Below, piece after piece: positions 1-64,000 of a DNA stretch of 64,000 nt; the first letter of the stretch is position 1; each line of letters starts with the position of its first letter. A program made the translations under genes and the position numbers. The DNA comes from Arcticibacter pallidicorallinus. Lineage in GTDB: Bacteria > Bacteroidota > Bacteroidia > Sphingobacteriales > Sphingobacteriaceae. The notes beneath the pieces were generated by a model. That model was not told where the DNA came from. It made no database searches and was given only the letters and a program-made list of their open reading frames with translations. Location: assembly GCF_003002875.1 (NCBI RefSeq), contig NZ_PVTH01000004.1:124001-188000 (forward strand), in the 5' to 3' direction.

Positions 1-189
1 GCAAAGCATTCTTTTCACGTTTCCTAAGTCAGCTTCAGAAACTAAGCTTGTCTGACTCAAGTTACGCTTACGCTTAGTAGACATCTTGGTTAAGATGTGG
101 CTCATAAACGCATTCTTCCTTGCAATTTTACCTGTTCCAGTAAGCTTGAAGCGCTTTTTAGCACTGGAATTGGTTTTCATTTTTGGCAT
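1..189 (-). CDS. rpmI: 50S ribosomal protein L35, 3' end cut by window edge
   Basis: Structural protein of the large ribosomal subunit. The reverse strand from the ATG at 189 reads [14 protein letters not shown], then a basic stretch with KLTGTGKI and SHILTK, which is the standard start of L35. 63 codons are visible, so only the last one or few residues and the stop lie outside the window. It starts about 20 bases after the infC stop on the same strand, giving the classical thrS-infC-rpmI order, which usually continues into rplT. It is too short and truncated to stand out as a long open frame, but the match is clear. Confidence 0.95.
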
Positions 190-209
190 AACTCTATTTA
201 TTAATTGTT

Positions 210-785
210 TTATTTTTTTGCTTTCGGGCCAACGATTAAAAACATACGTTTTCCCTCTAGTTTTGGTAATTGCTCTACTTTACCCACTTCTTCTAAAGCC
301 TGAGCAAATCTAAGCAACAGAATTTCCCCCTGCTCTTTATAAACGATAGCTCTACCTTTGAAGTGAACATAAGCACGAACCTTCTCTCCCGCTTCCAGGA
401 AGCCAATGGCATGTTTCAACTTGAACTGAAAGTCATGCTCGTTGGTGTTCGGCCCAAAACGAATTTCTTTAATAACCGTCTGCTTTGCGTTGGCCTTTAT
501 CTCCTTAAGCTTTTTCTTCTGCTCATAGATAAATTTATTGTAGTCTATTACTCTACAAACGGGAGGATCAGCATTAGGAGATATTTCGACTAGATCCAGC
601 TCTTGCTCTTCAGCAATTTTTCTGGCTTCAGCCAAAGACATGATACCCTGTTCAACATTGTCACCAACAAGACGTACTTGTTGAGCTCTGATATACTCAT
701 TAATGTTGTGCTCAGCCTCTTTTTTCTTAAACGGAGGTCTCGGTCCGCGTGGACCCTTATTAAAACCTGGTCTTCCTAATGCCAA
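210..785 (-). CDS. infC: Translation initiation factor IF-3
   Basis: IF-3 binds the 30S subunit, prevents premature 50S joining and checks the start codon. The 191-residue product has the usual two-domain plan: an N-terminal domain with [15 protein letters not shown] and an RVIDYNKF-type end, a lysine-rich linker ([14 protein letters not shown]), and a C-terminal domain with [14 protein letters not shown] and RAYVHFKGR. The only start codon that fits is TTG at 785, because an in-frame TAA lies two codons upstream; infC commonly uses a non-ATG start in other bacteria. There is no Shine-Dalgarno sequence. The 14-base gap to thrS and 20-base gap to rpmI imply one transcript. Confidence 0.96.
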
Positions 786-799
786 ATGTTATTCTTTAT

Positions 800-2725
800 T
801 TAAACTGTTACTTCTGTAATTAATTGTTTTTCAAATGCTTCTGCCGTCATGCTTCCTAAATCGCCTTCACCATGCTTACGAACAGAGACCAAATTCTCGT
901 TCATTTCCTTCTCACCGATTATTAACATGTACGGAATCTTTTTGATTTCCGCATCCCTGATTTTTCTACCGATTTTCTCGTCGCGTAAGTCAATCAAGCC
1001 GCGAATATCGGAATTATTAAGAGATTCTAAAACTTTTTTTGCGTAATCTTCATATTTTTCCGATATGGGAAGCACGATAAACTGGTCTGGTGTCAACCAA
1101 AGCGGGAAATTGCCTGCGCAATGTTCGATAAGCACCGCAACAAACCTCTCCAGCGATCCAAATGGCGCTCTGTGAATCATTACAGGACGGTGTTTAAGGT
1201 TATCGCTTCCTGTATATTCCAGTTCAAAACGCTCAGGTAAATTGTAGTCAACCTGTATAGTGCCGAGCTGCCACCTGCGACCAAGAGCATCCTTGACCAT
1301 GAAGTCCAGCTTCGGTCCGTAAAACGCAGCCTCGCCTAATTCAACCACCGTAGGCAAACCTTTCTCTTCTGCAGCTTCAATGATAGCAGCCTCTGCAAGA
1401 GCCCAGTTTTCGTCTGAACCGATGTACTTCGTTTTGTTCTCCGGATCGCGAAGAGATACCTGTGCGGTATAATCATTGAATCCTAAAGCATTGAACACAT
1501 AAAGGACCAGATCGATCACTTTCTTAAACTCTTCTTTTACCTGATCGGGGCGACAGAATAAGTGTGCATCATCTTGAGTGAAGCCTCTTACCCTGGTAAG
1601 ACCGTGGAGCTCTCCGCTTTGCTCGTAACGATAAACCGTACCGAACTCTGCAAATCGAACCGGTAGATCTTTATAGGAGCGCGGTTTAAATTTATATAGC
1701 TCACAATGATGCGGGCAATTCATCGGCTTCAGGAAGAACTCCTCTCCCTCCTGTGGCGTCTTGATTGGCTGAAACGAGTCGGCTCCATATTTCTCGTAAT
1801 GCCCGGATGTTACGTACAGATTCTTATGACCGATATGCGGAGTTATAACCTGCTCATAACCGGACTTCATCTGAGCTCTTTGCAAGAATTGCACCAACTT
1901 CTCACGTAATGCAGCTCCTTTGGGCAACCACATAGGAAGACCCATTCCTACCTTCTCTGAAAAAGTAAATAACTCCAGTTCCTTACCCAGCTTTCTGTGA
2001 TCGCGTTTCTTTGCTTCCTCTATCATTTTCAGATAGTCTGTCAACTCGCTTTGCTTTGGATACGTTACTCCATAGATACGCGTAAGCTGCTTGCGATTTT
2101 CATCCCCACGCCAGTAAGCACCTGCTACATTCATCAGTTTCACCGCTTTTATAAACCCGGTGTTGGGAATATGGGGCCCGCGGCATAGGTCTGTAAAGTC
2201 GCCCTGTGTATATAATGTAATAGAGCCGTCGGGAAGATCCTTGATCAGATCAAGTTTGTACTCATCTCCTTTTTCAGTAAAATAAGCTATAGCATCTGCT
2301 TTGCTGATGGGCTTGCGTTCAAAAGTTGATTTCTTCTTTGCAAGTTCGAGTATCTTGTTCTCGATTTCCTTAAAATTATCGGAAGAGAATTCCCGATCTC
2401 CGAAGTCTACGTCGTAGTAAAATCCGGTTTCAATAGCCGGACCGATACCAAATTTGGTACCCGGATAAAGTGCCTCTAGCGCTTCTGCCATCAAGTGTGC
2501 AGAAGAGTGCCAAAACGTTGACTTACCTTCTTTGTCGTTCCAGGTGATCAGCCGTAAATGGGCATCTGCGTCAATGGGACGTGAAGTGTCCCAGATCTGA
2601 CCGTCCACTTCTGCGGCGAGGACATTCCGGGCAAGGCCTTCTGAGATGGACAAAGCAATCTGATAGGGAGTTATTCCAGCTTCGTATTCACGAATGGAAC
2701 CATCGGGGAGTGTAATGTTAATCAT
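800..2725 (-). CDS. thrS: Threonine--tRNA ligase
   Basis: Charges tRNA-Thr in the cytoplasm. The 641-residue product has full length. In order it shows a TGS domain (about residues 1-62), the editing domain with HSSAH (H73 and H77), the class II catalytic core with MNCPHH near residue 337 (zinc-ligand Cys), motif 2 around [17 protein letters not shown], the second zinc ligand in DDAH, and motif 3 [13 protein letters not shown] near 515 with the third zinc ligand. A C-terminal anticodon-binding domain follows. It is the first gene of the thrS-infC-rpmI operon. A minus-7 box and a small dyad lie in its leader (see separate entries). Confidence 0.98.
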
Positions 2726-2764
2726 CTACAACTATGATTTTATATTCTTATATGAAAATTGTAA

Positions 2765-2784
2765 GATCACGTACAGAGGTGATC
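2765..2784 (-). promoter_or_regulatory. Small dyad in the thrS leader
   Basis: A 6-base inverted repeat, GATCAC and GTGATC around an 8-base loop, lies in the predicted 5' leader of thrS, about 40 bases before the ATG and downstream of the minus-7 box. In E. coli, ThrS represses its own mRNA by binding tRNA-like hairpins in the leader. Whether this short stem has any such role here is speculation. Confidence 0.25.
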
Positions 2785-2795
2785 CAAATGAATTG

Positions 2796-2803
2796 CAAAG
2801 GTA
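2796..2803 (-). promoter_or_regulatory. Bacteroidota minus-7 box for thrS-infC-rpmI
   Basis: The reverse strand reads TACCTTTG, an exact match to the Bacteroidota minus-7 consensus TAnnTTTG. It would start transcription about 65 bases before the thrS ATG. No clear TTTG minus-33 element was found at the expected distance. Confidence 0.6.
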
Positions 2804-2830
2804 AAGTTTTAGAAATAAAACTCCGGAGTA

Positions 2831-3559
2831 TTATACATTTCCCCAGCCATGTGCCAGCACATCTGCAAGGTGCATGGATTTAATCGGGAGCTGATGCTTG
2901 TCAATATAACCTTGCATATGCAGCAGACAGGATGCATCCGTGGAAATAATATACTCTGCACCTACCGCCAGAGCGTTATCTATCTTCTGTTGCGCCATAG
3001 CGCTGGAGATACCCTCAAATTTAACCGCAAAGGTTCCGCCGAATCCGCAGCAGGTGTCATTATCTTTCAAGTCCAGTAGCTCAAGGCCATGAACCTTCGA
3101 TAATAAAGCTCTAGGCTCATCTTTGATCTTACATTCTCTCAGACCGGCACAAGAATCGTGATAGACAGCACGCCCGTCAAGCTCAGCCCCAAAGTAATCT
3201 TTCTGAAGTATGTTAATCAGAAAATCAGATAGTTCATGAATATTTGACTGTATGGATCTGCATTTATTATGTACAGCGGTGTTTGTGAACAGATCGCTGT
3301 AGTAATTTTTAACCATACCTGTACAGGATGCAGAAGGAGAAACGATGTAATTATTTTCCGAGAAATCGTTTAAAAACTTACCGCCAACAGCCTTTGCTTC
3401 GTCCCAGAAACCGGCATTGAAAGCTGGTTGTCCGCAACATGTTTGCTCGGGATTATATGAAACTTTACAACCGGCTTTTTCGAGAATCTTCACTGTGTTA
3501 AAAGCAGTGTCCGGATACAGTTGATCCATGAAGCATGGAATGAATAGTTCTACAGTCAT
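2831..3559 (-). CDS. LutA/YkgE-type (Fe-S)-binding protein
   Basis: The 242-residue protein carries two cysteine-rich CCG modules: TCCGQPAFN near residue 41 and DTCCGFGGTF near residue 168, plus SASCTGM and HDSCAGLRE segments. This is the heterodisulfide-reductase D-like/LutA family. In Bacillus, LutA works with LutB and LutC to oxidise L-lactate to pyruvate; related proteins are glycolate oxidase subunits. No lutB or lutC partner is next to it: the neighbours are thrS and an MFS transporter on the same strand. The family is certain, the substrate is not, so I leave the symbol blank. Confidence 0.85.
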   Translation of the reverse strand: MTVELFIPCFMDQLYPDTAFNTVKILEKAGCKVSYNPEQTCCGQPAFNAGFWDEAKAVGGKFLNDFSENNYIVSPSASCTGMVKNYYSDLFTNTAVHNKCRSIQSNIHELSDFLINILQKDYFGAELDGRAVYHDSCAGLRECKIKDEPRALLSKVHGLELLDLKDNDTCCGFGGTFAVKFEGISSAMAQQKIDNALAVGAEYIISTDASCLLHMQGYIDKHQLPIKSMHLADVLAHGWGNV

Positions 3560-3601
3560 AGTCAGTGCATAAAGGTAATTTGTATTGAGGAAAAGCCAAA
3601 T

Positions 3602-4912
3602 TTAATTTTCAGAGATTGACGAAATTTTTGTCTTTTCCTTAGTTCTGAACAGAAATACAAGAATTACCAACCCAATAAAGAAAAACAGACTAAGCGTGAG
3701 AGCAGAATTACGAATATTCGACCTTTCTTCGATAAAGGCGAATGAGGCTAGTCCGAGTACAATGGCAAGTTTCTCTGTCACATCGTAAAAACTAAAAAAC
3801 GATGCAGTGTCTGGTGTATTTTCCGGAAGAAACTTAGAATAAGTGGAGCGTGATAAACTTTGAATCCCCCCCATTACTAATCCTACCACAACGGCAAGTA
3901 GGTAAAACTGTTGTGCGGTAGCTATAAAGTACGCAGATATACAAATCGCAATCCAGACAGAAACAACCAAAATCAAAACCATGATGTTTCCAATCTTCCG
4001 TCCCAATGCCGACATAAGATAGGCGCCGCCAATAGCGACTACCTGAATGACCAGGATGATCATGATCAGATTTTCCGTCCCGAGATGAAGTTCCTTCTCT
4101 CCGAAACTGGCGGCCACCAGCATGATCGTTTGAACTCCGACCGAATAGAAAAAGAAAGCCAGAAGAAAACGTTTCAGTACGTTCATGCCTCTAACCTGCC
4201 TAAAAACATGAAGTAACTCCTGATAGCCGTTTTTACGAACATGGGTCGTTTTTGCGACACTGTTTTTGGGGAGCTTGGAAAACGGTATCTGAGCGAATAA
4301 TATCCACCAGAAGCCTACCAGTAAAAAGGAAAATCTGGGAGGAAAGGATAAGTCTGTGATGCCAAACCAATCAGGCTTCAATACAAATACAAAACAGATT
4401 ATTTGCAACAAGACGCTCCCAACATAGCCATAAGCGAAGCCTTGGGCACTTACTTTATCCTGCTGGTCAACGCTGGCGATTTCAGGCAGATAGGAATTGC
4501 TGAACATGACGCCTCCAATATAGCCCATCGCAGCAATCGCAGAACAAATGATCCCCAGCTCAAGGGTCTCCAACTTGAAGAAGAAAAGTAACATACATGC
4601 CAAACTACCCATGTAGGTAAAAAACTTCATATACGTTTTCTTATTCCCATGATAATCAGCGCTAGACGAAAGAAAAGGGAGCAGCAGCGCCATTATGAGA
4701 TAGGCAACTGATAACGAATAGTTTGAAAGAGCCGTGTTAACAAACGTAAATCCAAAAAAACTAACCTTATCCCCATGCTCCTCGGTGGTAGTGATTATCG
4801 TATAATAAGCTGGAAATATAGTGGATGTTATGACCAGATTATAGGCTGAATTCGACCAATCAAACATCGCCCAGGAGCGGATCGTCTTCTTATCATTCTT
4901 TATTGTCTGCAT
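3602..4912 (-). CDS. UMF1-family MFS transporter
   Basis: A 436-residue inner-membrane protein with about twelve hydrophobic segments. The N-terminus (KTIRSWAMFDWSNSAYNLVI) is the hallmark of the Atg22/UMF1 branch of the major facilitator superfamily, whose fungal members export amino acids from the vacuole. In bacteria the substrate is generally unknown. A second family-like stretch, GGIQSLSRSTYSKFLPE, lies in the C-terminal half. It ends about 40 bases before the LutA-like gene on the same strand, so the two may be co-transcribed, but nothing links them functionally. Confidence 0.85.
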   Translation of the reverse strand: MQTIKNDKKTIRSWAMFDWSNSAYNLVITSTIFPAYYTIITTTEEHGDKVSFFGFTFVNTALSNYSLSVAYLIMALLLPFLSSSADYHGNKKTYMKFFTYMGSLACMLLFFFKLETLELGIICSAIAAMGYIGGVMFSNSYLPEIASVDQQDKVSAQGFAYGYVGSVLLQIICFVFVLKPDWFGITDLSFPPRFSFLLVGFWWILFAQIPFSKLPKNSVAKTTHVRKNGYQELLHVFRQVRGMNVLKRFLLAFFFYSVGVQTIMLVAASFGEKELHLGTENLIMIILVIQVVAIGGAYLMSALGRKIGNIMVLILVVSVWIAICISAYFIATAQQFYLLAVVVGLVMGGIQSLSRSTYSKFLPENTPDTASFFSFYDVTEKLAIVLGLASFAFIEERSNIRNSALTLSLFFFIGLVILVFLFRTKEKTKISSISEN

Positions 4913-4959
4913 TTGAGCCGAAAATAGATAAAAAATAAATGTATCCGATGATACTTAAA

Positions 4960-7500
4960 TCACCCTTCCTTTCGGAGTATTTCAAGCGGAGGTGCATTCA
5001 AAGTACTTTTGCTGTTCAATAATCCTATCACAACAGTCATCATACAGACACTTATCAGCAACAGTAAGGATGGCAACAAATCAGGTGAAAATGCAATTTT
5101 GAAGTTATACCGCGCAAGACCCCAACCAGCCATAAATGAAAGGAGGATTCCTGTGATACCCGCTAAAGCTCCGAGAAAAAAATACTCCAGCGCCGTTATG
5201 GTCAACACTTGTCTCGTACTCGCTCCAAGCGTCCTGAGCAATACGTTCTCCCTCATTCGCTGGTATCTGCTTATAAGAACCGAAGTTATCAATACAATAA
5301 TTCCTGTTATAATACTAAAGCCCGCCATAAACCGGATGACGAATCCTAGCTTATCCATGAGATTATCCAGGACATTCAATACAAGATTTAAATCAATGAT
5401 AGATATATTAGGGAAATTAAGAACGATTGCTTGCTGAAATTCGGCTGCTTGTTGAGGGGATTCTAATCTTGTCATAAGCACATGAAACTGCGGCGCATTT
5501 TCCAAAACTCCGGAAGGAAAAACGACTCTGAAGTTGGTTTGTATGTTGTTCCAGTCTACTTCTCTGAAACTTCCTACTATCACAGGCACCAAAGCTCCCT
5601 GCACATTGAAAGTCATTTCATCACCTACGCGTACCCGAAGCCGCTCCGCATATCTCTTTTCCAGTGACACGTAGACTTTAGCGTTCCCGGCTGCTACCTT
5701 TCCCACCCATGCACCATCGACGATCTTCTCTGAACTGGTTAAGCTATCGCGGAAGGTACTTCGGATTTCGGAGTTAAACGCTCTTGCCGGCACATCGAGA
5801 GTGGTGTCTCTTCTGGCCTCCGACGCCGTTACTCCCCTAATTTCCTCGATACGCATCGTAATGATCGGCACCTGTTGCATAACAGGCAGGCCACGCCCTC
5901 TGGTCAATTCTGCAACCGCTTCTTTTTGGGAAGACTGAATATCGAAAAGCACCATATTGGCTTTACCTTCAGCGGATGACGTTGTTACCTTGTCAATCAG
6001 CATATCCTTTACAAGCATAAGTGTACTGATCAGCGCGGTACCAAGGCCTATGCAGACAATTAGGATCACCGTTTGGTTATTTGGGCGAAATAAATTGGAG
6101 AATCCCTGCCGGTAAAGGTAAGCCCAGTTTGATGGGAAATAACGCCTTGCAAGCTTTGTCAGCAAGTTTGCTATCGCTACGAGGATCAGGAAACAGAGCG
6201 CTATCCCCGCTGTAAAAATACCCGCTTGCTTAAGATCTCCTAACTGAAGATAAGCGAAAGATACCAGGAAGATGATGATGATGAAATATACAAGTGCCTT
6301 CAGCCGATCGGGTGTACTGTTCGAGGTATCAACGGATGCCCTTAACGTATTGAGAGGTGAAACTTTTCTTACAGTTAAGAGCGGAAGAATAGAAAAAACG
6401 ATTGAAACGAGCAAACCTGTGGAGATTCCCTGCAAAACAGCAGGATATGACACGCTGGCGGTGATCTCGATTGGGAGGAAATCTCTCATAACGGCTGGTA
6501 AAACTTGCTGTATTAGCAACCCCAATAGTGAGCCAAAGACAGATCCGGCCAAGCCGACTAATGCGATTTGTATAAGATAGATTAGCGTGGTCTGAGAGGC
6601 TGTTGCTCCAAGACATCTCAAAATGGACACCGACGCTACTTTTTCCTTAACATAGATATGCACAGCGCTTGCGACTCCAATACAGCCTAAAAGAAGTGCT
6701 ATAAAAGCTACGAGAGACATAAATTCCGTCATGTTCTGGAACGTATTTCCAGTCTCCTCTTTAGTTGACTCGATAGTGTCCACATCCATCGATGCGTTCT
6801 CGGCAAATGTCTTTATCGATTTAAGTTCTTTTCTTAACCGTTCAGGATCACCGAAACGATATCTGAAGCTATAATTGACCCGACTGCCTTTTTGCATTAA
6901 GCCCGTACCCTGCAGGTAAGCCATGGGAATATAAACTACAGGTGCAATGGAAGAGGATAGTCCTGTTTGTCCTGGCACCGACTCTAGGGTACCTGATATA
7001 ATAAACGATTGTTCGCCCAGACGTATGGAATCACCATTACTGGCTCCAAACTGCAACATCACCGTTTTGTCTACGAGCGCACTATTACTGTTCGAAAGCT
7101 CCTGTGCGGCACCTTTAGGTACCGTTTCGATCTGGCCATAGAACGGGAATTTTCCTTCCAGGGCTCTAACCTGTACCAGCCTGCTTCCTCCGCTTCGGTT
7201 AAATAATATCATCGAAACAAAGCTCTTTTCGCTCGAACGCTCGTCCCCAAGCTGTTTAAGATATTCCTCTGTTTTTTCCGATGGCTGTTTGTTTGTCGAC
7301 AATACCAGATCTGCACCGATCAAGCTTGCGGCCTGATGATCAATATCCTTTTTGAGATTATCGTTAAACGAATAGATCGCTACAAGTGCTGCTATTCCAA
7401 GAATGATCGATGAGATGAATAGAAATAGCCTCGACTTACTTCGACGGCTGTCCCTCCATGCCATCTGGAATAACCAGGTAACTTCCGATTGCTTACTCAT
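4960..7500 (-). CDS. FtsX-like ABC transporter permease (YbbP type)
   Basis: An 846-residue membrane protein with an N-terminal transmembrane helix (LFLFISSIILGIAALVAI), a periplasmic MacB-like domain, a first FtsX domain (three helices around residues 260-390), further helices in the middle, a second periplasmic domain and a second FtsX domain at the C-terminus. This double-FtsX layout is that of the YbbP/lipoprotein-type exporters. It overlaps the upstream ATPase gene by four bases, so the two are translationally coupled. In E. coli, ybbAP is divergent from tesA, and the same arrangement is seen here. The substrate is unknown. Confidence 0.88.
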   Translation of the reverse strand: MSKQSEVTWLFQMAWRDSRRSKSRLFLFISSIILGIAALVAIYSFNDNLKKDIDHQAASLIGADLVLSTNKQPSEKTEEYLKQLGDERSSEKSFVSMILFNRSGGSRLVQVRALEGKFPFYGQIETVPKGAAQELSNSNSALVDKTVMLQFGASNGDSIRLGEQSFIISGTLESVPGQTGLSSSIAPVVYIPMAYLQGTGLMQKGSRVNYSFRYRFGDPERLRKELKSIKTFAENASMDVDTIESTKEETGNTFQNMTEFMSLVAFIALLLGCIGVASAVHIYVKEKVASVSILRCLGATASQTTLIYLIQIALVGLAGSVFGSLLGLLIQQVLPAVMRDFLPIEITASVSYPAVLQGISTGLLVSIVFSILPLLTVRKVSPLNTLRASVDTSNSTPDRLKALVYFIIIIFLVSFAYLQLGDLKQAGIFTAGIALCFLILVAIANLLTKLARRYFPSNWAYLYRQGFSNLFRPNNQTVILIVCIGLGTALISTLMLVKDMLIDKVTTSSAEGKANMVLFDIQSSQKEAVAELTRGRGLPVMQQVPIITMRIEEIRGVTASEARRDTTLDVPARAFNSEIRSTFRDSLTSSEKIVDGAWVGKVAAGNAKVYVSLEKRYAERLRVRVGDEMTFNVQGALVPVIVGSFREVDWNNIQTNFRVVFPSGVLENAPQFHVLMTRLESPQQAAEFQQAIVLNFPNISIIDLNLVLNVLDNLMDKLGFVIRFMAGFSIITGIIVLITSVLISRYQRMRENVLLRTLGASTRQVLTITALEYFFLGALAGITGILLSFMAGWGLARYNFKIAFSPDLLPSLLLLISVCMMTVVIGLLNSKSTLNAPPLEILRKEG

Positions 7501-8195
7501 TGCTGATTTGGCTGAGTAGATAAATCTGAGATCAATTCTCCACCTTTTAACCTGATGATCCGCTGAGTCCTGGAAGCTAGTTCGAGATCATGCGTAACGA
7601 GTAACAAGGTAGTTCCAGATTCCCTGTTCAGCTCAAAAATGAGCTTTACTATCTTTTCACCCGTTTCTGCATCAAGATTGCCCGTAGGTTCATCTGCAAA
7701 AAGTATGTCAGGACGGTTCGAAAAAGCTCTTGCTAAAGCAACCCTTTGCTGTTCTCCTCCTGATAATTGCGTCGGATAATGATGCGACCGCTCCCCCAGT
7801 CCAACCTTCTCAAGAAGTTCGAGCGCTCCCCGCTTAATATCCTTCTCTCCCCGAAGTTCCAGGGGAACCATTACATTTTCCAAAACCGTCAAAGTAGGCA
7901 GAAGCTGGAAATTCTGAAAAATAAAACCCGTGTATCTACTTCTGATCCCAGCCTTTTCGTCTTCACTGAGGTTGTCAATGCGGATGTCATTTATATAAAC
8001 TGATCCAGCGGAGGAATTATCCAGGCCCGCACAAAGACCTAACAGAGTCGTCTTACCGCTTCCCGACGGACCAACTATGGAAACCATAGATCCCTTTTTT
8101 ACGGAAAAGGTAACGTCTCTTAGTACGGTCAGATCATGCCCGCCTGCTTTATAAACCTTGCTTAGATTATTTACTGATAGAATATTTTCGGTCAT
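7497..8195 (-). CDS. ABC transporter ATP-binding protein (YbbA/LolD type)
   Basis: A 232-residue ATPase with all nucleotide-binding motifs: Walker A GPSGSGKTTLLG, Q-loop FIFQNFQLLPTLT, signature LSGGEQQRVALARA, Walker B ILFADEPTGNLD and the switch histidine in LLVTHD. This is the MacB/LolD/YbbA group that pairs with FtsX-type permeases. The stop overlaps the permease start by four bases. The gene is divergent from the esterase at 8245 across about 50 bases. Confidence 0.93.
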   Translation of the reverse strand: MTENILSVNNLSKVYKAGGHDLTVLRDVTFSVKKGSMVSIVGPSGSGKTTLLGLCAGLDNSSAGSVYINDIRIDNLSEDEKAGIRSRYTGFIFQNFQLLPTLTVLENVMVPLELRGEKDIKRGALELLEKVGLGERSHHYPTQLSGGEQQRVALARAFSNRPDILFADEPTGNLDAETGEKIVKLIFELNRESGTTLLLVTHDLELASRTQRIIRLKGGELISDLSTQPNQQ

Positions 8196-8244
8196 TTAAA
8201 CTAACTTAGTCGACTACTGTTTGATTTTTAACAAACGTCATCTT

Positions 8245-8925
8245 ATGAACAAATTATACAGCTGCCTGTTAATTCTGATATCTCTGTCGGGCTGCACCAA
8301 TAGCACCATGAAAGAAAACCAGGAAACTAAAGATAACTTAAAGAACAAAGAAACCTCCGGGAATCAGGAAACTAAAAACATTTTATTTTTCGGGAACAGT
8401 CTAACTGCCGGTTATGGTCTGGACGACCCTTCCAGTGAATCATTCCCATCGTTAATTCAAGCAAGAATTGATTCAATGGGTCTGAAATATAACGCTATAA
8501 ATGCGGGATTAAGTGGAGAAACAACCGCCGGAGGAAAGGGCCGTATCGGATGGCTATTGAAGAATAAGGTAGACATTTTTGTCCTGGAACTGGGAGCCAA
8601 TGACGGCTTAAGGGGAGTGCCCGTTACTGAAACCGCCAGGAACCTGCAGTCTATTGTCGATACCGTAAAGCAAAAATATCCCGATGCAAAGTTAATGCTC
8701 CTGGGTATGCAGGTGCCGCCGAATATGGGAGGCCAGTACGCCAGAGACTTTAATGAGATCTTCCCCCTCATTGCTAAGAAAAACGAAATGCTGCTGGTTC
8801 CATTTTTATTGAAAAATGTAGCCGGTATACCGCAATTAAATCTACAGGACGGAATTCACCCTACAGCAGAAGGTCAAAAGATTTTGGCGGAAAACGTTTG
8901 GGAAGAACTGAAAACGATTCTTTAA
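8245..8925 (+). CDS. GDSL/SGNH arylesterase-like lipoprotein (TesA type)
   Basis: An SGNH hydrolase that should cleave esters or thioesters. Block I is FFGNSLTAGYGLDD (catalytic Ser), block III is ELGANDGLRGVP, and block V is DGIHPTAEGQ with the catalytic Asp and His. I start it at the ATG at 8245, giving 226 residues, because this yields a lipoprotein signal peptide ending in the lipobox LSGC; a longer frame from a TTG at 8221 would spoil it. A charged linker rich in Lys, Glu and Asn follows the lipid-anchored Cys, so it is probably tethered to a membrane. It is divergent from the ybbAP-like genes, as tesA is in E. coli. Confidence 0.88.
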   Translation: MNKLYSCLLILISLSGCTNSTMKENQETKDNLKNKETSGNQETKNILFFGNSLTAGYGLDDPSSESFPSLIQARIDSMGLKYNAINAGLSGETTAGGKGRIGWLLKNKVDIFVLELGANDGLRGVPVTETARNLQSIVDTVKQKYPDAKLMLLGMQVPPNMGGQYARDFNEIFPLIAKKNEMLLVPFLLKNVAGIPQLNLQDGIHPTAEGQKILAENVWEELKTIL

Positions 8926-8930
8926 ATCGT

Positions 8931-11714
8931 TTAAGCTTCTCCCTTTTTAAGATAGGTACGCATCTTTTTAAACAGATCCATGGGCACAAACGGCTTCAAA
9001 ACCGTATCATTAATACCAGCATCCAGGATCATTTCTTTACGAACGACCAGATCACTTCCGGTAAGAGCAATCACCGGAAGGTTTTTGTATTTACCGTCAG
9101 GTAACATTCGGATCTTTCGGGTGGCCTCATAACCATCCATTACCGGCATGTGCAAATCCATAAGCACAAGATCATAGTCTTTACGCTTTATCATCTCAAG
9201 AGCTTCTTGCCCGTTCTCGGCGAGATCTGATTTTATCCCCCAGCGCATTACCGTCTTTTGAGCAACCATCCTGTTCATAGGGTTGTCGTCAACAATCAGG
9301 ATATACGAAGGAATGGATAGTGGCTGCTGTTCAAAAGCTGTTTCCTCTATCTCGGATTCGTCGGGGCGCGTAAATCGAATAGTGAAATAAAAAGAGGAAC
9401 CCTTTCCTTTCTCACTCTCTACAATTATTTTCGAATCATGAAGCTCAACTAACTTTTTTGTGATGGCCAGGCCCAGGCCTGTACCTCCGTACTTTCTGGT
9501 TGTATCGGCACCTTCCTGAGTATATGATTCGAATATATAGTCCAGTTTGTCCGAATGGATACCTATGCCAGTATCCGTAATCTTGAATTGAATAAATACT
9601 GAATCGCTATCCTCGGAAATAAGATCAAGTCTTAAGTTGATCTCACCTTGTTCAGTAAACTTAATGGCGTTGCCTAATAAATTCATCAGAACCTGATATA
9701 CTCGTGTATTATCGGCCATCAATAGTTCCGGAATTCTATCATCAATTTCGGCTTTCATTGAAACCCTTCCACGATCGACTTTGAATCGCAAGGATTCCAC
9801 TGTAGAATATACGATCTTTTTAAGATTTACCGTTCTAAGTTCCAACTCAAGATTACCCGTTTCCATTTTTGTATAGTCGAGGACATCGTTGATCAAAGTA
9901 AGCAAGTTCTCAGTCGAAAATCTCAGCACGTCGAGATTTTCCAATTGCCTTTCCAACGGATCTTCTTCTAACAGAATGCGGCTTATGCCAATAATAGCGT
10001 TTAAAGGCGTACGCATTTCATGACTCATTACCGACAAGAATGTCTCTTTAGCTTTTCCTAACTTGATAGCTGCTTCCCGCGTTGCTATAATTTCCTTCTC
10101 CGCTTTTTTCCGTTCCGTAACATCGACAACGATACACACCTGCCGTTCCATTTGTCCGCTTGCATTGAAAAGCGGAGTATTAGACAGATAAAGCCAAACC
10201 CTGTCTTCGGATTTTGTGTAAAAAAGGTTCTCTATTTCATATGTTGTTTGATTTGCAAACGCGTCTTTCGCCACCTTGTAGTCGTCCATGGAAGTATCCG
10301 GACCTATCAGGATATCTCCAAGATGCTTTCCCTTAAACTCCTCCAGACTATAGCCTGTGATTTTCTCAAACGCATCATTAAACCATACAACTTTATTCCT
10401 ATTATCACGGACGACAATTCCAACACTGGATTTACTGAGAGCCACGTTGAGCGTTTCGTTCTGACTATCTGATTCCTTTTGTTGGGTTATGTCTGTTAGG
10501 ATCTCAATAGACTTATCCGCCTCTCCATCTTTGTTAAGCACGATTGTGTTCATTATCGATAGCCAAACAGGACTTGAGTCTTTGCGGTGTGCCGGAAGAA
10601 CGACCGAAAACGATTCCCTGCTAGCGGTTCGACTCCTTGCAAACATCAAAGTCGGGTTGTCCATATAGTTTCTGAGCAGTAAATCACCGATCCTCTTTCC
10701 CAGAACTTCACCTGCAGAATATCCCGTAATTATTTCAAACGCCTTATTCACCCAAATCGCCTTGCTATCAGCATCGTTGATAACCACACCATTATTCACG
10801 TGACTGGCTACCAGGGAAAGTTGTTCCAGCACCCTTTGATTCTCTTTTTGGTGCGTGATGTCTCTTCCGTTAATCAACCACCTGCCACTCCTGATCACAT
10901 TATTCCAACTGAAAACCTTAATACCATCGCTTTTAGTTACTACACTGGCTTCAAGCTTAAAATGGTCCAGTCCGCTTAATATGGCTTTATGTATATCGGG
11001 TAGAAGTTTACTCCTTTCGTCAGGGGGACAAAAATCCCAAATATACCTCCCTTTAACTTCATCCGCCGTGTAGCCGATGATATCAACCACCGAATTATTG
11101 ACAAACTCTATCTGCCCCGTTTCACTCACTATACAATGTAAATCCCCGGAATGATTAAACATTTCCTGATATTCCTGGGCAGCGTCAAGATGGTACTTTA
11201 ATTCGCGGTTTCTCTTAGCTGATTCAAACCGCATGACTACCTCGTTAGCAAGAAGACGAAGAGTCTTTCGCTGCAAATCATTCAGCGTGTTAGGAATGGT
11301 GTCCATTAAACATAATGACCCCAACCTGTATCCGTCCTCCGAAATAAGAGGAGCGCCTGCATAGAAACGAACCATCGGGTATCCAGTCACAAAAGGATTA
11401 CTTACGAATCTCCCATCTAATAAGGTATCATTTACTTCAAATATCTCATTACTCTGAATGGTATAGTTGCAGAAAGAAAAATCTCTTGATGTTTCGCTCA
11501 GGTCGATTCCCACTTTGGCTTTAAACCATTGCCGCTTGGAATCCAAAAGCGTTATCATTGCCATTGGCATCTGGCAAAGTTCTGCAGCCAGTTCGACAAT
11601 AGCATCAAAGGAACGTTCCTCCTCAGTATCAAGAATTTGATAAGCTTCCAATCCTTTTAACCTACGTAGTTCTTCTTCTTCAGCATTTGCCCCTTGCATA
11701 TAAAACGTTCCCAT
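8931..11714 (-). CDS. Hybrid sensor histidine kinase with GAF and three PAS domains
   Basis: A 927-residue soluble hybrid kinase with no obvious transmembrane helices. In order: a GAF domain (about 20-165, including FCNYTIQ and GSLCLMDT), three PAS/PAC units (about 175-290, 300-420 and 430-550), a HisKA domain with the phospho-acceptor His in MSHEMRTPLNAI near 564, a HATPase domain (NLLGNAIKFTEQG, DTGIGI, GGTGLGLAIT), and a C-terminal receiver with the acceptor Asp in LVLMDLHMPVMDGYEA near 851. No DNA-binding output domain is attached and no response regulator is adjacent, so its target is unknown. The stop lies a few bases from the convergent esterase stop. Confidence 0.95.
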   Translation of the reverse strand: MGTFYMQGANAEEEELRRLKGLEAYQILDTEEERSFDAIVELAAELCQMPMAMITLLDSKRQWFKAKVGIDLSETSRDFSFCNYTIQSNEIFEVNDTLLDGRFVSNPFVTGYPMVRFYAGAPLISEDGYRLGSLCLMDTIPNTLNDLQRKTLRLLANEVVMRFESAKRNRELKYHLDAAQEYQEMFNHSGDLHCIVSETGQIEFVNNSVVDIIGYTADEVKGRYIWDFCPPDERSKLLPDIHKAILSGLDHFKLEASVVTKSDGIKVFSWNNVIRSGRWLINGRDITHQKENQRVLEQLSLVASHVNNGVVINDADSKAIWVNKAFEIITGYSAGEVLGKRIGDLLLRNYMDNPTLMFARSRTASRESFSVVLPAHRKDSSPVWLSIMNTIVLNKDGEADKSIEILTDITQQKESDSQNETLNVALSKSSVGIVVRDNRNKVVWFNDAFEKITGYSLEEFKGKHLGDILIGPDTSMDDYKVAKDAFANQTTYEIENLFYTKSEDRVWLYLSNTPLFNASGQMERQVCIVVDVTERKKAEKEIIATREAAIKLGKAKETFLSVMSHEMRTPLNAIIGISRILLEEDPLERQLENLDVLRFSTENLLTLINDVLDYTKMETGNLELELRTVNLKKIVYSTVESLRFKVDRGRVSMKAEIDDRIPELLMADNTRVYQVLMNLLGNAIKFTEQGEINLRLDLISEDSDSVFIQFKITDTGIGIHSDKLDYIFESYTQEGADTTRKYGGTGLGLAITKKLVELHDSKIIVESEKGKGSSFYFTIRFTRPDESEIEETAFEQQPLSIPSYILIVDDNPMNRMVAQKTVMRWGIKSDLAENGQEALEMIKRKDYDLVLMDLHMPVMDGYEATRKIRMLPDGKYKNLPVIALTGSDLVVRKEMILDAGINDTVLKPFVPMDLFKKMRTYLKKGEA

Positions 11715-11853
11715 TAATCAAATACAACAATAAAACTACAAAAAAGATTTGCAGGGCTTACCAACATGGTTCCGGTCAAGAGACTGTTCAACGCGCCCTT
11801 TTGGAACTCTGCATCACTCCGATTTAATATTAAACTAACGACTCTTAGTACGT

Positions 11854-12714
11854 TTAAGCTGATATGAGAAAGATAGCAACAATAGCTATCCCTATTCCCC
11901 AGATGTTTAACCTGCTCAACTTCTCCCTAAAAAGAAAAACACCTACCACTGATCCTGCAATGATGACACCAATATTCATCGCGGAGAACACAACCGAAGG
12001 ATTCTCAGGAATCGCTCTGTGGGCTTTTAAATAAAACAATATGTTCCCAAAATTAAAAACACCAAGTATTATCCCGCAGATCAGATTTTTAAAACCGAAA
12101 GATGTTTTTCCGGAAATGATAGCCAGGATCAGTCCAACAACAGCCAGTAAAAAAGACAGAACAAAAATAATAAACAAAGACGAAGTATAGGGAATTGCCT
12201 GAAACGAGGCCACTTGCTTAAATAAGATATCTATAATGCCCATACCTACAAAGACAATCAACGGATACAGCCACCCGAGCGTTGTATTTTTATTTCCAAG
12301 TGGCGCTTTGTGCCAGGGAATGGAAAATATTATTGCCAGAAAGCCTACTAGAATACCTAAGATTTTCAAAGAAGACATTTGCTCTTTAAAAATAATGAAG
12401 GCAGTAAGTAAAGGGATAAACAATGACAATCGCTGAGCAAGATCTGTTCTGACAATACCCGTGTACCGCACGGACAGTCCAAGTATAACAAATAGAGAAG
12501 GGAGCAAAATACCCAATAACAAATAGATACTGAAGGGGGATTCCCTTATCTGAGGAATAGAGATTTCCGGCCTAAAGAGACTATATGTCAACACCACAGC
12601 GGCTGCATAGTTCCAAACGATTGCTTGGGGAACGCTGATATCATATCGCTTTGCAACCTTCAAAAGTATCGATACAATGATATTACAGAGTATACTAAGA
12701 AAGATAAAGACCAT
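11854..12714 (-). CDS. EamA/DMT-family transporter
   Basis: A 286-residue very hydrophobic protein with about ten predicted transmembrane segments arranged as two five-helix repeats, as in the drug/metabolite transporter superfamily. The second repeat contains NFGNILFYLKAHRAI and ends SVVGVFLFREKLSRLNIWG, a typical EamA signature. The substrate cannot be read from sequence. It has its own minus-7 box (12740-12747) and is separated from xylA by a hairpin, so it is probably not part of the xylose operon despite sharing its strand. Confidence 0.85.
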   Translation of the reverse strand: MVFIFLSILCNIIVSILLKVAKRYDISVPQAIVWNYAAAVVLTYSLFRPEISIPQIRESPFSIYLLLGILLPSLFVILGLSVRYTGIVRTDLAQRLSLFIPLLTAFIIFKEQMSSLKILGILVGFLAIIFSIPWHKAPLGNKNTTLGWLYPLIVFVGMGIIDILFKQVASFQAIPYTSSLFIIFVLSFLLAVVGLILAIISGKTSFGFKNLICGIILGVFNFGNILFYLKAHRAIPENPSVVFSAMNIGVIIAGSVVGVFLFREKLSRLNIWGIGIAIVAIFLISA

Positions 12715-12739
12715 TGTACTAACACCGATTCGTAAGTCT

Positions 12740-12747
12740 CAAAGATA
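12740..12747 (-). promoter_or_regulatory. Minus-7 box for the EamA transporter gene
   Basis: The reverse strand reads TATCTTTG, an exact TAnnTTTG match, 25 bases before the ATG at 12714. This supports a separate promoter for the transporter downstream of the xylA hairpin. Confidence 0.55.
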
Positions 12748-12780
12748 GCATATTGATCTATTCTGAACTATCACATATAG

Positions 12781-12823
12781 AAGGGTCGTCTATTCCAATG
12801 AACAATTGAAAAGACGACCCTTT
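12781..12823 (-). terminator. Hairpin after xylA
   Basis: An 11-base inverted repeat (AAGGGTCGTCT and its complement) begins about 20 bases after the xylA stop. The T-tract after the stem on the minus strand is weak (TTCTATAT), so it may be an inefficient terminator or an mRNA-stabilising hairpin between xylA and the next gene. Confidence 0.6.
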
Positions 12824-12840
12824 AACGATCAAAGATTCAA

Positions 12841-14172
12841 TTAAGCGAATCTGTTAATGATATTTTCAAGATACTCCTGCTTGCCACTAATAGTAGCTGG
12901 CTCTCCATTTTCAAGAGCATACGCACGAAGGTCTTCCAAAGTTAGTTTACCTTCTTCAAATTCCTTACCCTTACCCGAGTCGAAAGACGAATAACGATTT
13001 TCTCTGATCTTTTTATAGTCAGACTTTTGCAGAATATTGTCCGCCGCAATCAAAGCTCTTGCGAAAGTATCCATTCCACCTACGTGAGCATAGAAAAGAT
13101 CTTCCTTGTCCGTAGAGTTTCTTCTGATCTTGGCATCAAAGTTTACGCCTCCACCTTGCAAACCGCCTGCTTCCAGGAATATCAACATACACTCAGTAAG
13201 CTCCGATGCATTATTCGGGAACTGATCGGTATCCCAGCCGTTCTGGTAATCTCCTCTGTTAGCATCCATTGATCCAAGTAGTCCCGCGTCAGCAGCCACC
13301 TGCATCTCATGCTGGAAAGTATGACCAGCTAAGGTAGCGTGGTTTACTTCAAGGTTTAGCTTAAAGTCGCCTAACAAATCGTACTGACGCAGAAATCCTA
13401 AAACTGTTGCTGCATCATAGTCATACTGATGTTTAGTAGGCTCACATGGCTTAGGCTCTATGAAGAAAGTACCTGTAAAGCCGTTGCTGCGAGCATAGTC
13501 TTTAGCAGTGTGGAGGAATTTCGCCAAATGCTCCTGTTCGCGTTTCATGTTGGTATTCAATAGAGACATATATCCCTCTCTTCCACCCCAGAATACGTAA
13601 TTCTCACCTTTCAGAGCAATAGTAGCATCCAATGCTGCCTTCACCTGCGCTGCTCCATGAGATAACACATGGAAGTCTGGATTAGTAGACGCTCCGTTCA
13701 TATACCGGCGATGAGAGAACAAATTGGCTGTTCCCCAAAGCAGTTTTACGCCACTTTCCTGTTGCTTCTGTTGTGCATACTCTACGATAGCTTGTAAGCG
13801 ACGCTCGTTTTCAAGAATGTCATTTCCATAGTCCACCAAATCCACGTCATGAAAACAGTAGTATGGCAGGTTCATTTTGGTTATGAACTCAAAAGCTGCG
13901 TCCATTTTATCTTTGGCTCTTTCAACAGGATCGCTTTTTTGATCCCAAGGGAAAATATGAGTCGGTCCTCCGAATGGATCAGCCCCGTCGCCGCAGAACG
14001 AGTGCCAGTAAGAACATGCAAACTTAAAATGCTCCTTTAAAGTTTTTCCGGCAACTACCCGATTTTCGTCATACCATCTGAAAGCTAGTGGATTATCAGA
14101 CTCCAAGCCTTCGAATTGAATCTGGCCTATTCCGCTAAAGAATTCTTTATCGCCAGTAATGATCTTTCCCAT
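12841..14172 (-). CDS. xylA: Xylose isomerase
   Basis: Converts D-xylose to D-xylulose. The 443-residue product is of the longer class II type. Active-site stretches visible are [13 protein letters not shown] (catalytic His), [33 protein letters not shown] (metal-ligand Glu and Lys) and [16 protein letters not shown], and the C-terminal part has the metal-ligand pattern in [12 protein letters not shown]. It starts six bases after xylB on the same strand, so the two are co-transcribed and together bring xylose to xylulose 5-phosphate. Confidence 0.97.
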
Positions 14173-14178
14173 TTGTGT

Positions 14179-15663
14179 TTATTTTATAGTTAATTGTTCT
14201 TCTAATATGCCTTTCCAGTCTTCATAAACCGGTTCGTATTGTTCTGTCATAGTAGGCGTTATCAGCTTAATAGACTTAACATTCAGAAATGCTTCCTTCT
14301 CTGAGTTAAAGACTTTAGCACCAATACCTGCTCCTAAGGCTGCTCCTACACTGCCATCGTTATGATATAGTTCTACCGGCACGTTCGTTGCATTGACAAA
14401 CGCTTCCGTGAAAAGCTCGCTTTGGAAAAGATTAGCTTTCCCGGCACGAATCACGGTTGGATTCATACCGTTTTCTCTCATGATATCCAGCCCGTAGCGG
14501 AAGGCAAATGCAATGCCCTCTTGAACCGCTCTGAAAAGATGCGCCGAATGATGTATGTTGAAGTCTATATGGTGGATTTGAGCACCCACTACTTTATTGC
14601 CCAACATTCTTTCTGCACCGTTTCCGAAAGGAAGTATTCTTACACCGTTCGAACCGACTTTTACAGAAGCAGCCTGTTGATTTATCTCGTTATAAGTCAA
14701 ATGACTACCGAATGTATTCTTTGACCATCTGTTTAAAATACCTGTCCCGTTAATGCACAAAAGCACACCCAAACGACGGTCTGCCAGCGAATGATTAACA
14801 TGAGCGAATGTATTGACCCGAGATTTTGGATCACGGAATAATTCGTCGCTTACTCCGTAAATTACTCCGGAAGTACCTGCAGTTGCCGCTACTTCTCCGG
14901 GTTCTAAAACATTCAATGATAAGGCATTATTGGGTTGGTCGCCCGATTTGTAGCTTACAGGGATTCCCGATTTAAGTCCTAAAGCTGCAGCGATATCAGT
15001 CTTGAGATATCCATGCGTCGAAAAAACAGGCTTTACTTCCGGAAACAGGCTTCTGTCAAATCCAAAGTACTCAACAATGTCTTTCGATATTTCATCACTG
15101 CGGAAATCCCAGAAAATACCTTCCGATAGCGAAGAGGGACTGGATGTTACCTCACCTGTAAGCCTCATGGCGATAAAATCACCGGGCAGCATTACTTTGT
15201 CAATTTTCGAATACAGCTCTGGTTGGTTTTGCTTTACCCAGGCGAGCTTAGAAGCTGTGAAATTTCCGGGCGAATTCAATAACCTCGATAAACTCTTCTC
15301 CTCGCCGATTGCGTTAAAAGCATCGTCTCCTATCTTAACCGCTCTGCTATCACACCAGATAATAGAATCCCTCAACACATTTTGATCCTTATCCACAACT
15401 ACGAGTCCGTGCATCTGATAGGCTATGCCGATTGCACTCACATCTGATGGATTAAACAGACCACTGGAAACTGCTTTTTGGATGGCCATGCTGACATGCT
15501 CCCACCACATCTCCGGTGACTGCTCGGCCCAGCCCGGCTGAGGTGAACTGATCTCGGTTTCAGTATCTGGATATTGCACAGATTTTAAAACCGCTTGCGA
15601 CTGAGAGTCAACTACAGAAACTTTAATTGAGGATGTACCTACATCTATTCCTAATAATAACAT
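14179..15663 (-). CDS. xylB: Xylulokinase
   Basis: Phosphorylates D-xylulose to xylulose 5-phosphate. The 494-residue FGGY-family kinase begins MLLLGIDVGTSSIKVSVVD, the actin-fold phosphate-1 loop. It also has WAEQSPEMWW, the substrate-region MHGLVVVD, and a second signature around GDQPNNALSLNVLEPGEVAATAGTSG, split between the two domains. It is the first gene of xylBA. A LacI-type operator lies 23 bases upstream of its ATG, between it and the divergent regulator, so the operon is probably xylose-induced by loss of repressor binding. Confidence 0.95.
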   Translation of the reverse strand: MLLLGIDVGTSSIKVSVVDSQSQAVLKSVQYPDTETEISSPQPGWAEQSPEMWWEHVSMAIQKAVSSGLFNPSDVSAIGIAYQMHGLVVVDKDQNVLRDSIIWCDSRAVKIGDDAFNAIGEEKSLSRLLNSPGNFTASKLAWVKQNQPELYSKIDKVMLPGDFIAMRLTGEVTSSPSSLSEGIFWDFRSDEISKDIVEYFGFDRSLFPEVKPVFSTHGYLKTDIAAALGLKSGIPVSYKSGDQPNNALSLNVLEPGEVAATAGTSGVIYGVSDELFRDPKSRVNTFAHVNHSLADRRLGVLLCINGTGILNRWSKNTFGSHLTYNEINQQAASVKVGSNGVRILPFGNGAERMLGNKVVGAQIHHIDFNIHHSAHLFRAVQEGIAFAFRYGLDIMRENGMNPTVIRAGKANLFQSELFTEAFVNATNVPVELYHNDGSVGAALGAGIGAKVFNSEKEAFLNVKSIKLITPTMTEQYEPVYEDWKGILEEQLTIK

Positions 15664-15685
15664 TATAAACTGGTTAAAAGACTAA

Positions 15686-15699
15686 TGCCAACGTTTGCA
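15686..15699. promoter_or_regulatory. LacI-family operator in front of xylBA
   Basis: TGCCAACGTTTGCA is a near-perfect palindrome with a central CG; only one symmetric pair is broken. It matches the usual LacI/GalR operator form TGnAAnCGnTTnCA. It sits 23 bases before the xylB ATG, and a near-consensus minus-7 sequence for xylB (TACAATTG, reverse strand 15700-15707) directly abuts it. A repressor bound here would cover the xylB transcription start. Confidence 0.75.
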
Positions 15700-15784
15700 C
15701 AATTGTAGAAATAAATTATGATATTAGAAAAATATATTTTTAAAAACATTTCAGCTTATCAATACCTTCGGCGCTGAGCGAGCT

Positions 15785-15810
15785 CGGGACCTAAAGTTTA
15801 GGAATTCCCG
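15785..15810 (+). promoter_or_regulatory. Dyad just upstream of the LacI-family regulator start
   Basis: CCTAAA-G-TTTAGG (15790-15802) is nested inside an outer pair CGGGA and TCCCG. It ends six bases before the ATG at 15816. As DNA it could be a regulator-binding site; as RNA the outer arms could fold over the ribosome-binding region. It is distinct in sequence from the CG-centred operator at 15686. Confidence 0.4.
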
Positions 15811-15815
15811 GCAAA

Positions 15816-16847
15816 ATGATGATCAAAATGAAGAAAGTAACGATTCTGGACATAGCCAAGGAGCTAAATATCACGTTTTCAACAGTGGCTCGTGCGCTCA
15901 ATGACCATCCCGCTATAAGCGAGAACACAAAAAAAGCAGTGAGAGAGGTCGCGGAGCGTCTTAATTACCGACAGAATAAGATTGCTTCTTCCTTACGTTC
16001 CGGCAAAACCAACGTGATAGGTGTTATAGTTCCAAGTTTGCAGGTTACATTTTTCAGTTCCGTTGTCTACGGAATTGAACAGGTAATGAACGCCAACGGT
16101 TATAATATTTTGTTATACCAGTCGAACGAAAAGATGGATCAGGAGGCAGGCGGCATAGAAACGTTCCTTCAATCGCGAGTGGACGGGATCATTGCTTCCA
16201 TTACTACAGAAACTACTTCCTTTGACCATTACGAAGAAATCATCAACCGTAAAACACCCTTACTTTTTTTCGATAGAAACCCCAAAGAACTGAACGCACC
16301 CTCGGTTACGATCGACGATTATAAAGGTGGATTCATTGCCACCGAGCATCTGATCAAGCAAGGATACCGACGCATATTACACATTACAGCGGAACAGGAC
16401 ATCCCGATATTTAAAGATCGCTTGAGGGGCTATATTGATGCACTTAAACATTACGGCCTGGAGGTAGATGAACAACTGATAATAAAGGGAAAGTTTTCCC
16501 TGCAATTCGGAAAGGAAGTGATTCAGGACGCAAAATCCAAACACCTGCAATTCGACGCTGTTTTCGCCCTCGAAGATTTTACGGCCATGGGAGTTATGCA
16601 ACAGCTCCAGGAATACAAGATTGTTATACCGGACGAGGTCGGGGTGATTGGATTCGCCAACGAATCTTTCGGAAGTTTGGTTACTCCTAAACTCTCAACA
16701 ATCGACCAGCAAACCCTCACGATGGGTAAAGAGGTAGCGAAACTGTTCCTCAAGCGTATAAAAAACGACCAAGCTGCCCCGATTGCTGAAGAGCTTAAGC
16801 TTGAGCCTATCCTGATAGTCAGGGAATCATCCATGAAATTAAAATAG
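15816..16847 (+). CDS. LacI-family transcriptional regulator, probable xylose repressor
   Basis: A 343-residue regulator with an N-terminal LacI helix-turn-helix (VTILDIAKELNITFSTVARALN), the hinge segment NYRQNKIASSLRSGKTNVIGV, and a periplasmic-binding-protein-like sensor domain to the C-terminus. The start could be the ATG at 15816 or the one four codons later (MKKVTI); both keep the domain intact. It is divergent from xylBA and a LacI-type operator lies between them, so it most likely represses xylBA and perhaps itself. The galK gene follows on the same strand but has its own promoter box. The sugar ligand is inferred from context. Confidence 0.9.
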   Translation: MMIKMKKVTILDIAKELNITFSTVARALNDHPAISENTKKAVREVAERLNYRQNKIASSLRSGKTNVIGVIVPSLQVTFFSSVVYGIEQVMNANGYNILLYQSNEKMDQEAGGIETFLQSRVDGIIASITTETTSFDHYEEIINRKTPLLFFDRNPKELNAPSVTIDDYKGGFIATEHLIKQGYRRILHITAEQDIPIFKDRLRGYIDALKHYGLEVDEQLIIKGKFSLQFGKEVIQDAKSKHLQFDAVFALEDFTAMGVMQQLQEYKIVIPDEVGVIGFANESFGSLVTPKLSTIDQQTLTMGKEVAKLFLKRIKNDQAAPIAEELKLEPILIVRESSMKLK

Positions 16848-16903
16848 TCTTCATAGAGTGTGGGAAATACACATAGCATAACTCGCGAAATCGCTTAAAT
16901 TAT

Positions 16904-16911
16904 TACATTTG
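16904..16911 (+). promoter_or_regulatory. Minus-7 box for galK
   Basis: TACATTTG matches TAnnTTTG exactly, 20 bases before the galK ATG at 16932, giving a leader of roughly 10-15 bases. No exact TTTG minus-33 element was seen. Confidence 0.55.
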
Positions 16912-16931
16912 CGCGTACCACAAAGACTGCT

Positions 16932-18083
16932 ATGCTAAATAACCTAAAACAAACATTCTCCGATCAGTTTGGTCAGGAATGTCAGCGTACCTTTTTCGCT
17001 CCCGGACGAGTAAATCTCATCGGCGAACACATCGACTATAACGGCGGCCTGGTTATGCCTTGCGCTGTCACTTACGGAACGTATCTGCTAACGGCTCCAA
17101 ATAAAGAGGGTGTCTTCCGCTTTTCCAGCGTAAACTTTCCTGAGAAATATGAAACTCCGGTACTGAATGAATATTCTAAAACAGGAAAAGAATGGTACAA
17201 TTATCCTTTGGGTGTAATCCATAATTTCGTTTCGGATAAAAAAGAAGTTCAGGGTCTGGACCTTTTATTTTATGGAGACCTTCCTATCGGCGCTGGATTG
17301 TCGTCTTCTGCTTCGGTAGAAGTGGTGATCGCCTACGCCTTAAATACAATCTTTCAGACCGGCTACTCGAAGCTCGACCTGGTTAAGCTTACCAAACGAG
17401 TGGAAAATGAGTTCATAGGTGTCAATTCAGGTATCATGGACCAGTTCGCAGTAACTTTCGGGGAGAAGGATAAGGCTTTAAAGCTGGACTGCGAATCCCT
17501 GGAATATCAAGCTGTCGAGTGTGATTTAGCAGACAATCTTTTAGCCATAATAAACACCAATAAACCGAGAAAACTCGCGGAGTCCAAATACAACGAGCGC
17601 GTGAGCGAGTGTGCGCAAGCACTTAAGGCTCTCCAGGCAGAACTAAGCATTGATAATTTATGTGATATCAACGCCGGGACGTTTGAATCTCACAAACATT
17701 TGATCACAGATCCTACCGTTCAGAACCGGGCACAACATGTGATTGAAGAAAATGACAGAGTTCAATTGGCGGCAGTGGCACTGGCTGCTCATAAATTGGA
17801 TGAGTTTGGGAAGTTGATGTTCGCTTCGCACGACTCCTTACAGACCCTTTATGAAGTGTCTGGCGTAGAACTCGATACTATCGTCGCGTTCTGCAAAACG
17901 TACCCTGGAGTCACCGGTGCGCGCATGACAGGCGCCGGATTCGGTGGATGCGCTATTGCTCTGGTTAAAAAAGATAGATTTGAGGATTTCAAAGAAAGGA
18001 TCACCGATCATTATTCTGCAAACATTGGCTACGCGCCTGCTGTCTATAGCTCAGAGATAGGTACCGGGGTAGTAGAACTGTAA
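16932..18083 (+). CDS. galK: Galactokinase
   Basis: Phosphorylates alpha-D-galactose at C1, the first step of the Leloir pathway. The 383-residue GHMP kinase has the galactokinase signature APGRVNLIGEHIDYNGG near residue 25, the ATP-binding loop PIGAGLSSSASVEV near 118, and the C-terminal motif MTGAGFGGCAIAL near 336. No galT or galE is adjacent. It lies downstream of the LacI-type regulator, which might hint at shared sugar control, but it has its own minus-7 box. The SPOUT methylase follows six bases after its stop. Confidence 0.96.
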   Translation: MLNNLKQTFSDQFGQECQRTFFAPGRVNLIGEHIDYNGGLVMPCAVTYGTYLLTAPNKEGVFRFSSVNFPEKYETPVLNEYSKTGKEWYNYPLGVIHNFVSDKKEVQGLDLLFYGDLPIGAGLSSSASVEVVIAYALNTIFQTGYSKLDLVKLTKRVENEFIGVNSGIMDQFAVTFGEKDKALKLDCESLEYQAVECDLADNLLAIINTNKPRKLAESKYNERVSECAQALKALQAELSIDNLCDINAGTFESHKHLITDPTVQNRAQHVIEENDRVQLAAVALAAHKLDEFGKLMFASHDSLQTLYEVSGVELDTIVAFCKTYPGVTGARMTGAGFGGCAIALVKKDRFEDFKERITDHYSANIGYAPAVYSSEIGTGVVEL

Positions 18084-18089
18084 AGAGAT

Positions 18090-18626
18090 ATGCATAAATT
18101 AAAGCTCGATGAGTTAAACAGGGTAAGTGTAGACGAATTTAAATTGCAGGAGAAGCTTTCTCTCACCATCGTACTAGACAACGTACGGAGCATGCACAAT
18201 GTCGGATCTATCTTTCGCACCTCAGACGCGTTTGCCCTGGAAAGAATAGTGCTTTGTGGTATAACCGGGCAACCTCCTCACAGGGAGATCGAAAAAACCG
18301 CTTTAGGAGCTACTCAATCTGTAGATTGGTGTTATTTCGATACTACTACAGCTGCAATTGAATGGCTAAAAAAAGAAGGTAAGGTGATTTTGGCAATTGA
18401 ACAAGCCAGCAATAGCATAATGCTCGACGAATATAAACCCGCTCCGGGCTCCAGCTATGCACTGATCTTCGGCAACGAAGTAAACGGCGTTTCTGAGGAG
18501 GTCATGCAGAAGATTGATGCCTGTATCGAAATACCTCAGTTCGGCACCAAACATTCTTTTAATATCGTAGTGTCAGCAGGCATAGTACTTTGGGATATGT
18601 TCTCCAAAATGAAATCCGGCAGCTAG
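18090..18626 (+). CDS. TrmH-family (SpoU) RNA methyltransferase
   Basis: A 178-residue SPOUT-class enzyme that should transfer a methyl group from S-adenosylmethionine to a ribose 2'-OH of tRNA or rRNA. All three SpoU motifs are present: NVRSMHNVGSIFRTSDAF, YALIFGNEVNGVSEEV, and IEIPQFGTKHSFNIVVSAGI. It lacks the N-terminal substrate-binding domain of RlmB, so it is a minimal version and the target nucleotide cannot be told. It begins six bases after galK and is probably co-transcribed with it. Confidence 0.92.
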   Translation: MHKLKLDELNRVSVDEFKLQEKLSLTIVLDNVRSMHNVGSIFRTSDAFALERIVLCGITGQPPHREIEKTALGATQSVDWCYFDTTTAAIEWLKKEGKVILAIEQASNSIMLDEYKPAPGSSYALIFGNEVNGVSEEVMQKIDACIEIPQFGTKHSFNIVVSAGIVLWDMFSKMKSGS

Positions 18627-18949
18627 TCTGAACAGGCTGTTCGCTCCTGACAAGCCCCGGGCGGCTTGTGTTTGGAATACTATTAGTCAGATAGCCAGGG
18701 AAGGATAGTTGGAGCTGCCTCCTGAGCATTTGGTATTGCACATTCCTGGTTCTATCAAAGACACCGTTATATGCAGCCCATAATAGGCGCTCATTGTTCC
18801 GTGATAAGTCCGACCTGAGCAGCTTAAAGTCGGACGTATTACTGCCTTTCAGCTGCACATATAGCTCTTCATATAAAGAAGGTCGAAGCTCAGCCTAAGC
18901 AGGGCTTGACTGCTTTTGAGGTACGGAATTTTAAAAAATCCATAAAATT
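18627..18949. other. Unexplained intergenic stretch, possible relic ORF on minus strand
   Basis: About 320 bases between the methylase and the unknown gene. There is no recognised gene, tRNA or clear terminator. On the reverse strand an open frame from about 18888 down to a TGA near 18627 encodes a Leu/Arg/Ser-rich sequence (for example SLYEELYVQLKGSNTSD, then NERLLWAAYNGVFDR) with no ATG start; the first start-like codon is a GTG at 18858. It reads like a coding fragment, but I do not recognise it and cannot exclude chance. Confidence 0.3.
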
Positions 18950-19021
18950 TTGTCGATTTTGGCGAAAAAATCGTCACAGGTTTTCTGCCGCGCTACCTTG
19001 TTCTCTAAATCAAACAAGGTT

Positions 19022-20008
19022 ATGGCAAAAGTAGACAAGAAAGGAATCGTACGCGGCAAGGCAGGTTCCGTTGTATATCGCGGCTACCGCGAATTGAACA
19101 TCATCCAGGGGAAACCCCGTAAATTCGAACAGACCAGCGCAAGCATCCGGGCCTCCACGGAGTTCGGTCTCTCCAGTACCACGGCGGCGGTGATCCGTCA
19201 GGCCTTTGAGCCGGCCTACGTGCACCGGGATGGCGAGGCGGTGAGCCGCAGCACACAGCTGGTGTACCGCGGTCTTCGCAATAGCTTACGCGGAAGCGTT
19301 GGTCAGCGCGACTTGCATGATGCGGATCTGGAGAGCCTCATCGGGATGGACTTCAATATCCGAAGCCGGCTGAGCGAAGTATTGCAGGTTAGTCAGCGGG
19401 TAGAGCGGGATGATGAGGGTCGCCTAAGCGTGTTCATGGGCACCTTAAACGCCAAAACTGACCTTAAGGTACCGCTAAGCATCAGTAAACCAGTGAGCAA
19501 GTACCGCCTCCGTTTCAGCCTGATCGGCTTCAATTTCAGAAAGGAGTACTACGAATATCTGGAAGTGAAAGATGTGGAGTTTCGTTGGCAGGCTCAGCTG
19601 GAAGCCCGGGAGATCCGCTTTGAAACCCTGCCGGAACCCGATCAGCTGCTGATGCTCAGCGTGTCACTGCTGGCCTATAGTGAAACCCGGATGGAAGAAG
19701 GTTATGTATTGCTCAATAGTAAGGAATTCAGTCCCTGTTCGATTATCGCTGCTTTCCACGCTGAAGAACCGGGAGAATACCCGGCAGGTCCGGTGAATAT
19801 GGAACTCGACGGGGCGCAGCAAGTAAGAGGAGCATCCATTAATAACATGTGTTACGAGGGCAACAGGCTGCTGCGGGAGCATGAGCGAAGAAAAGAGAAA
19901 ATGCTCTCAAAGACGACGACATCAGCCACGAAGCGACTACCGAAAGAAGAGGAAAACAAAGCCGACTTACAACCAGGGAAGCGGGTGTCGTTTTCTTCTA
20001 AACCTTAG
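19022..20008 (+). CDS. Unrecognised protein with G+C-rich coding sequence
   Basis: I do not recognise this 328-residue protein with certainty. I start it at the ATG at 19022 (MAKVDKKGIVRGKAGSVVYR); a frame from 18950 only adds a poor N-terminal extension. There is no signal peptide or membrane helix. The N-terminus is glycine-rich with a GxxGxxGSVVYRG and IQGKPRK pattern that recalls the DUF6266-like proteins of Bacteroidota. The middle contains RDLHDADLESLIGMDFN, and the C-terminus is a charged, probably disordered tail of Lys, Glu and Thr. The DNA is much richer in G+C than its neighbours (bases 19201-19260 count 42 of 60), and its codon use differs, which suggests horizontal transfer. It ends at a bidirectional hairpin. 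Confidence 0.7.
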   Translation: MAKVDKKGIVRGKAGSVVYRGYRELNIIQGKPRKFEQTSASIRASTEFGLSSTTAAVIRQAFEPAYVHRDGEAVSRSTQLVYRGLRNSLRGSVGQRDLHDADLESLIGMDFNIRSRLSEVLQVSQRVERDDEGRLSVFMGTLNAKTDLKVPLSISKPVSKYRLRFSLIGFNFRKEYYEYLEVKDVEFRWQAQLEAREIRFETLPEPDQLLMLSVSLLAYSETRMEEGYVLLNSKEFSPCSIIAAFHAEEPGEYPAGPVNMELDGAQQVRGASINNMCYEGNRLLREHERRKEKMLSKTTTSATKRLPKEEENKADLQPGKRVSFSSKP

Positions 20009-20026
20009 GTTAGTCTCTTAAAGAAA

Positions 20027-20064
20027 AAAGAGGCTGCTCACTTCTTTCATGATACAGCCTCTTT
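20027..20064. terminator. Bidirectional terminator between the unknown gene and gltD
   Basis: A perfect 10-base stem, AAAGAGGCTG and CAGCCTCTTT, lies between two convergent genes. On the minus strand it runs into a T-rich stretch (TTTTTTCTTT), on the plus strand into TTTCACATTTT. It probably serves both transcripts. Confidence 0.75.
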
Positions 20065-20090
20065 CACATTTTATAGTCTTGAGTTACTAT

Positions 20091-21560
20091 TTAAGCATAC
20101 ATATTCTCAGCATCCTTGCTTTCCAGAGCTGTATAACCGCTCAGGAACTGATCAACGCGTCGTGCTGCCTCACGTCCTTCTGAGATTGCCCATACTACCA
20201 ATGATTGTCCGCGACGCATATCGCCGGCTGCAAACACTTTGTCGACGCTGGTTTGATAAAGTCCTTCCTGAGCACGAACATTGCCCCGCTCGTCAAGTTC
20301 AACACCCAACTGCTCGAGAAGTCCCTCTTTCTGTGGGTGCAAAAAGCCCATCGCAAGAAATACGCGCTGTGCCGGTAAAATCCGTTCGGAGCCTTCTACT
20401 TCTGAAAATTTAATAGCTCGTCCGAAGATGTCCGTCTCCCAGGATACATCAACAATACGTATCCCTGTCAAATTTCCTTCTGCATCTCCAATAAACTCCT
20501 TAGTGTTTACACCCCATGAGCGCTCACAACCCTCTTCGTGGGAAGAACTCGTTTTCAGCACCATCGGGTAAGTAGGCCAAGGCATGCTTTCAGTGCGACT
20601 AACAGGCGGTTTAGGCATCAGTTCAAACTGAACGATAGATTTAGCTCCTTGCCTGTTGGATGTACCAACGCAGTCGGAGCCTGTATCACCCCCTCCTATC
20701 ACGATAACATCCTTTTCAGCTGTAGTAATTTCCTCTTCCTGAACCTCTATATTACTAACACGCTTGTTTTGCTGCTTCAGGAACTGCATGGCATAATAAA
20801 CCCCCTTTAGTTCGCGTCCCGGAACCGGCAGGTTACGCGGAATTGTCGATCCGCCCGCAAGCACAACTGCATCAAAATCGGCAAGTAATTGATTCGCCTG
20901 AATATCTTTACCTACTTCCGTATTATATTTAAATACGACGCCTTCTTCTTCCATGATGTCGATCCGGCGTTCTACAACCCACTTTTCGAGTTTGAAGTCG
21001 GGAATTCCATAGCGCAGCAGTCCGCCGGCACGATCATCTCTTTCGAACACCGTAACCAGATGCCCTGCCTTATTTAACTGAGCAGCGGCTGCTAATCCTG
21101 CGGGACCCGAACCTATCACCGCAACAGTTTTGCCTGTGCGTATTAGCGGAACTTTGGGCTTGACCAAACCCTTTGCGTAAGCTATTTCGATGATATGCTT
21201 CTCAATCTCTTCGATCGTTACGGCAGGCTTGTTGATCCCCAGCACGCATGCTGATTCGCATGGAGCGGGACAAATTCTACCAGTAAACTCAGGGAAATTG
21301 TTTGTAGAGGAAAGAATGCGGTAAGCCTCTTCCCAATTCTCCTTATATACTGCGTCGTTAAACTCAGGAATTATATTCCCAAGCGGACAACCTGAATGGC
21401 AGAATGGAATTCCGCAATTCATACATCGGGCAGCCTGGTTATTCAGCTTGTCCTCCGTGAACATTAAATTGAACTCTTTATAATCTTTAATTCTTTCTTC
21501 TGGAGATCTTTTTGAAGGAAGCTCCCGGTCGAATTCTTTAAAGCCTGTCACTTTTCCCAT
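20091..21560 (-). CDS. gltD: Glutamate synthase (NADPH) small subunit
   Basis: Transfers electrons from NADPH through FAD and Fe-S clusters to the large subunit. The N-terminus holds the cysteine-rich cluster region CMNCGIPFCHSGCPLGN. FAD and NADPH dinucleotide-binding motifs follow (VAVIGSGPAGLAAAAQLN; VIVIGGGDTGSDCVG), and the C-terminus has the family segment VFAAGDMRRGQSLVVWAI. I use the ATG at 21560 (489 residues); a TTG two codons upstream would overlap the gltB stop. It follows gltB by two bases on the minus strand, so the two subunits are co-translated. Confidence 0.96.
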   Translation of the reverse strand: MGKVTGFKEFDRELPSKRSPEERIKDYKEFNLMFTEDKLNNQAARCMNCGIPFCHSGCPLGNIIPEFNDAVYKENWEEAYRILSSTNNFPEFTGRICPAPCESACVLGINKPAVTIEEIEKHIIEIAYAKGLVKPKVPLIRTGKTVAVIGSGPAGLAAAAQLNKAGHLVTVFERDDRAGGLLRYGIPDFKLEKWVVERRIDIMEEEGVVFKYNTEVGKDIQANQLLADFDAVVLAGGSTIPRNLPVPGRELKGVYYAMQFLKQQNKRVSNIEVQEEEITTAEKDVIVIGGGDTGSDCVGTSNRQGAKSIVQFELMPKPPVSRTESMPWPTYPMVLKTSSSHEEGCERSWGVNTKEFIGDAEGNLTGIRIVDVSWETDIFGRAIKFSEVEGSERILPAQRVFLAMGFLHPQKEGLLEQLGVELDERGNVRAQEGLYQTSVDKVFAAGDMRRGQSLVVWAISEGREAARRVDQFLSGYTALESKDAENMYA

Positions 21561-21562
21561 AA

Positions 21563-24500
21563 TCAATTAGCTGGTTGATATTGTGCGTGTTGTAATACTC
21601 TTTTATACTCTTTAGGAAACACTTTGATAAATTTCCTCGATTCTTCTGCCCAATTGCTCAGAACATACAGCGCAAGATGACTCTTGGTAAGCTGCATGTG
21701 TGTCTTCAGTAAAGCAAGGATCTGTTCCTCATCTTCGCCTGAAAGCGGATCAAGATCCACCATCTCCGGATTGCAGTTCTCAGCAAACGTGCCATCGGTA
21801 TCATATATCCAAGCTATACCACCGCTCATACCCGCAGCAAAATTCCGTCCTGTTTTCCCTAAAATAAGGGCCCTTCCCCCGGTCATATACTCGCAGCCAT
21901 GATCTCCAACGCCCTCTACCACTGCTGTAGCACCAGAGTTACGAACGGCAAAACGCTCTCCAGCCTGTCCTCTTACAAAAAGTTCTCCTGAGGTTGCGCC
22001 ATAAAGCGCTACGTTACCGATGATAATATTATCTTCAGGAACAAGCGTACTTTCCGAAGACGGATAAATCGCTAACCTGGCCCCTGACAGACCTTTACCT
22101 ACATAGTCGTTGGCTTCACCTTCCAGCTCAAAAGACAGACCCTTAGCAGTAAATGCGCCAAAACTTTGTCCGGCTGAACCGGTAAACTTGTAGTTGATCG
22201 TATTATCAGGTAGACCGGCAGAATGATAAATTTTAGAAACTTCATTCGACAGCAATGTACCTATTGTTCTATCCGTGTTCTTCACCTGGAACGTTCCAAA
22301 CACCGGTGTCTTATTCTCTAAAGCCTGTTGCGCATGCTCCAAGAGTTTCCAGTCGATGATATTATCCATCCCGTGATCTTGAGACTCACTGTTATAAAGC
22401 GTCAGATTAGAAGGATTAGTAACAGGATAAAGTATAGACGAAAGGTCCAGGGTTTTCGTTTTCCAATGAGTGTTGTTCTCGCGAACTTTAAGGAATTGAG
22501 ATCTGCCTACCATATCGTTGATGGTCCGGAAGCCCAGTTCTGCCATTATCTCGCGTAGCTCTTCAGCTATGAAACGGAACAGGTTCACGATGTGCTCCGG
22601 CTTACCGGTAAATAGCTTGCGCAGTTCAGGATCCTGAGTGGCAACACCAACCGGACAAGTATTCAGATGACACTTACGCATCATAATACATCCGCCTGCA
22701 ACCAATGCAGCAGTAGCAACTCCCCATTCTTCAGCACCTAAAAGCGCAGCGATAGCGATATCTCTTCCGGTCTTTAGCTGACCATCAGCCTGTAATACAA
22801 CGCGACTTCTCAGCTTGTTGCGTACCAGCGTCTGGTGCGCTTCTGCCAAACCAAGTTCCCAGGGTAATCCAGCGTGCTTGATGGAGCTTATTGGAGAAGC
22901 ACCTGTACCGCCATCGTAACCCGCAATCAGGATCACATCCGCATGTGCTTTGGCAACGCCGGCAGCAATAGTTCCCACTCCTGCTTTAGACACCAACTTA
23001 ACGTTGATACGGGCGGCGCGGTTTGCGTTCTTCAAGTCGAAGATGAGCTGAGCCAAATCCTCAATAGAGTAAATATCGTGGTGAGGAGGAGGTGAAATTA
23101 ATCCAACCCCCGGGGTTGAATGACGAACCTTAGCGATCCATTCGTCCACCTTATGTCCAGGTAACTGACCGCCCTCCCCTGGTTTCGCACCTTGAGCCAT
23201 CTTAATCTGCAGCTCGTCAGCATTAGCAAGGTAGTAAGAGGTCACCCCAAATCTTCCCGAGGCAACCTGCTTGATAGCTGATCGCATAGAATCTCCATTG
23301 GGTAGAAGCTGATAGCGAATATCGTCTTCACCTCCTTCTCCTGTATTACTCTTTCCACCTATACGATTCATCGCGATGGCAAGAGTGCTATGAGCTTCAT
23401 GGGATATAGACCCGAAGGACATCGCGCCAGTCGCGAATCTTTTCATGATTGATTCGATAGATTCTACTTCTTCAATCGCAATAGCCTCGCGGTGATGAGC
23501 AAAATCAAACAGACCGCGTAGTGTGTACATCTTCTGCGACTGATCGTTTACATGCTTAGCATATTGTTTGTAAACGGAATAGTCATTCGTACGGGTTGCC
23601 TGTTGAAGAAGGTGAACGGTCTGCGGGTTGAAAAGGTGAGCCTCTCCTCTTCTCTTCCACTGGTAAATGCCGCCTTCAGACAACAGTTGCTCCTCAGGTT
23701 TGGAATGAATAAACCCGTGGTTATGTTTAAATAAACTTTCTTTCGCTATTTCGTCTAAGCCAAGGCCACCGATACGTGTGACAGCTCCCGAAAAATAGCG
23801 GTCAACGACTTCTTTATTTATGCCGAGAATCTCAAAGATCTGAGCCCCCTGATAGGACTGCAAGGTAGAAATCCCCATTTTAGAGAAGATCTTCAGCAAG
23901 CCGTCGCAGATCGCCTTGACATAATTCTTAGATAAGTATGGGTAGTCTAAAGACGTCTCCAGCTTACTTTCTTCTTTAAGCGTATGAATGGTGGCCAATG
24001 CCAGGTATGGATTGATGGCAGTCGCTCCAAATGCCAGAAGACATGCAAAATGATGAACCTCCCAAACATCACCGGCTTCAACTACCAGGCCAACCTGGCC
24101 GCGGTAACCTAACCGAATAAGATGGTGATGGACGGCTGAAACAGCCAGTAGAGACGGAATCGGCGCATGTTCAGAGTCGATCGCCCGGTCAGAAAGAATC
24201 AATACTTCGAATCCGTCATTGACAGCATCTTCGGCATAGCGACATAAGCGCTCGAGACCGTTTTTCAGGGCACCTGCCTGTCCGTCAGCTTTGAAGTACG
24301 TCTGCAAGGTCTTTGCATGGAACATACCTGTGTCGATACTCCTTAGCTTTTCTAATTCGTAGTTGGTTAGAATAGGATGTTTCAAAGCGACAACATGACA
24401 ATGCATCTTATCCTCATCAAGCAAGTTACCATTGCTTCCGATGAACGTCGCAAGGCTCATAACCATCCTTTCTCTGATAGGATCAATTGGAGGATTCGTC

Positions 24501-26083
24501 ACCTGCGCAAAAAACTGCTTGAAATAACTTGAAATATGTTGCGGACGATCCGAAAGTACAGCCAGAGGAACATCAGTCCCCATAGATCCTATAGGCTCCT
24601 TTCCATCAATAGCCATTGGCTTTATGATCGTCTCTATATCTTCTCTGGAATAACCAAATACCTGCTGATATTTTAGCACAGCGTCCTTAGCGAGATTAGT
24701 AAAAGCTACTCTCGGCTCCGGAAGCTCTTCCATATTGATTTTGTAGTTCTCCAGCCACTCCCCATAAGGCTGACCTGAAGCGATCTTATGCTTGATCTCC
24801 TGATCGGTTATGATCTTTCCTTCCTTAAGGTCGACGAGAAACATTTTGCCTGGTTGTAAGCGACCTTTCTTAATGATGATGCTTTCCGGAATGGGAAGAG
24901 CACCGGCTTCTGAAGCAACGATGATACGTTTGTCGTTCGTCATCGCATAACGAAGTGGTCTCAATCCGTTTCTGTCAAGAAGTGCGCCGATCTGACTTCC
25001 GTCAGTAAAAGTAAGCGCCGCAGGTCCGTCCCAGGGCTCCATCAATGTTGCATGAAACTCATAGAAGGCCTTTTTCAAGGGATCCATTTGTTCGTTTCCA
25101 TCCCAGGCTTCGGGGACAAGCATCATCATGACATGCGGCAGTGAACGGCCTGTATGGGCTAAAATCTCAACAACGTTATCCAGACATGCAGAATCAGACT
25201 GATTGCTGTCTATAACTGGCAAAATAATATCCATATCCTCTTTCGAGAAGTACGATGATGCATATGATCTTAACCCAGAGTAAAACCAGTTAAGGTTTCC
25301 TGTCAGCGTATTAATCTCACCATTATGCGCCATAAAACGGAAAGGCTGTGCAAGCTTCCATGACGGGAATGTATTGGTCGAAAAACGACTGTGAACCATC
25401 CCGAAAGCCGAAGTCAGTCTTATATCTCCAAGATCTTTATAATAAGTTCTTAACTGATAAGTGGTTAACTGCCCCTTATATACGACAATGCGACTCGACA
25501 ACGATGCTATATAGAAATCGTTACCGTATCTGGTAGTCTCGTTGATAGTTTTGGTGATAAGTCTTCTTAATACATACAACTTACGCTCAAAATCGTCAGA
25601 ATTGACATACGAAGACGGTCGTCCTACAAAAAACTGCTCAACCGATGGTTCCACAGCAAGTGCAGACTCACCTACAACCGATGGATCAACAGGAAGTGCT
25701 CTAAAACCCAGTAACGGTAAACCTAGTTTTTCAACGGCATTGACCAGGGCAACCCTGCAAGCTTCTTTCGAGCCGGAATCTTTGGGGAAGAACACCATAC
25801 CAACACCATAATGACCAGGCTCGGCGAGATGAATGTCGAGGGAAATACATTCTTCCATCAGAAATTCATGAGGAATCTGTATTAAGAGTCCTGCTCCATC
25901 TCCCGTCTCGGGGTCGCAACCGCACGCTCCCCGGTGCTCCATATTTTCCAGGATCGTCAGCGCATCAGAGACATTTTGGTGTGTTTTCTGTCCGTTAATA
26001 TGGGTGATAAAACCCACCCCACAAGAATCATGTTCAAATTCCGGGCGGTATAAACCCATCTGGTCATTTTCAGTTTGTTTCAT
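21563..26083 (-). CDS. gltB: Glutamate synthase large subunit
   Basis: Makes two glutamates from glutamine and 2-oxoglutarate. The 1506-residue protein has the full domain order: an N-terminal class II glutaminase domain whose catalytic Cys is in HDSCGVGFITH after a roughly 20-residue propeptide, a central domain, an FMN-binding domain with GEGGEDD and PGEGGQLPG, a 3Fe-4S motif CIMMRKCHLNTCPVGVATQ near residue 1135, and the C-terminal GXGXG beta-helix domain. It is the first gene of gltBD. Upstream, a near-consensus minus-7 sequence (GTAATTTG) lies about 20 bases before the ATG. Confidence 0.97.
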   Translation of the reverse strand: MKQTENDQMGLYRPEFEHDSCGVGFITHINGQKTHQNVSDALTILENMEHRGACGCDPETGDGAGLLIQIPHEFLMEECISLDIHLAEPGHYGVGMVFFPKDSGSKEACRVALVNAVEKLGLPLLGFRALPVDPSVVGESALAVEPSVEQFFVGRPSSYVNSDDFERKLYVLRRLITKTINETTRYGNDFYIASLSSRIVVYKGQLTTYQLRTYYKDLGDIRLTSAFGMVHSRFSTNTFPSWKLAQPFRFMAHNGEINTLTGNLNWFYSGLRSYASSYFSKEDMDIILPVIDSNQSDSACLDNVVEILAHTGRSLPHVMMMLVPEAWDGNEQMDPLKKAFYEFHATLMEPWDGPAALTFTDGSQIGALLDRNGLRPLRYAMTNDKRIIVASEAGALPIPESIIIKKGRLQPGKMFLVDLKEGKIITDQEIKHKIASGQPYGEWLENYKINMEELPEPRVAFTNLAKDAVLKYQQVFGYSREDIETIIKPMAIDGKEPIGSMGTDVPLAVLSDRPQHISSYFKQFFAQVTNPPIDPIRERMVMSLATFIGSNGNLLDEDKMHCHVVALKHPILTNYELEKLRSIDTGMFHAKTLQTYFKADGQAGALKNGLERLCRYAEDAVNDGFEVLILSDRAIDSEHAPIPSLLAVSAVHHHLIRLGYRGQVGLVVEAGDVWEVHHFACLLAFGATAINPYLALATIHTLKEESKLETSLDYPYLSKNYVKAICDGLLKIFSKMGISTLQSYQGAQIFEILGINKEVVDRYFSGAVTRIGGLGLDEIAKESLFKHNHGFIHSKPEEQLLSEGGIYQWKRRGEAHLFNPQTVHLLQQATRTNDYSVYKQYAKHVNDQSQKMYTLRGLFDFAHHREAIAIEEVESIESIMKRFATGAMSFGSISHEAHSTLAIAMNRIGGKSNTGEGGEDDIRYQLLPNGDSMRSAIKQVASGRFGVTSYYLANADELQIKMAQGAKPGEGGQLPGHKVDEWIAKVRHSTPGVGLISPPPHHDIYSIEDLAQLIFDLKNANRAARINVKLVSKAGVGTIAAGVAKAHADVILIAGYDGGTGASPISSIKHAGLPWELGLAEAHQTLVRNKLRSRVVLQADGQLKTGRDIAIAALLGAEEWGVATAALVAGGCIMMRKCHLNTCPVGVATQDPELRKLFTGKPEHIVNLFRFIAEELREIMAELGFRTINDMVGRSQFLKVRENNTHWKTKTLDLSSILYPVTNPSNLTLYNSESQDHGMDNIIDWKLLEHAQQALENKTPVFGTFQVKNTDRTIGTLLSNEVSKIYHSAGLPDNTINYKFTGSAGQSFGAFTAKGLSFELEGEANDYVGKGLSGARLAIYPSSESTLVPEDNIIIGNVALYGATSGELFVRGQAGERFAVRNSGATAVVEGVGDHGCEYMTGGRALILGKTGRNFAAGMSGGIAWIYDTDGTFAENCNPEMVDLDPLSGEDEEQILALLKTHMQLTKSHLALYVLSNWAEESRKFIKVFPKEYKRVLQHAQYQPAN

Positions 26084-26350
26084 CAGATATACAGTGCAAA
26101 TTACGTATTAAGGTCCTACCTCACAAGTTGAATTCATCAACAATAGTTACAAAACATTCAAGTTAACAAAAGCAAACATAACTTTTCTTAACAAGTTTTT
26201 AAAACGATTTGGGATTTTTTAGAATTCTCCTAATTCAATCCTTCCTCCAAACAATCTCGCAGAATCTTCAAATGCTTGGGGGAATTTTTTATCCAAGTTA
26301 GCAAATTCTTATTTTTTTTCAAAATGATTTTCATGTTTTGTTTTAATTCA
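26084..26350. other. A+T-rich intergenic region between gltB and ffs
   Basis: About 270 bases of very A+T-rich sequence between the divergent gltB start and the SRP RNA. Other than the probable gltB promoter close to 26100 and the ffs promoter at its right end, I see no gene or repeat in it. Confidence 0.5.
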
Positions 26351-26358
26351 TACCTTTG
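26351..26358 (+). promoter_or_regulatory. Minus-7 box for the SRP RNA gene
   Basis: TACCTTTG matches TAnnTTTG exactly and ends about six bases before the predicted RNA 5' end at 26364, which is the right distance for a transcription start. Confidence 0.7.
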
Positions 26359-26363
26359 TGCCA

Positions 26364-26463
26364 AGGGTTAGTCTTCTACGACCAGCTCCTTTTGAACTCC
26401 CCCAGGGCGGGAACGCAGCAAGGGTAAAAAGTCGTAGCGGTGCGATAGAAGGGGCTAGCCCCT
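26364..26463 (+). ncRNA. ffs: Signal recognition particle RNA, small bacterial type
   Basis: The apical domain is recognisable from CAGGGCGGGAACGCAGCAAGGG (26403-26424), equivalent to the E. coli 4.5S core where Ffh binds. Flanking helices are present: CTACGAC (26376-26382) pairs with GTCGTAG (26431-26437), and the terminal GGTTAG near the 5' end pairs with CTAGCC at the 3' end. It is about 100 nt, lacks an Alu domain, and runs straight into a T-tract. With Ffh it targets membrane and secreted proteins to the translocon. Confidence 0.93.
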
Positions 26464-26471
26464 TTTTTTTA
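26452..26471 (+). terminator. ffs terminator
   Basis: The 3' end of the RNA, GGGGCTAGCCCC, is a palindrome followed immediately by eight T residues. It can form a short terminator hairpin as an alternative to pairing with the 5' end of the RNA. Confidence 0.7.
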
Positions 26472-26588
26472 TTCCAAAAATTCCACTATTTTTTCCTAAC
26501 CAGATATCAAAAGTTTACCTTTAGACCGGCTACTGGTTTCACATAAGTAAATCTCAATCCCAGCGGCTATAACTAATTAAATATTAAC

Positions 26589-27251
26589 ATGAAATTTTTT
26601 ATTGACACAGCCAACCTGGCTCAGATTAAAGAAGCTCACGACATGGGAGTTCTTGACGGTGTGACCACAAATCCAAGCTTGATGGCAAAAGAAGGAATTA
26701 CGGGCCAAGAGAACGTAATCAATCATTACAAAGCTATTTGTGAAATAACAGACGGTGATGTAAGCGCTGAAGTCATCGCTACTACATTCGACGAAATCAT
26801 CGTTGAAGGAGAAGCCCTGGCAAAATTGCACCCAAAAATTGTTGTTAAAGTTCCTATGATTAAGGATGGTATAAAGGCTATTAAATACTTCACTTCAAAA
26901 GGAATTAAGACCAACTGCACACTTGTTTTCTCTGCTGGTCAAGCACTCCTGGCTGCTAAAGCTGGCGCAACATACGTGTCTCCTTTCGTAGGACGCCTTG
27001 ATGATATTTCTACAGACGGCATAGCGCTGATTGAGGAAATAGCTACCATTTACGCAAATTATGGATACACTACTCAGATCCTCGCGGCATCTGTTCGTCA
27101 TCCAATGCATATTGTTCAATGTGCAACCGTAGGTGCTGACGTAATTACTGCTCCTTTATCAGCAATCGCAGCCTTACTTAAACATCCTCTTACAGACAGT
27201 GGACTCACTCAGTTCCTTGCGGATCACGCAAAGGCAGCTGGCAAGCAATAA
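26589..27251 (+). CDS. Transaldolase / fructose-6-phosphate aldolase family protein
   Basis: A 220-residue class I aldolase of the short transaldolase type (TalC/FSA). Visible family stretches are [16 protein letters not shown] with the catalytic-region Asp, [27 protein letters not shown] with the Schiff-base region, [19 protein letters not shown], and SPFVGRLDD. Length fits the FSA/TalC subfamily rather than the 320-residue classical TalB. Many such enzymes in Bacteroidota are true transaldolases of the pentose phosphate pathway, which would link to the xylose genes upstream. A clear terminator follows. Confidence 0.92.
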
Positions 27252-27260
27252 TCATCCTGA

Positions 27261-27291
27261 ACGTCCGTGTAAAATACGGACGTTTCTTTTT
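27261..27291 (+). terminator. Terminator after the transaldolase gene
   Basis: A 9-base perfect stem, AACGTCCGT and ACGGACGTT, with a six-base A/T-rich loop, followed by TTCTTTTT. It starts ten bases after the stop and closes the gene as a single transcription unit. Confidence 0.85.
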
Positions 27292-27309
27292 AACTCTACC
27301 CTTCCTCTA

Positions 27310-28293
27310 ATGTCCGACACCCCCACCCAAGTTGATGTTCTTATAATCGGCGCAGGACCAATTGGACTAACCTGCGGAATTGAGGCTCAGAAAGCTGGTC
27401 TATCCTATCTGATCATTGAAAAGGGATGCCTGGTAAACTCCCTCTATAACTACCCGTCAAACATGACCTTTTTCTCCACTTCAGAGAAATTGGAAATTGG
27501 TGGTATCCCCTTTGTCTCTGTAAATTTGAAACCCACAAGGGCTGAAGCTCTTGAGTATTACCGACGTGCTGCTGTACACTTTAACCTGAACATTCGACTC
27601 TTTGAAGAGGTCATGAATGTGCTTCGGCAGTCAGATGGCATTTTTTCAGTAAGGAGTGTGAAAGGTTCCTACCTGGCGAAAAACATAATTATATCTACCG
27701 GATTTTACGACGTGCCTGTAAAATTGAATATACCCGGAGAAGAGCTTCCTAAAGTCAAGCATTATTATAAAGATCCGCACTATTACGCATTTCAGAATGT
27801 GGCAGTAGTGGGAGCAGGAAACTCTTCTGTAGACGCAGCTCTTGAAACGTTTCGAAAGTCGGCGAATGTTACTATGATCATTCGTGGTTCAGAGATCAGC
27901 CATCGAGTAAAATATTGGGTTAGACCGGATATTGTAAACCGCATCAAAGAAGGGAGCATCAAGGCATATTTCAACTCGTCTCTGGAAGAAATTACACCCA
28001 CGAATATAACCATCCGCACGCCAGAAGGCCCGGTCTCGATTCCTAACGATTTTGTACTTGCCATGACGGGCTACCTGCCCAATTTCAATTTCCTTAAAGA
28101 TATCGGTATCGAATGCTCAAGGGACGAACTGCAACTGCCGACTCATAGCGAAGAAACCATGCAGACCAACGTTCCGAACATTTATCTTGCAGGCGTGGTG
28201 TGCGGCGGAATGAACACGCACAGCTATTTTATCGAAAACTCGCGTGTGCATGCAGAAAAAATCATCAGACACATACGCTCGCAGAAGATTTAA
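27310..28293 (+). CDS. YpdA-like putative bacillithiol disulfide reductase
   Basis: A 327-residue flavoprotein of the thioredoxin-reductase-like superfamily. It has the FAD motif DVLIIGAGPIGLTCG at the N-terminus, the NADPH motif VAVVGAGNSSVDAA near residue 160, and GYLPNFNFL toward the end, and lacks the CxxC redox pair of true thioredoxin reductases. This is the layout of YpdA (Bdr), which reduces bacillithiol disulfide. I choose the ATG at 27310 because the FAD motif then begins ten residues in; an upstream frame overlapping the transaldolase is spurious. No other bacillithiol gene is in the window. Confidence 0.85.
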   Translation: MSDTPTQVDVLIIGAGPIGLTCGIEAQKAGLSYLIIEKGCLVNSLYNYPSNMTFFSTSEKLEIGGIPFVSVNLKPTRAEALEYYRRAAVHFNLNIRLFEEVMNVLRQSDGIFSVRSVKGSYLAKNIIISTGFYDVPVKLNIPGEELPKVKHYYKDPHYYAFQNVAVVGAGNSSVDAALETFRKSANVTMIIRGSEISHRVKYWVRPDIVNRIKEGSIKAYFNSSLEEITPTNITIRTPEGPVSIPNDFVLAMTGYLPNFNFLKDIGIECSRDELQLPTHSEETMQTNVPNIYLAGVVCGGMNTHSYFIENSRVHAEKIIRHIRSQKI

Positions 28294-28349
28294 TTACCCT
28301 TTCATGACCCCATTTCCAAATTTCTCTTAATAATCGGTTAAACACTCAG

Positions 28350-28357
28350 TATCTTTG
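28350..28357 (+). promoter_or_regulatory. Minus-7 box for mqnC, almost touching the start codon
   Basis: TATCTTTG matches TAnnTTTG exactly, and its last base is only five bases before the mqnC ATG at 28363. The transcript would start at or within a few bases of the start codon. Confidence 0.6.
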
Positions 28358-28362
28358 CAGCG

Positions 28363-29487
28363 ATGAACATACAGGAGCTATTGCAGAGAGCACTCAACTT
28401 TGATTTCCTTAGTCAGGCAGAGGGTGTTTACCTATTTAAACATGCGACTACCAATGAACTGATGTATACGGCTAATGAGCTCCGTAAAAAACAGGTTCCT
28501 CACGGAAAAGTCACATGGCAGATAGACCGCAATGTCAATACTACAAACGTGTGTATTGCCAATTGCAAATTTTGTAATTTTTTCAGGCGTCCCGGTCATG
28601 CCGAAAGCTATATTACTGACATAGAAACCTACAAGGTTAAAATCGAGGAAACGTTTCGTCTCGGCGGAGATCAGCTCCTTTTACAAGGTGGACATCATCC
28701 TGATTTGGGTCTCGCTTTTTATGCTAACCTATTTAAGCAGCTTAAAGAACTCTATCCTACTCTCAAACTACATTCTTTGGGCCCACCGGAGATTGCTCAC
28801 ATCGCAAAACTCGAGGGAATAAGTCATACAGAGGTCTTAAGAGAATTAATGGCATCAGGGCTCGACTCGCTTCCTGGTGCAGGAGCCGAAATATTAAATG
28901 ACCGTGTTCGTCGTCTGATATCAAAAGGCAAGTGCGGCGGAAAAGAATGGCTCGACGTCATGCGGGCCGCACATCAGCTGGGGCTAAGTTCGTCTGCAAC
29001 TATGATGTTTGGCCATGTGGAAACAATTGAAGAACGCTTTGAACACCTGGTGTGGATACGAGAAGTACAGTCCGAAAAGCCAGAGGGAACAGAAGGTTTC
29101 ATCGCATTCATACCATGGCCGTTCCAGGATGATGGCACCCTACTTAAAAGGGTGAGAGGAATTAAAAACGACGTATCTGCTGACGAGTATATCAGAATGT
29201 TGTCGTTGAGTCGTATCATGCTTCCAAATATCAAAAACATCCAGGCTTCCTGGTTAACAGTCGGAAAAGCAGTAGCGCAAATCTGCCTCCACGCTGGAGC
29301 TAATGACTTTGGATCGATCATGATTGAAGAGAATGTCGTCAGTGCCGCCGGTGCGCCCCACCGCTTCACTTCAGCCGGCATACAGCAGTCGATACGTGAG
29401 GCAGGATTTGAACCTCAGCTGCGTAATCAGCAGTATGGCTTCAGAGAAATTCCTCAAGAATTACAACAGCAAACTATTACGTATTAA
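28363..29487 (+). CDS. mqnC: Cyclic dehypoxanthine futalosine synthase
   Basis: A radical SAM enzyme of the futalosine route to menaquinone, cyclising dehypoxanthine futalosine. The 374-residue protein has the cluster motif with Cys at 64, 68 and 71 (CIANCKFC), then LLLQGGHHPDLG, HSLGPPEI, SLPGAGAEIL, ATMMFGHVET and GFIAFIPWPFQ, all typical of MqnC rather than MqnE. The start is preceded immediately by a minus-7 box, and no ribosome-binding sequence fits in between. No other mqn gene is in the window. A two-component pair follows on the same strand 53 bases later. Confidence 0.92.
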   Translation: MNIQELLQRALNFDFLSQAEGVYLFKHATTNELMYTANELRKKQVPHGKVTWQIDRNVNTTNVCIANCKFCNFFRRPGHAESYITDIETYKVKIEETFRLGGDQLLLQGGHHPDLGLAFYANLFKQLKELYPTLKLHSLGPPEIAHIAKLEGISHTEVLRELMASGLDSLPGAGAEILNDRVRRLISKGKCGGKEWLDVMRAAHQLGLSSSATMMFGHVETIEERFEHLVWIREVQSEKPEGTEGFIAFIPWPFQDDGTLLKRVRGIKNDVSADEYIRMLSLSRIMLPNIKNIQASWLTVGKAVAQICLHAGANDFGSIMIEENVVSAAGAPHRFTSAGIQQSIREAGFEPQLRNQQYGFREIPQELQQQTITY

Positions 29488-29540
29488 AGACATATTCACC
29501 ACTAATTGTTATTTTAGGTATTTTCAACAAAATTACCTAA

Positions 29541-30311
29541 ATGACTCTTCAAGCAATTATTGTCGACGACGAAGAATACAGTAGAAAATCACTCTTCTTT
29601 CTTATCCAGGAAAACTGTCCGGATGTACATGTCAGCCATATTGCCCAATCCGCTCAGGAAGCCCGGGATTTTGTCGCTAGCAATCGTATAGACCTCGCAT
29701 TCCTGGATATCGCCATGCCAAGAGAAACGGGCTTCGACCTGCTCCCCGCATTGCAGAAGCAGAATGTCATGGTGATCTTCACTACTGCGTATGACCAGTA
29801 TGCACTCAAAGCTATCAAGTCAAACGCAGTAGATTACCTTTTGAAACCCATCGATATTTCCGAACTAAAGGAGTCTGTAAACAAAGCAGTAAGATGGGCG
29901 GAGCTTATCAGCGCTCAGCCTGCTTCATCAAAACAAGAACAAAAAGCAGAAGATTGGACAAAAACAGCTGACTCGAAATCCAAAATCACTTTGCCGCATG
30001 CTCACGGATATCATGTTATCGAGCTCGAAGATATCGTGTACGTCGAAGCTGATAGTAACTATTCGGTATTCCACCTGAAGAAGGGCGACAAGATCGTGAT
30101 CTCCAAACCACTCAAAGAGTTTGAACTCTATTTGGAAGAGGGCAGCTTCATGCGCATTCATAAATCGATAATAATTAACTTCCGATTTGTAAGTGAGTAT
30201 TCCACCAGAAATGGAACCCAGGTCATCTTGAAAGACGGGAGGGCGCTGCCGGTTTCGAGAAGAAAATCAAATGAGTTTCAGGAGCGGTCACGACTGTACT
30301 TCCAAAGATGA
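29541..30311 (+). CDS. LytTR response regulator
   Basis: A 256-residue regulator with an N-terminal receiver (IIVDDEEYSRKS; acceptor Asp 56 in LAFLDIAMP; KPIDISEL at its end), a linker rich in Glu, Lys and Ser, and a C-terminal LytTR DNA-binding domain (DIVYVEADSNYSVFHL, MRIHKSIIINFRFV). It overlaps the start of the sensor kinase by four bases (ATGA), so they are a translationally coupled pair. Its target genes are unknown; LytTR sites are not recognisable here by eye. Confidence 0.95.
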   Translation: MTLQAIIVDDEEYSRKSLFFLIQENCPDVHVSHIAQSAQEARDFVASNRIDLAFLDIAMPRETGFDLLPALQKQNVMVIFTTAYDQYALKAIKSNAVDYLLKPIDISELKESVNKAVRWAELISAQPASSKQEQKAEDWTKTADSKSKITLPHAHGYHVIELEDIVYVEADSNYSVFHLKKGDKIVISKPLKEFELYLEEGSFMRIHKSIIINFRFVSEYSTRNGTQVILKDGRALPVSRRKSNEFQERSRLYFQR

Positions 30312-33244
30312 GTAAGATGAAATTCAACTACCTCAGGCTAGCCTTGATCGTCCTAGGGTTGATATCCTGCATCAGCGGCTTTTCAGCGACACTAAACTTC
30401 AGACACTATTCAGTGAACGATGGTCTGGCTAACTCAACAGTATACTATATCTTTCAAGACAGCAAAGATTTCATCTGGATTGCAACGGAAAGTGGTGTGA
30501 ACCGGTTCGACGGTAATAAATTTGAGTTATTCACAATGGACAACGGACTGTCAGACAATGAGGTCCTTCAGATACATGAGGACTCCTCCGGAAGAATCTG
30601 GTTCCTTACACTCAACGGAAAACTCAGTTACTTTTTCAACGAAACTTTCTTTAATACCACAACTGACCCTTGGTTGAAAAAGAGCATAGGGAACGGAAGC
30701 CTCACCTCCTTTTATGAAGATTCATTGTCAAGACTTTGGTTCTCAACGAATCAAAATAGGCTGATCCAAATCGATGCAGATAGAAAAATCCGCATCTTCT
30801 CATCTTCAGACCATTCTCTCCTCAACGCCTTCGTAACAGAAACCCCTCAAAAAGAACTAATCGCCTTTTCGGAACACTCCGTCTTTAAACTAACTCGGGA
30901 AGGCTTTGTACGAATGCCACTAAAAGATTTCCCATCATCGCCAAAAGCAATCTTTCGAGATCATGAGCGCAATAAGATCCTCTTCCTGAGCGCTTCGGGC
31001 CTGATGCAATACGACGGCTACACTACCAAGAAGGCAGGTGATACTCAGCAGAAAATCCCATCAGTTGTTAGCGGACTGCTTATGGAAACAAATAATACCT
31101 GGATTGGAACCATGGGTTTCGGTTTAATAGTCTATAATAACCAGAGCAAACTTTCTGAAGTTCATTTGAAGAATCTTAACATATCTCACATTCTAAAAGA
31201 TAAACAGGGGAACATTTGGATCTCTACTATAGGCAAAGGGGTTTACCTTCTACCCTATCAGAGAAACTTTACAAGACACATCACGAAATCAGATGGCCTA
31301 TCGGCAGATGCTATAACGAGTATTGCCAAAACTCAGGATGAAATTTTACTCGGATACAGCAACGGAAGTCTGGACATCCTGAAGGGTGAGACAGTTGAAA
31401 ACATCCTTTCCCAACCTCCGAATAATTATGACCCGGTAAAAAAGCTATATTATCAGGCGTCTTCCGGATCACTCTGGTACGCATCCGACAATACCCTTCT
31501 AAAAATCCTCAGTAACGGAAAACGAATCAATCTGCTCAACGATCCTCAATGGAGTCGTTATGCCCTAAAGTCGTTCAGCCTGAACAACAAGAACAGCCTG
31601 GCTGTGGCGTTAGCCTCAGGCGTCTACATTTTGAAAGATGAAGATACCGGCCAACGTGCCTACTCCAATCTCTCATCCTCGTCGCGCGTCCTTGGTCGTG
31701 CTTTCGCTGTGCACTACGACAGCGACGGTAACTTATGGTTTTCAAATATTCGGGGACTCCATTACTTAAAAGGAAAGAATCTGATTGAGCTTTATACTAA
31801 GTACCCACAACTCAGACATCGGATTACCGATATCGCTACGCTGTCGGATAATACAGTTCTATGCTCTTCTTATGGCTTTGGCATTTTTGTCGTGAAAGGT
31901 GGTAAACTCATCAAGACAATAACTACGAGCGATGGCTTGCCAAGCAACATCTGCAAAAAACTTTTTGTTGAGGGAACAAACGTCTGGGTCGTGACAGGAA
32001 AAGGAATAAGCAAGATGAGCTTTCAAGCCGATATTGCAAAGATCAATAACTACGATACTGAAAAAGGGCTTTTATCAAATGAGATCAACGATATTTATGT
32101 ACTGAAAGACACCGCTTATATTGCCAGTAACACCGGTCTGACCATTTTTAAAGAAACAGCTTCAGCAAAAACAACGTCATTGACGCCCGTGATTATACGT
32201 TCCGTATCCGTAAACAATAAGCTCTCCAGCTTTGAGAAGATCAAACACCTCTCTCACCGCGAGAATAATGTCAGCGTCACTTACATCTCTATGGATTATG
32301 CAAATCCTAAACGAGTGATGTATAGCTACAGAACTAACCTAAAAGAACCATGGATCGAAACGGACGAGCAAACAATAGAATTCAGTTCCTTAAAACCAGG
32401 CCGGTATAATTTGGAAATAAGGGCGAAGAGCATGTATACGGGCTGGACAAACCCAACAAAGATCCGTCTGAATATTGAGCAACCTTTATGGATGCGCTGG
32501 TGGTTCATTACGCTCGCGACTGCCTTTGTGTTTTTTTCACTCTTTTTACTCATGAGAAAGTATTACCGGGTTAAACAAGTCAAGGAGAAAGAGAAGTTAG
32601 TTACGAAAACCAGATTGATATCTCTGGAGCAACAGGCGTTACAAGCGATGATGAATCCTCACTTTATCTTCAATGTAATGAACTCTATCCAATATTTCAT
32701 CAATACCAGAGATAATGCCATGGCAAACCAGGTGCTTACCGGCTTTGCCAGATTGATCCGCAAAAACCTCGACATCTGCAATAAAAGCTATATCAGCATT
32801 GAGGAAGAAATCACTTACCTCGGATTATATCTTTCCCTGGAAAAGCTTCGTTTTGGAGAAAAAATGAGCTACAGCATCACCACCCATACAGACGTTGATC
32901 TGGCCAATACCTATATTCCCTCGATGCTCCTTCAGCCTTACGTGGAAAACGCTATATGGCATGGTATTATGCCGATGGATGATCCCGGGGAGATATATGT
33001 CGAGATCATCAGTGCCGAAGATAATCTGATTTTAACTATTCGTGACAATGGTATAGGCATCAATGAATCATTAAAATCAAAAAGTAGCGACCATATCAGC
33101 AGAGGCATGCAGCTAACTCAACAAAGAATTGGGCTGATGAACAAAATCAGCCGAAGCACGATGTCCATTTCGGTATCACAACAGCCTACGGGTGGTACAA
33201 TTGTCACGGTAACGATTCCTTTGAAACCGTTTACTCATTCATAG
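30308..33244 (+). CDS. Two-component sensor kinase with beta-propeller sensor and LytS-type kinase
   Basis: A 978-residue membrane sensor. It has an N-terminal signal/anchor, then a long periplasmic section with repeated two-component propeller units (patterns such as SVNDGLANSTVYYIFQDSKDF, WIATESGVNRF, DGLPSNICKKL), a Y_Y_Y domain (about residues 620-720), one transmembrane helix near 735, and a cytoplasmic LytS/His_kinase domain with the phospho-acceptor in MMNPHFIFNVMNS near residue 785 and an ATPase domain with DNGIGI. Kinases of this build detect extracellular carbohydrate or other polymers in related systems, but no polysaccharide-utilisation genes are adjacent. Its partner is the overlapping LytTR regulator. 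Confidence 0.93.
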   Translation: MSKMKFNYLRLALIVLGLISCISGFSATLNFRHYSVNDGLANSTVYYIFQDSKDFIWIATESGVNRFDGNKFELFTMDNGLSDNEVLQIHEDSSGRIWFLTLNGKLSYFFNETFFNTTTDPWLKKSIGNGSLTSFYEDSLSRLWFSTNQNRLIQIDADRKIRIFSSSDHSLLNAFVTETPQKELIAFSEHSVFKLTREGFVRMPLKDFPSSPKAIFRDHERNKILFLSASGLMQYDGYTTKKAGDTQQKIPSVVSGLLMETNNTWIGTMGFGLIVYNNQSKLSEVHLKNLNISHILKDKQGNIWISTIGKGVYLLPYQRNFTRHITKSDGLSADAITSIAKTQDEILLGYSNGSLDILKGETVENILSQPPNNYDPVKKLYYQASSGSLWYASDNTLLKILSNGKRINLLNDPQWSRYALKSFSLNNKNSLAVALASGVYILKDEDTGQRAYSNLSSSSRVLGRAFAVHYDSDGNLWFSNIRGLHYLKGKNLIELYTKYPQLRHRITDIATLSDNTVLCSSYGFGIFVVKGGKLIKTITTSDGLPSNICKKLFVEGTNVWVVTGKGISKMSFQADIAKINNYDTEKGLLSNEINDIYVLKDTAYIASNTGLTIFKETASAKTTSLTPVIIRSVSVNNKLSSFEKIKHLSHRENNVSVTYISMDYANPKRVMYSYRTNLKEPWIETDEQTIEFSSLKPGRYNLEIRAKSMYTGWTNPTKIRLNIEQPLWMRWWFITLATAFVFFSLFLLMRKYYRVKQVKEKEKLVTKTRLISLEQQALQAMMNPHFIFNVMNSIQYFINTRDNAMANQVLTGFARLIRKNLDICNKSYISIEEEITYLGLYLSLEKLRFGEKMSYSITTHTDVDLANTYIPSMLLQPYVENAIWHGIMPMDDPGEIYVEIISAEDNLILTIRDNGIGINESLKSKSSDHISRGMQLTQQRIGLMNKISRSTMSISVSQQPTGGTIVTVTIPLKPFTHS

Positions 33245-33349
33245 CAGCCGATAGCTCAATTCACCGAATAGACTATCGATCCATTCATTATTATTGTGCT
33301 GTTAACCTGAAATCAACAAACAAAAATATTTTTATCTAAGTGTGTGTTT

Positions 33350-33390
33350 AGCGGTTGAAGCTTCCCAAAAGTTTCACCGCTTTTTTTTTG
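33350..33390 (+). terminator. Terminator after the sensor kinase
   Basis: An imperfect ten-base stem, AGCGGTTGAA and TTTCACCGCT, followed by nine T residues. It lies about 100 bases after the kinase stop. Its T-tract end also supplies the minus-33 element (TTTG) of the next promoter. Confidence 0.75.
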
Positions 33391-33408
33391 CTTAAATTTT
33401 ACTTTGCC

Positions 33409-33416
33409 TACCTTTG
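33409..33416 (+). promoter_or_regulatory. scpB promoter: TTTG and TACCTTTG
   Basis: TACCTTTG matches the minus-7 consensus, and TTTG at 33387-33390 lies 18 bases before it, close to the usual minus-33 spacing. It ends seven bases before the TTG start at 33424, predicting a leaderless or nearly leaderless message. Confidence 0.7.
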
Positions 33417-33423
33417 CAGTCCA

Positions 33424-33969
33424 TTGGAAAATATAGCACAACATATCGAAGCCCTGATCTTTGCATCGGAGCAAAGCATTACCCAAAAAGATATTTCACT
33501 CGTCTTACAGGAAATCTTCCAAGTAAGCATACCCTTGACAGACCTTCAGAAACATCTTAACACGATCGTGAGAAAATACAGTGATGATGCCTTTCCATTT
33601 TCAGTCGTAGAAATAAACGGCGGATATCAGTTTCTAACGAAATCAGCTTATCATCTTAGTGTACATAAATTGCAGATCCAGCGGTCAAAGAAAAAGCTCA
33701 GTCAGGCTGCTCTCGAAACATTATCGATTATAGCATATAAACAACCTGTCACTAAGCTTGATGTCGAACAGATTCGCGGAGTGAACTGCGACTACACGAT
33801 ACAAAAGCTGCTTGAAAAAGATCTGATTGCCATCTCTGGTAAGTCTAAAGCTATTGGAAAGCCCTTACTCTATAGCACAAGCGCTACATTTATGGACTAC
33901 TTTGGAATTAATTCTGCAGCGGAACTACCTCAAATCAAGGATCTACCGTCGGAGACGGAGATTATTTAA
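33424..33969 (+). CDS. scpB: Chromosome segregation and condensation protein ScpB
   Basis: A subunit of the SMC-ScpAB condensin complex that compacts and helps segregate the chromosome. The 181-residue product has two winged-helix domains: ENIAQHIEALIFASEQSIT with QKDISLVLQEIF, and LSQAALETLSIIAYKQPVTK with VEQIRGVNCDYTIQKLLEK. I start it at TTG 33424 because the promoter box at 33409-33416 excludes the longer frame, whose extra N-terminus (KSFTAFFLLKF) does not look like ScpB. No scpA or smc is nearby. Confidence 0.88.
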   Translation: MENIAQHIEALIFASEQSITQKDISLVLQEIFQVSIPLTDLQKHLNTIVRKYSDDAFPFSVVEINGGYQFLTKSAYHLSVHKLQIQRSKKKLSQAALETLSIIAYKQPVTKLDVEQIRGVNCDYTIQKLLEKDLIAISGKSKAIGKPLLYSTSATFMDYFGINSAAELPQIKDLPSETEII

Positions 33970-34133
33970 AATGCATCTGAATGAGAATGCATGAATACGT
34001 TTCTCAGAAGCCCATTTTTCTATTATTTTTGACTCCAAAATAAAACAAGCTGAAGCAAAATTTTTCTAAATTTAAAGGAGGGAATATCTCCTAAAGTGGG
34101 TAAGCAAAAAATAATTTTAGAGCAAATAGAAAC
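33970..34133. other. Intergenic region before the small acidic gene
   Basis: 164 bases, A+T-rich, with no recognised RNA or gene. A GGAGGG purine run occurs at about 34077-34083, too far from the next ATG (34134) to be its ribosome-binding site. Confidence 0.4.
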
Positions 34134-34268
34134 ATGAAAAATTCAGTGACAAAACCGGAAGAGTTAGATGACGAGCTTTTTAATGAAGACGAGGAAGGAT
34201 TTACCGATCCGATTGAAGATCTTGGTGGCTTCGACGATTTAAATGAGTTTGACGACGATGAGTTTTAA
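34134..34268 (+). CDS. Very small acidic protein, function unknown
   Basis: An ATG-started frame of 44 residues, MKNSVTKPEELDDELFNEDE followed by EGFTDPIEDLGG and ending in FDDDEF. About 40 percent of residues are Asp or Glu, and there is no predicted helix-turn-helix or membrane segment. Similar very short acidic proteins are often unannotated in Bacteroidota. It is followed by a perfect inverted repeat before the GNAT-like gene. I do not know a function; a disordered binding or adaptor role would be a guess. Confidence 0.65.
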   Translation: MKNSVTKPEELDDELFNEDEEGFTDPIEDLGGFDDLNEFDDDEF

Positions 34269-34290
34269 AGGCGCTCCGCTGCCTTAATTC

Positions 34291-34328
34291 AGGCTGTAGC
34301 TGTAATTCATAGCTTACAGCTACAGCCT
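34291..34328. terminator. Perfect 15-base inverted repeat between the acidic gene and the GNAT-like gene
   Basis: AGGCTGTAGCTGTAA and its exact complement flank an 8-base loop. There is no T-tract on either side, so it may be a factor-dependent terminator, an mRNA-stabilising hairpin or a binding site. It ends 15 bases before the next ATG. Confidence 0.55.
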
Positions 34329-34343
34329 GACAACCTTGTAAAT

Positions 34344-35462
34344 ATGATTATTACTGAAGTAAAGACAAAAAAAGACAGAAAGGAATTTCTAGACATAGCA
34401 AGAATCATATATAAGGATGCTGAGGCTTGGGTTTCTCCTCTTGACAACGATGTGGAGGCAGTGTTTAATCCCTCACAGAACAATTTTCACAAACACGGTA
34501 AGATCATCAGGTGGACTTTAAAAAGCTCTTCCGGAGACCCTTTGGGACGTGTTGCAGCGTTCATTAACGACAACAAAGCTTTTACGTATCCACAGCCAAC
34601 CGGTGGAATAGGCTTTTTTGAATGTGTAAACGACCAGCACGCGGCCAACTATTTGTTTGACACGGCCAGGGAATGGCTCAAATCACATGGTATGGAAGCG
34701 ATGGATGGTCCCATTAACTTTGGAGAGAACGACACTTTCTGGGGGCTGCTGGTAGAAGGTTTCACTCAACCGTCTTACGGCATGAACTATCATCACCCCT
34801 ATTACAAAGCATTATTTGAGAATTATGGTTTTCAGCCTCTTTACGAACAAATAACCAATCATCTCGACGTAAATAAGCCTTTTCCTGAACGCTTCACGCG
34901 GATTGCAAATTGGGTGATCAAAAAGCCTGGCTATAGCTTTAAACCACTCGACCCGAAGAAGATCGACGAGTTTGCCAGCGACTTCATGGAAATATATAAC
35001 GACGCCTGGAAAGACTTCGATAATTTCGTCCCAATTAATAACGCCACTATAATTGAAACTTTTCGGAAGATGAAAACAATCATGGATCCCAACCTGATAT
35101 GGTTTTCTTACGTTAACGGAGAAGCTGCTTCTTTCGTTATTATTCTTCCTGACGCTAATCAAATAATTAAATCTTTCAACGGAAAGCTTGGCCTCATCGA
35201 AAAGATCAAATTCCTTTATCTTCGATGGAAGGGCGTATCGAGAATGCGGGCCATCGTAATGGGAACGAAAACCGCCTATCAGAAGCATGGTCTGGAATCT
35301 GCAATGTTTATTAAGCTGAAAGAATATGTCCTACCTCTTGGTAGGTACAAAGAGCTCGAGCTGTCATGGGTAGGCGATTTTAACGACAAGATGCTCGCAC
35401 TCCATGAAGCTACAGGTGCTTCCTTCGGAAAAAAGCACGTGACCCTAAGGAAGGTCTTTTAA
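34344..35462 (+). CDS. GNAT-superfamily-like protein
   Basis: A 372-residue soluble protein whose N-terminal half has FLDIARIIYKDAEAWVSPLD and a beta-alpha pattern with GGIGFFECVNDQHAANYLFD, followed by GMEAMDGPINFGENDTFWGLL and SYGMNYHHPYYKALFENYGF. This pattern is seen in a widespread family related to acetyltransferases (YghO-like). The C-terminal half repeats a GNAT-like core, ending LELSWVGDFNDKMLALHEATGA. No catalytic residue can be assigned and the substrate is unknown. It is convergent with the XRE regulator. Confidence 0.72.
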   Translation: MIITEVKTKKDRKEFLDIARIIYKDAEAWVSPLDNDVEAVFNPSQNNFHKHGKIIRWTLKSSSGDPLGRVAAFINDNKAFTYPQPTGGIGFFECVNDQHAANYLFDTAREWLKSHGMEAMDGPINFGENDTFWGLLVEGFTQPSYGMNYHHPYYKALFENYGFQPLYEQITNHLDVNKPFPERFTRIANWVIKKPGYSFKPLDPKKIDEFASDFMEIYNDAWKDFDNFVPINNATIIETFRKMKTIMDPNLIWFSYVNGEAASFVIILPDANQIIKSFNGKLGLIEKIKFLYLRWKGVSRMRAIVMGTKTAYQKHGLESAMFIKLKEYVLPLGRYKELELSWVGDFNDKMLALHEATGASFGKKHVTLRKVF

Positions 35463-35490
35463 TAGCGATAGCCGCAATTTTACCGCGGCC

Positions 35491-35832
35491 TCAGGACAGC
35501 ACTTTCGACTGTCTTAATTCATCAAACAAATCGATGATCTTTTTCTGAAGCGCGATAATTTCCGTCTCCCGCTCCCGGAGCTTCTTGTTACTTACCTCCA
35601 GATCAGAAACATATTTCTCCTGCTCTTCCGAGTCGTTATACGTCAGAAGCTGAATAACAGACAAATCAAATAGTTTCGCGATCTGTTCAAGCCGCGACAA
35701 GTTGATATCCGTAATTCCTGTTTCGATTTTGGAAAACGCTGGAATAGAGATGTCCAGCCTTTTGGCTACGTCCTCTTGACTCCAGCCGTTTTGATGGCGG
35801 AGGAGCCTGATTTTTTTTCCTAATGTATTCAT
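35491..35832 (-). CDS. XRE-family helix-turn-helix regulator with C-terminal coiled coil
   Basis: A 113-residue regulator. Residues 1-65 form a Cro/C1-type DNA-binding domain (KKIRLLRHQNGWSQEDVAKRL, then SIPAFSKIETGITDINLSRLEQIAKLF). The remainder is a charged helix (VSDLEVSNKKLRERETEII) likely to form a coiled-coil dimer. I start at the ATG at 35832 (MNTLGKK), which lies just after the mpl stop and avoids a longer frame that overlaps it. It is the last gene of a five-gene minus-strand unit and may or may not regulate it. Confidence 0.85.
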   Translation of the reverse strand: MNTLGKKIRLLRHQNGWSQEDVAKRLDISIPAFSKIETGITDINLSRLEQIAKLFDLSVIQLLTYNDSEEQEKYVSDLEVSNKKLRERETEIIALQKKIIDLFDELRQSKVLS

Positions 35833-35836
35833 TTTG

Positions 35837-37207
35837 TTAATTCTTAGGTGTATAATGTGCTGTTCTCTTGGCAACTGCATCAAGATCCAGTCCGCCAAAA
35901 TTACCTGAGCTCATAAGAAGCAAATTTTTACCCTTATAATTAATACAACTCAAAAATTCGTCCAATATTTCACAATTATTAAAAAAAATCAACTTATTAT
36001 TACCAAATGCTGCTTTTACAATGTCTTCATCATATGGTGTAAGTTTTTTTTGCTCAAAAGTTTTTTGATTGATATACACCACCGGGATGTCAGCATGGTC
36101 TATACTTCCTTTGTATTCACCAAGAAAATCAGGATTAAGGCTGCTAAACGTGTGAAGTTCAATCACCGCAACAAGCTCCCTGTCTGGAAACTGACGCTTT
36201 ACCGCCTGAACAGTTGCCTTCAATTTCGAGGGTGAATGAGCAAAATCTTTATACACCGAGGTATTTTCATTAGAAGCCAGAAGTTCCAGCCTTCTCGATG
36301 CTCCTTTGAAAGACCCCATGGCCTCATAAAACCGCTGATTACTAACACCTAGCTTCTCGCAAACTGAGAAAGCCGCCTGCATATTGTATAAATTATGCTC
36401 TCCAAAAACATGCAGAGCCGTTTCCTCGTTCCCGTTTTGTAGATAGGTTACCCCATTTCTCGTTACGCTCTCGATAGCTGAATATCCAATCTTCTGTATA
36501 TTTGATTGATTATTATTGATAACAGCTTTCACCGCTTCATCGTCCTGATTAAAGAACAGTGTCCCTCTTGGTTCCATACTGTCTATGAACAGGCCGAACT
36601 GCTCAGCATAGTTCTCAAAAGTTGGAAACACGTTGATGTGATCCCAGGCGATTCCACTAATAACCCCTATATGTGCGTGATACAGATGGAACTTCGGTCG
36701 CCGATCTATTGGCGAAGCCAGATATTCGTCCCCTTCAATAACGATGACCTTTGCATCTGTGATTCTAACCATTGTTTCAAAGCCGGCCAGCTGAGCTCCT
36801 ACCAGATAATCAAAATCGATATCACATTTTTGTAATACATGCAGAATCATCGAGGTTATGGTAGTCTTTCCGTGACTCCCTCCAATCACCACCCGCTGCT
36901 TGTCTCTTGACTGCTCGAAGATATATTCTGGATAGGAATAAACTTTGATCCCCAGCTCCTGCGCTCTCAGCAATTCAGGATTATCTACCCGCGCATGCAT
37001 TCCTAAAATTACTGCATCAAGATTCGGCTGAATGCGCTCTGCATTCCAACCCAGTTCGTCTGGATAAATTCCGTGCTTCTTCAACCGGGATGATGAAGGC
37101 TCAACGATTGCATCGTCTGAACCAGATATCTCATATCCCTTTAGCTTCAGAGCGATTGCCAGATTGTGCATGGCGCTGCCCGCTATTGCTATAAAATGTA
37201 GGCGCAT
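35837..37207 (-). CDS. mpl: UDP-N-acetylmuramate:tripeptide ligase (Mpl)
   Basis: A peptidoglycan-recycling enzyme that attaches the L-Ala-gamma-D-Glu-meso-Dap tripeptide to UDP-MurNAc. The 456-residue Mur-ligase-family protein begins MRLHFIAIAGSAMHNLAIAL (UDP-sugar-binding fold), has the ATP loop VVIGGSHGKTTITSMIL near residue 110, the central-domain stretch ISGIAWDHINVFPT, and the C-terminal domain with VYKDFAHSPSKLKATVQA. MurC is similar, but the N-terminus and spacing favour Mpl. It follows prmA by 15 bases. Confidence 0.87.
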   Translation of the reverse strand: MRLHFIAIAGSAMHNLAIALKLKGYEISGSDDAIVEPSSSRLKKHGIYPDELGWNAERIQPNLDAVILGMHARVDNPELLRAQELGIKVYSYPEYIFEQSRDKQRVVIGGSHGKTTITSMILHVLQKCDIDFDYLVGAQLAGFETMVRITDAKVIVIEGDEYLASPIDRRPKFHLYHAHIGVISGIAWDHINVFPTFENYAEQFGLFIDSMEPRGTLFFNQDDEAVKAVINNNQSNIQKIGYSAIESVTRNGVTYLQNGNEETALHVFGEHNLYNMQAAFSVCEKLGVSNQRFYEAMGSFKGASRRLELLASNENTSVYKDFAHSPSKLKATVQAVKRQFPDRELVAVIELHTFSSLNPDFLGEYKGSIDHADIPVVYINQKTFEQKKLTPYDEDIVKAAFGNNKLIFFNNCEILDEFLSCINYKGKNLLLMSSGNFGGLDLDAVAKRTAHYTPKN

Positions 37208-37222
37208 ATATAAATGATTAGA

Positions 37223-38059
37223 TCAGGCTTTCACCAATTTAAGTGATGCCCAGTTATCCGACAGTTGTTTTTCAGAAAATTGTATACCGAATTCCGCCGC
37301 CTTCTGCAGCAGTATCTCGCAATCTTCGTTGTAAAAGCCGCTTAAGATCAAGATTCCTCCTGAGTCGAGCGCCTCTGCATAGCGCTCAATTTGATCCAGC
37401 AGGATATTCCTGTTGATGTTCGCTAGTACAACATCATATTTTCGGTCAGGAATCACTTCTTTGGACCCGCACAGGGCCTTAATGAAGCTCACGTCATTCA
37501 ACGTAATATTTTCCAGTGTACTTTCGTAGCAAACCGGATCATAATCAATCGCTGTAATATCTCTGGCCCCTCTTTTCCCCGCAAGTATCGCCAAAATCGC
37601 AGTTCCGCATCCCATATCCAGCACCGACTTTCCAACAAAATCCATCGTCAGAATAAACTCCATAACCATCGAAGTCGTCTGATGGTGTCCCGTACCAAAC
37701 GACATTTTGGGATCAATGACAATCTCGATGGGAAACTCCGGCCGCGGTTCATGAAACGTAGCCCGAACATAGCATTGGTTGCCGATCGTTAGCGGTTCAA
37801 AATTGCTCTCCCATACCTCGTTCCAATTCTTCTGGGGCACAAATCTTTTCTCATACGAAAAAGTGACCATATTTCGGAACGAAGAAAGAAGCTTTTCAAC
37901 ATCTACCCCTTCGGCCAGGCTCTCCGCTATGTAGGCATTAAAGCCGCCTTCGGTCTCCTCAAAAGTATCAAAACCTGCTTCACCCAGAGAATGGATGAGC
38001 AGGTCCCGATAAACTTCTTCGTCTTGTTCTATTTTAAAAACAAACTCGTAGTAATTCAA
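37223..38059 (-). CDS. prmA: Ribosomal protein L11 methyltransferase
   Basis: Methylates lysines and the N-terminus of ribosomal protein L11. The 278-residue protein has the PrmA N-terminal domain and then a Rossmann methyltransferase with DPKMSFGTGHHQTTSMVME, SAM motif I SVLDMGCGTAILAILAGKRG, and the catalytic-region motif VVLANINRNILLD. The start is a TTG at 38059; an in-frame stop two codons upstream rules out anything earlier. It starts three bases after the tpiA stop, so they are translationally linked. Confidence 0.93.
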   Translation of the reverse strand: MNYYEFVFKIEQDEEVYRDLLIHSLGEAGFDTFEETEGGFNAYIAESLAEGVDVEKLLSSFRNMVTFSYEKRFVPQKNWNEVWESNFEPLTIGNQCYVRATFHEPRPEFPIEIVIDPKMSFGTGHHQTTSMVMEFILTMDFVGKSVLDMGCGTAILAILAGKRGARDITAIDYDPVCYESTLENITLNDVSFIKALCGSKEVIPDRKYDVVLANINRNILLDQIERYAEALDSGGILILSGFYNEDCEILLQKAAEFGIQFSEKQLSDNWASLKLVKA

Positions 38060-38062
38060 ATC

Positions 38063-38830
38063 TTAGTTATTAAAAACTTTTGCAATGTCAAGAAAGTCCC
38101 TTGATTTAAGAGATGCACCTCCTATCAGTCCACCATCAATATCTGCCTGCGAAAAGAGCTCTGCCGCATTTTTCGGGTTACAACTACCTCCGTATAATAT
38201 GGTCGTGTCTTCGGCAACCGCGTCTCCGTATCTTGCTTCAATTTCCTTGCGGATAAACGCATGGATTTCCTGAGCCTGCTCCGGACTTGCTGTCACCCCT
38301 GTGCCAATTGCCCAAACGGGCTCATAAGCAAGAACGATAGTCGAAAAATCTCCCACTCCGAGTTCAAAAACACCTTCCGAAAGTTGTCTTTTAATTACGT
38401 CAAAATGCGTATTTCCATTTCTTTCTTCCAATGTTTCTCCGATACAAAAGATCGGCTTCAAACCTGCTTTTATAGCGGCCCTGGTCTTTTCAGCCAGAAG
38501 CTCGTTGGTCTCACCAAAATACTGACGTCGCTCTGAATGACCCAGAATAACATACTCCGCGCCAACCGACTTCACCATAGATGCTGATATTTCACCTGTA
38601 TACGCTCCTGCTTCTGCCTGGTGGCTATTTTGTGCGCCGATGCTCACGTTCGTCGTCTGACCTGCCATTTGACTAAGGCTATACAGGTAAGGGCTTGGCG
38701 GACATACAACCAGTTTCTGATCTCCACGGATTTCATCCTTCGCCATGTTAAGCACTTCAGAGAATAAACTTAGCCCTGCTGAATAGTCAAGGTTCATCTT
38801 CCAGTTTCCTGCAACGATCTTTTTTCTCAT
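38063..38830 (-). CDS. tpiA: Triosephosphate isomerase
   Basis: Interconverts dihydroxyacetone phosphate and glyceraldehyde 3-phosphate in glycolysis. The 255-residue product is full length: the substrate Lys is in VAGNWKMN, the catalytic His in VILGHSERRQYFGE, the catalytic Glu in AYEPVWAIGTG, and the phosphate-binding loops in YGGSCNPKNA and GLIGGASL. It overlaps the upstream GlmU-like gene by four bases and is followed by prmA after three, placing a glycolytic enzyme inside a cell-envelope and translation operon. Confidence 0.98.
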   Translation of the reverse strand: MRKKIVAGNWKMNLDYSAGLSLFSEVLNMAKDEIRGDQKLVVCPPSPYLYSLSQMAGQTTNVSIGAQNSHQAEAGAYTGEISASMVKSVGAEYVILGHSERRQYFGETNELLAEKTRAAIKAGLKPIFCIGETLEERNGNTHFDVIKRQLSEGVFELGVGDFSTIVLAYEPVWAIGTGVTASPEQAQEIHAFIRKEIEARYGDAVAEDTTILYGGSCNPKNAAELFSQADIDGGLIGGASLKSRDFLDIAKVFNN

Positions 38831-40020
38831 AATTTAGTTTTTATATTTCTGTAATGTTTGGTTAAATCGAATATCGCTGCAAAGATACCCCTTTCTACTG
38901 TATCCAGCTCTTTTTCTCTCCGGGCGAAAACACGTTCCGTTGTCTCAATAGCCTTATCTAAACGATACTCGGCATTGTTCCCAATTTCGTACCATGAAAA
39001 GTCGGGCACGAAATGTTGGGGAAAGCCTGCTCCGAAAACATTGGAACTGACACCGACGACTGTTCCTGTATTAAACATCGTATTTACGCTGCACTTGGAG
39101 TGATCACCCATAATAAGGCCGCAGAACTGCAAACCGGTATCTCTATAGCGGTCGTTCGCATAATCCCAAAGCTTCACCGAAGCATAGTTGTTTTTTAGGT
39201 TTGAATTATTCGTATCCGCCCCCAGATTACACCATTCCCCAATAACCGAGTTCCCGAGGTAACCGTCATGTCCTTTTGATGAATAGCCCATTATAACGGC
39301 ATTATTTATTTCGCCTCCAATACGGCAGTATGGACCAATGGTTGTTTTGGAATAGATCCGGGTACCCATTTTTAGCTGTGCGCCCTCACACAATGCAAAA
39401 GCTCCTCGAACCATGGATCCTTCCCATACACCGGAGTTACGGCCCAGATAAATCGGACCTTTCAGGGTATTGAAAGTACTGCACTCTGCTTCCACTCCTT
39501 CCTCCACGAAAATCTGGTCGCCCAGAACAGTATTAGTGGAGCTTAGCGAAGCAGAAGTCCTACCGGAGGTTACTAATTCGAAATCGCGAAGAATCTCTTC
39601 TTCGTTTTGCATGAATATGTGCTCCGGATGCATAATCCTACTGAAGTCCCGGGCATAGGAAATCAGTTTAAAACCTTCAAGGTCTATGACGGGGATGCCC
39701 GACTCTGCTGTAGCTCCCCTTGCTGCGAGCAAAAGATCGGAAGCATATAGCGCTTCGCCGGTTTCAAGCTTACTGATCGCTTCAACCAGGTACTCGTCCG
39801 GACATACAGAACCGTTTATAAATAAACTAACAGGATCATGATGGTAAGGAAACTTTTCCTGAAGATATGCTACCGTCAGAAAGGCAACATCGCTATCCAG
39901 TCGCTTCGCCCATTTTTCTGCTATCGTCAAAATTCCGACTCTTAGTCTGGCAACAGGCCTTGTAAACGTCAGAGGCAATAAGCTATCGCGGGCAGAATCG
40001 TCAAATAAGGTAATGGTCAT
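38827..40020 (-). CDS. GlmU-like sugar nucleotidyltransferase (alternative GlmU)
   Basis: A 397-residue protein of the alternative GlmU family of Bacteroidota. It has a short N-terminal domain beginning MTITLFDDSARDSLLPLTFT and a C-terminal left-handed beta-helix of hexapeptide repeats (IYLGRNSGVWEGSMVRGAF, RIGGEINNAVIMGYSSKGHDG, SVIGEWCNLGADTNNSNLKN). The likely role is making UDP-GlcNAc from glucosamine 1-phosphate, but only family resemblance supports this. I start it at the ATG at 40020, six bases after a minus-7 box; a longer frame from 40119 would run through the rpmE2 terminator. It overlaps tpiA by four bases and heads the operon. Confidence 0.85.
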   Translation of the reverse strand: MTITLFDDSARDSLLPLTFTRPVARLRVGILTIAEKWAKRLDSDVAFLTVAYLQEKFPYHHDPVSLFINGSVCPDEYLVEAISKLETGEALYASDLLLAARGATAESGIPVIDLEGFKLISYARDFSRIMHPEHIFMQNEEEILRDFELVTSGRTSASLSSTNTVLGDQIFVEEGVEAECSTFNTLKGPIYLGRNSGVWEGSMVRGAFALCEGAQLKMGTRIYSKTTIGPYCRIGGEINNAVIMGYSSKGHDGYLGNSVIGEWCNLGADTNNSNLKNNYASVKLWDYANDRYRDTGLQFCGLIMGDHSKCSVNTMFNTGTVVGVSSNVFGAGFPQHFVPDFSWYEIGNNAEYRLDKAIETTERVFARREKELDTVERGIFAAIFDLTKHYRNIKTKL

Positions 40021-40026
40021 TAAGGG

Positions 40027-40034
40027 CAAAAATA
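40027..40034 (-). promoter_or_regulatory. Minus-7 box for the GlmU-like operon, next to the rpmE2 T-tract
   Basis: The reverse strand reads TATTTTTG, an exact TAnnTTTG match, ending six bases before the ATG at 40020. It overlaps the T-rich tail of the rpmE2 terminator. A transcript from here would have essentially no leader. Confidence 0.55.
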
Positions 40035-40064
40035 AAAAAAGTCCGGGCTGTACACCCGGACTTT
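40031..40064 (-). terminator. rpmE2 terminator
   Basis: On the reverse strand, a ten-base perfect stem (AAAGTCCGGG and its complement) with a seven-base loop is followed by TTTTTTTATTTTT. It begins about 20 bases after the rpmE2 stop. Confidence 0.88.
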
Positions 40065-40084
40065 CAAAAATATTTTGAGAAATA

Positions 40085-40333
40085 TTACTTCTTAGAGTAA
40101 CGTGTGCGGAATTTATCAATACGACCGGCAGTATCTACCAGTTTCATCTTTCCTGTATAGAACGGGTGAGATGTGTGAGAGATTTCCAATTTAATAAGAG
40201 GGTACTCGTTACCGTCTTCCCATTTAATGGATTCCTTAGTTTCAATACAAGATTTTGTAATGAAAGAATAGTCGTTTGACATGTCTTTAAAAACAACTAA
40301 TCTATAATTTTTTGGGTGCAAATCAGCCTTCAT
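40085..40333 (-). CDS. rpmE2: 50S ribosomal protein L31, type B
   Basis: An 82-residue large-subunit protein. [19 protein letters not shown], then SHPFYTGK and [14 protein letters not shown], identify L31. The Cys pairs that bind zinc in type A L31 are missing, so this is the zinc-independent type B. In bacteria with both kinds, type B is switched on under zinc limitation; here no other L31 is in view. It is monocistronic, with a terminator behind it and a near-consensus minus-7 (CATATTTG) upstream. Confidence 0.95.
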
Positions 40334-40520
40334 GATCTAAACTTTTTCAGGGCGCAAATATGAAATAATTTTCCATTACATCAAAATGTAATTTCACTTT
40401 ATTTAGCATCGCTTACCGGTTCAAGTGGCAAATATAGAACAATCATTCATTATGTCAAAAAAATGACGTATTAAAGTGGGTTGAATCTGACCAAAATCTT
40501 CTGACCCCTCAAACTTTTGC

Positions 40521-40528
40521 TACCTTTG
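40521..40528 (+). promoter_or_regulatory. Minus-7 box for the cysteine desulfurase gene
   Basis: TACCTTTG matches the consensus exactly, 24 bases before the ATG at 40553. Confidence 0.6.
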
Positions 40529-40552
40529 CACAGCTACGCTCCAGACAGAACT

Positions 40553-41746
40553 ATGAATCTCCCTATCTATCTCGACAATAATTCAACAACTCCGGTGGAA
40601 CAGCGGGTATTGGATGCAATGCTGCCGTACTTTACAAATAAGTTTGGTAATGCAGCTAGCCGCAACCATAGTTTTGGCTGGATTGCTGAGGAAGCCATAG
40701 ATAAAGCCAGGCAACAGATTGCCGATCTGATAGGCGCAAACAACACAGAAATAATTTTTACATCCGGAGCAACCGAAGCAATAAATCTGGCACTTAAAGG
40801 CACCTTTGAGAGCTACCGTTCCAAAGGCAATCATATCATCACCTGCGTTACGGAGCATAAGGCAGTGATCGATTCCTGCAAGTACCTCGAAAGAATGGGT
40901 GCTGATGTCACTTACCTGCCTGTAAACAAAGAAGGCCTAATCGACCTTCAGGATCTCCGGGCTGCTATTACTCCCGCTACTATTCTGATAGCAATTATGT
41001 ATGCTAATAATGAAACAGGCGTCATACAGCCGATGAGGGAAATCGCGCAAATAGCGACTGATCACCATATTCTGTTCTTTTCAGACGCCACCCAGGCCAT
41101 CGGTAAAACTCAGGTGAACGTAGTAGACGACGGCATTCACATGCTTGCACTTTCTGCACATAAGATGTATGGCCCGAAAGGAGTTGGCGCCCTTTATGTA
41201 AGGCGACGGAATCCTAGGGTGACTCTCTCGCCACAGATTCACGGAGGGGGGCATGAACGTGGCTTTCGCTCAGGGACCCTGAATGTCCCCGGTATCGTGG
41301 GACTAGGGAAAGCGGCAGAACTGTGCGCTTCTATCGGATCTGAAGAGCAATCCAAAATCCTTCATCTCCGCAATAAACTAGAGTCGGCACTTCAAAAGAT
41401 CGAAGGAGCTTATATCAATGGAGACCGGTCCGCCAGATTACCGAACGTTCTGAACATCTCCTTTGAACACGTTGACGGACAGGCGCTGATGATGGCCATG
41501 AAAGGTATCGCGGTTTCGTCCGGATCAGCCTGCACCTCTGCATCATTGGAGCCCTCTTACGTACTAAAAGGGCTTGGCCTTAGCGACGAACTTGCACACT
41601 CCGCCATACGTATCTCGTTGGGCCGCTTCAATACTGAAGAAGAAATAGACTTCAGCATCGAACAGGTGACCAAAGCTGTAAACCATCTGAGAAGTATCTC
41701 CCCGGCCTGGATAATGAAACAAGAAACAAACAATTCATCCAAATAA
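40553..41746 (+). CDS. Cysteine desulfurase (IscS/NifS type)
   Basis: A PLP enzyme that takes sulfur from cysteine for Fe-S cluster assembly. I begin it at the ATG at 40553 (MNLPIYLDNNSTTPV), 397 residues; an upstream TTG frame runs through the promoter box. Key parts are NHSFGWIAEEA, ATEAINLALKG, the PLP lysine in LSAHKMYGPKGVG, HGGGHERGFRSGT, and the mobile loop with the persulfide Cys in SSGSACTSASLEPS. The C-terminal ISLGRFNTEEEID is normal for IscS. The IscA-type carrier follows 75 bases later, but no iscU, so it is a partial assembly locus. Confidence 0.93.
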   Translation: MNLPIYLDNNSTTPVEQRVLDAMLPYFTNKFGNAASRNHSFGWIAEEAIDKARQQIADLIGANNTEIIFTSGATEAINLALKGTFESYRSKGNHIITCVTEHKAVIDSCKYLERMGADVTYLPVNKEGLIDLQDLRAAITPATILIAIMYANNETGVIQPMREIAQIATDHHILFFSDATQAIGKTQVNVVDDGIHMLALSAHKMYGPKGVGALYVRRRNPRVTLSPQIHGGGHERGFRSGTLNVPGIVGLGKAAELCASIGSEEQSKILHLRNKLESALQKIEGAYINGDRSARLPNVLNISFEHVDGQALMMAMKGIAVSSGSACTSASLEPSYVLKGLGLSDELAHSAIRISLGRFNTEEEIDFSIEQVTKAVNHLRSISPAWIMKQETNNSSK

Positions 41747-41821
41747 TACATCCGGACAACGATTACACAACAAACATGTTCATAAGCTCGTTGTTAAATT
41801 AATGATCAAAACACCAATACA

Positions 41822-42148
41822 ATGATAACAGTAACAGAAAAAGCAAAAGCGCGAATCGAAGATTTGGTTAAAGACTCAAATTACGATGAATCCTACTTCC
41901 TCAGGGTTTCTGTTCAAAGCGGTGGCTGCTCAGGTTTGTCTTACAATATGGATTTTGATAACATAACTAAAGCTGATGATCAATTCTTTGAAGACAAAGG
42001 CATCAAAATAGCATTAGATATGAAGTCTTTTCTTTATCTGGCAGGCACTGAACTTGATTTTTCCGACGGGATCAATGGTAAGGGCTTCAGCTTTAACAAC
42101 CCAAATGCGACACGTACGTGCGGGTGTGGAGAAAGTTTTTCAGTTTAA
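41822..42148 (+). CDS. IscA/ErpA-type iron-sulfur assembly protein
   Basis: A 108-residue A-type carrier that receives and hands on Fe-S clusters. The three conserved cysteines are present: one in VQSGGCSGLSYNMDF and two in the C-terminal TRTCGCGESFSV. It lies on the same strand directly after the cysteine desulfurase, which fits a shared role. Whether it is IscA, SufA or ErpA cannot be told without partners. A hairpin terminator follows. Confidence 0.93.
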   Translation: MITVTEKAKARIEDLVKDSNYDESYFLRVSVQSGGCSGLSYNMDFDNITKADDQFFEDKGIKIALDMKSFLYLAGTELDFSDGINGKGFSFNNPNATRTCGCGESFSV

Positions 42149-42158
42149 CACAAAATAA

Positions 42159-42166
42159 TATCTTTG
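42159..42166 (+). promoter_or_regulatory. Minus-7 box right before a terminator hairpin
   Basis: TATCTTTG matches TAnnTTTG exactly and is followed six bases later by the hairpin at 42173-42197. If used, the transcript toward the acyl-CoA synthetase gene would start with the hairpin. Confidence 0.35.
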
Positions 42167-42172
42167 TGATGT

Positions 42173-42197
42173 AAAAAGGGGCCTAAAGCCCCTTTTT
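42173..42197. terminator. Hairpin between the IscA-type and acyl-CoA synthetase genes
   Basis: A perfect ten-base stem, AAAAAGGGGC and GCCCCTTTTT, with a five-base loop. It can act on either strand. It ends the iscA-type transcript 25 bases after the stop. Confidence 0.82.
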
Positions 42198-42248
42198 GTA
42201 TATCTGTCATAATATCAGTAAATTGTTTTGGCAACCAATATAACTTAG

Positions 42249-44162
42249 ATGCATCATACCAAAGAACCCAATACCGTTCCTTCTCTGCTTCGCAATGTAG
42301 TATCTGGTATTCATCCGGAGAACCATACTTTCCTTTTACATAAGGCGGGCGATTCATGGAAGGAAATTAGCTATAAAGAGACGCTGGACACTGCCGACGC
42401 GATTTCTTCTTATTTTTTGGACATGGGCATCCGGAAAGGCGACCGCCTGGGGCTCATACTGGAGAATTCACCGTCGTATATCTTTTATGATCAGGGCCTG
42501 CAGCAGATAGGCGCTGTAAATGTTTCCATATATCCTACCCTTACGGAAAACGAAATCGAATACATTATCAACGATGCAGGTATTCGAACAATCATCGTGG
42601 GAACGGCGTTTCTTTTGAAGAAGATATTCAAGGTGGCCAATAACTGTCCCTCGCTCCAGCGTATCATCCCCGCTTTCGATCAGTTCGAAAAACACGTTCA
42701 GGACGTCAACATCAGCGCCGGAATCATCGGTTTTAAACAGCTGATAGAAGAAGGAAAAAAATCTCTTACTGAGCGTAAAAAACAGATTGACGCCTGTCGG
42801 GAAGCCATCCTTCCATCTGACCTCTCTGCATTAATATATACTTCCGGCACTACCGGCATCCCCAAGGGAGTCATGCTTTCCCACGCCAATTTCGTGGAAA
42901 ACGCGAAAGCCAGCCTGCTACAAATTCCGGTCGTCACCAAAGATGACATGTTCTTGTCTTTTTTGCCGCTTTCACATGTATTTGAACGCACCGCAACTTA
43001 TCACATCTCCTGTACCGCAGGATGTCGCATTGCCTTTTCACAAAGCCTGGAGCTGCTGGCACGCAACATGGAAGAAGTGAAGCCAAGTATTATGGCCTGC
43101 GTACCGCGACTACTCGAACGCATCCATGACAAAGCAATAAAGAGTGGCACACAGGGCGGTGGACCAAAAGCTGCAATCTTCAACTGGGCTCTGGCAACCG
43201 GGGAAAGATACCGGACAGTAATCGAAGCAGGCAAATCACCCGGCATTTTATTATCAGTTCAGCAGAAACTGGCAGACAGGCTGGTATTCAGCAAAATAAA
43301 GGAAAAAACAGGGGGCAACCTTAAGTTCTTTATCTCAGGCGGAGCAGCACTTCCAAAAAATGTTGGTGAATTCTTCGGGAACCTTGGAATCAAAGTACTG
43401 GAAGGTTTTGGGCTTACCGAAACCTCCCCGGTGATGTCTGTTACCGAGTATGACAGGCAGATCTACGGAACCGTTGGCCGCATCCTTCCGGGTATCGAAG
43501 TCGGCATCCAGGATGTAGATACGAAGAAAATACATACGGTTCAGACACATCAGTCCTTCGACGAAAACCTCCAATCACCCGAAGGAGAAATTATTGTCAG
43601 AGGCCACTGCGTTATGAAGGGATATTGGAACAAAGGCGAAGAAACAGCTCTGGTGATCGATCATGACGGCTGGTTTCATACAGGGGATATTGGACAGTTT
43701 TTCAAGGGAAATCTCAAAATAACAGACAGAATAAAAAACATTCTGGTAAATTCTTTCGGTAAGAACATCTATCCTACCCCGGTAGAAAACACGTACCTGA
43801 AAAGCCAGAAGATCGAACAGATATTCCTCATCGGCGACAAACGGGAATACATTACCGCCATTGTCGTCCCTTCGAAAGAATCGCTACAGGAAGCTTTTGG
43901 CTTCACGGAAGAGTTCTTCGAACGCCCCGAGATGTTTATATCAGAAGCCGAGGTCATCTCCTGGATTGCTGACGATATCAAAAGACTATCCGGAGAACTG
44001 GCTAAATTCGAACGTATCAAAAATTTTAAAGTCAAACGCCTTCCTTTCTCTATAGAGGCCGGAGAAATGACTCCTTCGCTCAAAGCAAAGCGTAAGGTGA
44101 TAGAGAAGAAATATGCCGACGATATAAACATGCTTTATACCGAGGAAAGTTTTAACGAGTAA
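42249..44162 (+). CDS. Long-chain acyl-CoA synthetase (AMP-forming)
   Basis: Activates a fatty acid to its acyl-CoA through an acyl-adenylate. The 637-residue ANL-superfamily protein has motif I LIYTSGTTGIPKGVMLSHAN, then GFGLTETSPVMS, WFHTGDIGQF and the hinge TDRIKNILVNSFGKNIYPT, in the right order. It resembles the FadD15/ACSL branch. Substrate chain length cannot be read. The N-terminus before motif I is of normal length. lysS follows 59 bases later on the same strand but has its own promoter box. Confidence 0.93.
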   Translation: MHHTKEPNTVPSLLRNVVSGIHPENHTFLLHKAGDSWKEISYKETLDTADAISSYFLDMGIRKGDRLGLILENSPSYIFYDQGLQQIGAVNVSIYPTLTENEIEYIINDAGIRTIIVGTAFLLKKIFKVANNCPSLQRIIPAFDQFEKHVQDVNISAGIIGFKQLIEEGKKSLTERKKQIDACREAILPSDLSALIYTSGTTGIPKGVMLSHANFVENAKASLLQIPVVTKDDMFLSFLPLSHVFERTATYHISCTAGCRIAFSQSLELLARNMEEVKPSIMACVPRLLERIHDKAIKSGTQGGGPKAAIFNWALATGERYRTVIEAGKSPGILLSVQQKLADRLVFSKIKEKTGGNLKFFISGGAALPKNVGEFFGNLGIKVLEGFGLTETSPVMSVTEYDRQIYGTVGRILPGIEVGIQDVDTKKIHTVQTHQSFDENLQSPEGEIIVRGHCVMKGYWNKGEETALVIDHDGWFHTGDIGQFFKGNLKITDRIKNILVNSFGKNIYPTPVENTYLKSQKIEQIFLIGDKREYITAIVVPSKESLQEAFGFTEEFFERPEMFISEAEVISWIADDIKRLSGELAKFERIKNFKVKRLPFSIEAGEMTPSLKAKRKVIEKKYADDINMLYTEESFNE

Positions 44163-44198
44163 AAACCGGCATAGATTGGTACACTACGCTCGAATATC

Positions 44199-44206
44199 TA
44201 TATTTG
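44199..44206 (+). promoter_or_regulatory. Minus-7 box for lysS
   Basis: TATATTTG matches the consensus exactly, 15 bases before the lysS ATG at 44222. It also rules out the TTG at 44204 as the start codon. Confidence 0.6.
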
Positions 44207-44221
44207 CAAAAATTACAAAGA

Positions 44222-45943
44222 ATGAGTATTGGCTTATCCGAACAGGAAATTATACGCCGTGAGGCACTGCAGCAGCTACGCAATCTGGGAATAGATCCTT
44301 ATCCCGCAGAGGCATATCAAATAAATGTTACCACTGAAGATATTCTGAGAAACTACGAAAGAGATAAAACTTCGTACAAAAATATCAGCTTCGCCGGCAG
44401 AATCATGAGCCGCCGAATCATGGGTAGCGCATCTTTTGCCGAATTACAGGATTCAACCGGAAGAATGCAGGTCTATATCAAGCGTGACGATATCTGTCCC
44501 GGAGAAGACAAAACACTTTACAACACCGTATTTAAGAAACTACTGGATATAGGTGATTTCATCGGTGTGAAAGGCTTTGTGTTTACCACTCAGACTGGCG
44601 AAATATCGATCCACGTTACCGAAATGACATTACTTTCAAAGTCACTTAAGCCACTCCCTGTGGTGAAACGCGACGAAGAAGGGAATATATTCGACGGATT
44701 TACAGATCCTGAAATGCGCTACCGCCAGCGTTACGTAGACCTGACTGTGAACCCAGAGCTTAAGCAGATTTTCATCAATCGCTCCAAGGTTATCAGCACC
44801 ATGCGTAACTATTTCGACAGCCAGGGCTGGATGGAGGTGGAAACGCCGATACTGCAATCCATACACGGAGGTGCAGCAGCGAGACCATTCAAAACTCATC
44901 ACAATACCCTGGACATGCCTCTGTTCCTCCGCATCGCGAACGAACTTTACCTGAAGCGTCTGATTGTTGCCGGTTTTGATGGAGTATATGAATTCGGTAA
45001 GATGTTCCGTAACGAAGGTATGGACCGCACACATAATCCAGAATACACAGCGATGGAAATCTATGTCGCTTATCGCGACTACGTGTGGATGATGGGTATG
45101 GTAGAGGAATGCCTGGAGAAGATCGCCCTCGCTATTCACGGCCAGTCCAAAGTGACTGTCGGACAACATGTAATTGACTTTACCGGACCGTATGAAAAAC
45201 TGTCCATGTTCGAATCCATACAGAAATACACTGGTATCGATGTATCAGGCATGGACGAAGCCTCACTACGTCAGGTATGCCGTGACTTAAATATAGAGGT
45301 AGACGCATCAATGGGCAAAGGAAAGCTGATAGACGAGATCTTCAGCGAAAAAGTGGAAGCCAACCTGATCCAGCCTACCTTCATTACCGATTACCCTATC
45401 GAAATGACCCCGCTTGCCAAGAAACACAGAAGCAAAGAAGGCCTGGTCGAGCGCTTTGAACTTTTCGTTCTCGGCAAGGAAATCGGTAACGCATACTCGG
45501 AACTTAACGACCCTATAGATCAGCGAGCACGTTTCGAAGACCAGCTCCTGCTGGCCAACCGGGGCGACGAAGAAGCCATGGCAATGGACGAAGACTTCCT
45601 AAGGGCACTTGAATATGGCATGCCGCCTACAGCCGGATTGGGTATCGGAATCGACCGTCTCGTCATGCTGATGACCAACCAAAGCACTATTCAGGAAGTT
45701 CTTTTCTTCCCTCAGATGCGCGCCGAAAAGAAATTGAAAGTAGCTTCTGTAAGCGACTACGTAGCGATAGGCGTACCGGAAGAATGGGTACCTGTACTTT
45801 TAAAGATGGGATTCAATACCATAGAAGAGCTCAAGGCCGCCAATCCAAATAAAGTCTTCAACGACTTAGGAGGAATGCGCAAAAAGCTAAAACTCGATAT
45901 TTCAGTTCCGTCAAAGGAAGCCGTAATGGAATGGTTTGAATAA
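44222..45943 (+). CDS. lysS: Lysine--tRNA ligase, class II
   Basis: Charges tRNA-Lys. The 573-residue product has an OB-fold anticodon domain (about 60-160: SFAGRIMSRRIMGSASFAEL), then the class II core with RQRYVDL, motif 2 FEFGKMFRNEGMDRTHNPEYT-like region near 270, and motif 3 GLGIGIDRLVMLMTNQSTIQE. It has an extra C-terminal segment of about 70 residues beyond motif 3 with a helical-hairpin look (LLKMGFNTIEELKAANPN), common in Bacteroidota LysS. The ATG at 44222 is used because the promoter box covers the earlier TTG. Confidence 0.97.
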   Translation: MSIGLSEQEIIRREALQQLRNLGIDPYPAEAYQINVTTEDILRNYERDKTSYKNISFAGRIMSRRIMGSASFAELQDSTGRMQVYIKRDDICPGEDKTLYNTVFKKLLDIGDFIGVKGFVFTTQTGEISIHVTEMTLLSKSLKPLPVVKRDEEGNIFDGFTDPEMRYRQRYVDLTVNPELKQIFINRSKVISTMRNYFDSQGWMEVETPILQSIHGGAAARPFKTHHNTLDMPLFLRIANELYLKRLIVAGFDGVYEFGKMFRNEGMDRTHNPEYTAMEIYVAYRDYVWMMGMVEECLEKIALAIHGQSKVTVGQHVIDFTGPYEKLSMFESIQKYTGIDVSGMDEASLRQVCRDLNIEVDASMGKGKLIDEIFSEKVEANLIQPTFITDYPIEMTPLAKKHRSKEGLVERFELFVLGKEIGNAYSELNDPIDQRARFEDQLLLANRGDEEAMAMDEDFLRALEYGMPPTAGLGIGIDRLVMLMTNQSTIQEVLFFPQMRAEKKLKVASVSDYVAIGVPEEWVPVLLKMGFNTIEELKAANPNKVFNDLGGMRKKLKLDISVPSKEAVMEWFE

Positions 45944-45970
45944 ACCTTCCCCATAGCTTAACATAAAGAT

Positions 45971-46003
45971 AAAGCCCTGCAAACATTAAGTTTACAGGGC
46001 TTT
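45971..46003 (+). terminator. lysS terminator
   Basis: A nine-base stem, AAAGCCCTG and CAGGGCTTT, extended by AAAC/GTTT pairing within, followed by CTTATTTT. It starts 27 bases after the lysS stop. Confidence 0.82.
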
Positions 46004-46030
46004 CTTATTTTCGTTATCAAAAGAATAACT

Positions 46031-46243
46031 ATGAATTTATCCAGTATCGAGATAACAGAAAACGAATATCTCATTAAGCTAAACAAGCAAGACTTTGACC
46101 TCTCGTTGATCAACACGCTTATCAAGCGTATTCAGGCCGAAACATTTTTCAAATCGATGCTTAACGAAGATGAAGAAGATATCATCAGCAGAAGAGCAAA
46201 CGATCAAAGGAACAACCTATTCGACCACCTGGACGATAAATAA
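46031..46243 (+). CDS. Small hypothetical protein, 70 residues
   Basis: A soluble, mostly helical, acidic protein (MNLSSIEITENEYLIKLNKQ, then TLIKRIQAETFFKSMLNEDE and a basic-acidic tail). It looks like a small adaptor or antitoxin-like protein, but no toxin gene is adjacent and no family can be named. It follows the lysS terminator by 27 bases, has no clear promoter box, and converges with the TPR-like gene. Confidence 0.6.
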   Translation: MNLSSIEITENEYLIKLNKQDFDLSLINTLIKRIQAETFFKSMLNEDEEDIISRRANDQRNNLFDHLDDK

Positions 46244-46254
46244 AGGGCAAAGAC

Positions 46255-46806
46255 CTATCTCGGTCTGAAGCCTCTCGTCTGAACCTGCTGCTTGTCCAGC
46301 TGTCCCATCTGTCCCTGCATCATTTTAATTTGCTCAGCCAGCAACTTGTTTTTATCCGCCTTTTTGGCCTCCTGCAGGTACATCGTAGCCTCGCGCTTGT
46401 TGCGCTTTGCCATGGCAATACCCGCCAGGCTAAGCTTCGCCAGGGCAATGTTATGATCCATCGTCATTCCCAGAGCAAGGGATTTCTTGAAATATTTCTC
46501 AGACTGTAAAGGCGCTTTTCGTGATTCAATTAAACCGATTAAAAGATGATAATAACCATGCTGCGCTTTCAAAAGTTCGCTTTCATAATTTTTAATCTTT
46601 TTTAACCAGAGCTCCGAAGCTTCCATATTTTCCTTTCTCAGATAATATTGTGCTATCAGCATCTTCTCGTTGAAGAAAAAGGTAACAAAGACGATAATAG
46701 ATAGTAAAAGCACCAGCACTCCCCAGCCCCAATAACTAAAGAACATTAAGGCAACGGTTGCCCCTAACAAGGCGAAGGCGATTATTAATCTGACGAAATT
46801 TGGCAT
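46255..46806 (-). CDS. Membrane protein with TPR-like repeats
   Basis: A 183-residue protein with two N-terminal transmembrane helices (FVRLIIAFALLGATVALMFF and VLVLLLSIIVFVTFFF) and a cytoplasmic helical part resembling tetratricopeptide repeats (EKMLIAQYYLRKENMEASEL, then HYLLIGLIES-like and AKLSLAGIAMAKRNKREAT helices). The C-terminus is Gln/Arg-rich. TPR domains mediate protein contacts. It is divergent from ung. Function unknown. Confidence 0.7.
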   Translation of the reverse strand: MPNFVRLIIAFALLGATVALMFFSYWGWGVLVLLLSIIVFVTFFFNEKMLIAQYYLRKENMEASELWLKKIKNYESELLKAQHGYYHLLIGLIESRKAPLQSEKYFKKSLALGMTMDHNIALAKLSLAGIAMAKRNKREATMYLQEAKKADKNKLLAEQIKMMQGQMGQLDKQQVQTRGFRPR

Positions 46807-46875
46807 ATTTGTATTTCTTATTAAATAGTTGGCAAATATCGCTTATTTCGATCCTAAAACCAAAAATATACCATT

Positions 46876-47550
46876 ATGACTGCGTTAATAAATGAATCCT
46901 GGAGAGCTGTTCTTGCAGATGAATTTGAAAAGCCTTACATGAAAAATCTGAGAGCTTTTCTGCAAAGAGAAAAGCAGGAAGGAAAAGTAATCTTTCCTCC
47001 GGGTCCATTGATTTTTAACGCTTTTGATCACACCCCCTTTGAAGAGGTGAAAGTTGTAATCCTCGGACAGGACCCCTACCATGGGAACGGACAGGCACAT
47101 GGTCTCTCTTTCTCGGTACATAAGGGGGTGGGCATCCCTCCTTCCTTACGAAGTATCTACAAAGAGCTTCAAAGTGATATTTCCGGTTTCGTCATACCTC
47201 AACACGGCGAGCTTACTCAATGGGCAGACCAGGGAGTACTTCTTCTCAATGCCACACTCACTGTCAGGAAAGCTGAGCCCGCCTCACACCATAAAAAAGG
47301 CTGGGAGATCTTCACAGACCAGGTTATTAGAACCCTGTCCGAAAAGCGTTCAGGAGTAATATTCCTGCTGTGGGGGAAAAACGCTCAAGCTAAAATCCCT
47401 TTGATCGATGAGAAAAAACATACCATCCTGACTGCAGCACACCCCTCCCCCTATTCTGCCTATAACGGATTCTTCGGATGCCGGCATTTCTCCAAAACCA
47501 ATGAGATTTTGAAGAATCAGGGAAAGACGCCCATCAACTGGCAGATCTAA
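46876..47550 (+). CDS. ung: Uracil-DNA glycosylase, family 1
   Basis: Removes uracil from DNA at the start of base-excision repair. The 224-residue product has the water-activating loop VILGQDPYHGNGQAHGLSF with the catalytic Asp, the DNA-contact LLNATLTVRKAEPASH, and the intercalation-loop HPSPYSAYNGFFGCRHF. All are standard for UNG. It converges with the Lrp-type gene with overlapping stops at 47547-47550. Confidence 0.97.
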   Translation: MTALINESWRAVLADEFEKPYMKNLRAFLQREKQEGKVIFPPGPLIFNAFDHTPFEEVKVVILGQDPYHGNGQAHGLSFSVHKGVGIPPSLRSIYKELQSDISGFVIPQHGELTQWADQGVLLLNATLTVRKAEPASHHKKGWEIFTDQVIRTLSEKRSGVIFLLWGKNAQAKIPLIDEKKHTILTAAHPSPYSAYNGFFGCRHFSKTNEILKNQGKTPINWQI

Positions 47551-48017
47551 TAGGAAAAAGGGAGCACGGCTTCCTTTTTGCTGGTTGAAAGGATCATCAT
47601 GGTTTGGAATGTTTTCACAACCTGAATCTTACCGATCTTCTCCATAATCAGCTTTTCGTAAGATTTGATGTCTTTGACATAAACCTTCAGAATAAAATCA
47701 CAACCACCGGTAACATGGTGACATTCCGTTATCTCATCAATCTTTTTCACCTCATCAACAAAAGTTTGTATGGTGTTGTTATGATGAAAATCTAATTGGA
47801 TCTGTATGAAAGTTTTGATACCCAGCCCGAGTTCTTCTTCATCGACTACCGCATGATAGCTCTTGATCATTCCCGAATTCTCGAGCTTTCTTACACGCTC
47901 AAGCGTGGGCGCAGGCGAAAGACCAATCTCATTTGATAACTGCAAATTGGTGATTCGTCCATTTTCCTGGAGTCGCTTCAGAATTTGCAAATCTGTTTTA
48001 TCGGGTTGGAACGGCAT
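47547..48017 (-). CDS. Lrp/AsnC-family transcriptional regulator
   Basis: A 156-residue regulator with an N-terminal winged helix-turn-helix (KTDLQILKRLQENGRITNLQ, then SNEIGLSPAPTLERVRKLE) and a C-terminal RAM effector domain (TECHHVTGGCDFILKVYV). Such proteins form octamers that sense amino acids. It is divergent from mntH across about 100 bases and might control it, but this is only position-based. Confidence 0.92.
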   Translation of the reverse strand: MPFQPDKTDLQILKRLQENGRITNLQLSNEIGLSPAPTLERVRKLENSGMIKSYHAVVDEEELGLGIKTFIQIQLDFHHNNTIQTFVDEVKKIDEITECHHVTGGCDFILKVYVKDIKSYEKLIMEKIGKIQVVKTFQTMMILSTSKKEAVLPFSY

Positions 48018-48118
48018 ATTATTCTAATTATGGAGCCAATTTAAAACAATTTAGAAAGAATTTTTATTTTAGAGTAATCTAATTTTTTTATTAGGTTTGC
48101 TTAACGCGCAACTTAAAC

Positions 48119-49978
48119 ATGAACGAATCACTTGGAGAAGTACATTCCTCTGTAATTACTGCCGGCAAAAAAGGCTGGCGGAAGCTCTTATCATTTTTGG
48201 GACCCGCATACTTGGTCAGTGTTGGTTATATGGACCCTGGCAACTGGGCAACCGACCTCGCCGGAGGCAGCCAGTTTGGATACCAACTGATCTGGGTGTT
48301 GCTGATGTCTAATTTAATCGCACTCCTTTTGCAGTCGCTCAGCGTGCGTCTGGGCGTAGTTCAGGGGCTCGATCTGGCGCAAGCATCAAGAAATGCTTAT
48401 CCTAAATGGGCCAACTTTCCGCTGTTTATACTTGCGCAGATCGCTATCATAGCCTGCGACCTCGCGGAGATTATTGGTATGGCTATCGGACTGAACCTCC
48501 TGTTTGGTCTCCCAATGATTTGGGGCGTTTCCATTACCATCCTCGATACAGTCTTGTTACTCTTTCTGTTAAACAAGGGAATGCAGGTCATGGAAAGCTT
48601 TATCCTTTCTATGGTCTTTATTGTAGGTCTTTCATTCCTGGTGGAAATGTTCATCATCGAACCTGAAATGAAAGACGTCATCGGCGGTTTAGAACCCTCC
48701 ATGCTGAGTGGCGACGCATTATACATCGCCATCGGAATACTGGGCGCAACAGTCATGCCCCATAATCTTTATCTCCATTCCTCCCTGGTTCAGACCAGAA
48801 AGATCGAAAGAACGAGCAAAGGCATCAAGGAATCGCTGAAGTACAACCTAATCGACACCAGCATTGCGTTGAACCTGGCCTTCTTCGTAAATGCGTCCAT
48901 ATTGATCCTTGCAGCTACCGCCTTTCACAAAAATGGCTACTTCGAAGTCGCGGAAATCCAGGATGCACATAAGTTGCTCGACAATATCTTTGGATCCCTT
49001 GCTCCTGCCCTTTTTGCTATCGCGTTGATTGCCGCTGGACAGAGTTCTACCGTTACCGGAACTTTAGCCGGACAAATAATAATGGAAGGCCATATCAAGC
49101 TTCGCATTCAACCCTGGCTCAGGCGGCTGCTCACGCGCTTGCTGGCTATCATCCCCGCATTTTTTACCATACTTTACTTCGGCGAGGGAGCATTGGGCGA
49201 ACTGCTTATCCTCAGTCAGGTCGTTCTTAGTCTGCAACTCGGTTTCGCCGTAATTCCACTGATCCATTTTACGTCAGATAAAAAGAAGATGGGTGAATTT
49301 GCCATTAAGCCCTGGGTGAAAGTTCTGGCCTGGCTGAGTGCTATCATCATTGTAAGCCTGAATATAAAACTCGTCTACGAAGAGATCTATGCATGGATGC
49401 ACACCAACAATAACTGGTGGTTATATATTTTCATCGTGCCCTTAGTTCTGGCAGTAATCGCCTTGCTGTTCTACGTGTCCTTCCATCCCTTCTTCAAAAC
49501 ACCGGCTATGATCCCTTCCAACGTTCCTCACGGAAAGGCACTGGAAATCCCGAGTGTCGAAAATGTTTCTTACACTGCCATTGGTATTCCTGTAGACTTT
49601 TCCAAGAATGATAAAGCCACGATCGAGCATGCTCTTATGCAGGGGGGCAAGAATGCCAACTACTTTCTTATCCATATCGTCGAAACAGCCGGAGCACGCT
49701 ATCATGGAGACACGGTTATGGACTTTGAGACAAAGAGTGATACTGATAACCTCGACATATATCGTCTCAATCTGGAGAAGTTAGGCTACAATGCTCAGAT
49801 ACGTGTAGGTTATGGGAACGTGGCGCCGGCAATTGTGAAACTGACAATCGATAACCAGCTTGATTTATTGGTTATGGGAGCACATGGCCATCAAACGATG
49901 AAAGACATGATCTTTGGCACAACCGTAAATGCGGTGAGGCACCGGATTAAGATACCTATTCTGATCGTAAGAGAATAA
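48119..49978 (+). CDS. Nramp divalent-metal transporter with C-terminal UspA domain
   Basis: A 619-residue inner-membrane transporter for Mn2+ or Fe2+, driven by protons. The Nramp metal-site motifs are present: DPGN at residues 39-42 (SVGYMDPGNWATDLAGG) and the MPHN-type site in GATVMPHNLYLHSS. About eleven transmembrane segments end near residue 455. The C-terminal 150 residues are a universal-stress-protein domain with the nucleotide-binding pattern VMGAHGHQTMKDMIFGTTV. Bacterial MntH is usually about 410-450 residues, so this is a fusion, though of a kind known in Bacteroidota. The UspA domain may sense nucleotides or stress. Confidence 0.93.
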   Translation: MNESLGEVHSSVITAGKKGWRKLLSFLGPAYLVSVGYMDPGNWATDLAGGSQFGYQLIWVLLMSNLIALLLQSLSVRLGVVQGLDLAQASRNAYPKWANFPLFILAQIAIIACDLAEIIGMAIGLNLLFGLPMIWGVSITILDTVLLLFLLNKGMQVMESFILSMVFIVGLSFLVEMFIIEPEMKDVIGGLEPSMLSGDALYIAIGILGATVMPHNLYLHSSLVQTRKIERTSKGIKESLKYNLIDTSIALNLAFFVNASILILAATAFHKNGYFEVAEIQDAHKLLDNIFGSLAPALFAIALIAAGQSSTVTGTLAGQIIMEGHIKLRIQPWLRRLLTRLLAIIPAFFTILYFGEGALGELLILSQVVLSLQLGFAVIPLIHFTSDKKKMGEFAIKPWVKVLAWLSAIIIVSLNIKLVYEEIYAWMHTNNNWWLYIFIVPLVLAVIALLFYVSFHPFFKTPAMIPSNVPHGKALEIPSVENVSYTAIGIPVDFSKNDKATIEHALMQGGKNANYFLIHIVETAGARYHGDTVMDFETKSDTDNLDIYRLNLEKLGYNAQIRVGYGNVAPAIVKLTIDNQLDLLVMGAHGHQTMKDMIFGTTVNAVRHRIKIPILIVRE

Positions 49979-49981
49979 ATC

Positions 49982-50593
49982 CTACTTCAAATAATTCATC
50001 ACTTCGCGGTTACTCAGCTCCTTTTTGATGTCTATATATCCCGGATAGGAAACTTTCTGGTCCGCTACAATAATATTCGGCTTAATTTTCAGTGTAATAG
50101 TGACTGATGTATCTTTTGAAGCAGAAAAGAAGTCAGCCAGTACACGTTGATTCTCAGGTTTAGAAATGACGGGATATATATCCGTATTTATAGCGAAAGG
50201 CACCACCACTTCAGCTCCGTTAGCCGGCACTAATATCGCCTGCTCATAAACGCCACGGAGTAATTCATAATCTGCCAGCATCAGTATATATTCAAAATCG
50301 TTTATACCGGCGTCTTCCGTTCCCGGATTGCTAATTCCCAGATCAAGGCGCGCTTTCAAGGGAACTTTCTGCTGCAAGAAGGCGAAAGCAAGCTGCGGAG
50401 CCCGGCTTATGTTAAATCCGCTCTTCCCTACCAACCGGTCAGCGGGAACGTTAGCAATATAAACACTGTCTATAGAATTGACCCCAAAGACACAGTACTG
50501 AAGGGCTTCCAGCTGATTAACCTGAGTCTTCAGCCCACAAGAGAAAACAGAAACAACAAAGAGGAATGTAAAAATGATCCGGGAATATTTCAT
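49982..50593 (-). CDS. Hypothetical lipoprotein
   Basis: A 203-residue protein starting MKYSRIIFTFLFVVSVFSCG, a lipoprotein signal with lipobox VFSC. The rest is beta-rich (VYIANVPADRLVGK, PLKARLDLGISNPGTEDAGI, VPFAINTDIYPV), somewhat like LEA14-type domains, but I do not claim this. I use the ATG at 50593; a TTG at 50608 would overlap the upstream stop and add a charged extension before the signal. It is 11 bases downstream of the AraC-type gene on the same strand and probably co-transcribed with it. Confidence 0.7.
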   Translation of the reverse strand: MKYSRIIFTFLFVVSVFSCGLKTQVNQLEALQYCVFGVNSIDSVYIANVPADRLVGKSGFNISRAPQLAFAFLQQKVPLKARLDLGISNPGTEDAGINDFEYILMLADYELLRGVYEQAILVPANGAEVVVPFAINTDIYPVISKPENQRVLADFFSASKDTSVTITLKIKPNIIVADQKVSYPGYIDIKKELSNREVMNYLK

Positions 50594-50604
50594 TACGTCT
50601 TTTT

Positions 50605-51177
50605 TCAAATGGCGTCGAGAGGAATGCGGTTATCGCGCTTATGCTGCATGGCCTTAAACTGTCCGGGTGTATAAGATGTTACGCGCTTAAACTGCGTCGA
50701 AAGATGCGCAGCACTGCTATAGCCAAGCGTATAAGCTATTTCTTTTAAACTAAGTTCATTATAGCATAGCAGCTCTTTAACACGCTCAGCCTTCTGCCTG
50801 ATGATATATTTTTCAATGGTTATACCCTCCGTGGCAGAGAATAAAGTACTCAGGTAATTGTAGTCATGAGACAGGGAATCGGCTATCATTGCAGACCAGT
50901 TCCATCGTCTCACAGCGTCAGCCTGATGGAAGATGGTATCGATGATCAAGGTCTTGATACCTTCCACAAGCCTGTTCTGGCCACTGTCAATCAGTTCGAA
51001 ACCCTGAGACTGGAGCGCCCTGGCTATATCCGCGATCTTAACGTTGTCAACAACACTGCCTATCCGCGCGTGACCCAATACGACCGATTCAATAAGCAGG
51101 CCCTGTTCTTCAATGATCTGCCTGACGGCTGATATACAACGCGGACAAACCATATTTTTAATGTAGATCTCTGTCAT
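50605..51177 (-). CDS. AraC-type regulator with N-terminal CxxC (HMA-like) domain
   Basis: A 190-residue protein. Residues 1-70 resemble a heavy-metal-associated fold: MTEIYIKNMVCPRCISAVRQ carries the metal-binding-like C11-x-x-C14, followed by a beta-alpha-beta pattern. The C-terminal 100 residues are an AraC helix-turn-helix (ELSLKEIAYTLGYSSAAHLS, then FKRVTSYTPGQFKA). It is short for AraC proteins and has no sugar-binding cupin. Metal- or redox-responsive control is inferred from the CxxC only. A lipoprotein gene follows on the same strand. Confidence 0.82.
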   Translation of the reverse strand: MTEIYIKNMVCPRCISAVRQIIEEQGLLIESVVLGHARIGSVVDNVKIADIARALQSQGFELIDSGQNRLVEGIKTLIIDTIFHQADAVRRWNWSAMIADSLSHDYNYLSTLFSATEGITIEKYIIRQKAERVKELLCYNELSLKEIAYTLGYSSAAHLSTQFKRVTSYTPGQFKAMQHKRDNRIPLDAI

Positions 51178-51239
51178 ACGGATAAGCTGGACTTATTATT
51201 ATTATAATTACATAACGAAGAAAACGTTTTCTATGTACT

Positions 51240-51689
51240 TCAGAATGATTTGATCATCTGAATATGTTCAATCCCATCTTCATCATATACATCGCTGCTC
51301 CTAACGAACCCAAACTTCTCATAAAATTTTTCAGCGTATAACTGGGCGCCGATTTTAACAGGGCGGTTTCCAAGCAAATCCTCCAGGTCCGATAAAATCA
51401 GCTTCATCATCATAGCGCCAACCCCCTTCCCCCGGTAATTGGCGTGCGTCAGGATACGTCCTATTGAAGCTTCTTTGTACGCTATGCCCGGTGGAATGAT
51501 CCTCGCATACGCAATCAGACGACCTTCATCATACATCATCAGATGATGGCACTGCCCATCCAGATGATCCAGGTCCTGATAGGCACATCTCTGTTCAACG
51601 ATAAACACTTCATTGCGAAGCTGTAATATCTGATAGAGTTGCTCGAGACTGAGATCCTGAAACCTCTTTGTTATCTTGATATATGACAT
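51240..51689 (-). CDS. ElaA-type GNAT acetyltransferase
   Basis: A 149-residue acetyl-CoA-dependent N-acetyltransferase. It has LYQILQLRNEVFIVEQRCAY at the N-terminus, the ElaA hallmark, then acetyl-CoA-binding GRILTHANYRGKGVGAMMM with the RGKGVG pyrophosphate loop and the C-terminal IGAQLYAEKFYEKFGF. The substrate is unknown. It starts nine bases after the MarR gene on the same strand and is likely co-transcribed. Confidence 0.92.
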   Translation of the reverse strand: MSYIKITKRFQDLSLEQLYQILQLRNEVFIVEQRCAYQDLDHLDGQCHHLMMYDEGRLIAYARIIPPGIAYKEASIGRILTHANYRGKGVGAMMMKLILSDLEDLLGNRPVKIGAQLYAEKFYEKFGFVRSSDVYDEDGIEHIQMIKSF

Positions 51690-51697
51690 TGCCGAAA

Positions 51698-52132
51698 TTA
51701 ACCGTTATAATCTGTAATACGTTGCAGCAAGGGTAAAAATGCCTTAATTAATGCAAGTTCTTCATTTGAGAATACTTCTGACATCGCTTTGGCGAGCCAC
51801 TCCTCTTTTATACGCCGGGTTTCGGCCAACATCGTAGAGCCCTTCTCCGTCAGAGAGATCACAACCTTACGTTTATCCGTCTCTATATAATTCCGCTGAA
51901 CATATCCCGCTTCAAACAAACGATTGATAGTTTGAGATATTGCTTGCTTGGATACTCGTTCCAGATCGGCCAGATCGGATGGCAACAGTGCGCCATACTG
52001 GTCCAGCAAAGCCATCGTCAAAATCTCGCTATTGGAGAAATCTGTACGGATATTCTGCTTTCTAATTTGCCTCGTCAGCCTTGTAGCAACGCTTCGTAAT
52101 TGAGCGGCTAATTCATAATCCGGGTATCCCAT
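51698..52132 (-). CDS. MarR-family transcriptional regulator
   Basis: A 144-residue winged-helix repressor: a core with LTMALLDQYGALLPSDLADL, a recognition helix in SKQAISQTINRLFEAGYV, and the wing ETDKRKVVISLTEKG, flanked by dimerisation helices. MarR proteins respond to small aromatic ligands. I use the ATG at 52132; a TTG at 52153 would lie in the promoter box. It is divergent from an MFS exporter with a palindrome between them, the usual arrangement for a repressor and its target. Confidence 0.9.
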   Translation of the reverse strand: MGYPDYELAAQLRSVATRLTRQIRKQNIRTDFSNSEILTMALLDQYGALLPSDLADLERVSKQAISQTINRLFEAGYVQRNYIETDKRKVVISLTEKGSTMLAETRRIKEEWLAKAMSEVFSNEELALIKAFLPLLQRITDYNG

Positions 52133-52150
52133 AACAATCAAACTACACTG

Positions 52151-52158
52151 CAAAGGTA
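52151..52158 (-). promoter_or_regulatory. Minus-7 box for the MarR gene
   Basis: The reverse strand reads TACCTTTG, an exact consensus match, 18 bases before the ATG at 52132. Confidence 0.6.
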
Positions 52159-52180
52159 ATTATAATATGACTATATAATT
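52158..52180. promoter_or_regulatory. Candidate MarR operator in the divergent promoter
   Basis: AATTATA and TATAATT form seven-base arms around a nine-base spacer. The site abuts the minus-7 box of the MarR gene and lies about 24 bases before that of the MFS gene. A+T-rich palindromes of this size are typical MarR targets, but in A+T-rich DNA they also arise by chance. Confidence 0.4.
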
Positions 52181-52203
52181 ATCATAACGGACTAATAAAG
52201 CGT

Positions 52204-52211
52204 TAAATTTG
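52204..52211 (+). promoter_or_regulatory. Minus-7 box for the MFS exporter
   Basis: TAAATTTG matches TAnnTTTG exactly, 25 bases before the ATG at 52237. Confidence 0.55.
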
Positions 52212-52236
52212 TAAATCTACTTTACTATAGTCTTCT

Positions 52237-53499
52237 ATGCATATATTCCGTTCACTTAAATATCCCAATTATCGTTTATTTTTCACCGGACAAGCTATAT
52301 CACTTATCGGCACCTGGATGCAGCGGGTAGCAATAAGCTGGCTCGTCTACAGAATTACCGGTTCGGCGTTTCTTCTTGGTGCCGTTACCTTTCTGAGCCT
52401 GATACCTTCGCTGTTCCTCTCGCCCTTCGCCGGGAGCCTCGTTGACAGGTATAATAAGTACCGGGTTCTGATGTTTACACAGGTAGCGCTCATGCTTCAG
52501 GCAGGAATCCTGGCGCTCATGGTTTGGTTTCAGTATTACAACATCCTCTGGATCGGAGCATTGAGCTTGATCCAGGGAATTATCAACTCATTCGACGTAA
52601 ACGCACGACAATCGCTAATGATAGACCTTGTTGACAAAAAAGAAGACCTTCCAAACGCTATCGCGCTCAATTCCACAGTCTTTAACTCGGCGCGACTCAT
52701 CGGACCTGCGCTTGCCGGTATTGTTTTAAGTACCCTCGGCGAAGAGCTGTGTTTTCTCGTTAACTTCCTCAGCTTTATTGCTGTATTGGTATGTCTCATG
52801 CTGATGAAGTTGGAGATCAAACAGGAGATCAAACCCAAGCAGAACATTTGGATAGACCTGGAGGAAGGTTTCCAGCACGTGGTATCCTCCAGGGATATCT
52901 TTCCGCTGATTCTGACTATGGCCGCTTCCAGCCTGCTGATTATTCCCTTCATCACCCTTCTTCCTGTGTTTGCAAAAGATATCTTCAGTGGTGATGCAAC
53001 TACCTTCAGCTGGTTTGAAAGTGCCGCGGGACTTGGCGCCCTTATCGGAGCGATCTATATGGCGAAATTAACGTCTAAAACCGATCTGAACAAAGTGACT
53101 ATCATCTCTGGATTCATATTGTCATTTTCAGTTCTGGCCCTGGCTATTTCGCCTTCACTAATCACCGCGCTAATCTTCACAGCGTTTGCGGGAACCGGCT
53201 TAATGGTCCAGAACTCCTCCATCAACACTTACATACAAACGCACTCGCATCCCGATATGAGAGGACGCATCATTAGCTACTACATCATGGCAAATCAAGG
53301 CATACTTCCGCTAGGAAGCCTGCTGATCGGCTTTCTTGCACATCGATGGGGTACTCAAACGGTTGTTTTTATTGAGGGACTGGCAGGATTGCTTATAACA
53401 GGCGGACTACTACTACACAAAAAGAACCAGCTGCAAAGCCGGTTCCATGCTATAAAAATGAAGTTGAGACAAAGGGAGAAGGCTGCATATTATTCCTAA
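52237..53499 (+). CDS. MFS transporter, enterobactin-exporter (EntS) type
   Basis: A 420-residue membrane protein with about twelve transmembrane segments, starting SLKYPNYRLFFTGQAISLIG and TWMQRVAISWLVYRITGSAF, the hallmark of the MFS_3/EntS subgroup. The motif A-like loop is GSLVDRYNKYRVL. The C-terminal half has SHPDMRGRIISYYIMANQG. The substrate could be a siderophore, drug or other compound. Its divergent position next to a MarR gene favours regulated efflux. Confidence 0.88.
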   Translation: MHIFRSLKYPNYRLFFTGQAISLIGTWMQRVAISWLVYRITGSAFLLGAVTFLSLIPSLFLSPFAGSLVDRYNKYRVLMFTQVALMLQAGILALMVWFQYYNILWIGALSLIQGIINSFDVNARQSLMIDLVDKKEDLPNAIALNSTVFNSARLIGPALAGIVLSTLGEELCFLVNFLSFIAVLVCLMLMKLEIKQEIKPKQNIWIDLEEGFQHVVSSRDIFPLILTMAASSLLIIPFITLLPVFAKDIFSGDATTFSWFESAAGLGALIGAIYMAKLTSKTDLNKVTIISGFILSFSVLALAISPSLITALIFTAFAGTGLMVQNSSINTYIQTHSHPDMRGRIISYYIMANQGILPLGSLLIGFLAHRWGTQTVVFIEGLAGLLITGGLLLHKKNQLQSRFHAIKMKLRQREKAAYYS

Positions 53500-53511
53500 G
53501 CTGCAGCCTTC
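53478..53511. terminator. Bidirectional hairpin between the MFS gene and the lipoprotein gene
   Basis: A perfect 10-base stem, GAAGGCTGCA and TGCAGCCTTC, with a 14-base loop containing the MFS stop codon. It lies between two convergent genes. The T-tract is weak on both sides. Confidence 0.6.
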
Positions 53512-53516
53512 GTTAA

Positions 53517-53834
53517 CTATCTCGGAGTCGGTGCAGAACCGCTTCCGTTCGATCCAGAACTTGTTCCAGTACCTGTTCCGCTACCGTTAGTTCCGGTTCC
53601 ACCTGTTCCGGTGCCACCAGTAGTATCCATTCCAGTCGCTGAGCCTGAACCAGAGCTTACACCGCTATTATCGGTACTGATAGAATCAGTCATTGTTGAG
53701 GTTCCTCCAACTGTATCCATGCTGGAGTTCTCCATCATCGATGTGTCCGAATCTGAACTGTTTTGATTGTTGGACCCACAGCTCGCAAGTGACACACCCG
53801 CCACTGCCAGCACTGCTAAGATTTTGTATTTCAT
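53517..53834 (-). CDS. Small Gly/Ser/Thr-rich lipoprotein
   Basis: A 105-residue protein with a lipoprotein signal (KILAVLAVAGVSLASCGSNN; lipobox LASC). The mature part is almost wholly low complexity: Asn, Ser, Asp and Met at first, then [20 protein letters not shown]-like repeats. No domain can be assigned. The composition resembles that of the repeat protein at 60752. It is probably a disordered surface or periplasmic protein. Confidence 0.75.
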   Translation of the reverse strand: MKYKILAVLAVAGVSLASCGSNNQNSSDSDTSMMENSSMDTVGGTSTMTDSISTDNSGVSSGSGSATGMDTTGGTGTGGTGTNGSGTGTGTSSGSNGSGSAPTPR

Positions 53835-53970
53835 AGATAGTTTTTTAGATTATTTCTATTCTATAATAAAAATCTGATGAAATGGTTTTAGCATACTCCA
53901 ACGCAGCTTCAAAACACGTGTTTATACGATTCAACGAGTATTTACCTCCTGATTAAGTGAATATTACCAT
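53835..53970. other. Intergenic region upstream of the small lipoprotein gene
   Basis: 136 bases, A+T-rich, between the GH127 stop and the lipoprotein start, both on the minus strand. It must hold the lipoprotein promoter, but I see no exact TAnnTTTG box and no strong hairpin. Confidence 0.35.
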
Positions 53971-56334
53971 TTACCGAAGCAGCCTGACGAAGTAAATGTC
54001 CGCCGTTCTGGAACCGCTCTTTGCTTCAAACCGAAGAGTCAATTTATCCTTACCCTGACGAATTACAGCCTCTGGAATTTCGTAATCGACGTCGAAGAAC
54101 CTGTCCCCCTTTTCACCCCCGAAAGTCTCAGATGCCAGCTTAACATCGTTCAGATAGATATCGAACGCCCTGTTGGTATCTTTCCCGTAGTAGGTCAAAC
54201 GAAGGCTGCGCGCATCCTTTGCCGGATTCTTCAGGTCATAGCTAAACCAGCCGGTTGCGTTCCTGAAGTGCCTGTTGCTCTGAATGCCCATCTCCGAGTT
54301 TTCGCTCTTAAAACCGTGATCAGACTCCGGCTGTTGCTGTCCGGGGTTTATTCTGTCGACCGTTCTCTTGTCCGTCTCCATTTTTCGCGCCTCTGAACCT
54401 TTCAAAGTTGCTTTCATCTCCCCGAGCGCGTCCGGCGAAGCGATCGGCCAGTAAACGATATATCTGGCGTCGTGTACTTCATGGAATGGCTTAAGCTGGA
54501 GATTGCGGTATTTTTCATCTGAAATAATGTCTGAAGCGGTAAAATAAAGTGGCTTACCATCAACGGGCTTTAGAGCACCCGCGGCTGAGGCTAAGTTCGA
54601 AACCACGAAAGGCGCTTCATCCAGAGGATACAAGGGTCCATTGGCGACATGTCCCATACGGCTGCCATCTGCCCTCAGGCCGGGCAGGTCGGCTGTTTGT
54701 GTAGCAGCTGCGAGAACCACCGGACCGTGTACAAAGGAAACCCATGGAGATCCGTCAGGGAGTTGCTCCGCCCTGGTCTCCATCGGGAGATGAACATTCA
54801 CCACATCACCAGTCTTCCAGCGTCTTTTTACAGATACATACCCCGACTCCTGATGCTGAACATCAACCGCCTTGTTATTTACAAGAACCTTCATAGATCC
54901 ACCCTGAACCCATTTTGGAACCCGTATTTTCAGTGCAAACTCCTGAGGACGTGCCACTTTTACTAAAATCTCGGTCTGCTCCTCATAAGGAAATTTGGTG
55001 CGCTGCGTTAGGCTGAGCTTCCTTTCCTTCCAGTTTAAAGTGGAAGGTATAAACAAGTTTACGAAGAGGCTCTGATCGTCATGAGCATAAATAACATCGC
55101 CATATTTTGCATGATTTTCAAGCCCTGAACCCACACAGCACCAGAACCCTTCCTGAGGTTCTGAGTATACACGGTAATGATTCGGTCTCATACTCGTGAA
55201 ATAAACAAAGCCCCCCTTATCCGGGTGCTGCGATGAAAGGATATGATTATATAAAGCCCGTTCGTAAAAATCCAGGTACTTGCCCGAACGGTCATTCAAA
55301 AACAGCTCTTTACTGAGCTTTAACATATTATATGTATTGCAGGTCTCCGGGCCTTCTTTCGACTCAATCATCGAAGAAAAATCGCCTGAGGGGTTGAAGT
55401 GCTCACTCACACTATTGCCGCCAATCGATACCGTCCGGTTATTAACTACTGTCTCCCAGAAGAAACGAGAAGCATCCCGCCAGGAGTCATCTCCGGCTAC
55501 CTGTGCAACCCGCATATAACCGATAACCTTGGGGATCTGAGTGTTCGCATGCATCCCGTTCAACTTGTCCTGCTTGTTCAGCAATGGAGTCAGGATGGCC
55601 ATATCTGAAAAACGGCGCGCCAGAGTAAGATATTTTTTGTCACCGGTAAACTCATATACATCAGCGAAGATTTCGTTCATCCCTCCATGCTCGGAACGAA
55701 GCATATCCTGAATCTGCGTATCGCTTAATCCCGACACGAGATTCAAACACCAGTCCGATAGCTTCAATAGCATCCCCCTGGCTTTCTCGTTGCCGCCTAT
55801 TAGATACGCATCCTTCAGCCCGGCATATGTTTTATGAATATTATACCAGGGCACCCACTTATCGTTTAATGAAAAGCTTGCCGCCTTGATTTTTCCTGCT
55901 GCTATGTCTTTCCACATCGCGCGGCCGCCGGGAACACCCGATACATAGCCGTCACCATTTTGTTGCTGGCATTTGTCCAGCCAGTCGACCATATAATTTA
56001 ACCGTCTCAGAATCTCCTTGTCTCCCGTGCTGGCATACATATCCGCCAGCGCGCTGATATAATGGCCTCCTATATGTCCGTCTAGACCCGTGTTCTCCCA
56101 GTTTCCATAACTTGCCGCCAGAGGTTTCAAGCCGGATTCCCGCAGGTAGGGAGCCAGCAAGCGGTCAGGATCCATAGCCAGAATATAGGCCATATCTGTT
56201 TGTTGAGCGTTATAGAAAGGACTTTCGGTTAGACGAACTGCAGAAAGCGGGAAAGCTTTTAACGGCTTCTCCTGAGCAAAAGCGGGACTTAATAAGGCAA
56301 CAGAAAATATTAAGTTGACGAAATTCTTGTTCAT
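53971..56334 (-). CDS. GH127 family glycoside hydrolase (beta-L-arabinofuranosidase type)
   Basis: A 787-residue secreted enzyme with an N-terminal signal peptide (LIFSVALLSPAFAQ). The alpha/alpha-barrel DUF1680 core runs from about 30 to 560. Zinc-ligand motifs of GH127 are visible: Glu and Cys in EGPETCNTYNML near residue 330, and the Cys pair (one of them the nucleophile) in GFWCCVGSGLENH near 400. A beta-sandwich and a C-terminal carbohydrate-binding-like domain follow (SYDLKNPAKDARSLRLTYYG). GH127 enzymes remove beta-L-arabinofuranose from plant glycans. No other polysaccharide-utilisation genes flank it; the upstream gene is an M13 peptidase. Confidence 0.9.
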   Translation of the reverse strand: MNKNFVNLIFSVALLSPAFAQEKPLKAFPLSAVRLTESPFYNAQQTDMAYILAMDPDRLLAPYLRESGLKPLAASYGNWENTGLDGHIGGHYISALADMYASTGDKEILRRLNYMVDWLDKCQQQNGDGYVSGVPGGRAMWKDIAAGKIKAASFSLNDKWVPWYNIHKTYAGLKDAYLIGGNEKARGMLLKLSDWCLNLVSGLSDTQIQDMLRSEHGGMNEIFADVYEFTGDKKYLTLARRFSDMAILTPLLNKQDKLNGMHANTQIPKVIGYMRVAQVAGDDSWRDASRFFWETVVNNRTVSIGGNSVSEHFNPSGDFSSMIESKEGPETCNTYNMLKLSKELFLNDRSGKYLDFYERALYNHILSSQHPDKGGFVYFTSMRPNHYRVYSEPQEGFWCCVGSGLENHAKYGDVIYAHDDQSLFVNLFIPSTLNWKERKLSLTQRTKFPYEEQTEILVKVARPQEFALKIRVPKWVQGGSMKVLVNNKAVDVQHQESGYVSVKRRWKTGDVVNVHLPMETRAEQLPDGSPWVSFVHGPVVLAAATQTADLPGLRADGSRMGHVANGPLYPLDEAPFVVSNLASAAGALKPVDGKPLYFTASDIISDEKYRNLQLKPFHEVHDARYIVYWPIASPDALGEMKATLKGSEARKMETDKRTVDRINPGQQQPESDHGFKSENSEMGIQSNRHFRNATGWFSYDLKNPAKDARSLRLTYYGKDTNRAFDIYLNDVKLASETFGGEKGDRFFDVDYEIPEAVIRQGKDKLTLRFEAKSGSRTADIYFVRLLR

Positions 56335-56354
56335 TATGGTTAGTTTGTTATTAA

Positions 56355-56400
56355 TATAAAATCGTTCGGCGGCAGACCGGAGCCTGGCGCCTAAACGATT
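56355..56400 (-). terminator. Terminator between the M13 peptidase and GH127 genes
   Basis: On the reverse strand, AATCGTT and AACGATT close a hairpin that continues through GGCG/CGCC and CAG/CTG pairs with small bulges, followed by TTTTAT. It begins ten bases after the peptidase stop and argues that GH127 has its own promoter. Confidence 0.7.
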
Positions 56401-56409
56401 AAGTGTGTA

Positions 56410-58443
56410 TTACCAGATTTTAATTCTCTTATCTTCAGGCAAGAAAAGCTTCTGCCCTTCGCGTACATTGAACGCTTTATAAAATGGTGTAAAGTTCATC
56501 AGTGGAACGTTAACCCTGTACTCGGCTGGCGAGTGCGGATCTGTACTTAGCTGAAGTCTTAACGATTTATCTTCCATTTTATCCTTCCATGATTGGGCAT
56601 AAGCGATAAAAAATCGCTGATCAGGGCTCAGTCCGTCTATCTTGGTCGTATCCTTTCCCTGCTTCGTCAGCTTAAACGCATCGTAGGCAATCGCAATACC
56701 ACCGATATCGGCCATATTCTCGCCGGTAGTCAGCGCCCCGTTGATGCGCATCGAATCGATCACCAAGAAACTATTGTACAGATCGATAACCTGCTTTGAT
56801 TTCTCTTTGAATCTTTTGTTGTCCGATGGAGCCCACCAGTTCTTCAGGTTACCCGACTTGTCATATTGCGAACCCTGGTCATCAAAACCATGAGTCATTT
56901 CATGACCGATAACCATCCCTATCGCTCCGTAATTCACAGCATCATCAGCACTAAGATCGAAGAATGGAAACTGTAAAATCCCTGCCGGAAATACGATCTC
57001 ATTAATCGTAGGGTTGTAATAGGCATTAATGGTTGGAGGGGTCATGCCCCACTCATCCTTGTCAACAGGTTTGTCAACCTTAGCCATATGATACTCAAAG
57101 TCAGCCTTACTGCATGACACTATATTTTCAAAGTACTTAGCCCTGTCTATCTCTACTTTGCTATAATCTCTCCATTTGTCGGGATAGCCGATCTTCTTAA
57201 TGATAGCATGCAACTTCTCCTTTGCAACCTTCTTGGTAGTGTCGCTCATCCAGTCCACCTGGCCAATCCTGGTATCAAAAGCCTTCTCCAGATTATCGAT
57301 AAGATCCAGCATTCTCTCTTTCGCATCCTTAGAAAAATGCTTCTTAACATAAAGCTGGCCCAGCAACTCGCCGAGGTTAGCATCAGAACTTCTGTAAATC
57401 CGCTCCCATCTCGGCTTGATCTGCTTTTGTCCGGAAATCGCTTTACTGTATTCAAAGCCCGCATTTACAAAAGGCGAGCTCAAGGCTGACGCCGCACCGC
57501 GGATGACGTGAGCCTTCATGTATAGCTTCCAGGTATCAAGAGGTGCTGTCTTCAACAATTCATTTACCTTATCATAGTAAGCCGGCTGACCAATATTGAT
57601 TGAATCAGTACTGGTCCCCAGATTCTTCAGGTAAGAGCCAAATTTGAACAAGGGTAATTTTTTATCGAGATCTGCCACCGACGTCTTGTTGTAGTTTATC
57701 TGGGGGTTACGCAGATCAACATTTACGCGATGACTCTTTGCCAGCTCCGTTTCGAATTTGTAAACCGATTCGGCCTGTTCCGTTGCAATAGAATCGGTGG
57801 TACCGGTTAAAACGAACATCTGCGATATACATTTCTTATAAGCGTCCTGGATGGATTTCGTTTCCGCATCGTTTCTGAAATAATAATCGCGGTCAGGCAA
57901 TCCAAGTCCCGATTGATACAGGCTTAAGATATTGGTGGAGCTGTTTTTTTCATCAGGACCGATATACAATCCTGTGAAAATGGCAGACTGCTGTTTATCC
58001 ATTTCTGCCTCAAAACGCAGCAACTGCTGTACATTCCGGATCGCTTCTATTTTTTTGAGATACGGTTCGATGGGCTGATATCCCAAGCCTTCGATCGCAA
58101 CCGAATCCATTCCTGAGGCATAGAAATCGCCAACTTTCTGTTCGACTGATCCTTTGTCGGCACGCGCATTTGCCGCCTCCTCAAGAAGCTTTTTGATATT
58201 AGCCTTGGTCTTATTGTATAGCTCATCAAAGGAACCGGTACTCGTCTGCGTTGGAGGAATGACCGCAGTCTTCAGCCACTTGCCGTTTACATATTTAAAA
58301 AAATTGTCTCCGGGGGCGACCGAAGAATCCAAACTGGACACATCGATGAATTTTTGTGCACTGCTCGGCTTTTCAGTGTTACACGCTCCAAGCGAAATAA
58401 GTGCCACACCCATCGCTACGCAAGAAAGATTCCTTAAAAACAT
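56410..58443 (-). CDS. M13-family zinc metallopeptidase (neprilysin type), lipoprotein
   Basis: A 677-residue exported peptidase. The lipoprotein signal ends in ISLGAC. The zinc site is VIGHEMTHGFDDQGSQYDKS near residue 514 (HExxH), with the third ligand in GENMADIGGIAIAYDA. NAYYNPTINEIVFPAGILQ is the substrate-binding family motif, and the C-terminus ends in the usual KRIKIW. It likely cleaves peptides in the periplasm or at the surface. Confidence 0.95.
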   Translation of the reverse strand: MFLRNLSCVAMGVALISLGACNTEKPSSAQKFIDVSSLDSSVAPGDNFFKYVNGKWLKTAVIPPTQTSTGSFDELYNKTKANIKKLLEEAANARADKGSVEQKVGDFYASGMDSVAIEGLGYQPIEPYLKKIEAIRNVQQLLRFEAEMDKQQSAIFTGLYIGPDEKNSSTNILSLYQSGLGLPDRDYYFRNDAETKSIQDAYKKCISQMFVLTGTTDSIATEQAESVYKFETELAKSHRVNVDLRNPQINYNKTSVADLDKKLPLFKFGSYLKNLGTSTDSINIGQPAYYDKVNELLKTAPLDTWKLYMKAHVIRGAASALSSPFVNAGFEYSKAISGQKQIKPRWERIYRSSDANLGELLGQLYVKKHFSKDAKERMLDLIDNLEKAFDTRIGQVDWMSDTTKKVAKEKLHAIIKKIGYPDKWRDYSKVEIDRAKYFENIVSCSKADFEYHMAKVDKPVDKDEWGMTPPTINAYYNPTINEIVFPAGILQFPFFDLSADDAVNYGAIGMVIGHEMTHGFDDQGSQYDKSGNLKNWWAPSDNKRFKEKSKQVIDLYNSFLVIDSMRINGALTTGENMADIGGIAIAYDAFKLTKQGKDTTKIDGLSPDQRFFIAYAQSWKDKMEDKSLRLQLSTDPHSPAEYRVNVPLMNFTPFYKAFNVREGQKLFLPEDKRIKIW

Positions 58444-58581
58444 ACTATCGTCTGATTAAATGACCGCAGAAATTTACATTTTTTTTAGCAATAAGCGAAT
58501 CCCCACACCGTTAATTCTCCTTATTATCCCATTCGTTCCCGTCTGCCCGCCGGATAAACCGGCCAGCCCGCGAGATTTTAC

Positions 58582-58589
58582 TATTTTTG
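58582..58589 (+). promoter_or_regulatory. Minus-7 box for the DUF4468 gene
   Basis: TATTTTTG matches TAnnTTTG exactly, 18 bases before the ATG at 58608. It also argues against the earlier in-frame start at 58587. Confidence 0.55.
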
Positions 58590-58607
58590 CCCCCTTTAAT
58601 AATAGCC

Positions 58608-59243
58608 ATGAAACATTTCTTTCTCTTATCTCTATCAATTTGTCTTTTCAGTATCGTGAACGCTCAGGACAGCGATTTACCCTTCAATAAGAAAAGCATC
58701 CCGTTGAACGACGACAGGAAAGTATCCTATACTTTGGTCGGAGAAGTTCCAAACGCCACAAAAGATCAACTTTATAATCAAGCACTTGCGTGGATCTCGG
58801 AAGCGTTCAAGAACGATACCGGCGTCATTAAGCTTCAGGACAAAGATGCAGGAACGATTATCGTCGAAGGATCCACCGAAGAAAAATACAGTGTAAAAAC
58901 TTTAGGCGTTCTCGTTCCTAAAAAGTATTACCAAAACATGAAAATGGAGTTCAATATTAAAGAAGGCCGCTACAGAATGATACTGAGCTCTTTCACCATT
59001 GAGAATATTGCCGCCAGAGTGGGCAACTCTTACCTTCCTTCGTCCACCCATGCGATCGAAAAATATTACAATCAGGTTCCGGACTCCTATACTTTCAGTA
59101 AACTGACATCTTTAGAGCGGACACAGCTGTTTTCTGCCAAGACTATCCTGACCACCGCCGACAAATTTGCTAAAGCAACCGTTTCGTCCGTCAAAAGCTT
59201 TATGACAAACGCTGCTAATCCTGTAAAAAAGGACGACTGGTAA
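58608..59243 (+). CDS. DUF4468-domain secreted protein
   Basis: A 211-residue protein with a signal peptide (KHFFLLSLSICLFSIVNAQ). The next 110 residues match the DUF4468 pattern (a TBP-like fold): VSYTLVGEVPNATKDQLYNQ, ALAWISEAFKNDTGVI and DAGTIIVEGSTEEKY. The C-terminal part is helical and charged. Such proteins are common in Bacteroidota and lack a known activity. It is divergent from the M13 gene. Confidence 0.82.
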   Translation: MKHFFLLSLSICLFSIVNAQDSDLPFNKKSIPLNDDRKVSYTLVGEVPNATKDQLYNQALAWISEAFKNDTGVIKLQDKDAGTIIVEGSTEEKYSVKTLGVLVPKKYYQNMKMEFNIKEGRYRMILSSFTIENIAARVGNSYLPSSTHAIEKYYNQVPDSYTFSKLTSLERTQLFSAKTILTTADKFAKATVSSVKSFMTNAANPVKKDDW

Positions 59244-59300
59244 TTGCTGCTAGTCACGGTGAGGTCTGCTGCTGACCAGGTTCTAGGTGTAGCCGCCATG

Positions 59301-59390
59301 TAGCCACAGTGATGCCACGTTGAGGCCAGGTCTTTCCGGAAAAAGGTGGCCTCAACGTGGCATCACTGCGGCCTCACCCTGGCATCACCC
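59301..59390. repeat. Perfect 22-bp inverted repeat plus a direct copy of one arm
   Basis: CAGTGATGCCACGTTGAGGC-CA (59307-59328) and its exact complement (59347-59368) flank an 18-base loop that itself contains the palindrome TTTCCGGAAA. The right arm is then repeated directly at 59370-59390 with 17 of 21 matches (GGCCTCACCCTGGCATCACCC). The element is G+C-rich in contrast to its surroundings and lies between convergent genes. It may act as a terminator, though no T-tract is present, or be a REP/MITE-like repeat. Confidence 0.8.
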
Positions 59391-59417
59391 ACTACGTAAC
59401 CATACCCAGACCACAAG

Positions 59418-60455
59418 CTAGTATAGATCAGGTGCAGCGTTTAGTATGCCGTATTGCCGTTGATGCCAGTATGGGTATGCCGGGAAAGCATCGCTTACCC
59501 TGTCGAGCCGTTTAACCTGATCTTCGCTCAGGTTCCAGCCTATGGATCCCAGGTTTTCCTTTAGCTGCGTTTCGTCCCTAGCCCCAATGATCACACTTGA
59601 AACTGTTGGCCGTTGCAATAGCCAGTTAAGCGCTATCTGAGAATGCGACTTACCGGTTTCTTCCGAGAGTTCGTCCATCACCTCCACGATGTCATATAAA
59701 CGATCGTAATTAATTGTTCCGCTGGAGACAGGACTTCCGCCTTGAGTGACACGGGAATCCTTGGGAAGAGCCTGATTGCGGCGATACTTTCCGCTAAGAA
59801 GTCCGCTCGCCAAAGGGCTCCAAACGATGGTATCTACTCCCTGATCGACTCCCAAAGACATAAGCTCCCATTCGAAATCGCGGTTTAATAAGGAGTAATA
59901 TGCCTGGTGCGCGCAGTATTTCGACCAGCCGTAGCGCTCAGAAACAGAAAGTGACTTCATGAGATGCCAGCCTGAAAAGTTTGAACAGGCGATGTATCTT
60001 ACCTTACCGCTTTGGATAAGCATATCGAGTGTTTTCAGTGTTTCTTCTACGGGAGTATTGGCATCAAAGCCGTGCATATGATAGATATCGATATAGTCGC
60101 TATCCAATCTCCGCAAACTATCTTCGCAAGCTTTTATAAGATGATGTCTGGAAGAACCGTAGTCATGTACGGCTTCGGAAGTTGGAAATGTAGCTTTCGT
60201 GGAGATGAGCAGTTTATCGCGCAAGCCCCTGGCGGCCTTACCGAGAATTTCCTCGGCCAGGCCATTTGAATAAGTGTTTGCGGTGTCAAAAAGATTGACC
60301 CCTGCGTCCAGGCATAAATTAAGCATATGGCTGGCTTCCTTGACTTGCGTATCACCCCAAGTTTTAAAAAATTCATTTCCTCCCCCAAAAGTTGCCGTTC
60401 CGAAGCTCAGAACAGGCAAACGCAACCCGGAATTGCTGAGTTGTCTATATTCCAT
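59418..60455 (-). CDS. Aldo/keto reductase
   Basis: A 345-residue NADPH-dependent oxidoreductase of the AKR superfamily. The catalytic Asp and Tyr are in LFDTANTYSNGLAEEILG, the Lys in LLISTKATF, and the His in DIYHMHGFD. The cofactor segment is SSVIIGARDETQLKENLG. I use the ATG at 60455 (MEYRQLSNSGLRLP), which gives the standard AKR start; a frame from 60479 adds eight residues unlike the family. Substrate unknown. Confidence 0.93.
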   Translation of the reverse strand: MEYRQLSNSGLRLPVLSFGTATFGGGNEFFKTWGDTQVKEASHMLNLCLDAGVNLFDTANTYSNGLAEEILGKAARGLRDKLLISTKATFPTSEAVHDYGSSRHHLIKACEDSLRRLDSDYIDIYHMHGFDANTPVEETLKTLDMLIQSGKVRYIACSNFSGWHLMKSLSVSERYGWSKYCAHQAYYSLLNRDFEWELMSLGVDQGVDTIVWSPLASGLLSGKYRRNQALPKDSRVTQGGSPVSSGTINYDRLYDIVEVMDELSEETGKSHSQIALNWLLQRPTVSSVIIGARDETQLKENLGSIGWNLSEDQVKRLDRVSDAFPAYPYWHQRQYGILNAAPDLY

Positions 60456-60751
60456 ATTGATATCTGATTTGAATAACAATACGGCTGATAAGGCGATTTG
60501 TTTGACCCTATTCTTCCTGACATAAGCGCTTGATTAGTCGATATTTCCTGCGTAGAAGTGTTCACAAATCCAACATAGTGTCTATAATCAGATACACTGG
60601 GCCAGCTCCATTGATTCCTTCCCCAAAAAAGAAATCCCCTAGTTATTTGTAAGTATTGTAACAAGTTTGCGCGCATTTTATCGGATTCGATCAGCGGCAC
60701 ATCGATTGTACGATAACTATTATTAATCTCATCTACCAAAAGAGAAATATT
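60456..60751. other. Intergenic region between the aldo/keto reductase and the repeat protein
   Basis: About 300 bases between two divergent genes. Promoters for both must lie here. I see no tRNA, no convincing gene and no exact TAnnTTTG box. A minus-strand open frame of about 100 codons (60407-60739) overlaps the start of the reductase and does not look like a protein. Confidence 0.35.
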
Positions 60752-61414
60752 ATGAAAAAAGTGTGTGTATTATTGAGCTTCGCCTTAACATGTTTTGTTT
60801 TTAGCGAAGGATTCGCCCAAACGGGTACGACCGGAACCAATAACCAGGGATCGACTGTAGGAACCAACCAGACTGACACAGGCAAATCCAAGTCGGGCAA
60901 GAAGAAAAAGTCGGACAAGTCCACCACAGGCACTGGCACCAACTCAGGGGTTGACACCAGCGGTGCAACCTCGTCGCCCGGGGTGAGTACCGAGACGGGA
61001 GTAGGAAGCGGAATGGGAGTTATTCCAGGCTCTGGGGCAGAAGTTGGATCGGGAAGCACAACCACTTCTCCAGGAACAGGGGTGGGTACTGGTACTACTA
61101 CTTCTCCAGGTGTCGGAACTTCTACTTTTCCTGAAACGCGTACCGGCACAAACAGCTATCCTCAACCAAATACAGGAACTATGCCATCTCCGGGAACCGG
61201 GACATCACCTTCTTCGGGTAACGGAACTGGTACGACTACAGCTCCGGGATCGGGTACGGGTACTGGAACTACTACCACGCCTGGTACCGGAATAGGAACT
61301 GATACTGGAACTGGCACTGGTATCAGAACTGGCACAGGTACAGGTACAGGTACAGGTACAGGAGCGGGTAGTAGCGGCTCTGGATCAGGAACTACTGTTC
61401 CTCCCACTCCATAA
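60752..61414 (+). CDS. Secreted Thr/Gly/Ser repeat protein
   Basis: A 220-residue protein with a signal peptide ([22 protein letters not shown], cut here at 20 or so residues) and a mature part made of imperfect repeats of Gly-Thr, Pro-Gly-Thr-Gly and Thr-Thr-Ser-Pro-Gly, with a short Lys-rich block ([10 protein letters not shown]) near the N-terminus. There are no cysteines in the mature chain and no domain. It is probably disordered and may be a surface or matrix protein. The repeats include a run of four GGTACA hexamers near 61334-61361 in the DNA, prone to length change without frameshift. Confidence 0.75.
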
Positions 61415-61440
61415 CGGAATAGGAATTTTATATTTTATTT

Positions 61441-61467
61441 AAAAAGGCCCTTTAAAGGGCCTTTTTT
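61441..61467 (+). terminator. Terminator after the Thr/Gly repeat gene
   Basis: A ten-base perfect stem, AAAAAGGCCC and GGGCCTTTTT, with a six-base loop (TTTAAA), running into a T-tract of seven. It begins 27 bases after the stop. Confidence 0.9.
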
Positions 61468-61570
61468 TATGTCGTGAGTATTTCTGACTGTTTACCGACA
61501 GCATCCGGTGGTTTACCGAAAAACGCCCATAGTTGGCCTATTAACCATTTTACCGGAAGCCTTCAGCCTA

Positions 61571-61578
61571 TACTTTTG
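61571..61578 (+). promoter_or_regulatory. Minus-7 box for the NTF2-like gene
   Basis: TACTTTTG matches TAnnTTTG exactly, 43 bases before the ATG at 61622. Confidence 0.55.
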
Positions 61579-61621
61579 AGTCATTAAACAAACAAAACAG
61601 ATAAACTCAAAAACTAAGGCA

Positions 61622-62053
61622 ATGAAATCTTTAAGAATTTTAACAGTAATACTGATGGCAGCAATCTCAGTAAGCGCATTCGCAGAGGACGAAAAAAGTA
61701 GCGAAAAGCTCAGGATGGACTATACCGTGAAGACATATATTGACGCGGTGACGCTGGGTAAAGTCAGTGATCTGGCCTCGGTACTGGAGAGTGACGCCAA
61801 ATTTACATTAACACAGGGCGAGAGGATCGTTAAGTTTAGTCGCTATGAAACATTGAACTGGATGAAAAGCAGCGAAGGCGTCCGACAAAATTGTTCGACC
61901 GATTTTAAGATAATTGAAATGGATGCTTCTCAGGCGGTAGTTAAAATCACCATGACGTATGACACATTTTTAAAGGTAAATTTATTGTCGCTGGCGAACA
62001 CCAAAAAAGGCTGGAAGATCACTAATGTCTCCACATCGTTTATAAATGAATGA
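61622..62053 (+). CDS. Secreted NTF2/lumazine-binding-like protein
   Basis: A 143-residue protein with a signal peptide (SLRILTVILMAAISVSAFA). The mature part has the helix-sheet pattern of the putative lumazine-binding family (NTF2-like fold): VKTYIDAVTLGKVSDLASVL, FSRYETLNWMKSSEGVRQN, then VVKITMTYDTFLKVNLLSLA and GWKITNVSTSF. No catalytic residues are visible. These cone-shaped domains often bind small ligands. It is followed by a long inverted repeat. Confidence 0.78.
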   Translation: MKSLRILTVILMAAISVSAFAEDEKSSEKLRMDYTVKTYIDAVTLGKVSDLASVLESDAKFTLTQGERIVKFSRYETLNWMKSSEGVRQNCSTDFKIIEMDASQAVVKITMTYDTFLKVNLLSLANTKKGWKITNVSTSFINE

Positions 62054-62054
62054 C

Positions 62055-62110
62055 CCGAAATAAGATCATGCGAAAGCAGTTTCACAGCGTCGCATGATCT
62101 CTTATTTCGG
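62055..62110. terminator. Long inverted repeat after the NTF2-like gene
   Basis: CCGAAATAAGATCATGCGA (62055-62073) pairs with the segment 62090-62110, leaving a two-base bulge and a 16-base loop. It begins right at the stop codon. A T-tract is missing, so it could be a terminator without T-run or an mRNA-stabilising element. Confidence 0.6.
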
Positions 62111-62246
62111 CGTCCGAAACACATTTATTGTTGCGTAGCGGAAGTAACAATTTTAAAGAATTGGGTCCGTGAATACGGAAAAAACAGAGAAAATCTGATA
62201 ATTCTTGCTAATTTGGAAGCTTCTTCTACAAAACAAACAAGTTTAA

Positions 62247-64000
62247 ATGCTATTAATTGTACTGTCAGGATTAATTACATCGTGTCTCTTAATTCCATTC
62301 GGAAAGTTTTTCCGTTCGAAGTGGAGTCTGTCCCTTGCGGTGTTGCCTCTCGCTTTGTTCATGTACTTTGCGGGACATATACCGTTTATCAGTCAGGGGA
62401 ATACGATCGTTGAAAGCCATAGATGGGTTCCCTCACTTTCCGTTAACTTTGATTTTAGTTTAAATGGATTGTCGCTGTTGTTTTCTTTACTCATCACAGG
62501 CATCGGATCCATTATTTTTATATACGCCAGTTCTTATCTGAAGGGGCACGTTTACCAGGACCGCTTTCTAGGTTATCTATGCCTTTTTATGTCAGCTATG
62601 CTGGGCGTCGTGCTCTCAGACAATATTTTACTTCTTTTTGTATTCTGGGAGCTTACCAGTATCAGCTCCTTCTTCCTTATTGGTTTTAATAACGACAATT
62701 CGGAATCCCGCAAGAGTGCAATAACAGCACTGAGCATCACTGGCCTCGGTGGATTCTTCCTGCTGGCCGGGTTGATTTTGATGAGTCAGGTTGCCGGTAC
62801 TTATTCCATAGGTAAGCTGGTTGAGTCTGCACAAGTCATCACAGACCATCAATACTACCCGATCATAATCGCACTGGTATTTGTCGGTGCCTTTACCAAA
62901 TCTGCCCAGTTTCCCTTTCACTTTTGGCTGCCGGGGGCGATGAAAGCCCCAACCCCGGTTTCAGCTTATCTTCACTCCGCTACCATGGTTAAAGCCGGTA
63001 TATTCCTTCTGGCAAGGTTTACACCGGTTCTTGGAGGCACAGATGCGTGGTCATGGACGTTGATGGCCGTGGGCGGATTTACGATGATTTACGCTGCATT
63101 CCATTCCTTATTCCGCATAGACCTTAAAGGCGTCTTAGCCTACTCCACAATTTCTGCGTTGGGTATACTGACCTTCCTGATAGGTATGGGATCTGAAGAA
63201 GCTCTTATTGCGGCCTGCACGTTCATCGTGGTGCACGCACTTTATAAAGCAACCCTATTTTTGGTTACAGGTATAATAGATCATGAAACAGGCACCAGGG
63301 ACCTGACAAAGTTATCCGGACTTCGTGCTGTTCTGGTTCCGGTATTCATTGCCGGCTTGCTGGCTGCTCTTTCCAGTGCCGGCTTACCCCTTTCGGTTGG
63401 ATTTATTGGCAAGGACCTTATTTACGAAGCAACCTTGCATGCAGACGCCACGGTGTCCATGTATCTTACAGCAGCAGCGATCCTGACCAATATATGTCTG
63501 GTCGCAGCAGGCTTCATGGCGGGTATACGACCATTCACCGGAAAACTGAATCCGGCTTTTGAGAAAGTTCATCTGCCTCATGCCACGATGTGGATACCCC
63601 CTCTCGTTCTGGGGATTCTTGGATTCATTCTGGGATTTTTTCCTGGAATTCTCGGCAAATATGTCGTCACAGCAGTCCTCAACGGAATGACGGGAATGCC
63701 CGCCGCTGTAGAGTTGAAGATTTGGCACGGCTTCAATCTGGTTCTTCTGCTCAGCATAGGAACGCTTGTAGTGGGCGCAGTTTTATACCTGCTCAATAAA
63801 CCGCGAGCCGGATCGCTGCAACTATTGGAGCGCTTTAACCGCTTATCTCCTCAAGCTGTATTTGGCGATATCTCACATTTCTTTGTATCGTTTTCTGAAA
63901 GATATACCAATTTGTTCCACAACGGTTTCCTGAGATCCTATCTCCTCAAGATCATTGTATTCGCAGAAATACTTCTTCTATATGAGCTGCTTATTGGTGG
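62247..64000 (+). CDS. MrpA-type Na+/H+ antiporter subunit A, cut by window edge
   Basis: A complex-I-like membrane protein; 584 codons are visible and the frame runs open to the end of the window. The product starts MLLIVLSGLITSCLLIPFGK. It contains LLLFVFWELTSISSFFLIGF, the proton-channel signature QFPFHFWLPGAMKAPTPVSA with the Lys and SAYLHSATMVKAGIFLLAR, and VHALYKATLFLVTGIIDHET. These are hallmarks of the antiporter-like NuoL/MrpA family, and the MrpA-specific DHETGTRD segment favours MrpA. Downstream mrpB-G genes would be expected. It is likely to extrude Na+ in exchange for protons. Confidence 0.92.
   Translation, partial: MLLIVLSGLITSCLLIPFGKFFRSKWSLSLAVLPLALFMYFAGHIPFISQGNTIVESHRWVPSLSVNFDFSLNGLSLLFSLLITGIGSIIFIYASSYLKGHVYQDRFLGYLCLFMSAMLGVVLSDNILLLFVFWELTSISSFFLIGFNNDNSESRKSAITALSITGLGGFFLLAGLILMSQVAGTYSIGKLVESAQVITDHQYYPIIIALVFVGAFTKSAQFPFHFWLPGAMKAPTPVSAYLHSATMVKAGIFLLARFTPVLGGTDAWSWTLMAVGGFTMIYAAFHSLFRIDLKGVLAYSTISALGILTFLIGMGSEEALIAACTFIVVHALYKATLFLVTGIIDHETGTRDLTKLSGLRAVLVPVFIAGLLAALSSAGLPLSVGFIGKDLIYEATLHADATVSMYLTAAAILTNICLVAAGFMAGIRPFTGKLNPAFEKVHLPHATMWIPPLVLGILGFILGFFPGILGKYVVTAVLNGMTGMPAAVELKIWHGFNLVLLLSIGTLVVGAVLYLLNKPRAGSLQLLERFNRLSPQAVFGDISHFFVSFSERYTNLFHNGFLRSYLLKIIVFAEILLLYELLIG

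Follow-up and report, generated by a model that had tools for sequence, protein, structure and literature searches.

What an AraC-type regulator carrying a CxxC-bearing, HMA-like N-terminal domain would sense, and which genes it would control, is the question raised by this locus. The HMA-AraC regulator gene occupies positions 50605..51177 of the window (the whole 64,000-nucleotide stretch of DNA analysed here). Its open reading frame, proposed in the initial annotation, is real and lies on the minus strand, which that annotation had left unstated. It encodes a protein of 190 amino acids with MTEIYIKNMVCPRCIS as its N-terminus, and in its own genome (G000, a draft of 4.1 Mb in 23 contigs) this was the only match covering the N-terminal domain. 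The reading that we favour, with a probability of about two in three for the whole chain, is that its product is a Cu(I) sensor of the one-component type, activating copper export in trans.

The proposed division into an HMA-like N-terminal domain and a minimal AraC unit was upheld by AlphaFold2, Foldseek, a sequence profile and the HTH models of Pfam. The AraC-type DNA-binding unit (two HTHs, residues 94-182, 50632..50898, minus strand) was recognised by Pfam (HTH_18, 59 bits with a cut-off of 33.6, residues 99-176; HTH_AraC, 51.9 bits with a cut-off of 26.6), appeared in the AlphaFold2 model and aligned with AraC-family units in VIA-align (Z up to 14.7). A helix connects it to the sensor domain (residues 66-84, 50926..50982, minus strand; H66-84 in the AlphaFold2 secondary structure). 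The HMA-like sensor domain, of CopZ/ATX1 fold, comprises residues 1-65 (50983..51177, minus strand), and the two cysteines are placed as first described, the C11-P-R-C14 codons (51136..51147, minus strand) marking the predicted Cu(I) site. For residues 1-67 the AlphaFold2 model (mean pLDDT 91.5, compared to 88.9 for the whole protein) was ferredoxin-like, as had been anticipated from the sequence, with the βαββαβ order of HMA domains (E2-7 H12-23 E29-33 E36-39 H45-57 E61-63). The M-x-C-x-x-C of the protein sits at the β1-α1 loop, which is its placement in HMA domains and CopZ.

The top Foldseek match was CopZ (2qif; TM 0.73/0.72) with a modest E value of 3.2e-3, and no match to residues 1-67 was obtained at E≤0.001. 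VIA-align gave CopZ a Z of 8.4 (2.4-2.5 Å across 63-64 residues). Fold similarity by itself would be no proof of an HMA domain, because ACT-type ferredoxin folds (AcuB) scored nearly as high as CopZ with both programs. Pfam HMA (PF00403) had no match in the window protein at E≤1 and matched 7 of the 47 aligned members at E≤0.01; the other 40, the window protein included, gave no match. The CsoR-family model PF02583 was likewise without a match in the window protein at E≤1. A profile made from the 47 sequences (window protein included) did match, within positions 2-61, the HMA domains of copper ATPases as well as CopZ (2ew9, E 1.1e-5; 1k0v, E 1.2e-4). Judged from sequence, the domain is best assigned to the HMA type, and it is the position of the CxxC and this profile match that do most of the work.

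The combination of domains had been called unusual, and it is not: HMA-AraC matches were present in 140 of the 296 genomes sampled across Bacteroidota (E≤1e-20) and in 49 of the 61 genomes of its own family (E≤1e-25), the own genome being included in both counts, and they started at residues 1-7 among the matches listed. Scanning GTDB contigs gave 376 confirmed coding stretches, the best 80 of which included Ignavibacteriota and Chlorobiota bins. M9, V10, C11, R13, C14, G35 and F60 were invariant in 111/111 aligned sequences (own included), a figure biased upward by the alignment being made of near relatives. Residue 168 is S in the window protein and G in the other 110. The initial annotation had looked to conservation of the cysteines in homologues; this held throughout the alignment, but not in three divergent paralogues, namely L153 (9403-10023; MVSVRC, first Cys lost), L154 (9671-10231; MVSVRC with an interrupted frame) and L150 (contig C1 of the sister genome G343, near 1417901; MISLSC, motif lost). 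These paralogues are perhaps decaying copies.

Examination of the neighbours of homologues, which had also been suggested, showed that copper-export genes are usual beside the relatives, supporting a metal role, most likely copper. Members of seven clusters judged metal-linked by sequence were located within five genes of the regulator in 44 of 59 named loci (those flanked by 5 kb or more on each side), a mixed ATPase/HMA cluster accounting for 42 of the 59. The largest neighbour cluster (81 proteins from 72 loci) contains ATPases, other HMA proteins and ORFs cut at locus ends. As this cluster is mixed, the frequency of ATPases was taken from the motif-verified count: a CPx-ATPase was present in the flanks of 35 of 70 well-flanked loci, while our estimate of the chance expectation is about 1% (a few ATPases per 4-5 Mb genome). 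The commonest neighbour was a Cu-type ATPase. In relatives, copA follows an HMA-AraC gene directly (G309) or about 0.6 kb further on (G296). The HMA-AraC family very probably regulates copper export.

The same neighbourhoods bear on two other readings of the sensor. It might bind Zn(II), Ag(I), Hg(II) or several soft metals instead of Cu(I), as CxxC domains bind several soft metals and the neighbours include some ATPases classed as Zn-type by a motif rule, CDF-like transporters (by eye) and SO_0444-like permeases. We consider this unlikely, given that the Cu-type ATPase predominates and that the copA of G000 passes TIGR01511 with 617.9 bits (cut-off 397); in addition, the aspartate typical of ZntA-like domains is not present before the CxxC of HMA-AraC. 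CxxC pairs can also be redox-active, and the motif might be a disulphide switch and not a metal site; however, its fold, the position of its M-x-C-x-x-C and its copper-gene neighbours match metallochaperones, making such a switch very improbable.

A candidate operator, AATNNTNYAA-N11-AATNNTRTAA, emerged from an alignment of genus copA upstreams against a sister genome; it is a 31-bp direct repeat with half-sites 21 bp apart. TATRTAA cores separated by a gap of 14 occurred in 8 of 62 copA-type upstreams with at most one mismatch (0.0 in shuffles) and in 18 of 62 with at most two (1.2 in shuffles). At other gaps between 10 and 18 the only signal, a weaker one, came from gap 12 (9 vs. 1.6 at up to two mismatches). 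When each of 18 clusters was left out in turn (matrices with one site per cluster), the held-out cluster scored above all 200 shuffles in 16 cases; these clusters were drawn from the 49 of 62 regions scoring above 11 with the first matrix, 13 regions having been dropped beforehand. The 49/62 itself is the score of a matrix on its own training set, is circular and was not counted as evidence.

In many loci the site is located just behind the regulator. Downstream of the regulator stop, 53 of 121 homologues scored at least 18 bits, and in 37 of these 53 the site started between -10 and +9 nt relative to that stop. Outside the training regions, a site of at least 15 bits was found just behind the regulator in 32 of 77 loci and in 0/77 in reversed DNA; two of the 77 proved identical in DNA to training regions, and without them the count is 30 of 75. 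Autoregulation was considered and rejected, as a site upstream of the regulator reached 18 bits in 1/122 and 15 bits in 2/122. There was little signal at gap 14 in the regulator upstreams (6/122 vs. 2.8), and k-mer enrichment in the same regions gave no clear operator; the enriched k-mer CAAAGGTA is the complement of TAnnTTTG. A TAnnTTTG-like box, TAnnTTTG being the -7 element of Bacteroidota promoters, was present 21-22 bp past the site in 52 of 57 cases (17 exact, 35 with one mismatch). The predicted operator consequently abuts the -33 position, which favours activation over repression. The genes behind the site, identified partly by eye, encode copper ATPases, CopZ-like proteins, HMA membrane proteins, permeases, a HYC-like protein and a CusA-like pump; 50 of 54 matched a CopZ model and 27 of 54 a Cu-ATPase model at E≤1e-5. 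One of the 54 (L151) looks like a glycosyltransferase.

The operator might belong to another regulator and sit behind HMA-AraC only through the shared company of copper genes. Twenty genomes without an HMA-AraC match (E≤1e-20), 17 of which have copA-like ATPases, served as the negative control, and here 0/33 CPx-ATPase upstreams scored above 1.6 (29 distinct, uncut regions, as two were cut by a locus end and two were repeats of the same promoter). The low-scoring control upstreams included three with a copA 54-65% identical. This absence, together with a site located directly behind HMA-AraC and before several different kinds of metal genes, makes a different owner very unlikely. By contrast, all seven nearest copA upstreams of the genus and its close relatives scored 20.4-28.2, several of them having served to find the motif. 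Ten more distant ATPases of these genomes scored 5.6 or less within 300 nt; for one of them, from G312, a 22.1-bit site lies beyond that distance, ahead of an 84-aa ORF. Random pieces of 330 nt reached 15 bits in 0.88% of 2491 cases.

The half-site plus box, allowing one mismatch, showed no clear excess over the backwards control genome-wide, except in G000 at 21 bp (15 vs. 3), and we therefore relied on exact matches and on the second half-site. In the three sister genomes (G330, G312 and G343), exact half-site plus box was found at copA in each. Of the remaining exact matches there, one was located behind a paralogue in G343 (23.0), one in G312 ahead of both the 84-aa ORF and the ATPase (22.1), and all others scored below 15.

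In G000, the single match covering the length of HMA-AraC is located apart from copper genes; the copA-chaperone pair is on another contig (C8), with no regulator beside it. The exact half-site followed at 21-22 bp by TAnnTTTG occurred three times in the 4.1 Mb: at the copA promoter (matrix score 22.9), at the promoter of a HYC_CC_PP-Cus efflux operon on contig C2 (17.6) and inside a coding gene (-3.9). The small protein of this Cus operon passes the HYC_CC_PP cut-off. The matrix was applied in G000 to pattern matches (all 42 of one search, plus the located matches of the exact and one-mismatch searches), and five of those scored reached 15 bits, with the box present only at copA and HYC-Cus. 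The three without a box scored 18.9 (within open frames) and, twice, 16.9. Since the highest of these outscores the HYC-Cus site, much of the HYC-Cus prediction depends on the box. One site-like match of 16.9 bits is in the window itself (15695-15725, minus strand) and was treated as chance, having no -7 box; flanking it are a kinase-like gene and, in divergent orientation, a LacI-like gene (both by eye). The CusA-like pump behind the predicted operator on contig C2 (L301, 2652-5895) reads in two adjacent frames, so that the gene is either broken or misassembled.

A search of G000 for CsoR-family genes gave none. As a second HMA-AraC gene was not detected either, control of copA and HYC-Cus is, within the HMA-AraC and CsoR families covered, best assigned to the window gene. 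It is on this ground that we infer an action of this copy on the two operators of G000.

At the locus itself the genes are co-directional: a MarR-family gene recognised by Pfam (51698..52153, minus strand) starts the run and is followed by a GNAT acetyltransferase gene (51240..51689, minus strand), the HMA-AraC gene in third position and a lipoprotein gene (49982..50593, minus strand). The GNAT gene adjoins the regulator in G330 and G312 too, and the MarR gene adjoins the regulator run in G330 too. The lipoprotein gene, with its ATG 11 nt past the regulator stop, is probably a co-transcribed operon partner; it adjoins the regulator in 4/4 genus genomes examined (own included), with identities of 66, 64 and 43% in the three sister genomes. 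The lipoprotein has a weak likeness to Pfam LEA_2 (E 0.021, below the cut-off). The initial annotation had named this gene as a possible target. The operator scores do not point that way: no operator was found upstream of the window regulator (best score -2.5) or downstream of it, before the lipoprotein gene (best score -3.3), and it is the distant copper-efflux promoters that carry the operator.

This arrangement is the main ground for a further alternative, in which copper regulation is the function of the family at large, whereas the window lineage has taken on a new one: it would respond to thiol/redox state or to a metal other than copper and would govern the lipoprotein operon, another protein running copA and Cus. 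In the genus genomes examined it is the lipoprotein gene, rather than any copper gene, that has stayed linked to the regulator, with GNAT and MarR kept as well in G330. In addition, the window protein is divergent (end branch of 0.72 in a quick tree). It groups there with the G330 and G312 copies (support 98), a grouping not shown for the syntenic G343 copy. A genome of the window's family pairs with Pedobacter puniceum in this tree, from which the family is probably Sphingobacteriaceae. Further HMA-AraC paralogues are present in G330, G312 and G343, and the window lineage could have another job in these three genomes. In G000, however, the window gene is the sole HMA-AraC found, and yet copA and HYC-Cus both retain the family operator together with an exact -7 box; MVCxRC is intact and there is no operator-like site before the lipoprotein gene. 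We consequently regard repurposing as improbable and retain the copper sensor acting in trans as the preferred reading.

In the mechanism that we propose, the HMA domain would bind Cu(I) through C11 and C14, possibly receiving the metal from the 68-aa CopZ-like chaperone whose gene adjoins copA. Loading with Cu(I) would enable the AraC unit to bind the 31-bp direct repeat, whose half-sites would be on one face of the DNA. The bound repeat would be just upstream of the TAnnTTTG -7 box, and RNA polymerase would be recruited as by a MarA/SoxS-type activator. The target adjoins the regulator in many relatives, while in G000 the protein would act in trans on the copA-chaperone and HYC_CC_PP-Cus promoters. 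Extended to the phylum, HMA-AraC could be the sensor by which Bacteroidota in general perceive copper (relatives also occur in Ignavibacteriota and Chlorobiota bins), one in which a metallochaperone fold serves as the sensor of a one-component activator, Cu(I) passes directly from chaperone to regulator and a conserved 31-bp direct repeat replaces the -33 element; we put this generalisation forward only tentatively.

The sensor domain resembles CopZ/ATX1/HMA domains (PF00403; PDB 2qif, 2ew9) in its βαββαβ fold, in the CxxC at the start of helix 1 and in the profile match, but differs in having MVCxRC with an invariant Arg, a fused DNA-binding unit and scores mostly below Pfam HMA. The DNA-binding part is the two-HTH unit of MarA/SoxS/Rob and other AraC-family proteins, whereas the sensor is HMA-like instead of a cupin, Rob-type or receiver domain. 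In class II activators the operator abuts the -33 region, as predicted for HMA-AraC. Ada-type AraC proteins also join an AraC unit to a cysteine-based N-terminal Zn/Cys module; this module is a methyl-phosphotriester acceptor, with an unrelated fold and targets. CueR, CsoR, CopY and CusRS control copA or Cus-type genes in response to copper, which is the role predicted here, and they belong to other folds: MerR (CueR), four-helix (CsoR), winged helix (CopY) and two-component (CusRS). The CsoR family was present in 4 of the 20 HMA-AraC genomes searched.

Both modules are of known types and their fusion is common in genomes, and HMA-AraC would be a variant of one-component metal sensors whose description we did not find. 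A search of titles and abstract openings in the open-access literature listed no paper on an HMA-AraC regulator, and passages of PMC10434189, PMC10710014 and PMC9240420 do not treat a regulator of this type. Copper sensing in most Bacteroidota appears undescribed in the open-access literature searched. If our reading is true, one small protein family would explain the control of copper export in about half of the sampled phylum. It would also provide a ready-made operator for reporters and regulon mapping, and a new sensor fold for the AraC family, with a possible Cu(I) handover from a chaperone to a transcription factor.

Several further observations were made on the family and on the locus. 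In 45 of 123 tree rows, including 9 of the 10 Pontibacter rows, there was no operator in the DNA covered, many of those loci being short. A Pontibacter clade (L102, L078, L095, L097, L098, L104 and L108) had neither copper neighbours nor operator in the DNA covered, and its members are perhaps trans-acting like the window copy. Between the GNAT and HMA-AraC genes there is a palindrome-rich segment, ACATAACGAAGAAAACGTTTTCTATGT (window 51210-51236), with no counterpart in the syntenic locus of either G330 or G312. The operator-like palindrome GAAAACGTTTTC (51220-51231), upstream of HMA-AraC, was dropped as a candidate, being absent from the same two loci. On the other side of the run, convergent with the lipoprotein gene, lies a gene for an Nramp transporter with a C-terminal universal-stress (Usp) domain (48119-49978, plus strand), and this Nramp-Usp gene is the same neighbour in all three sister genomes.
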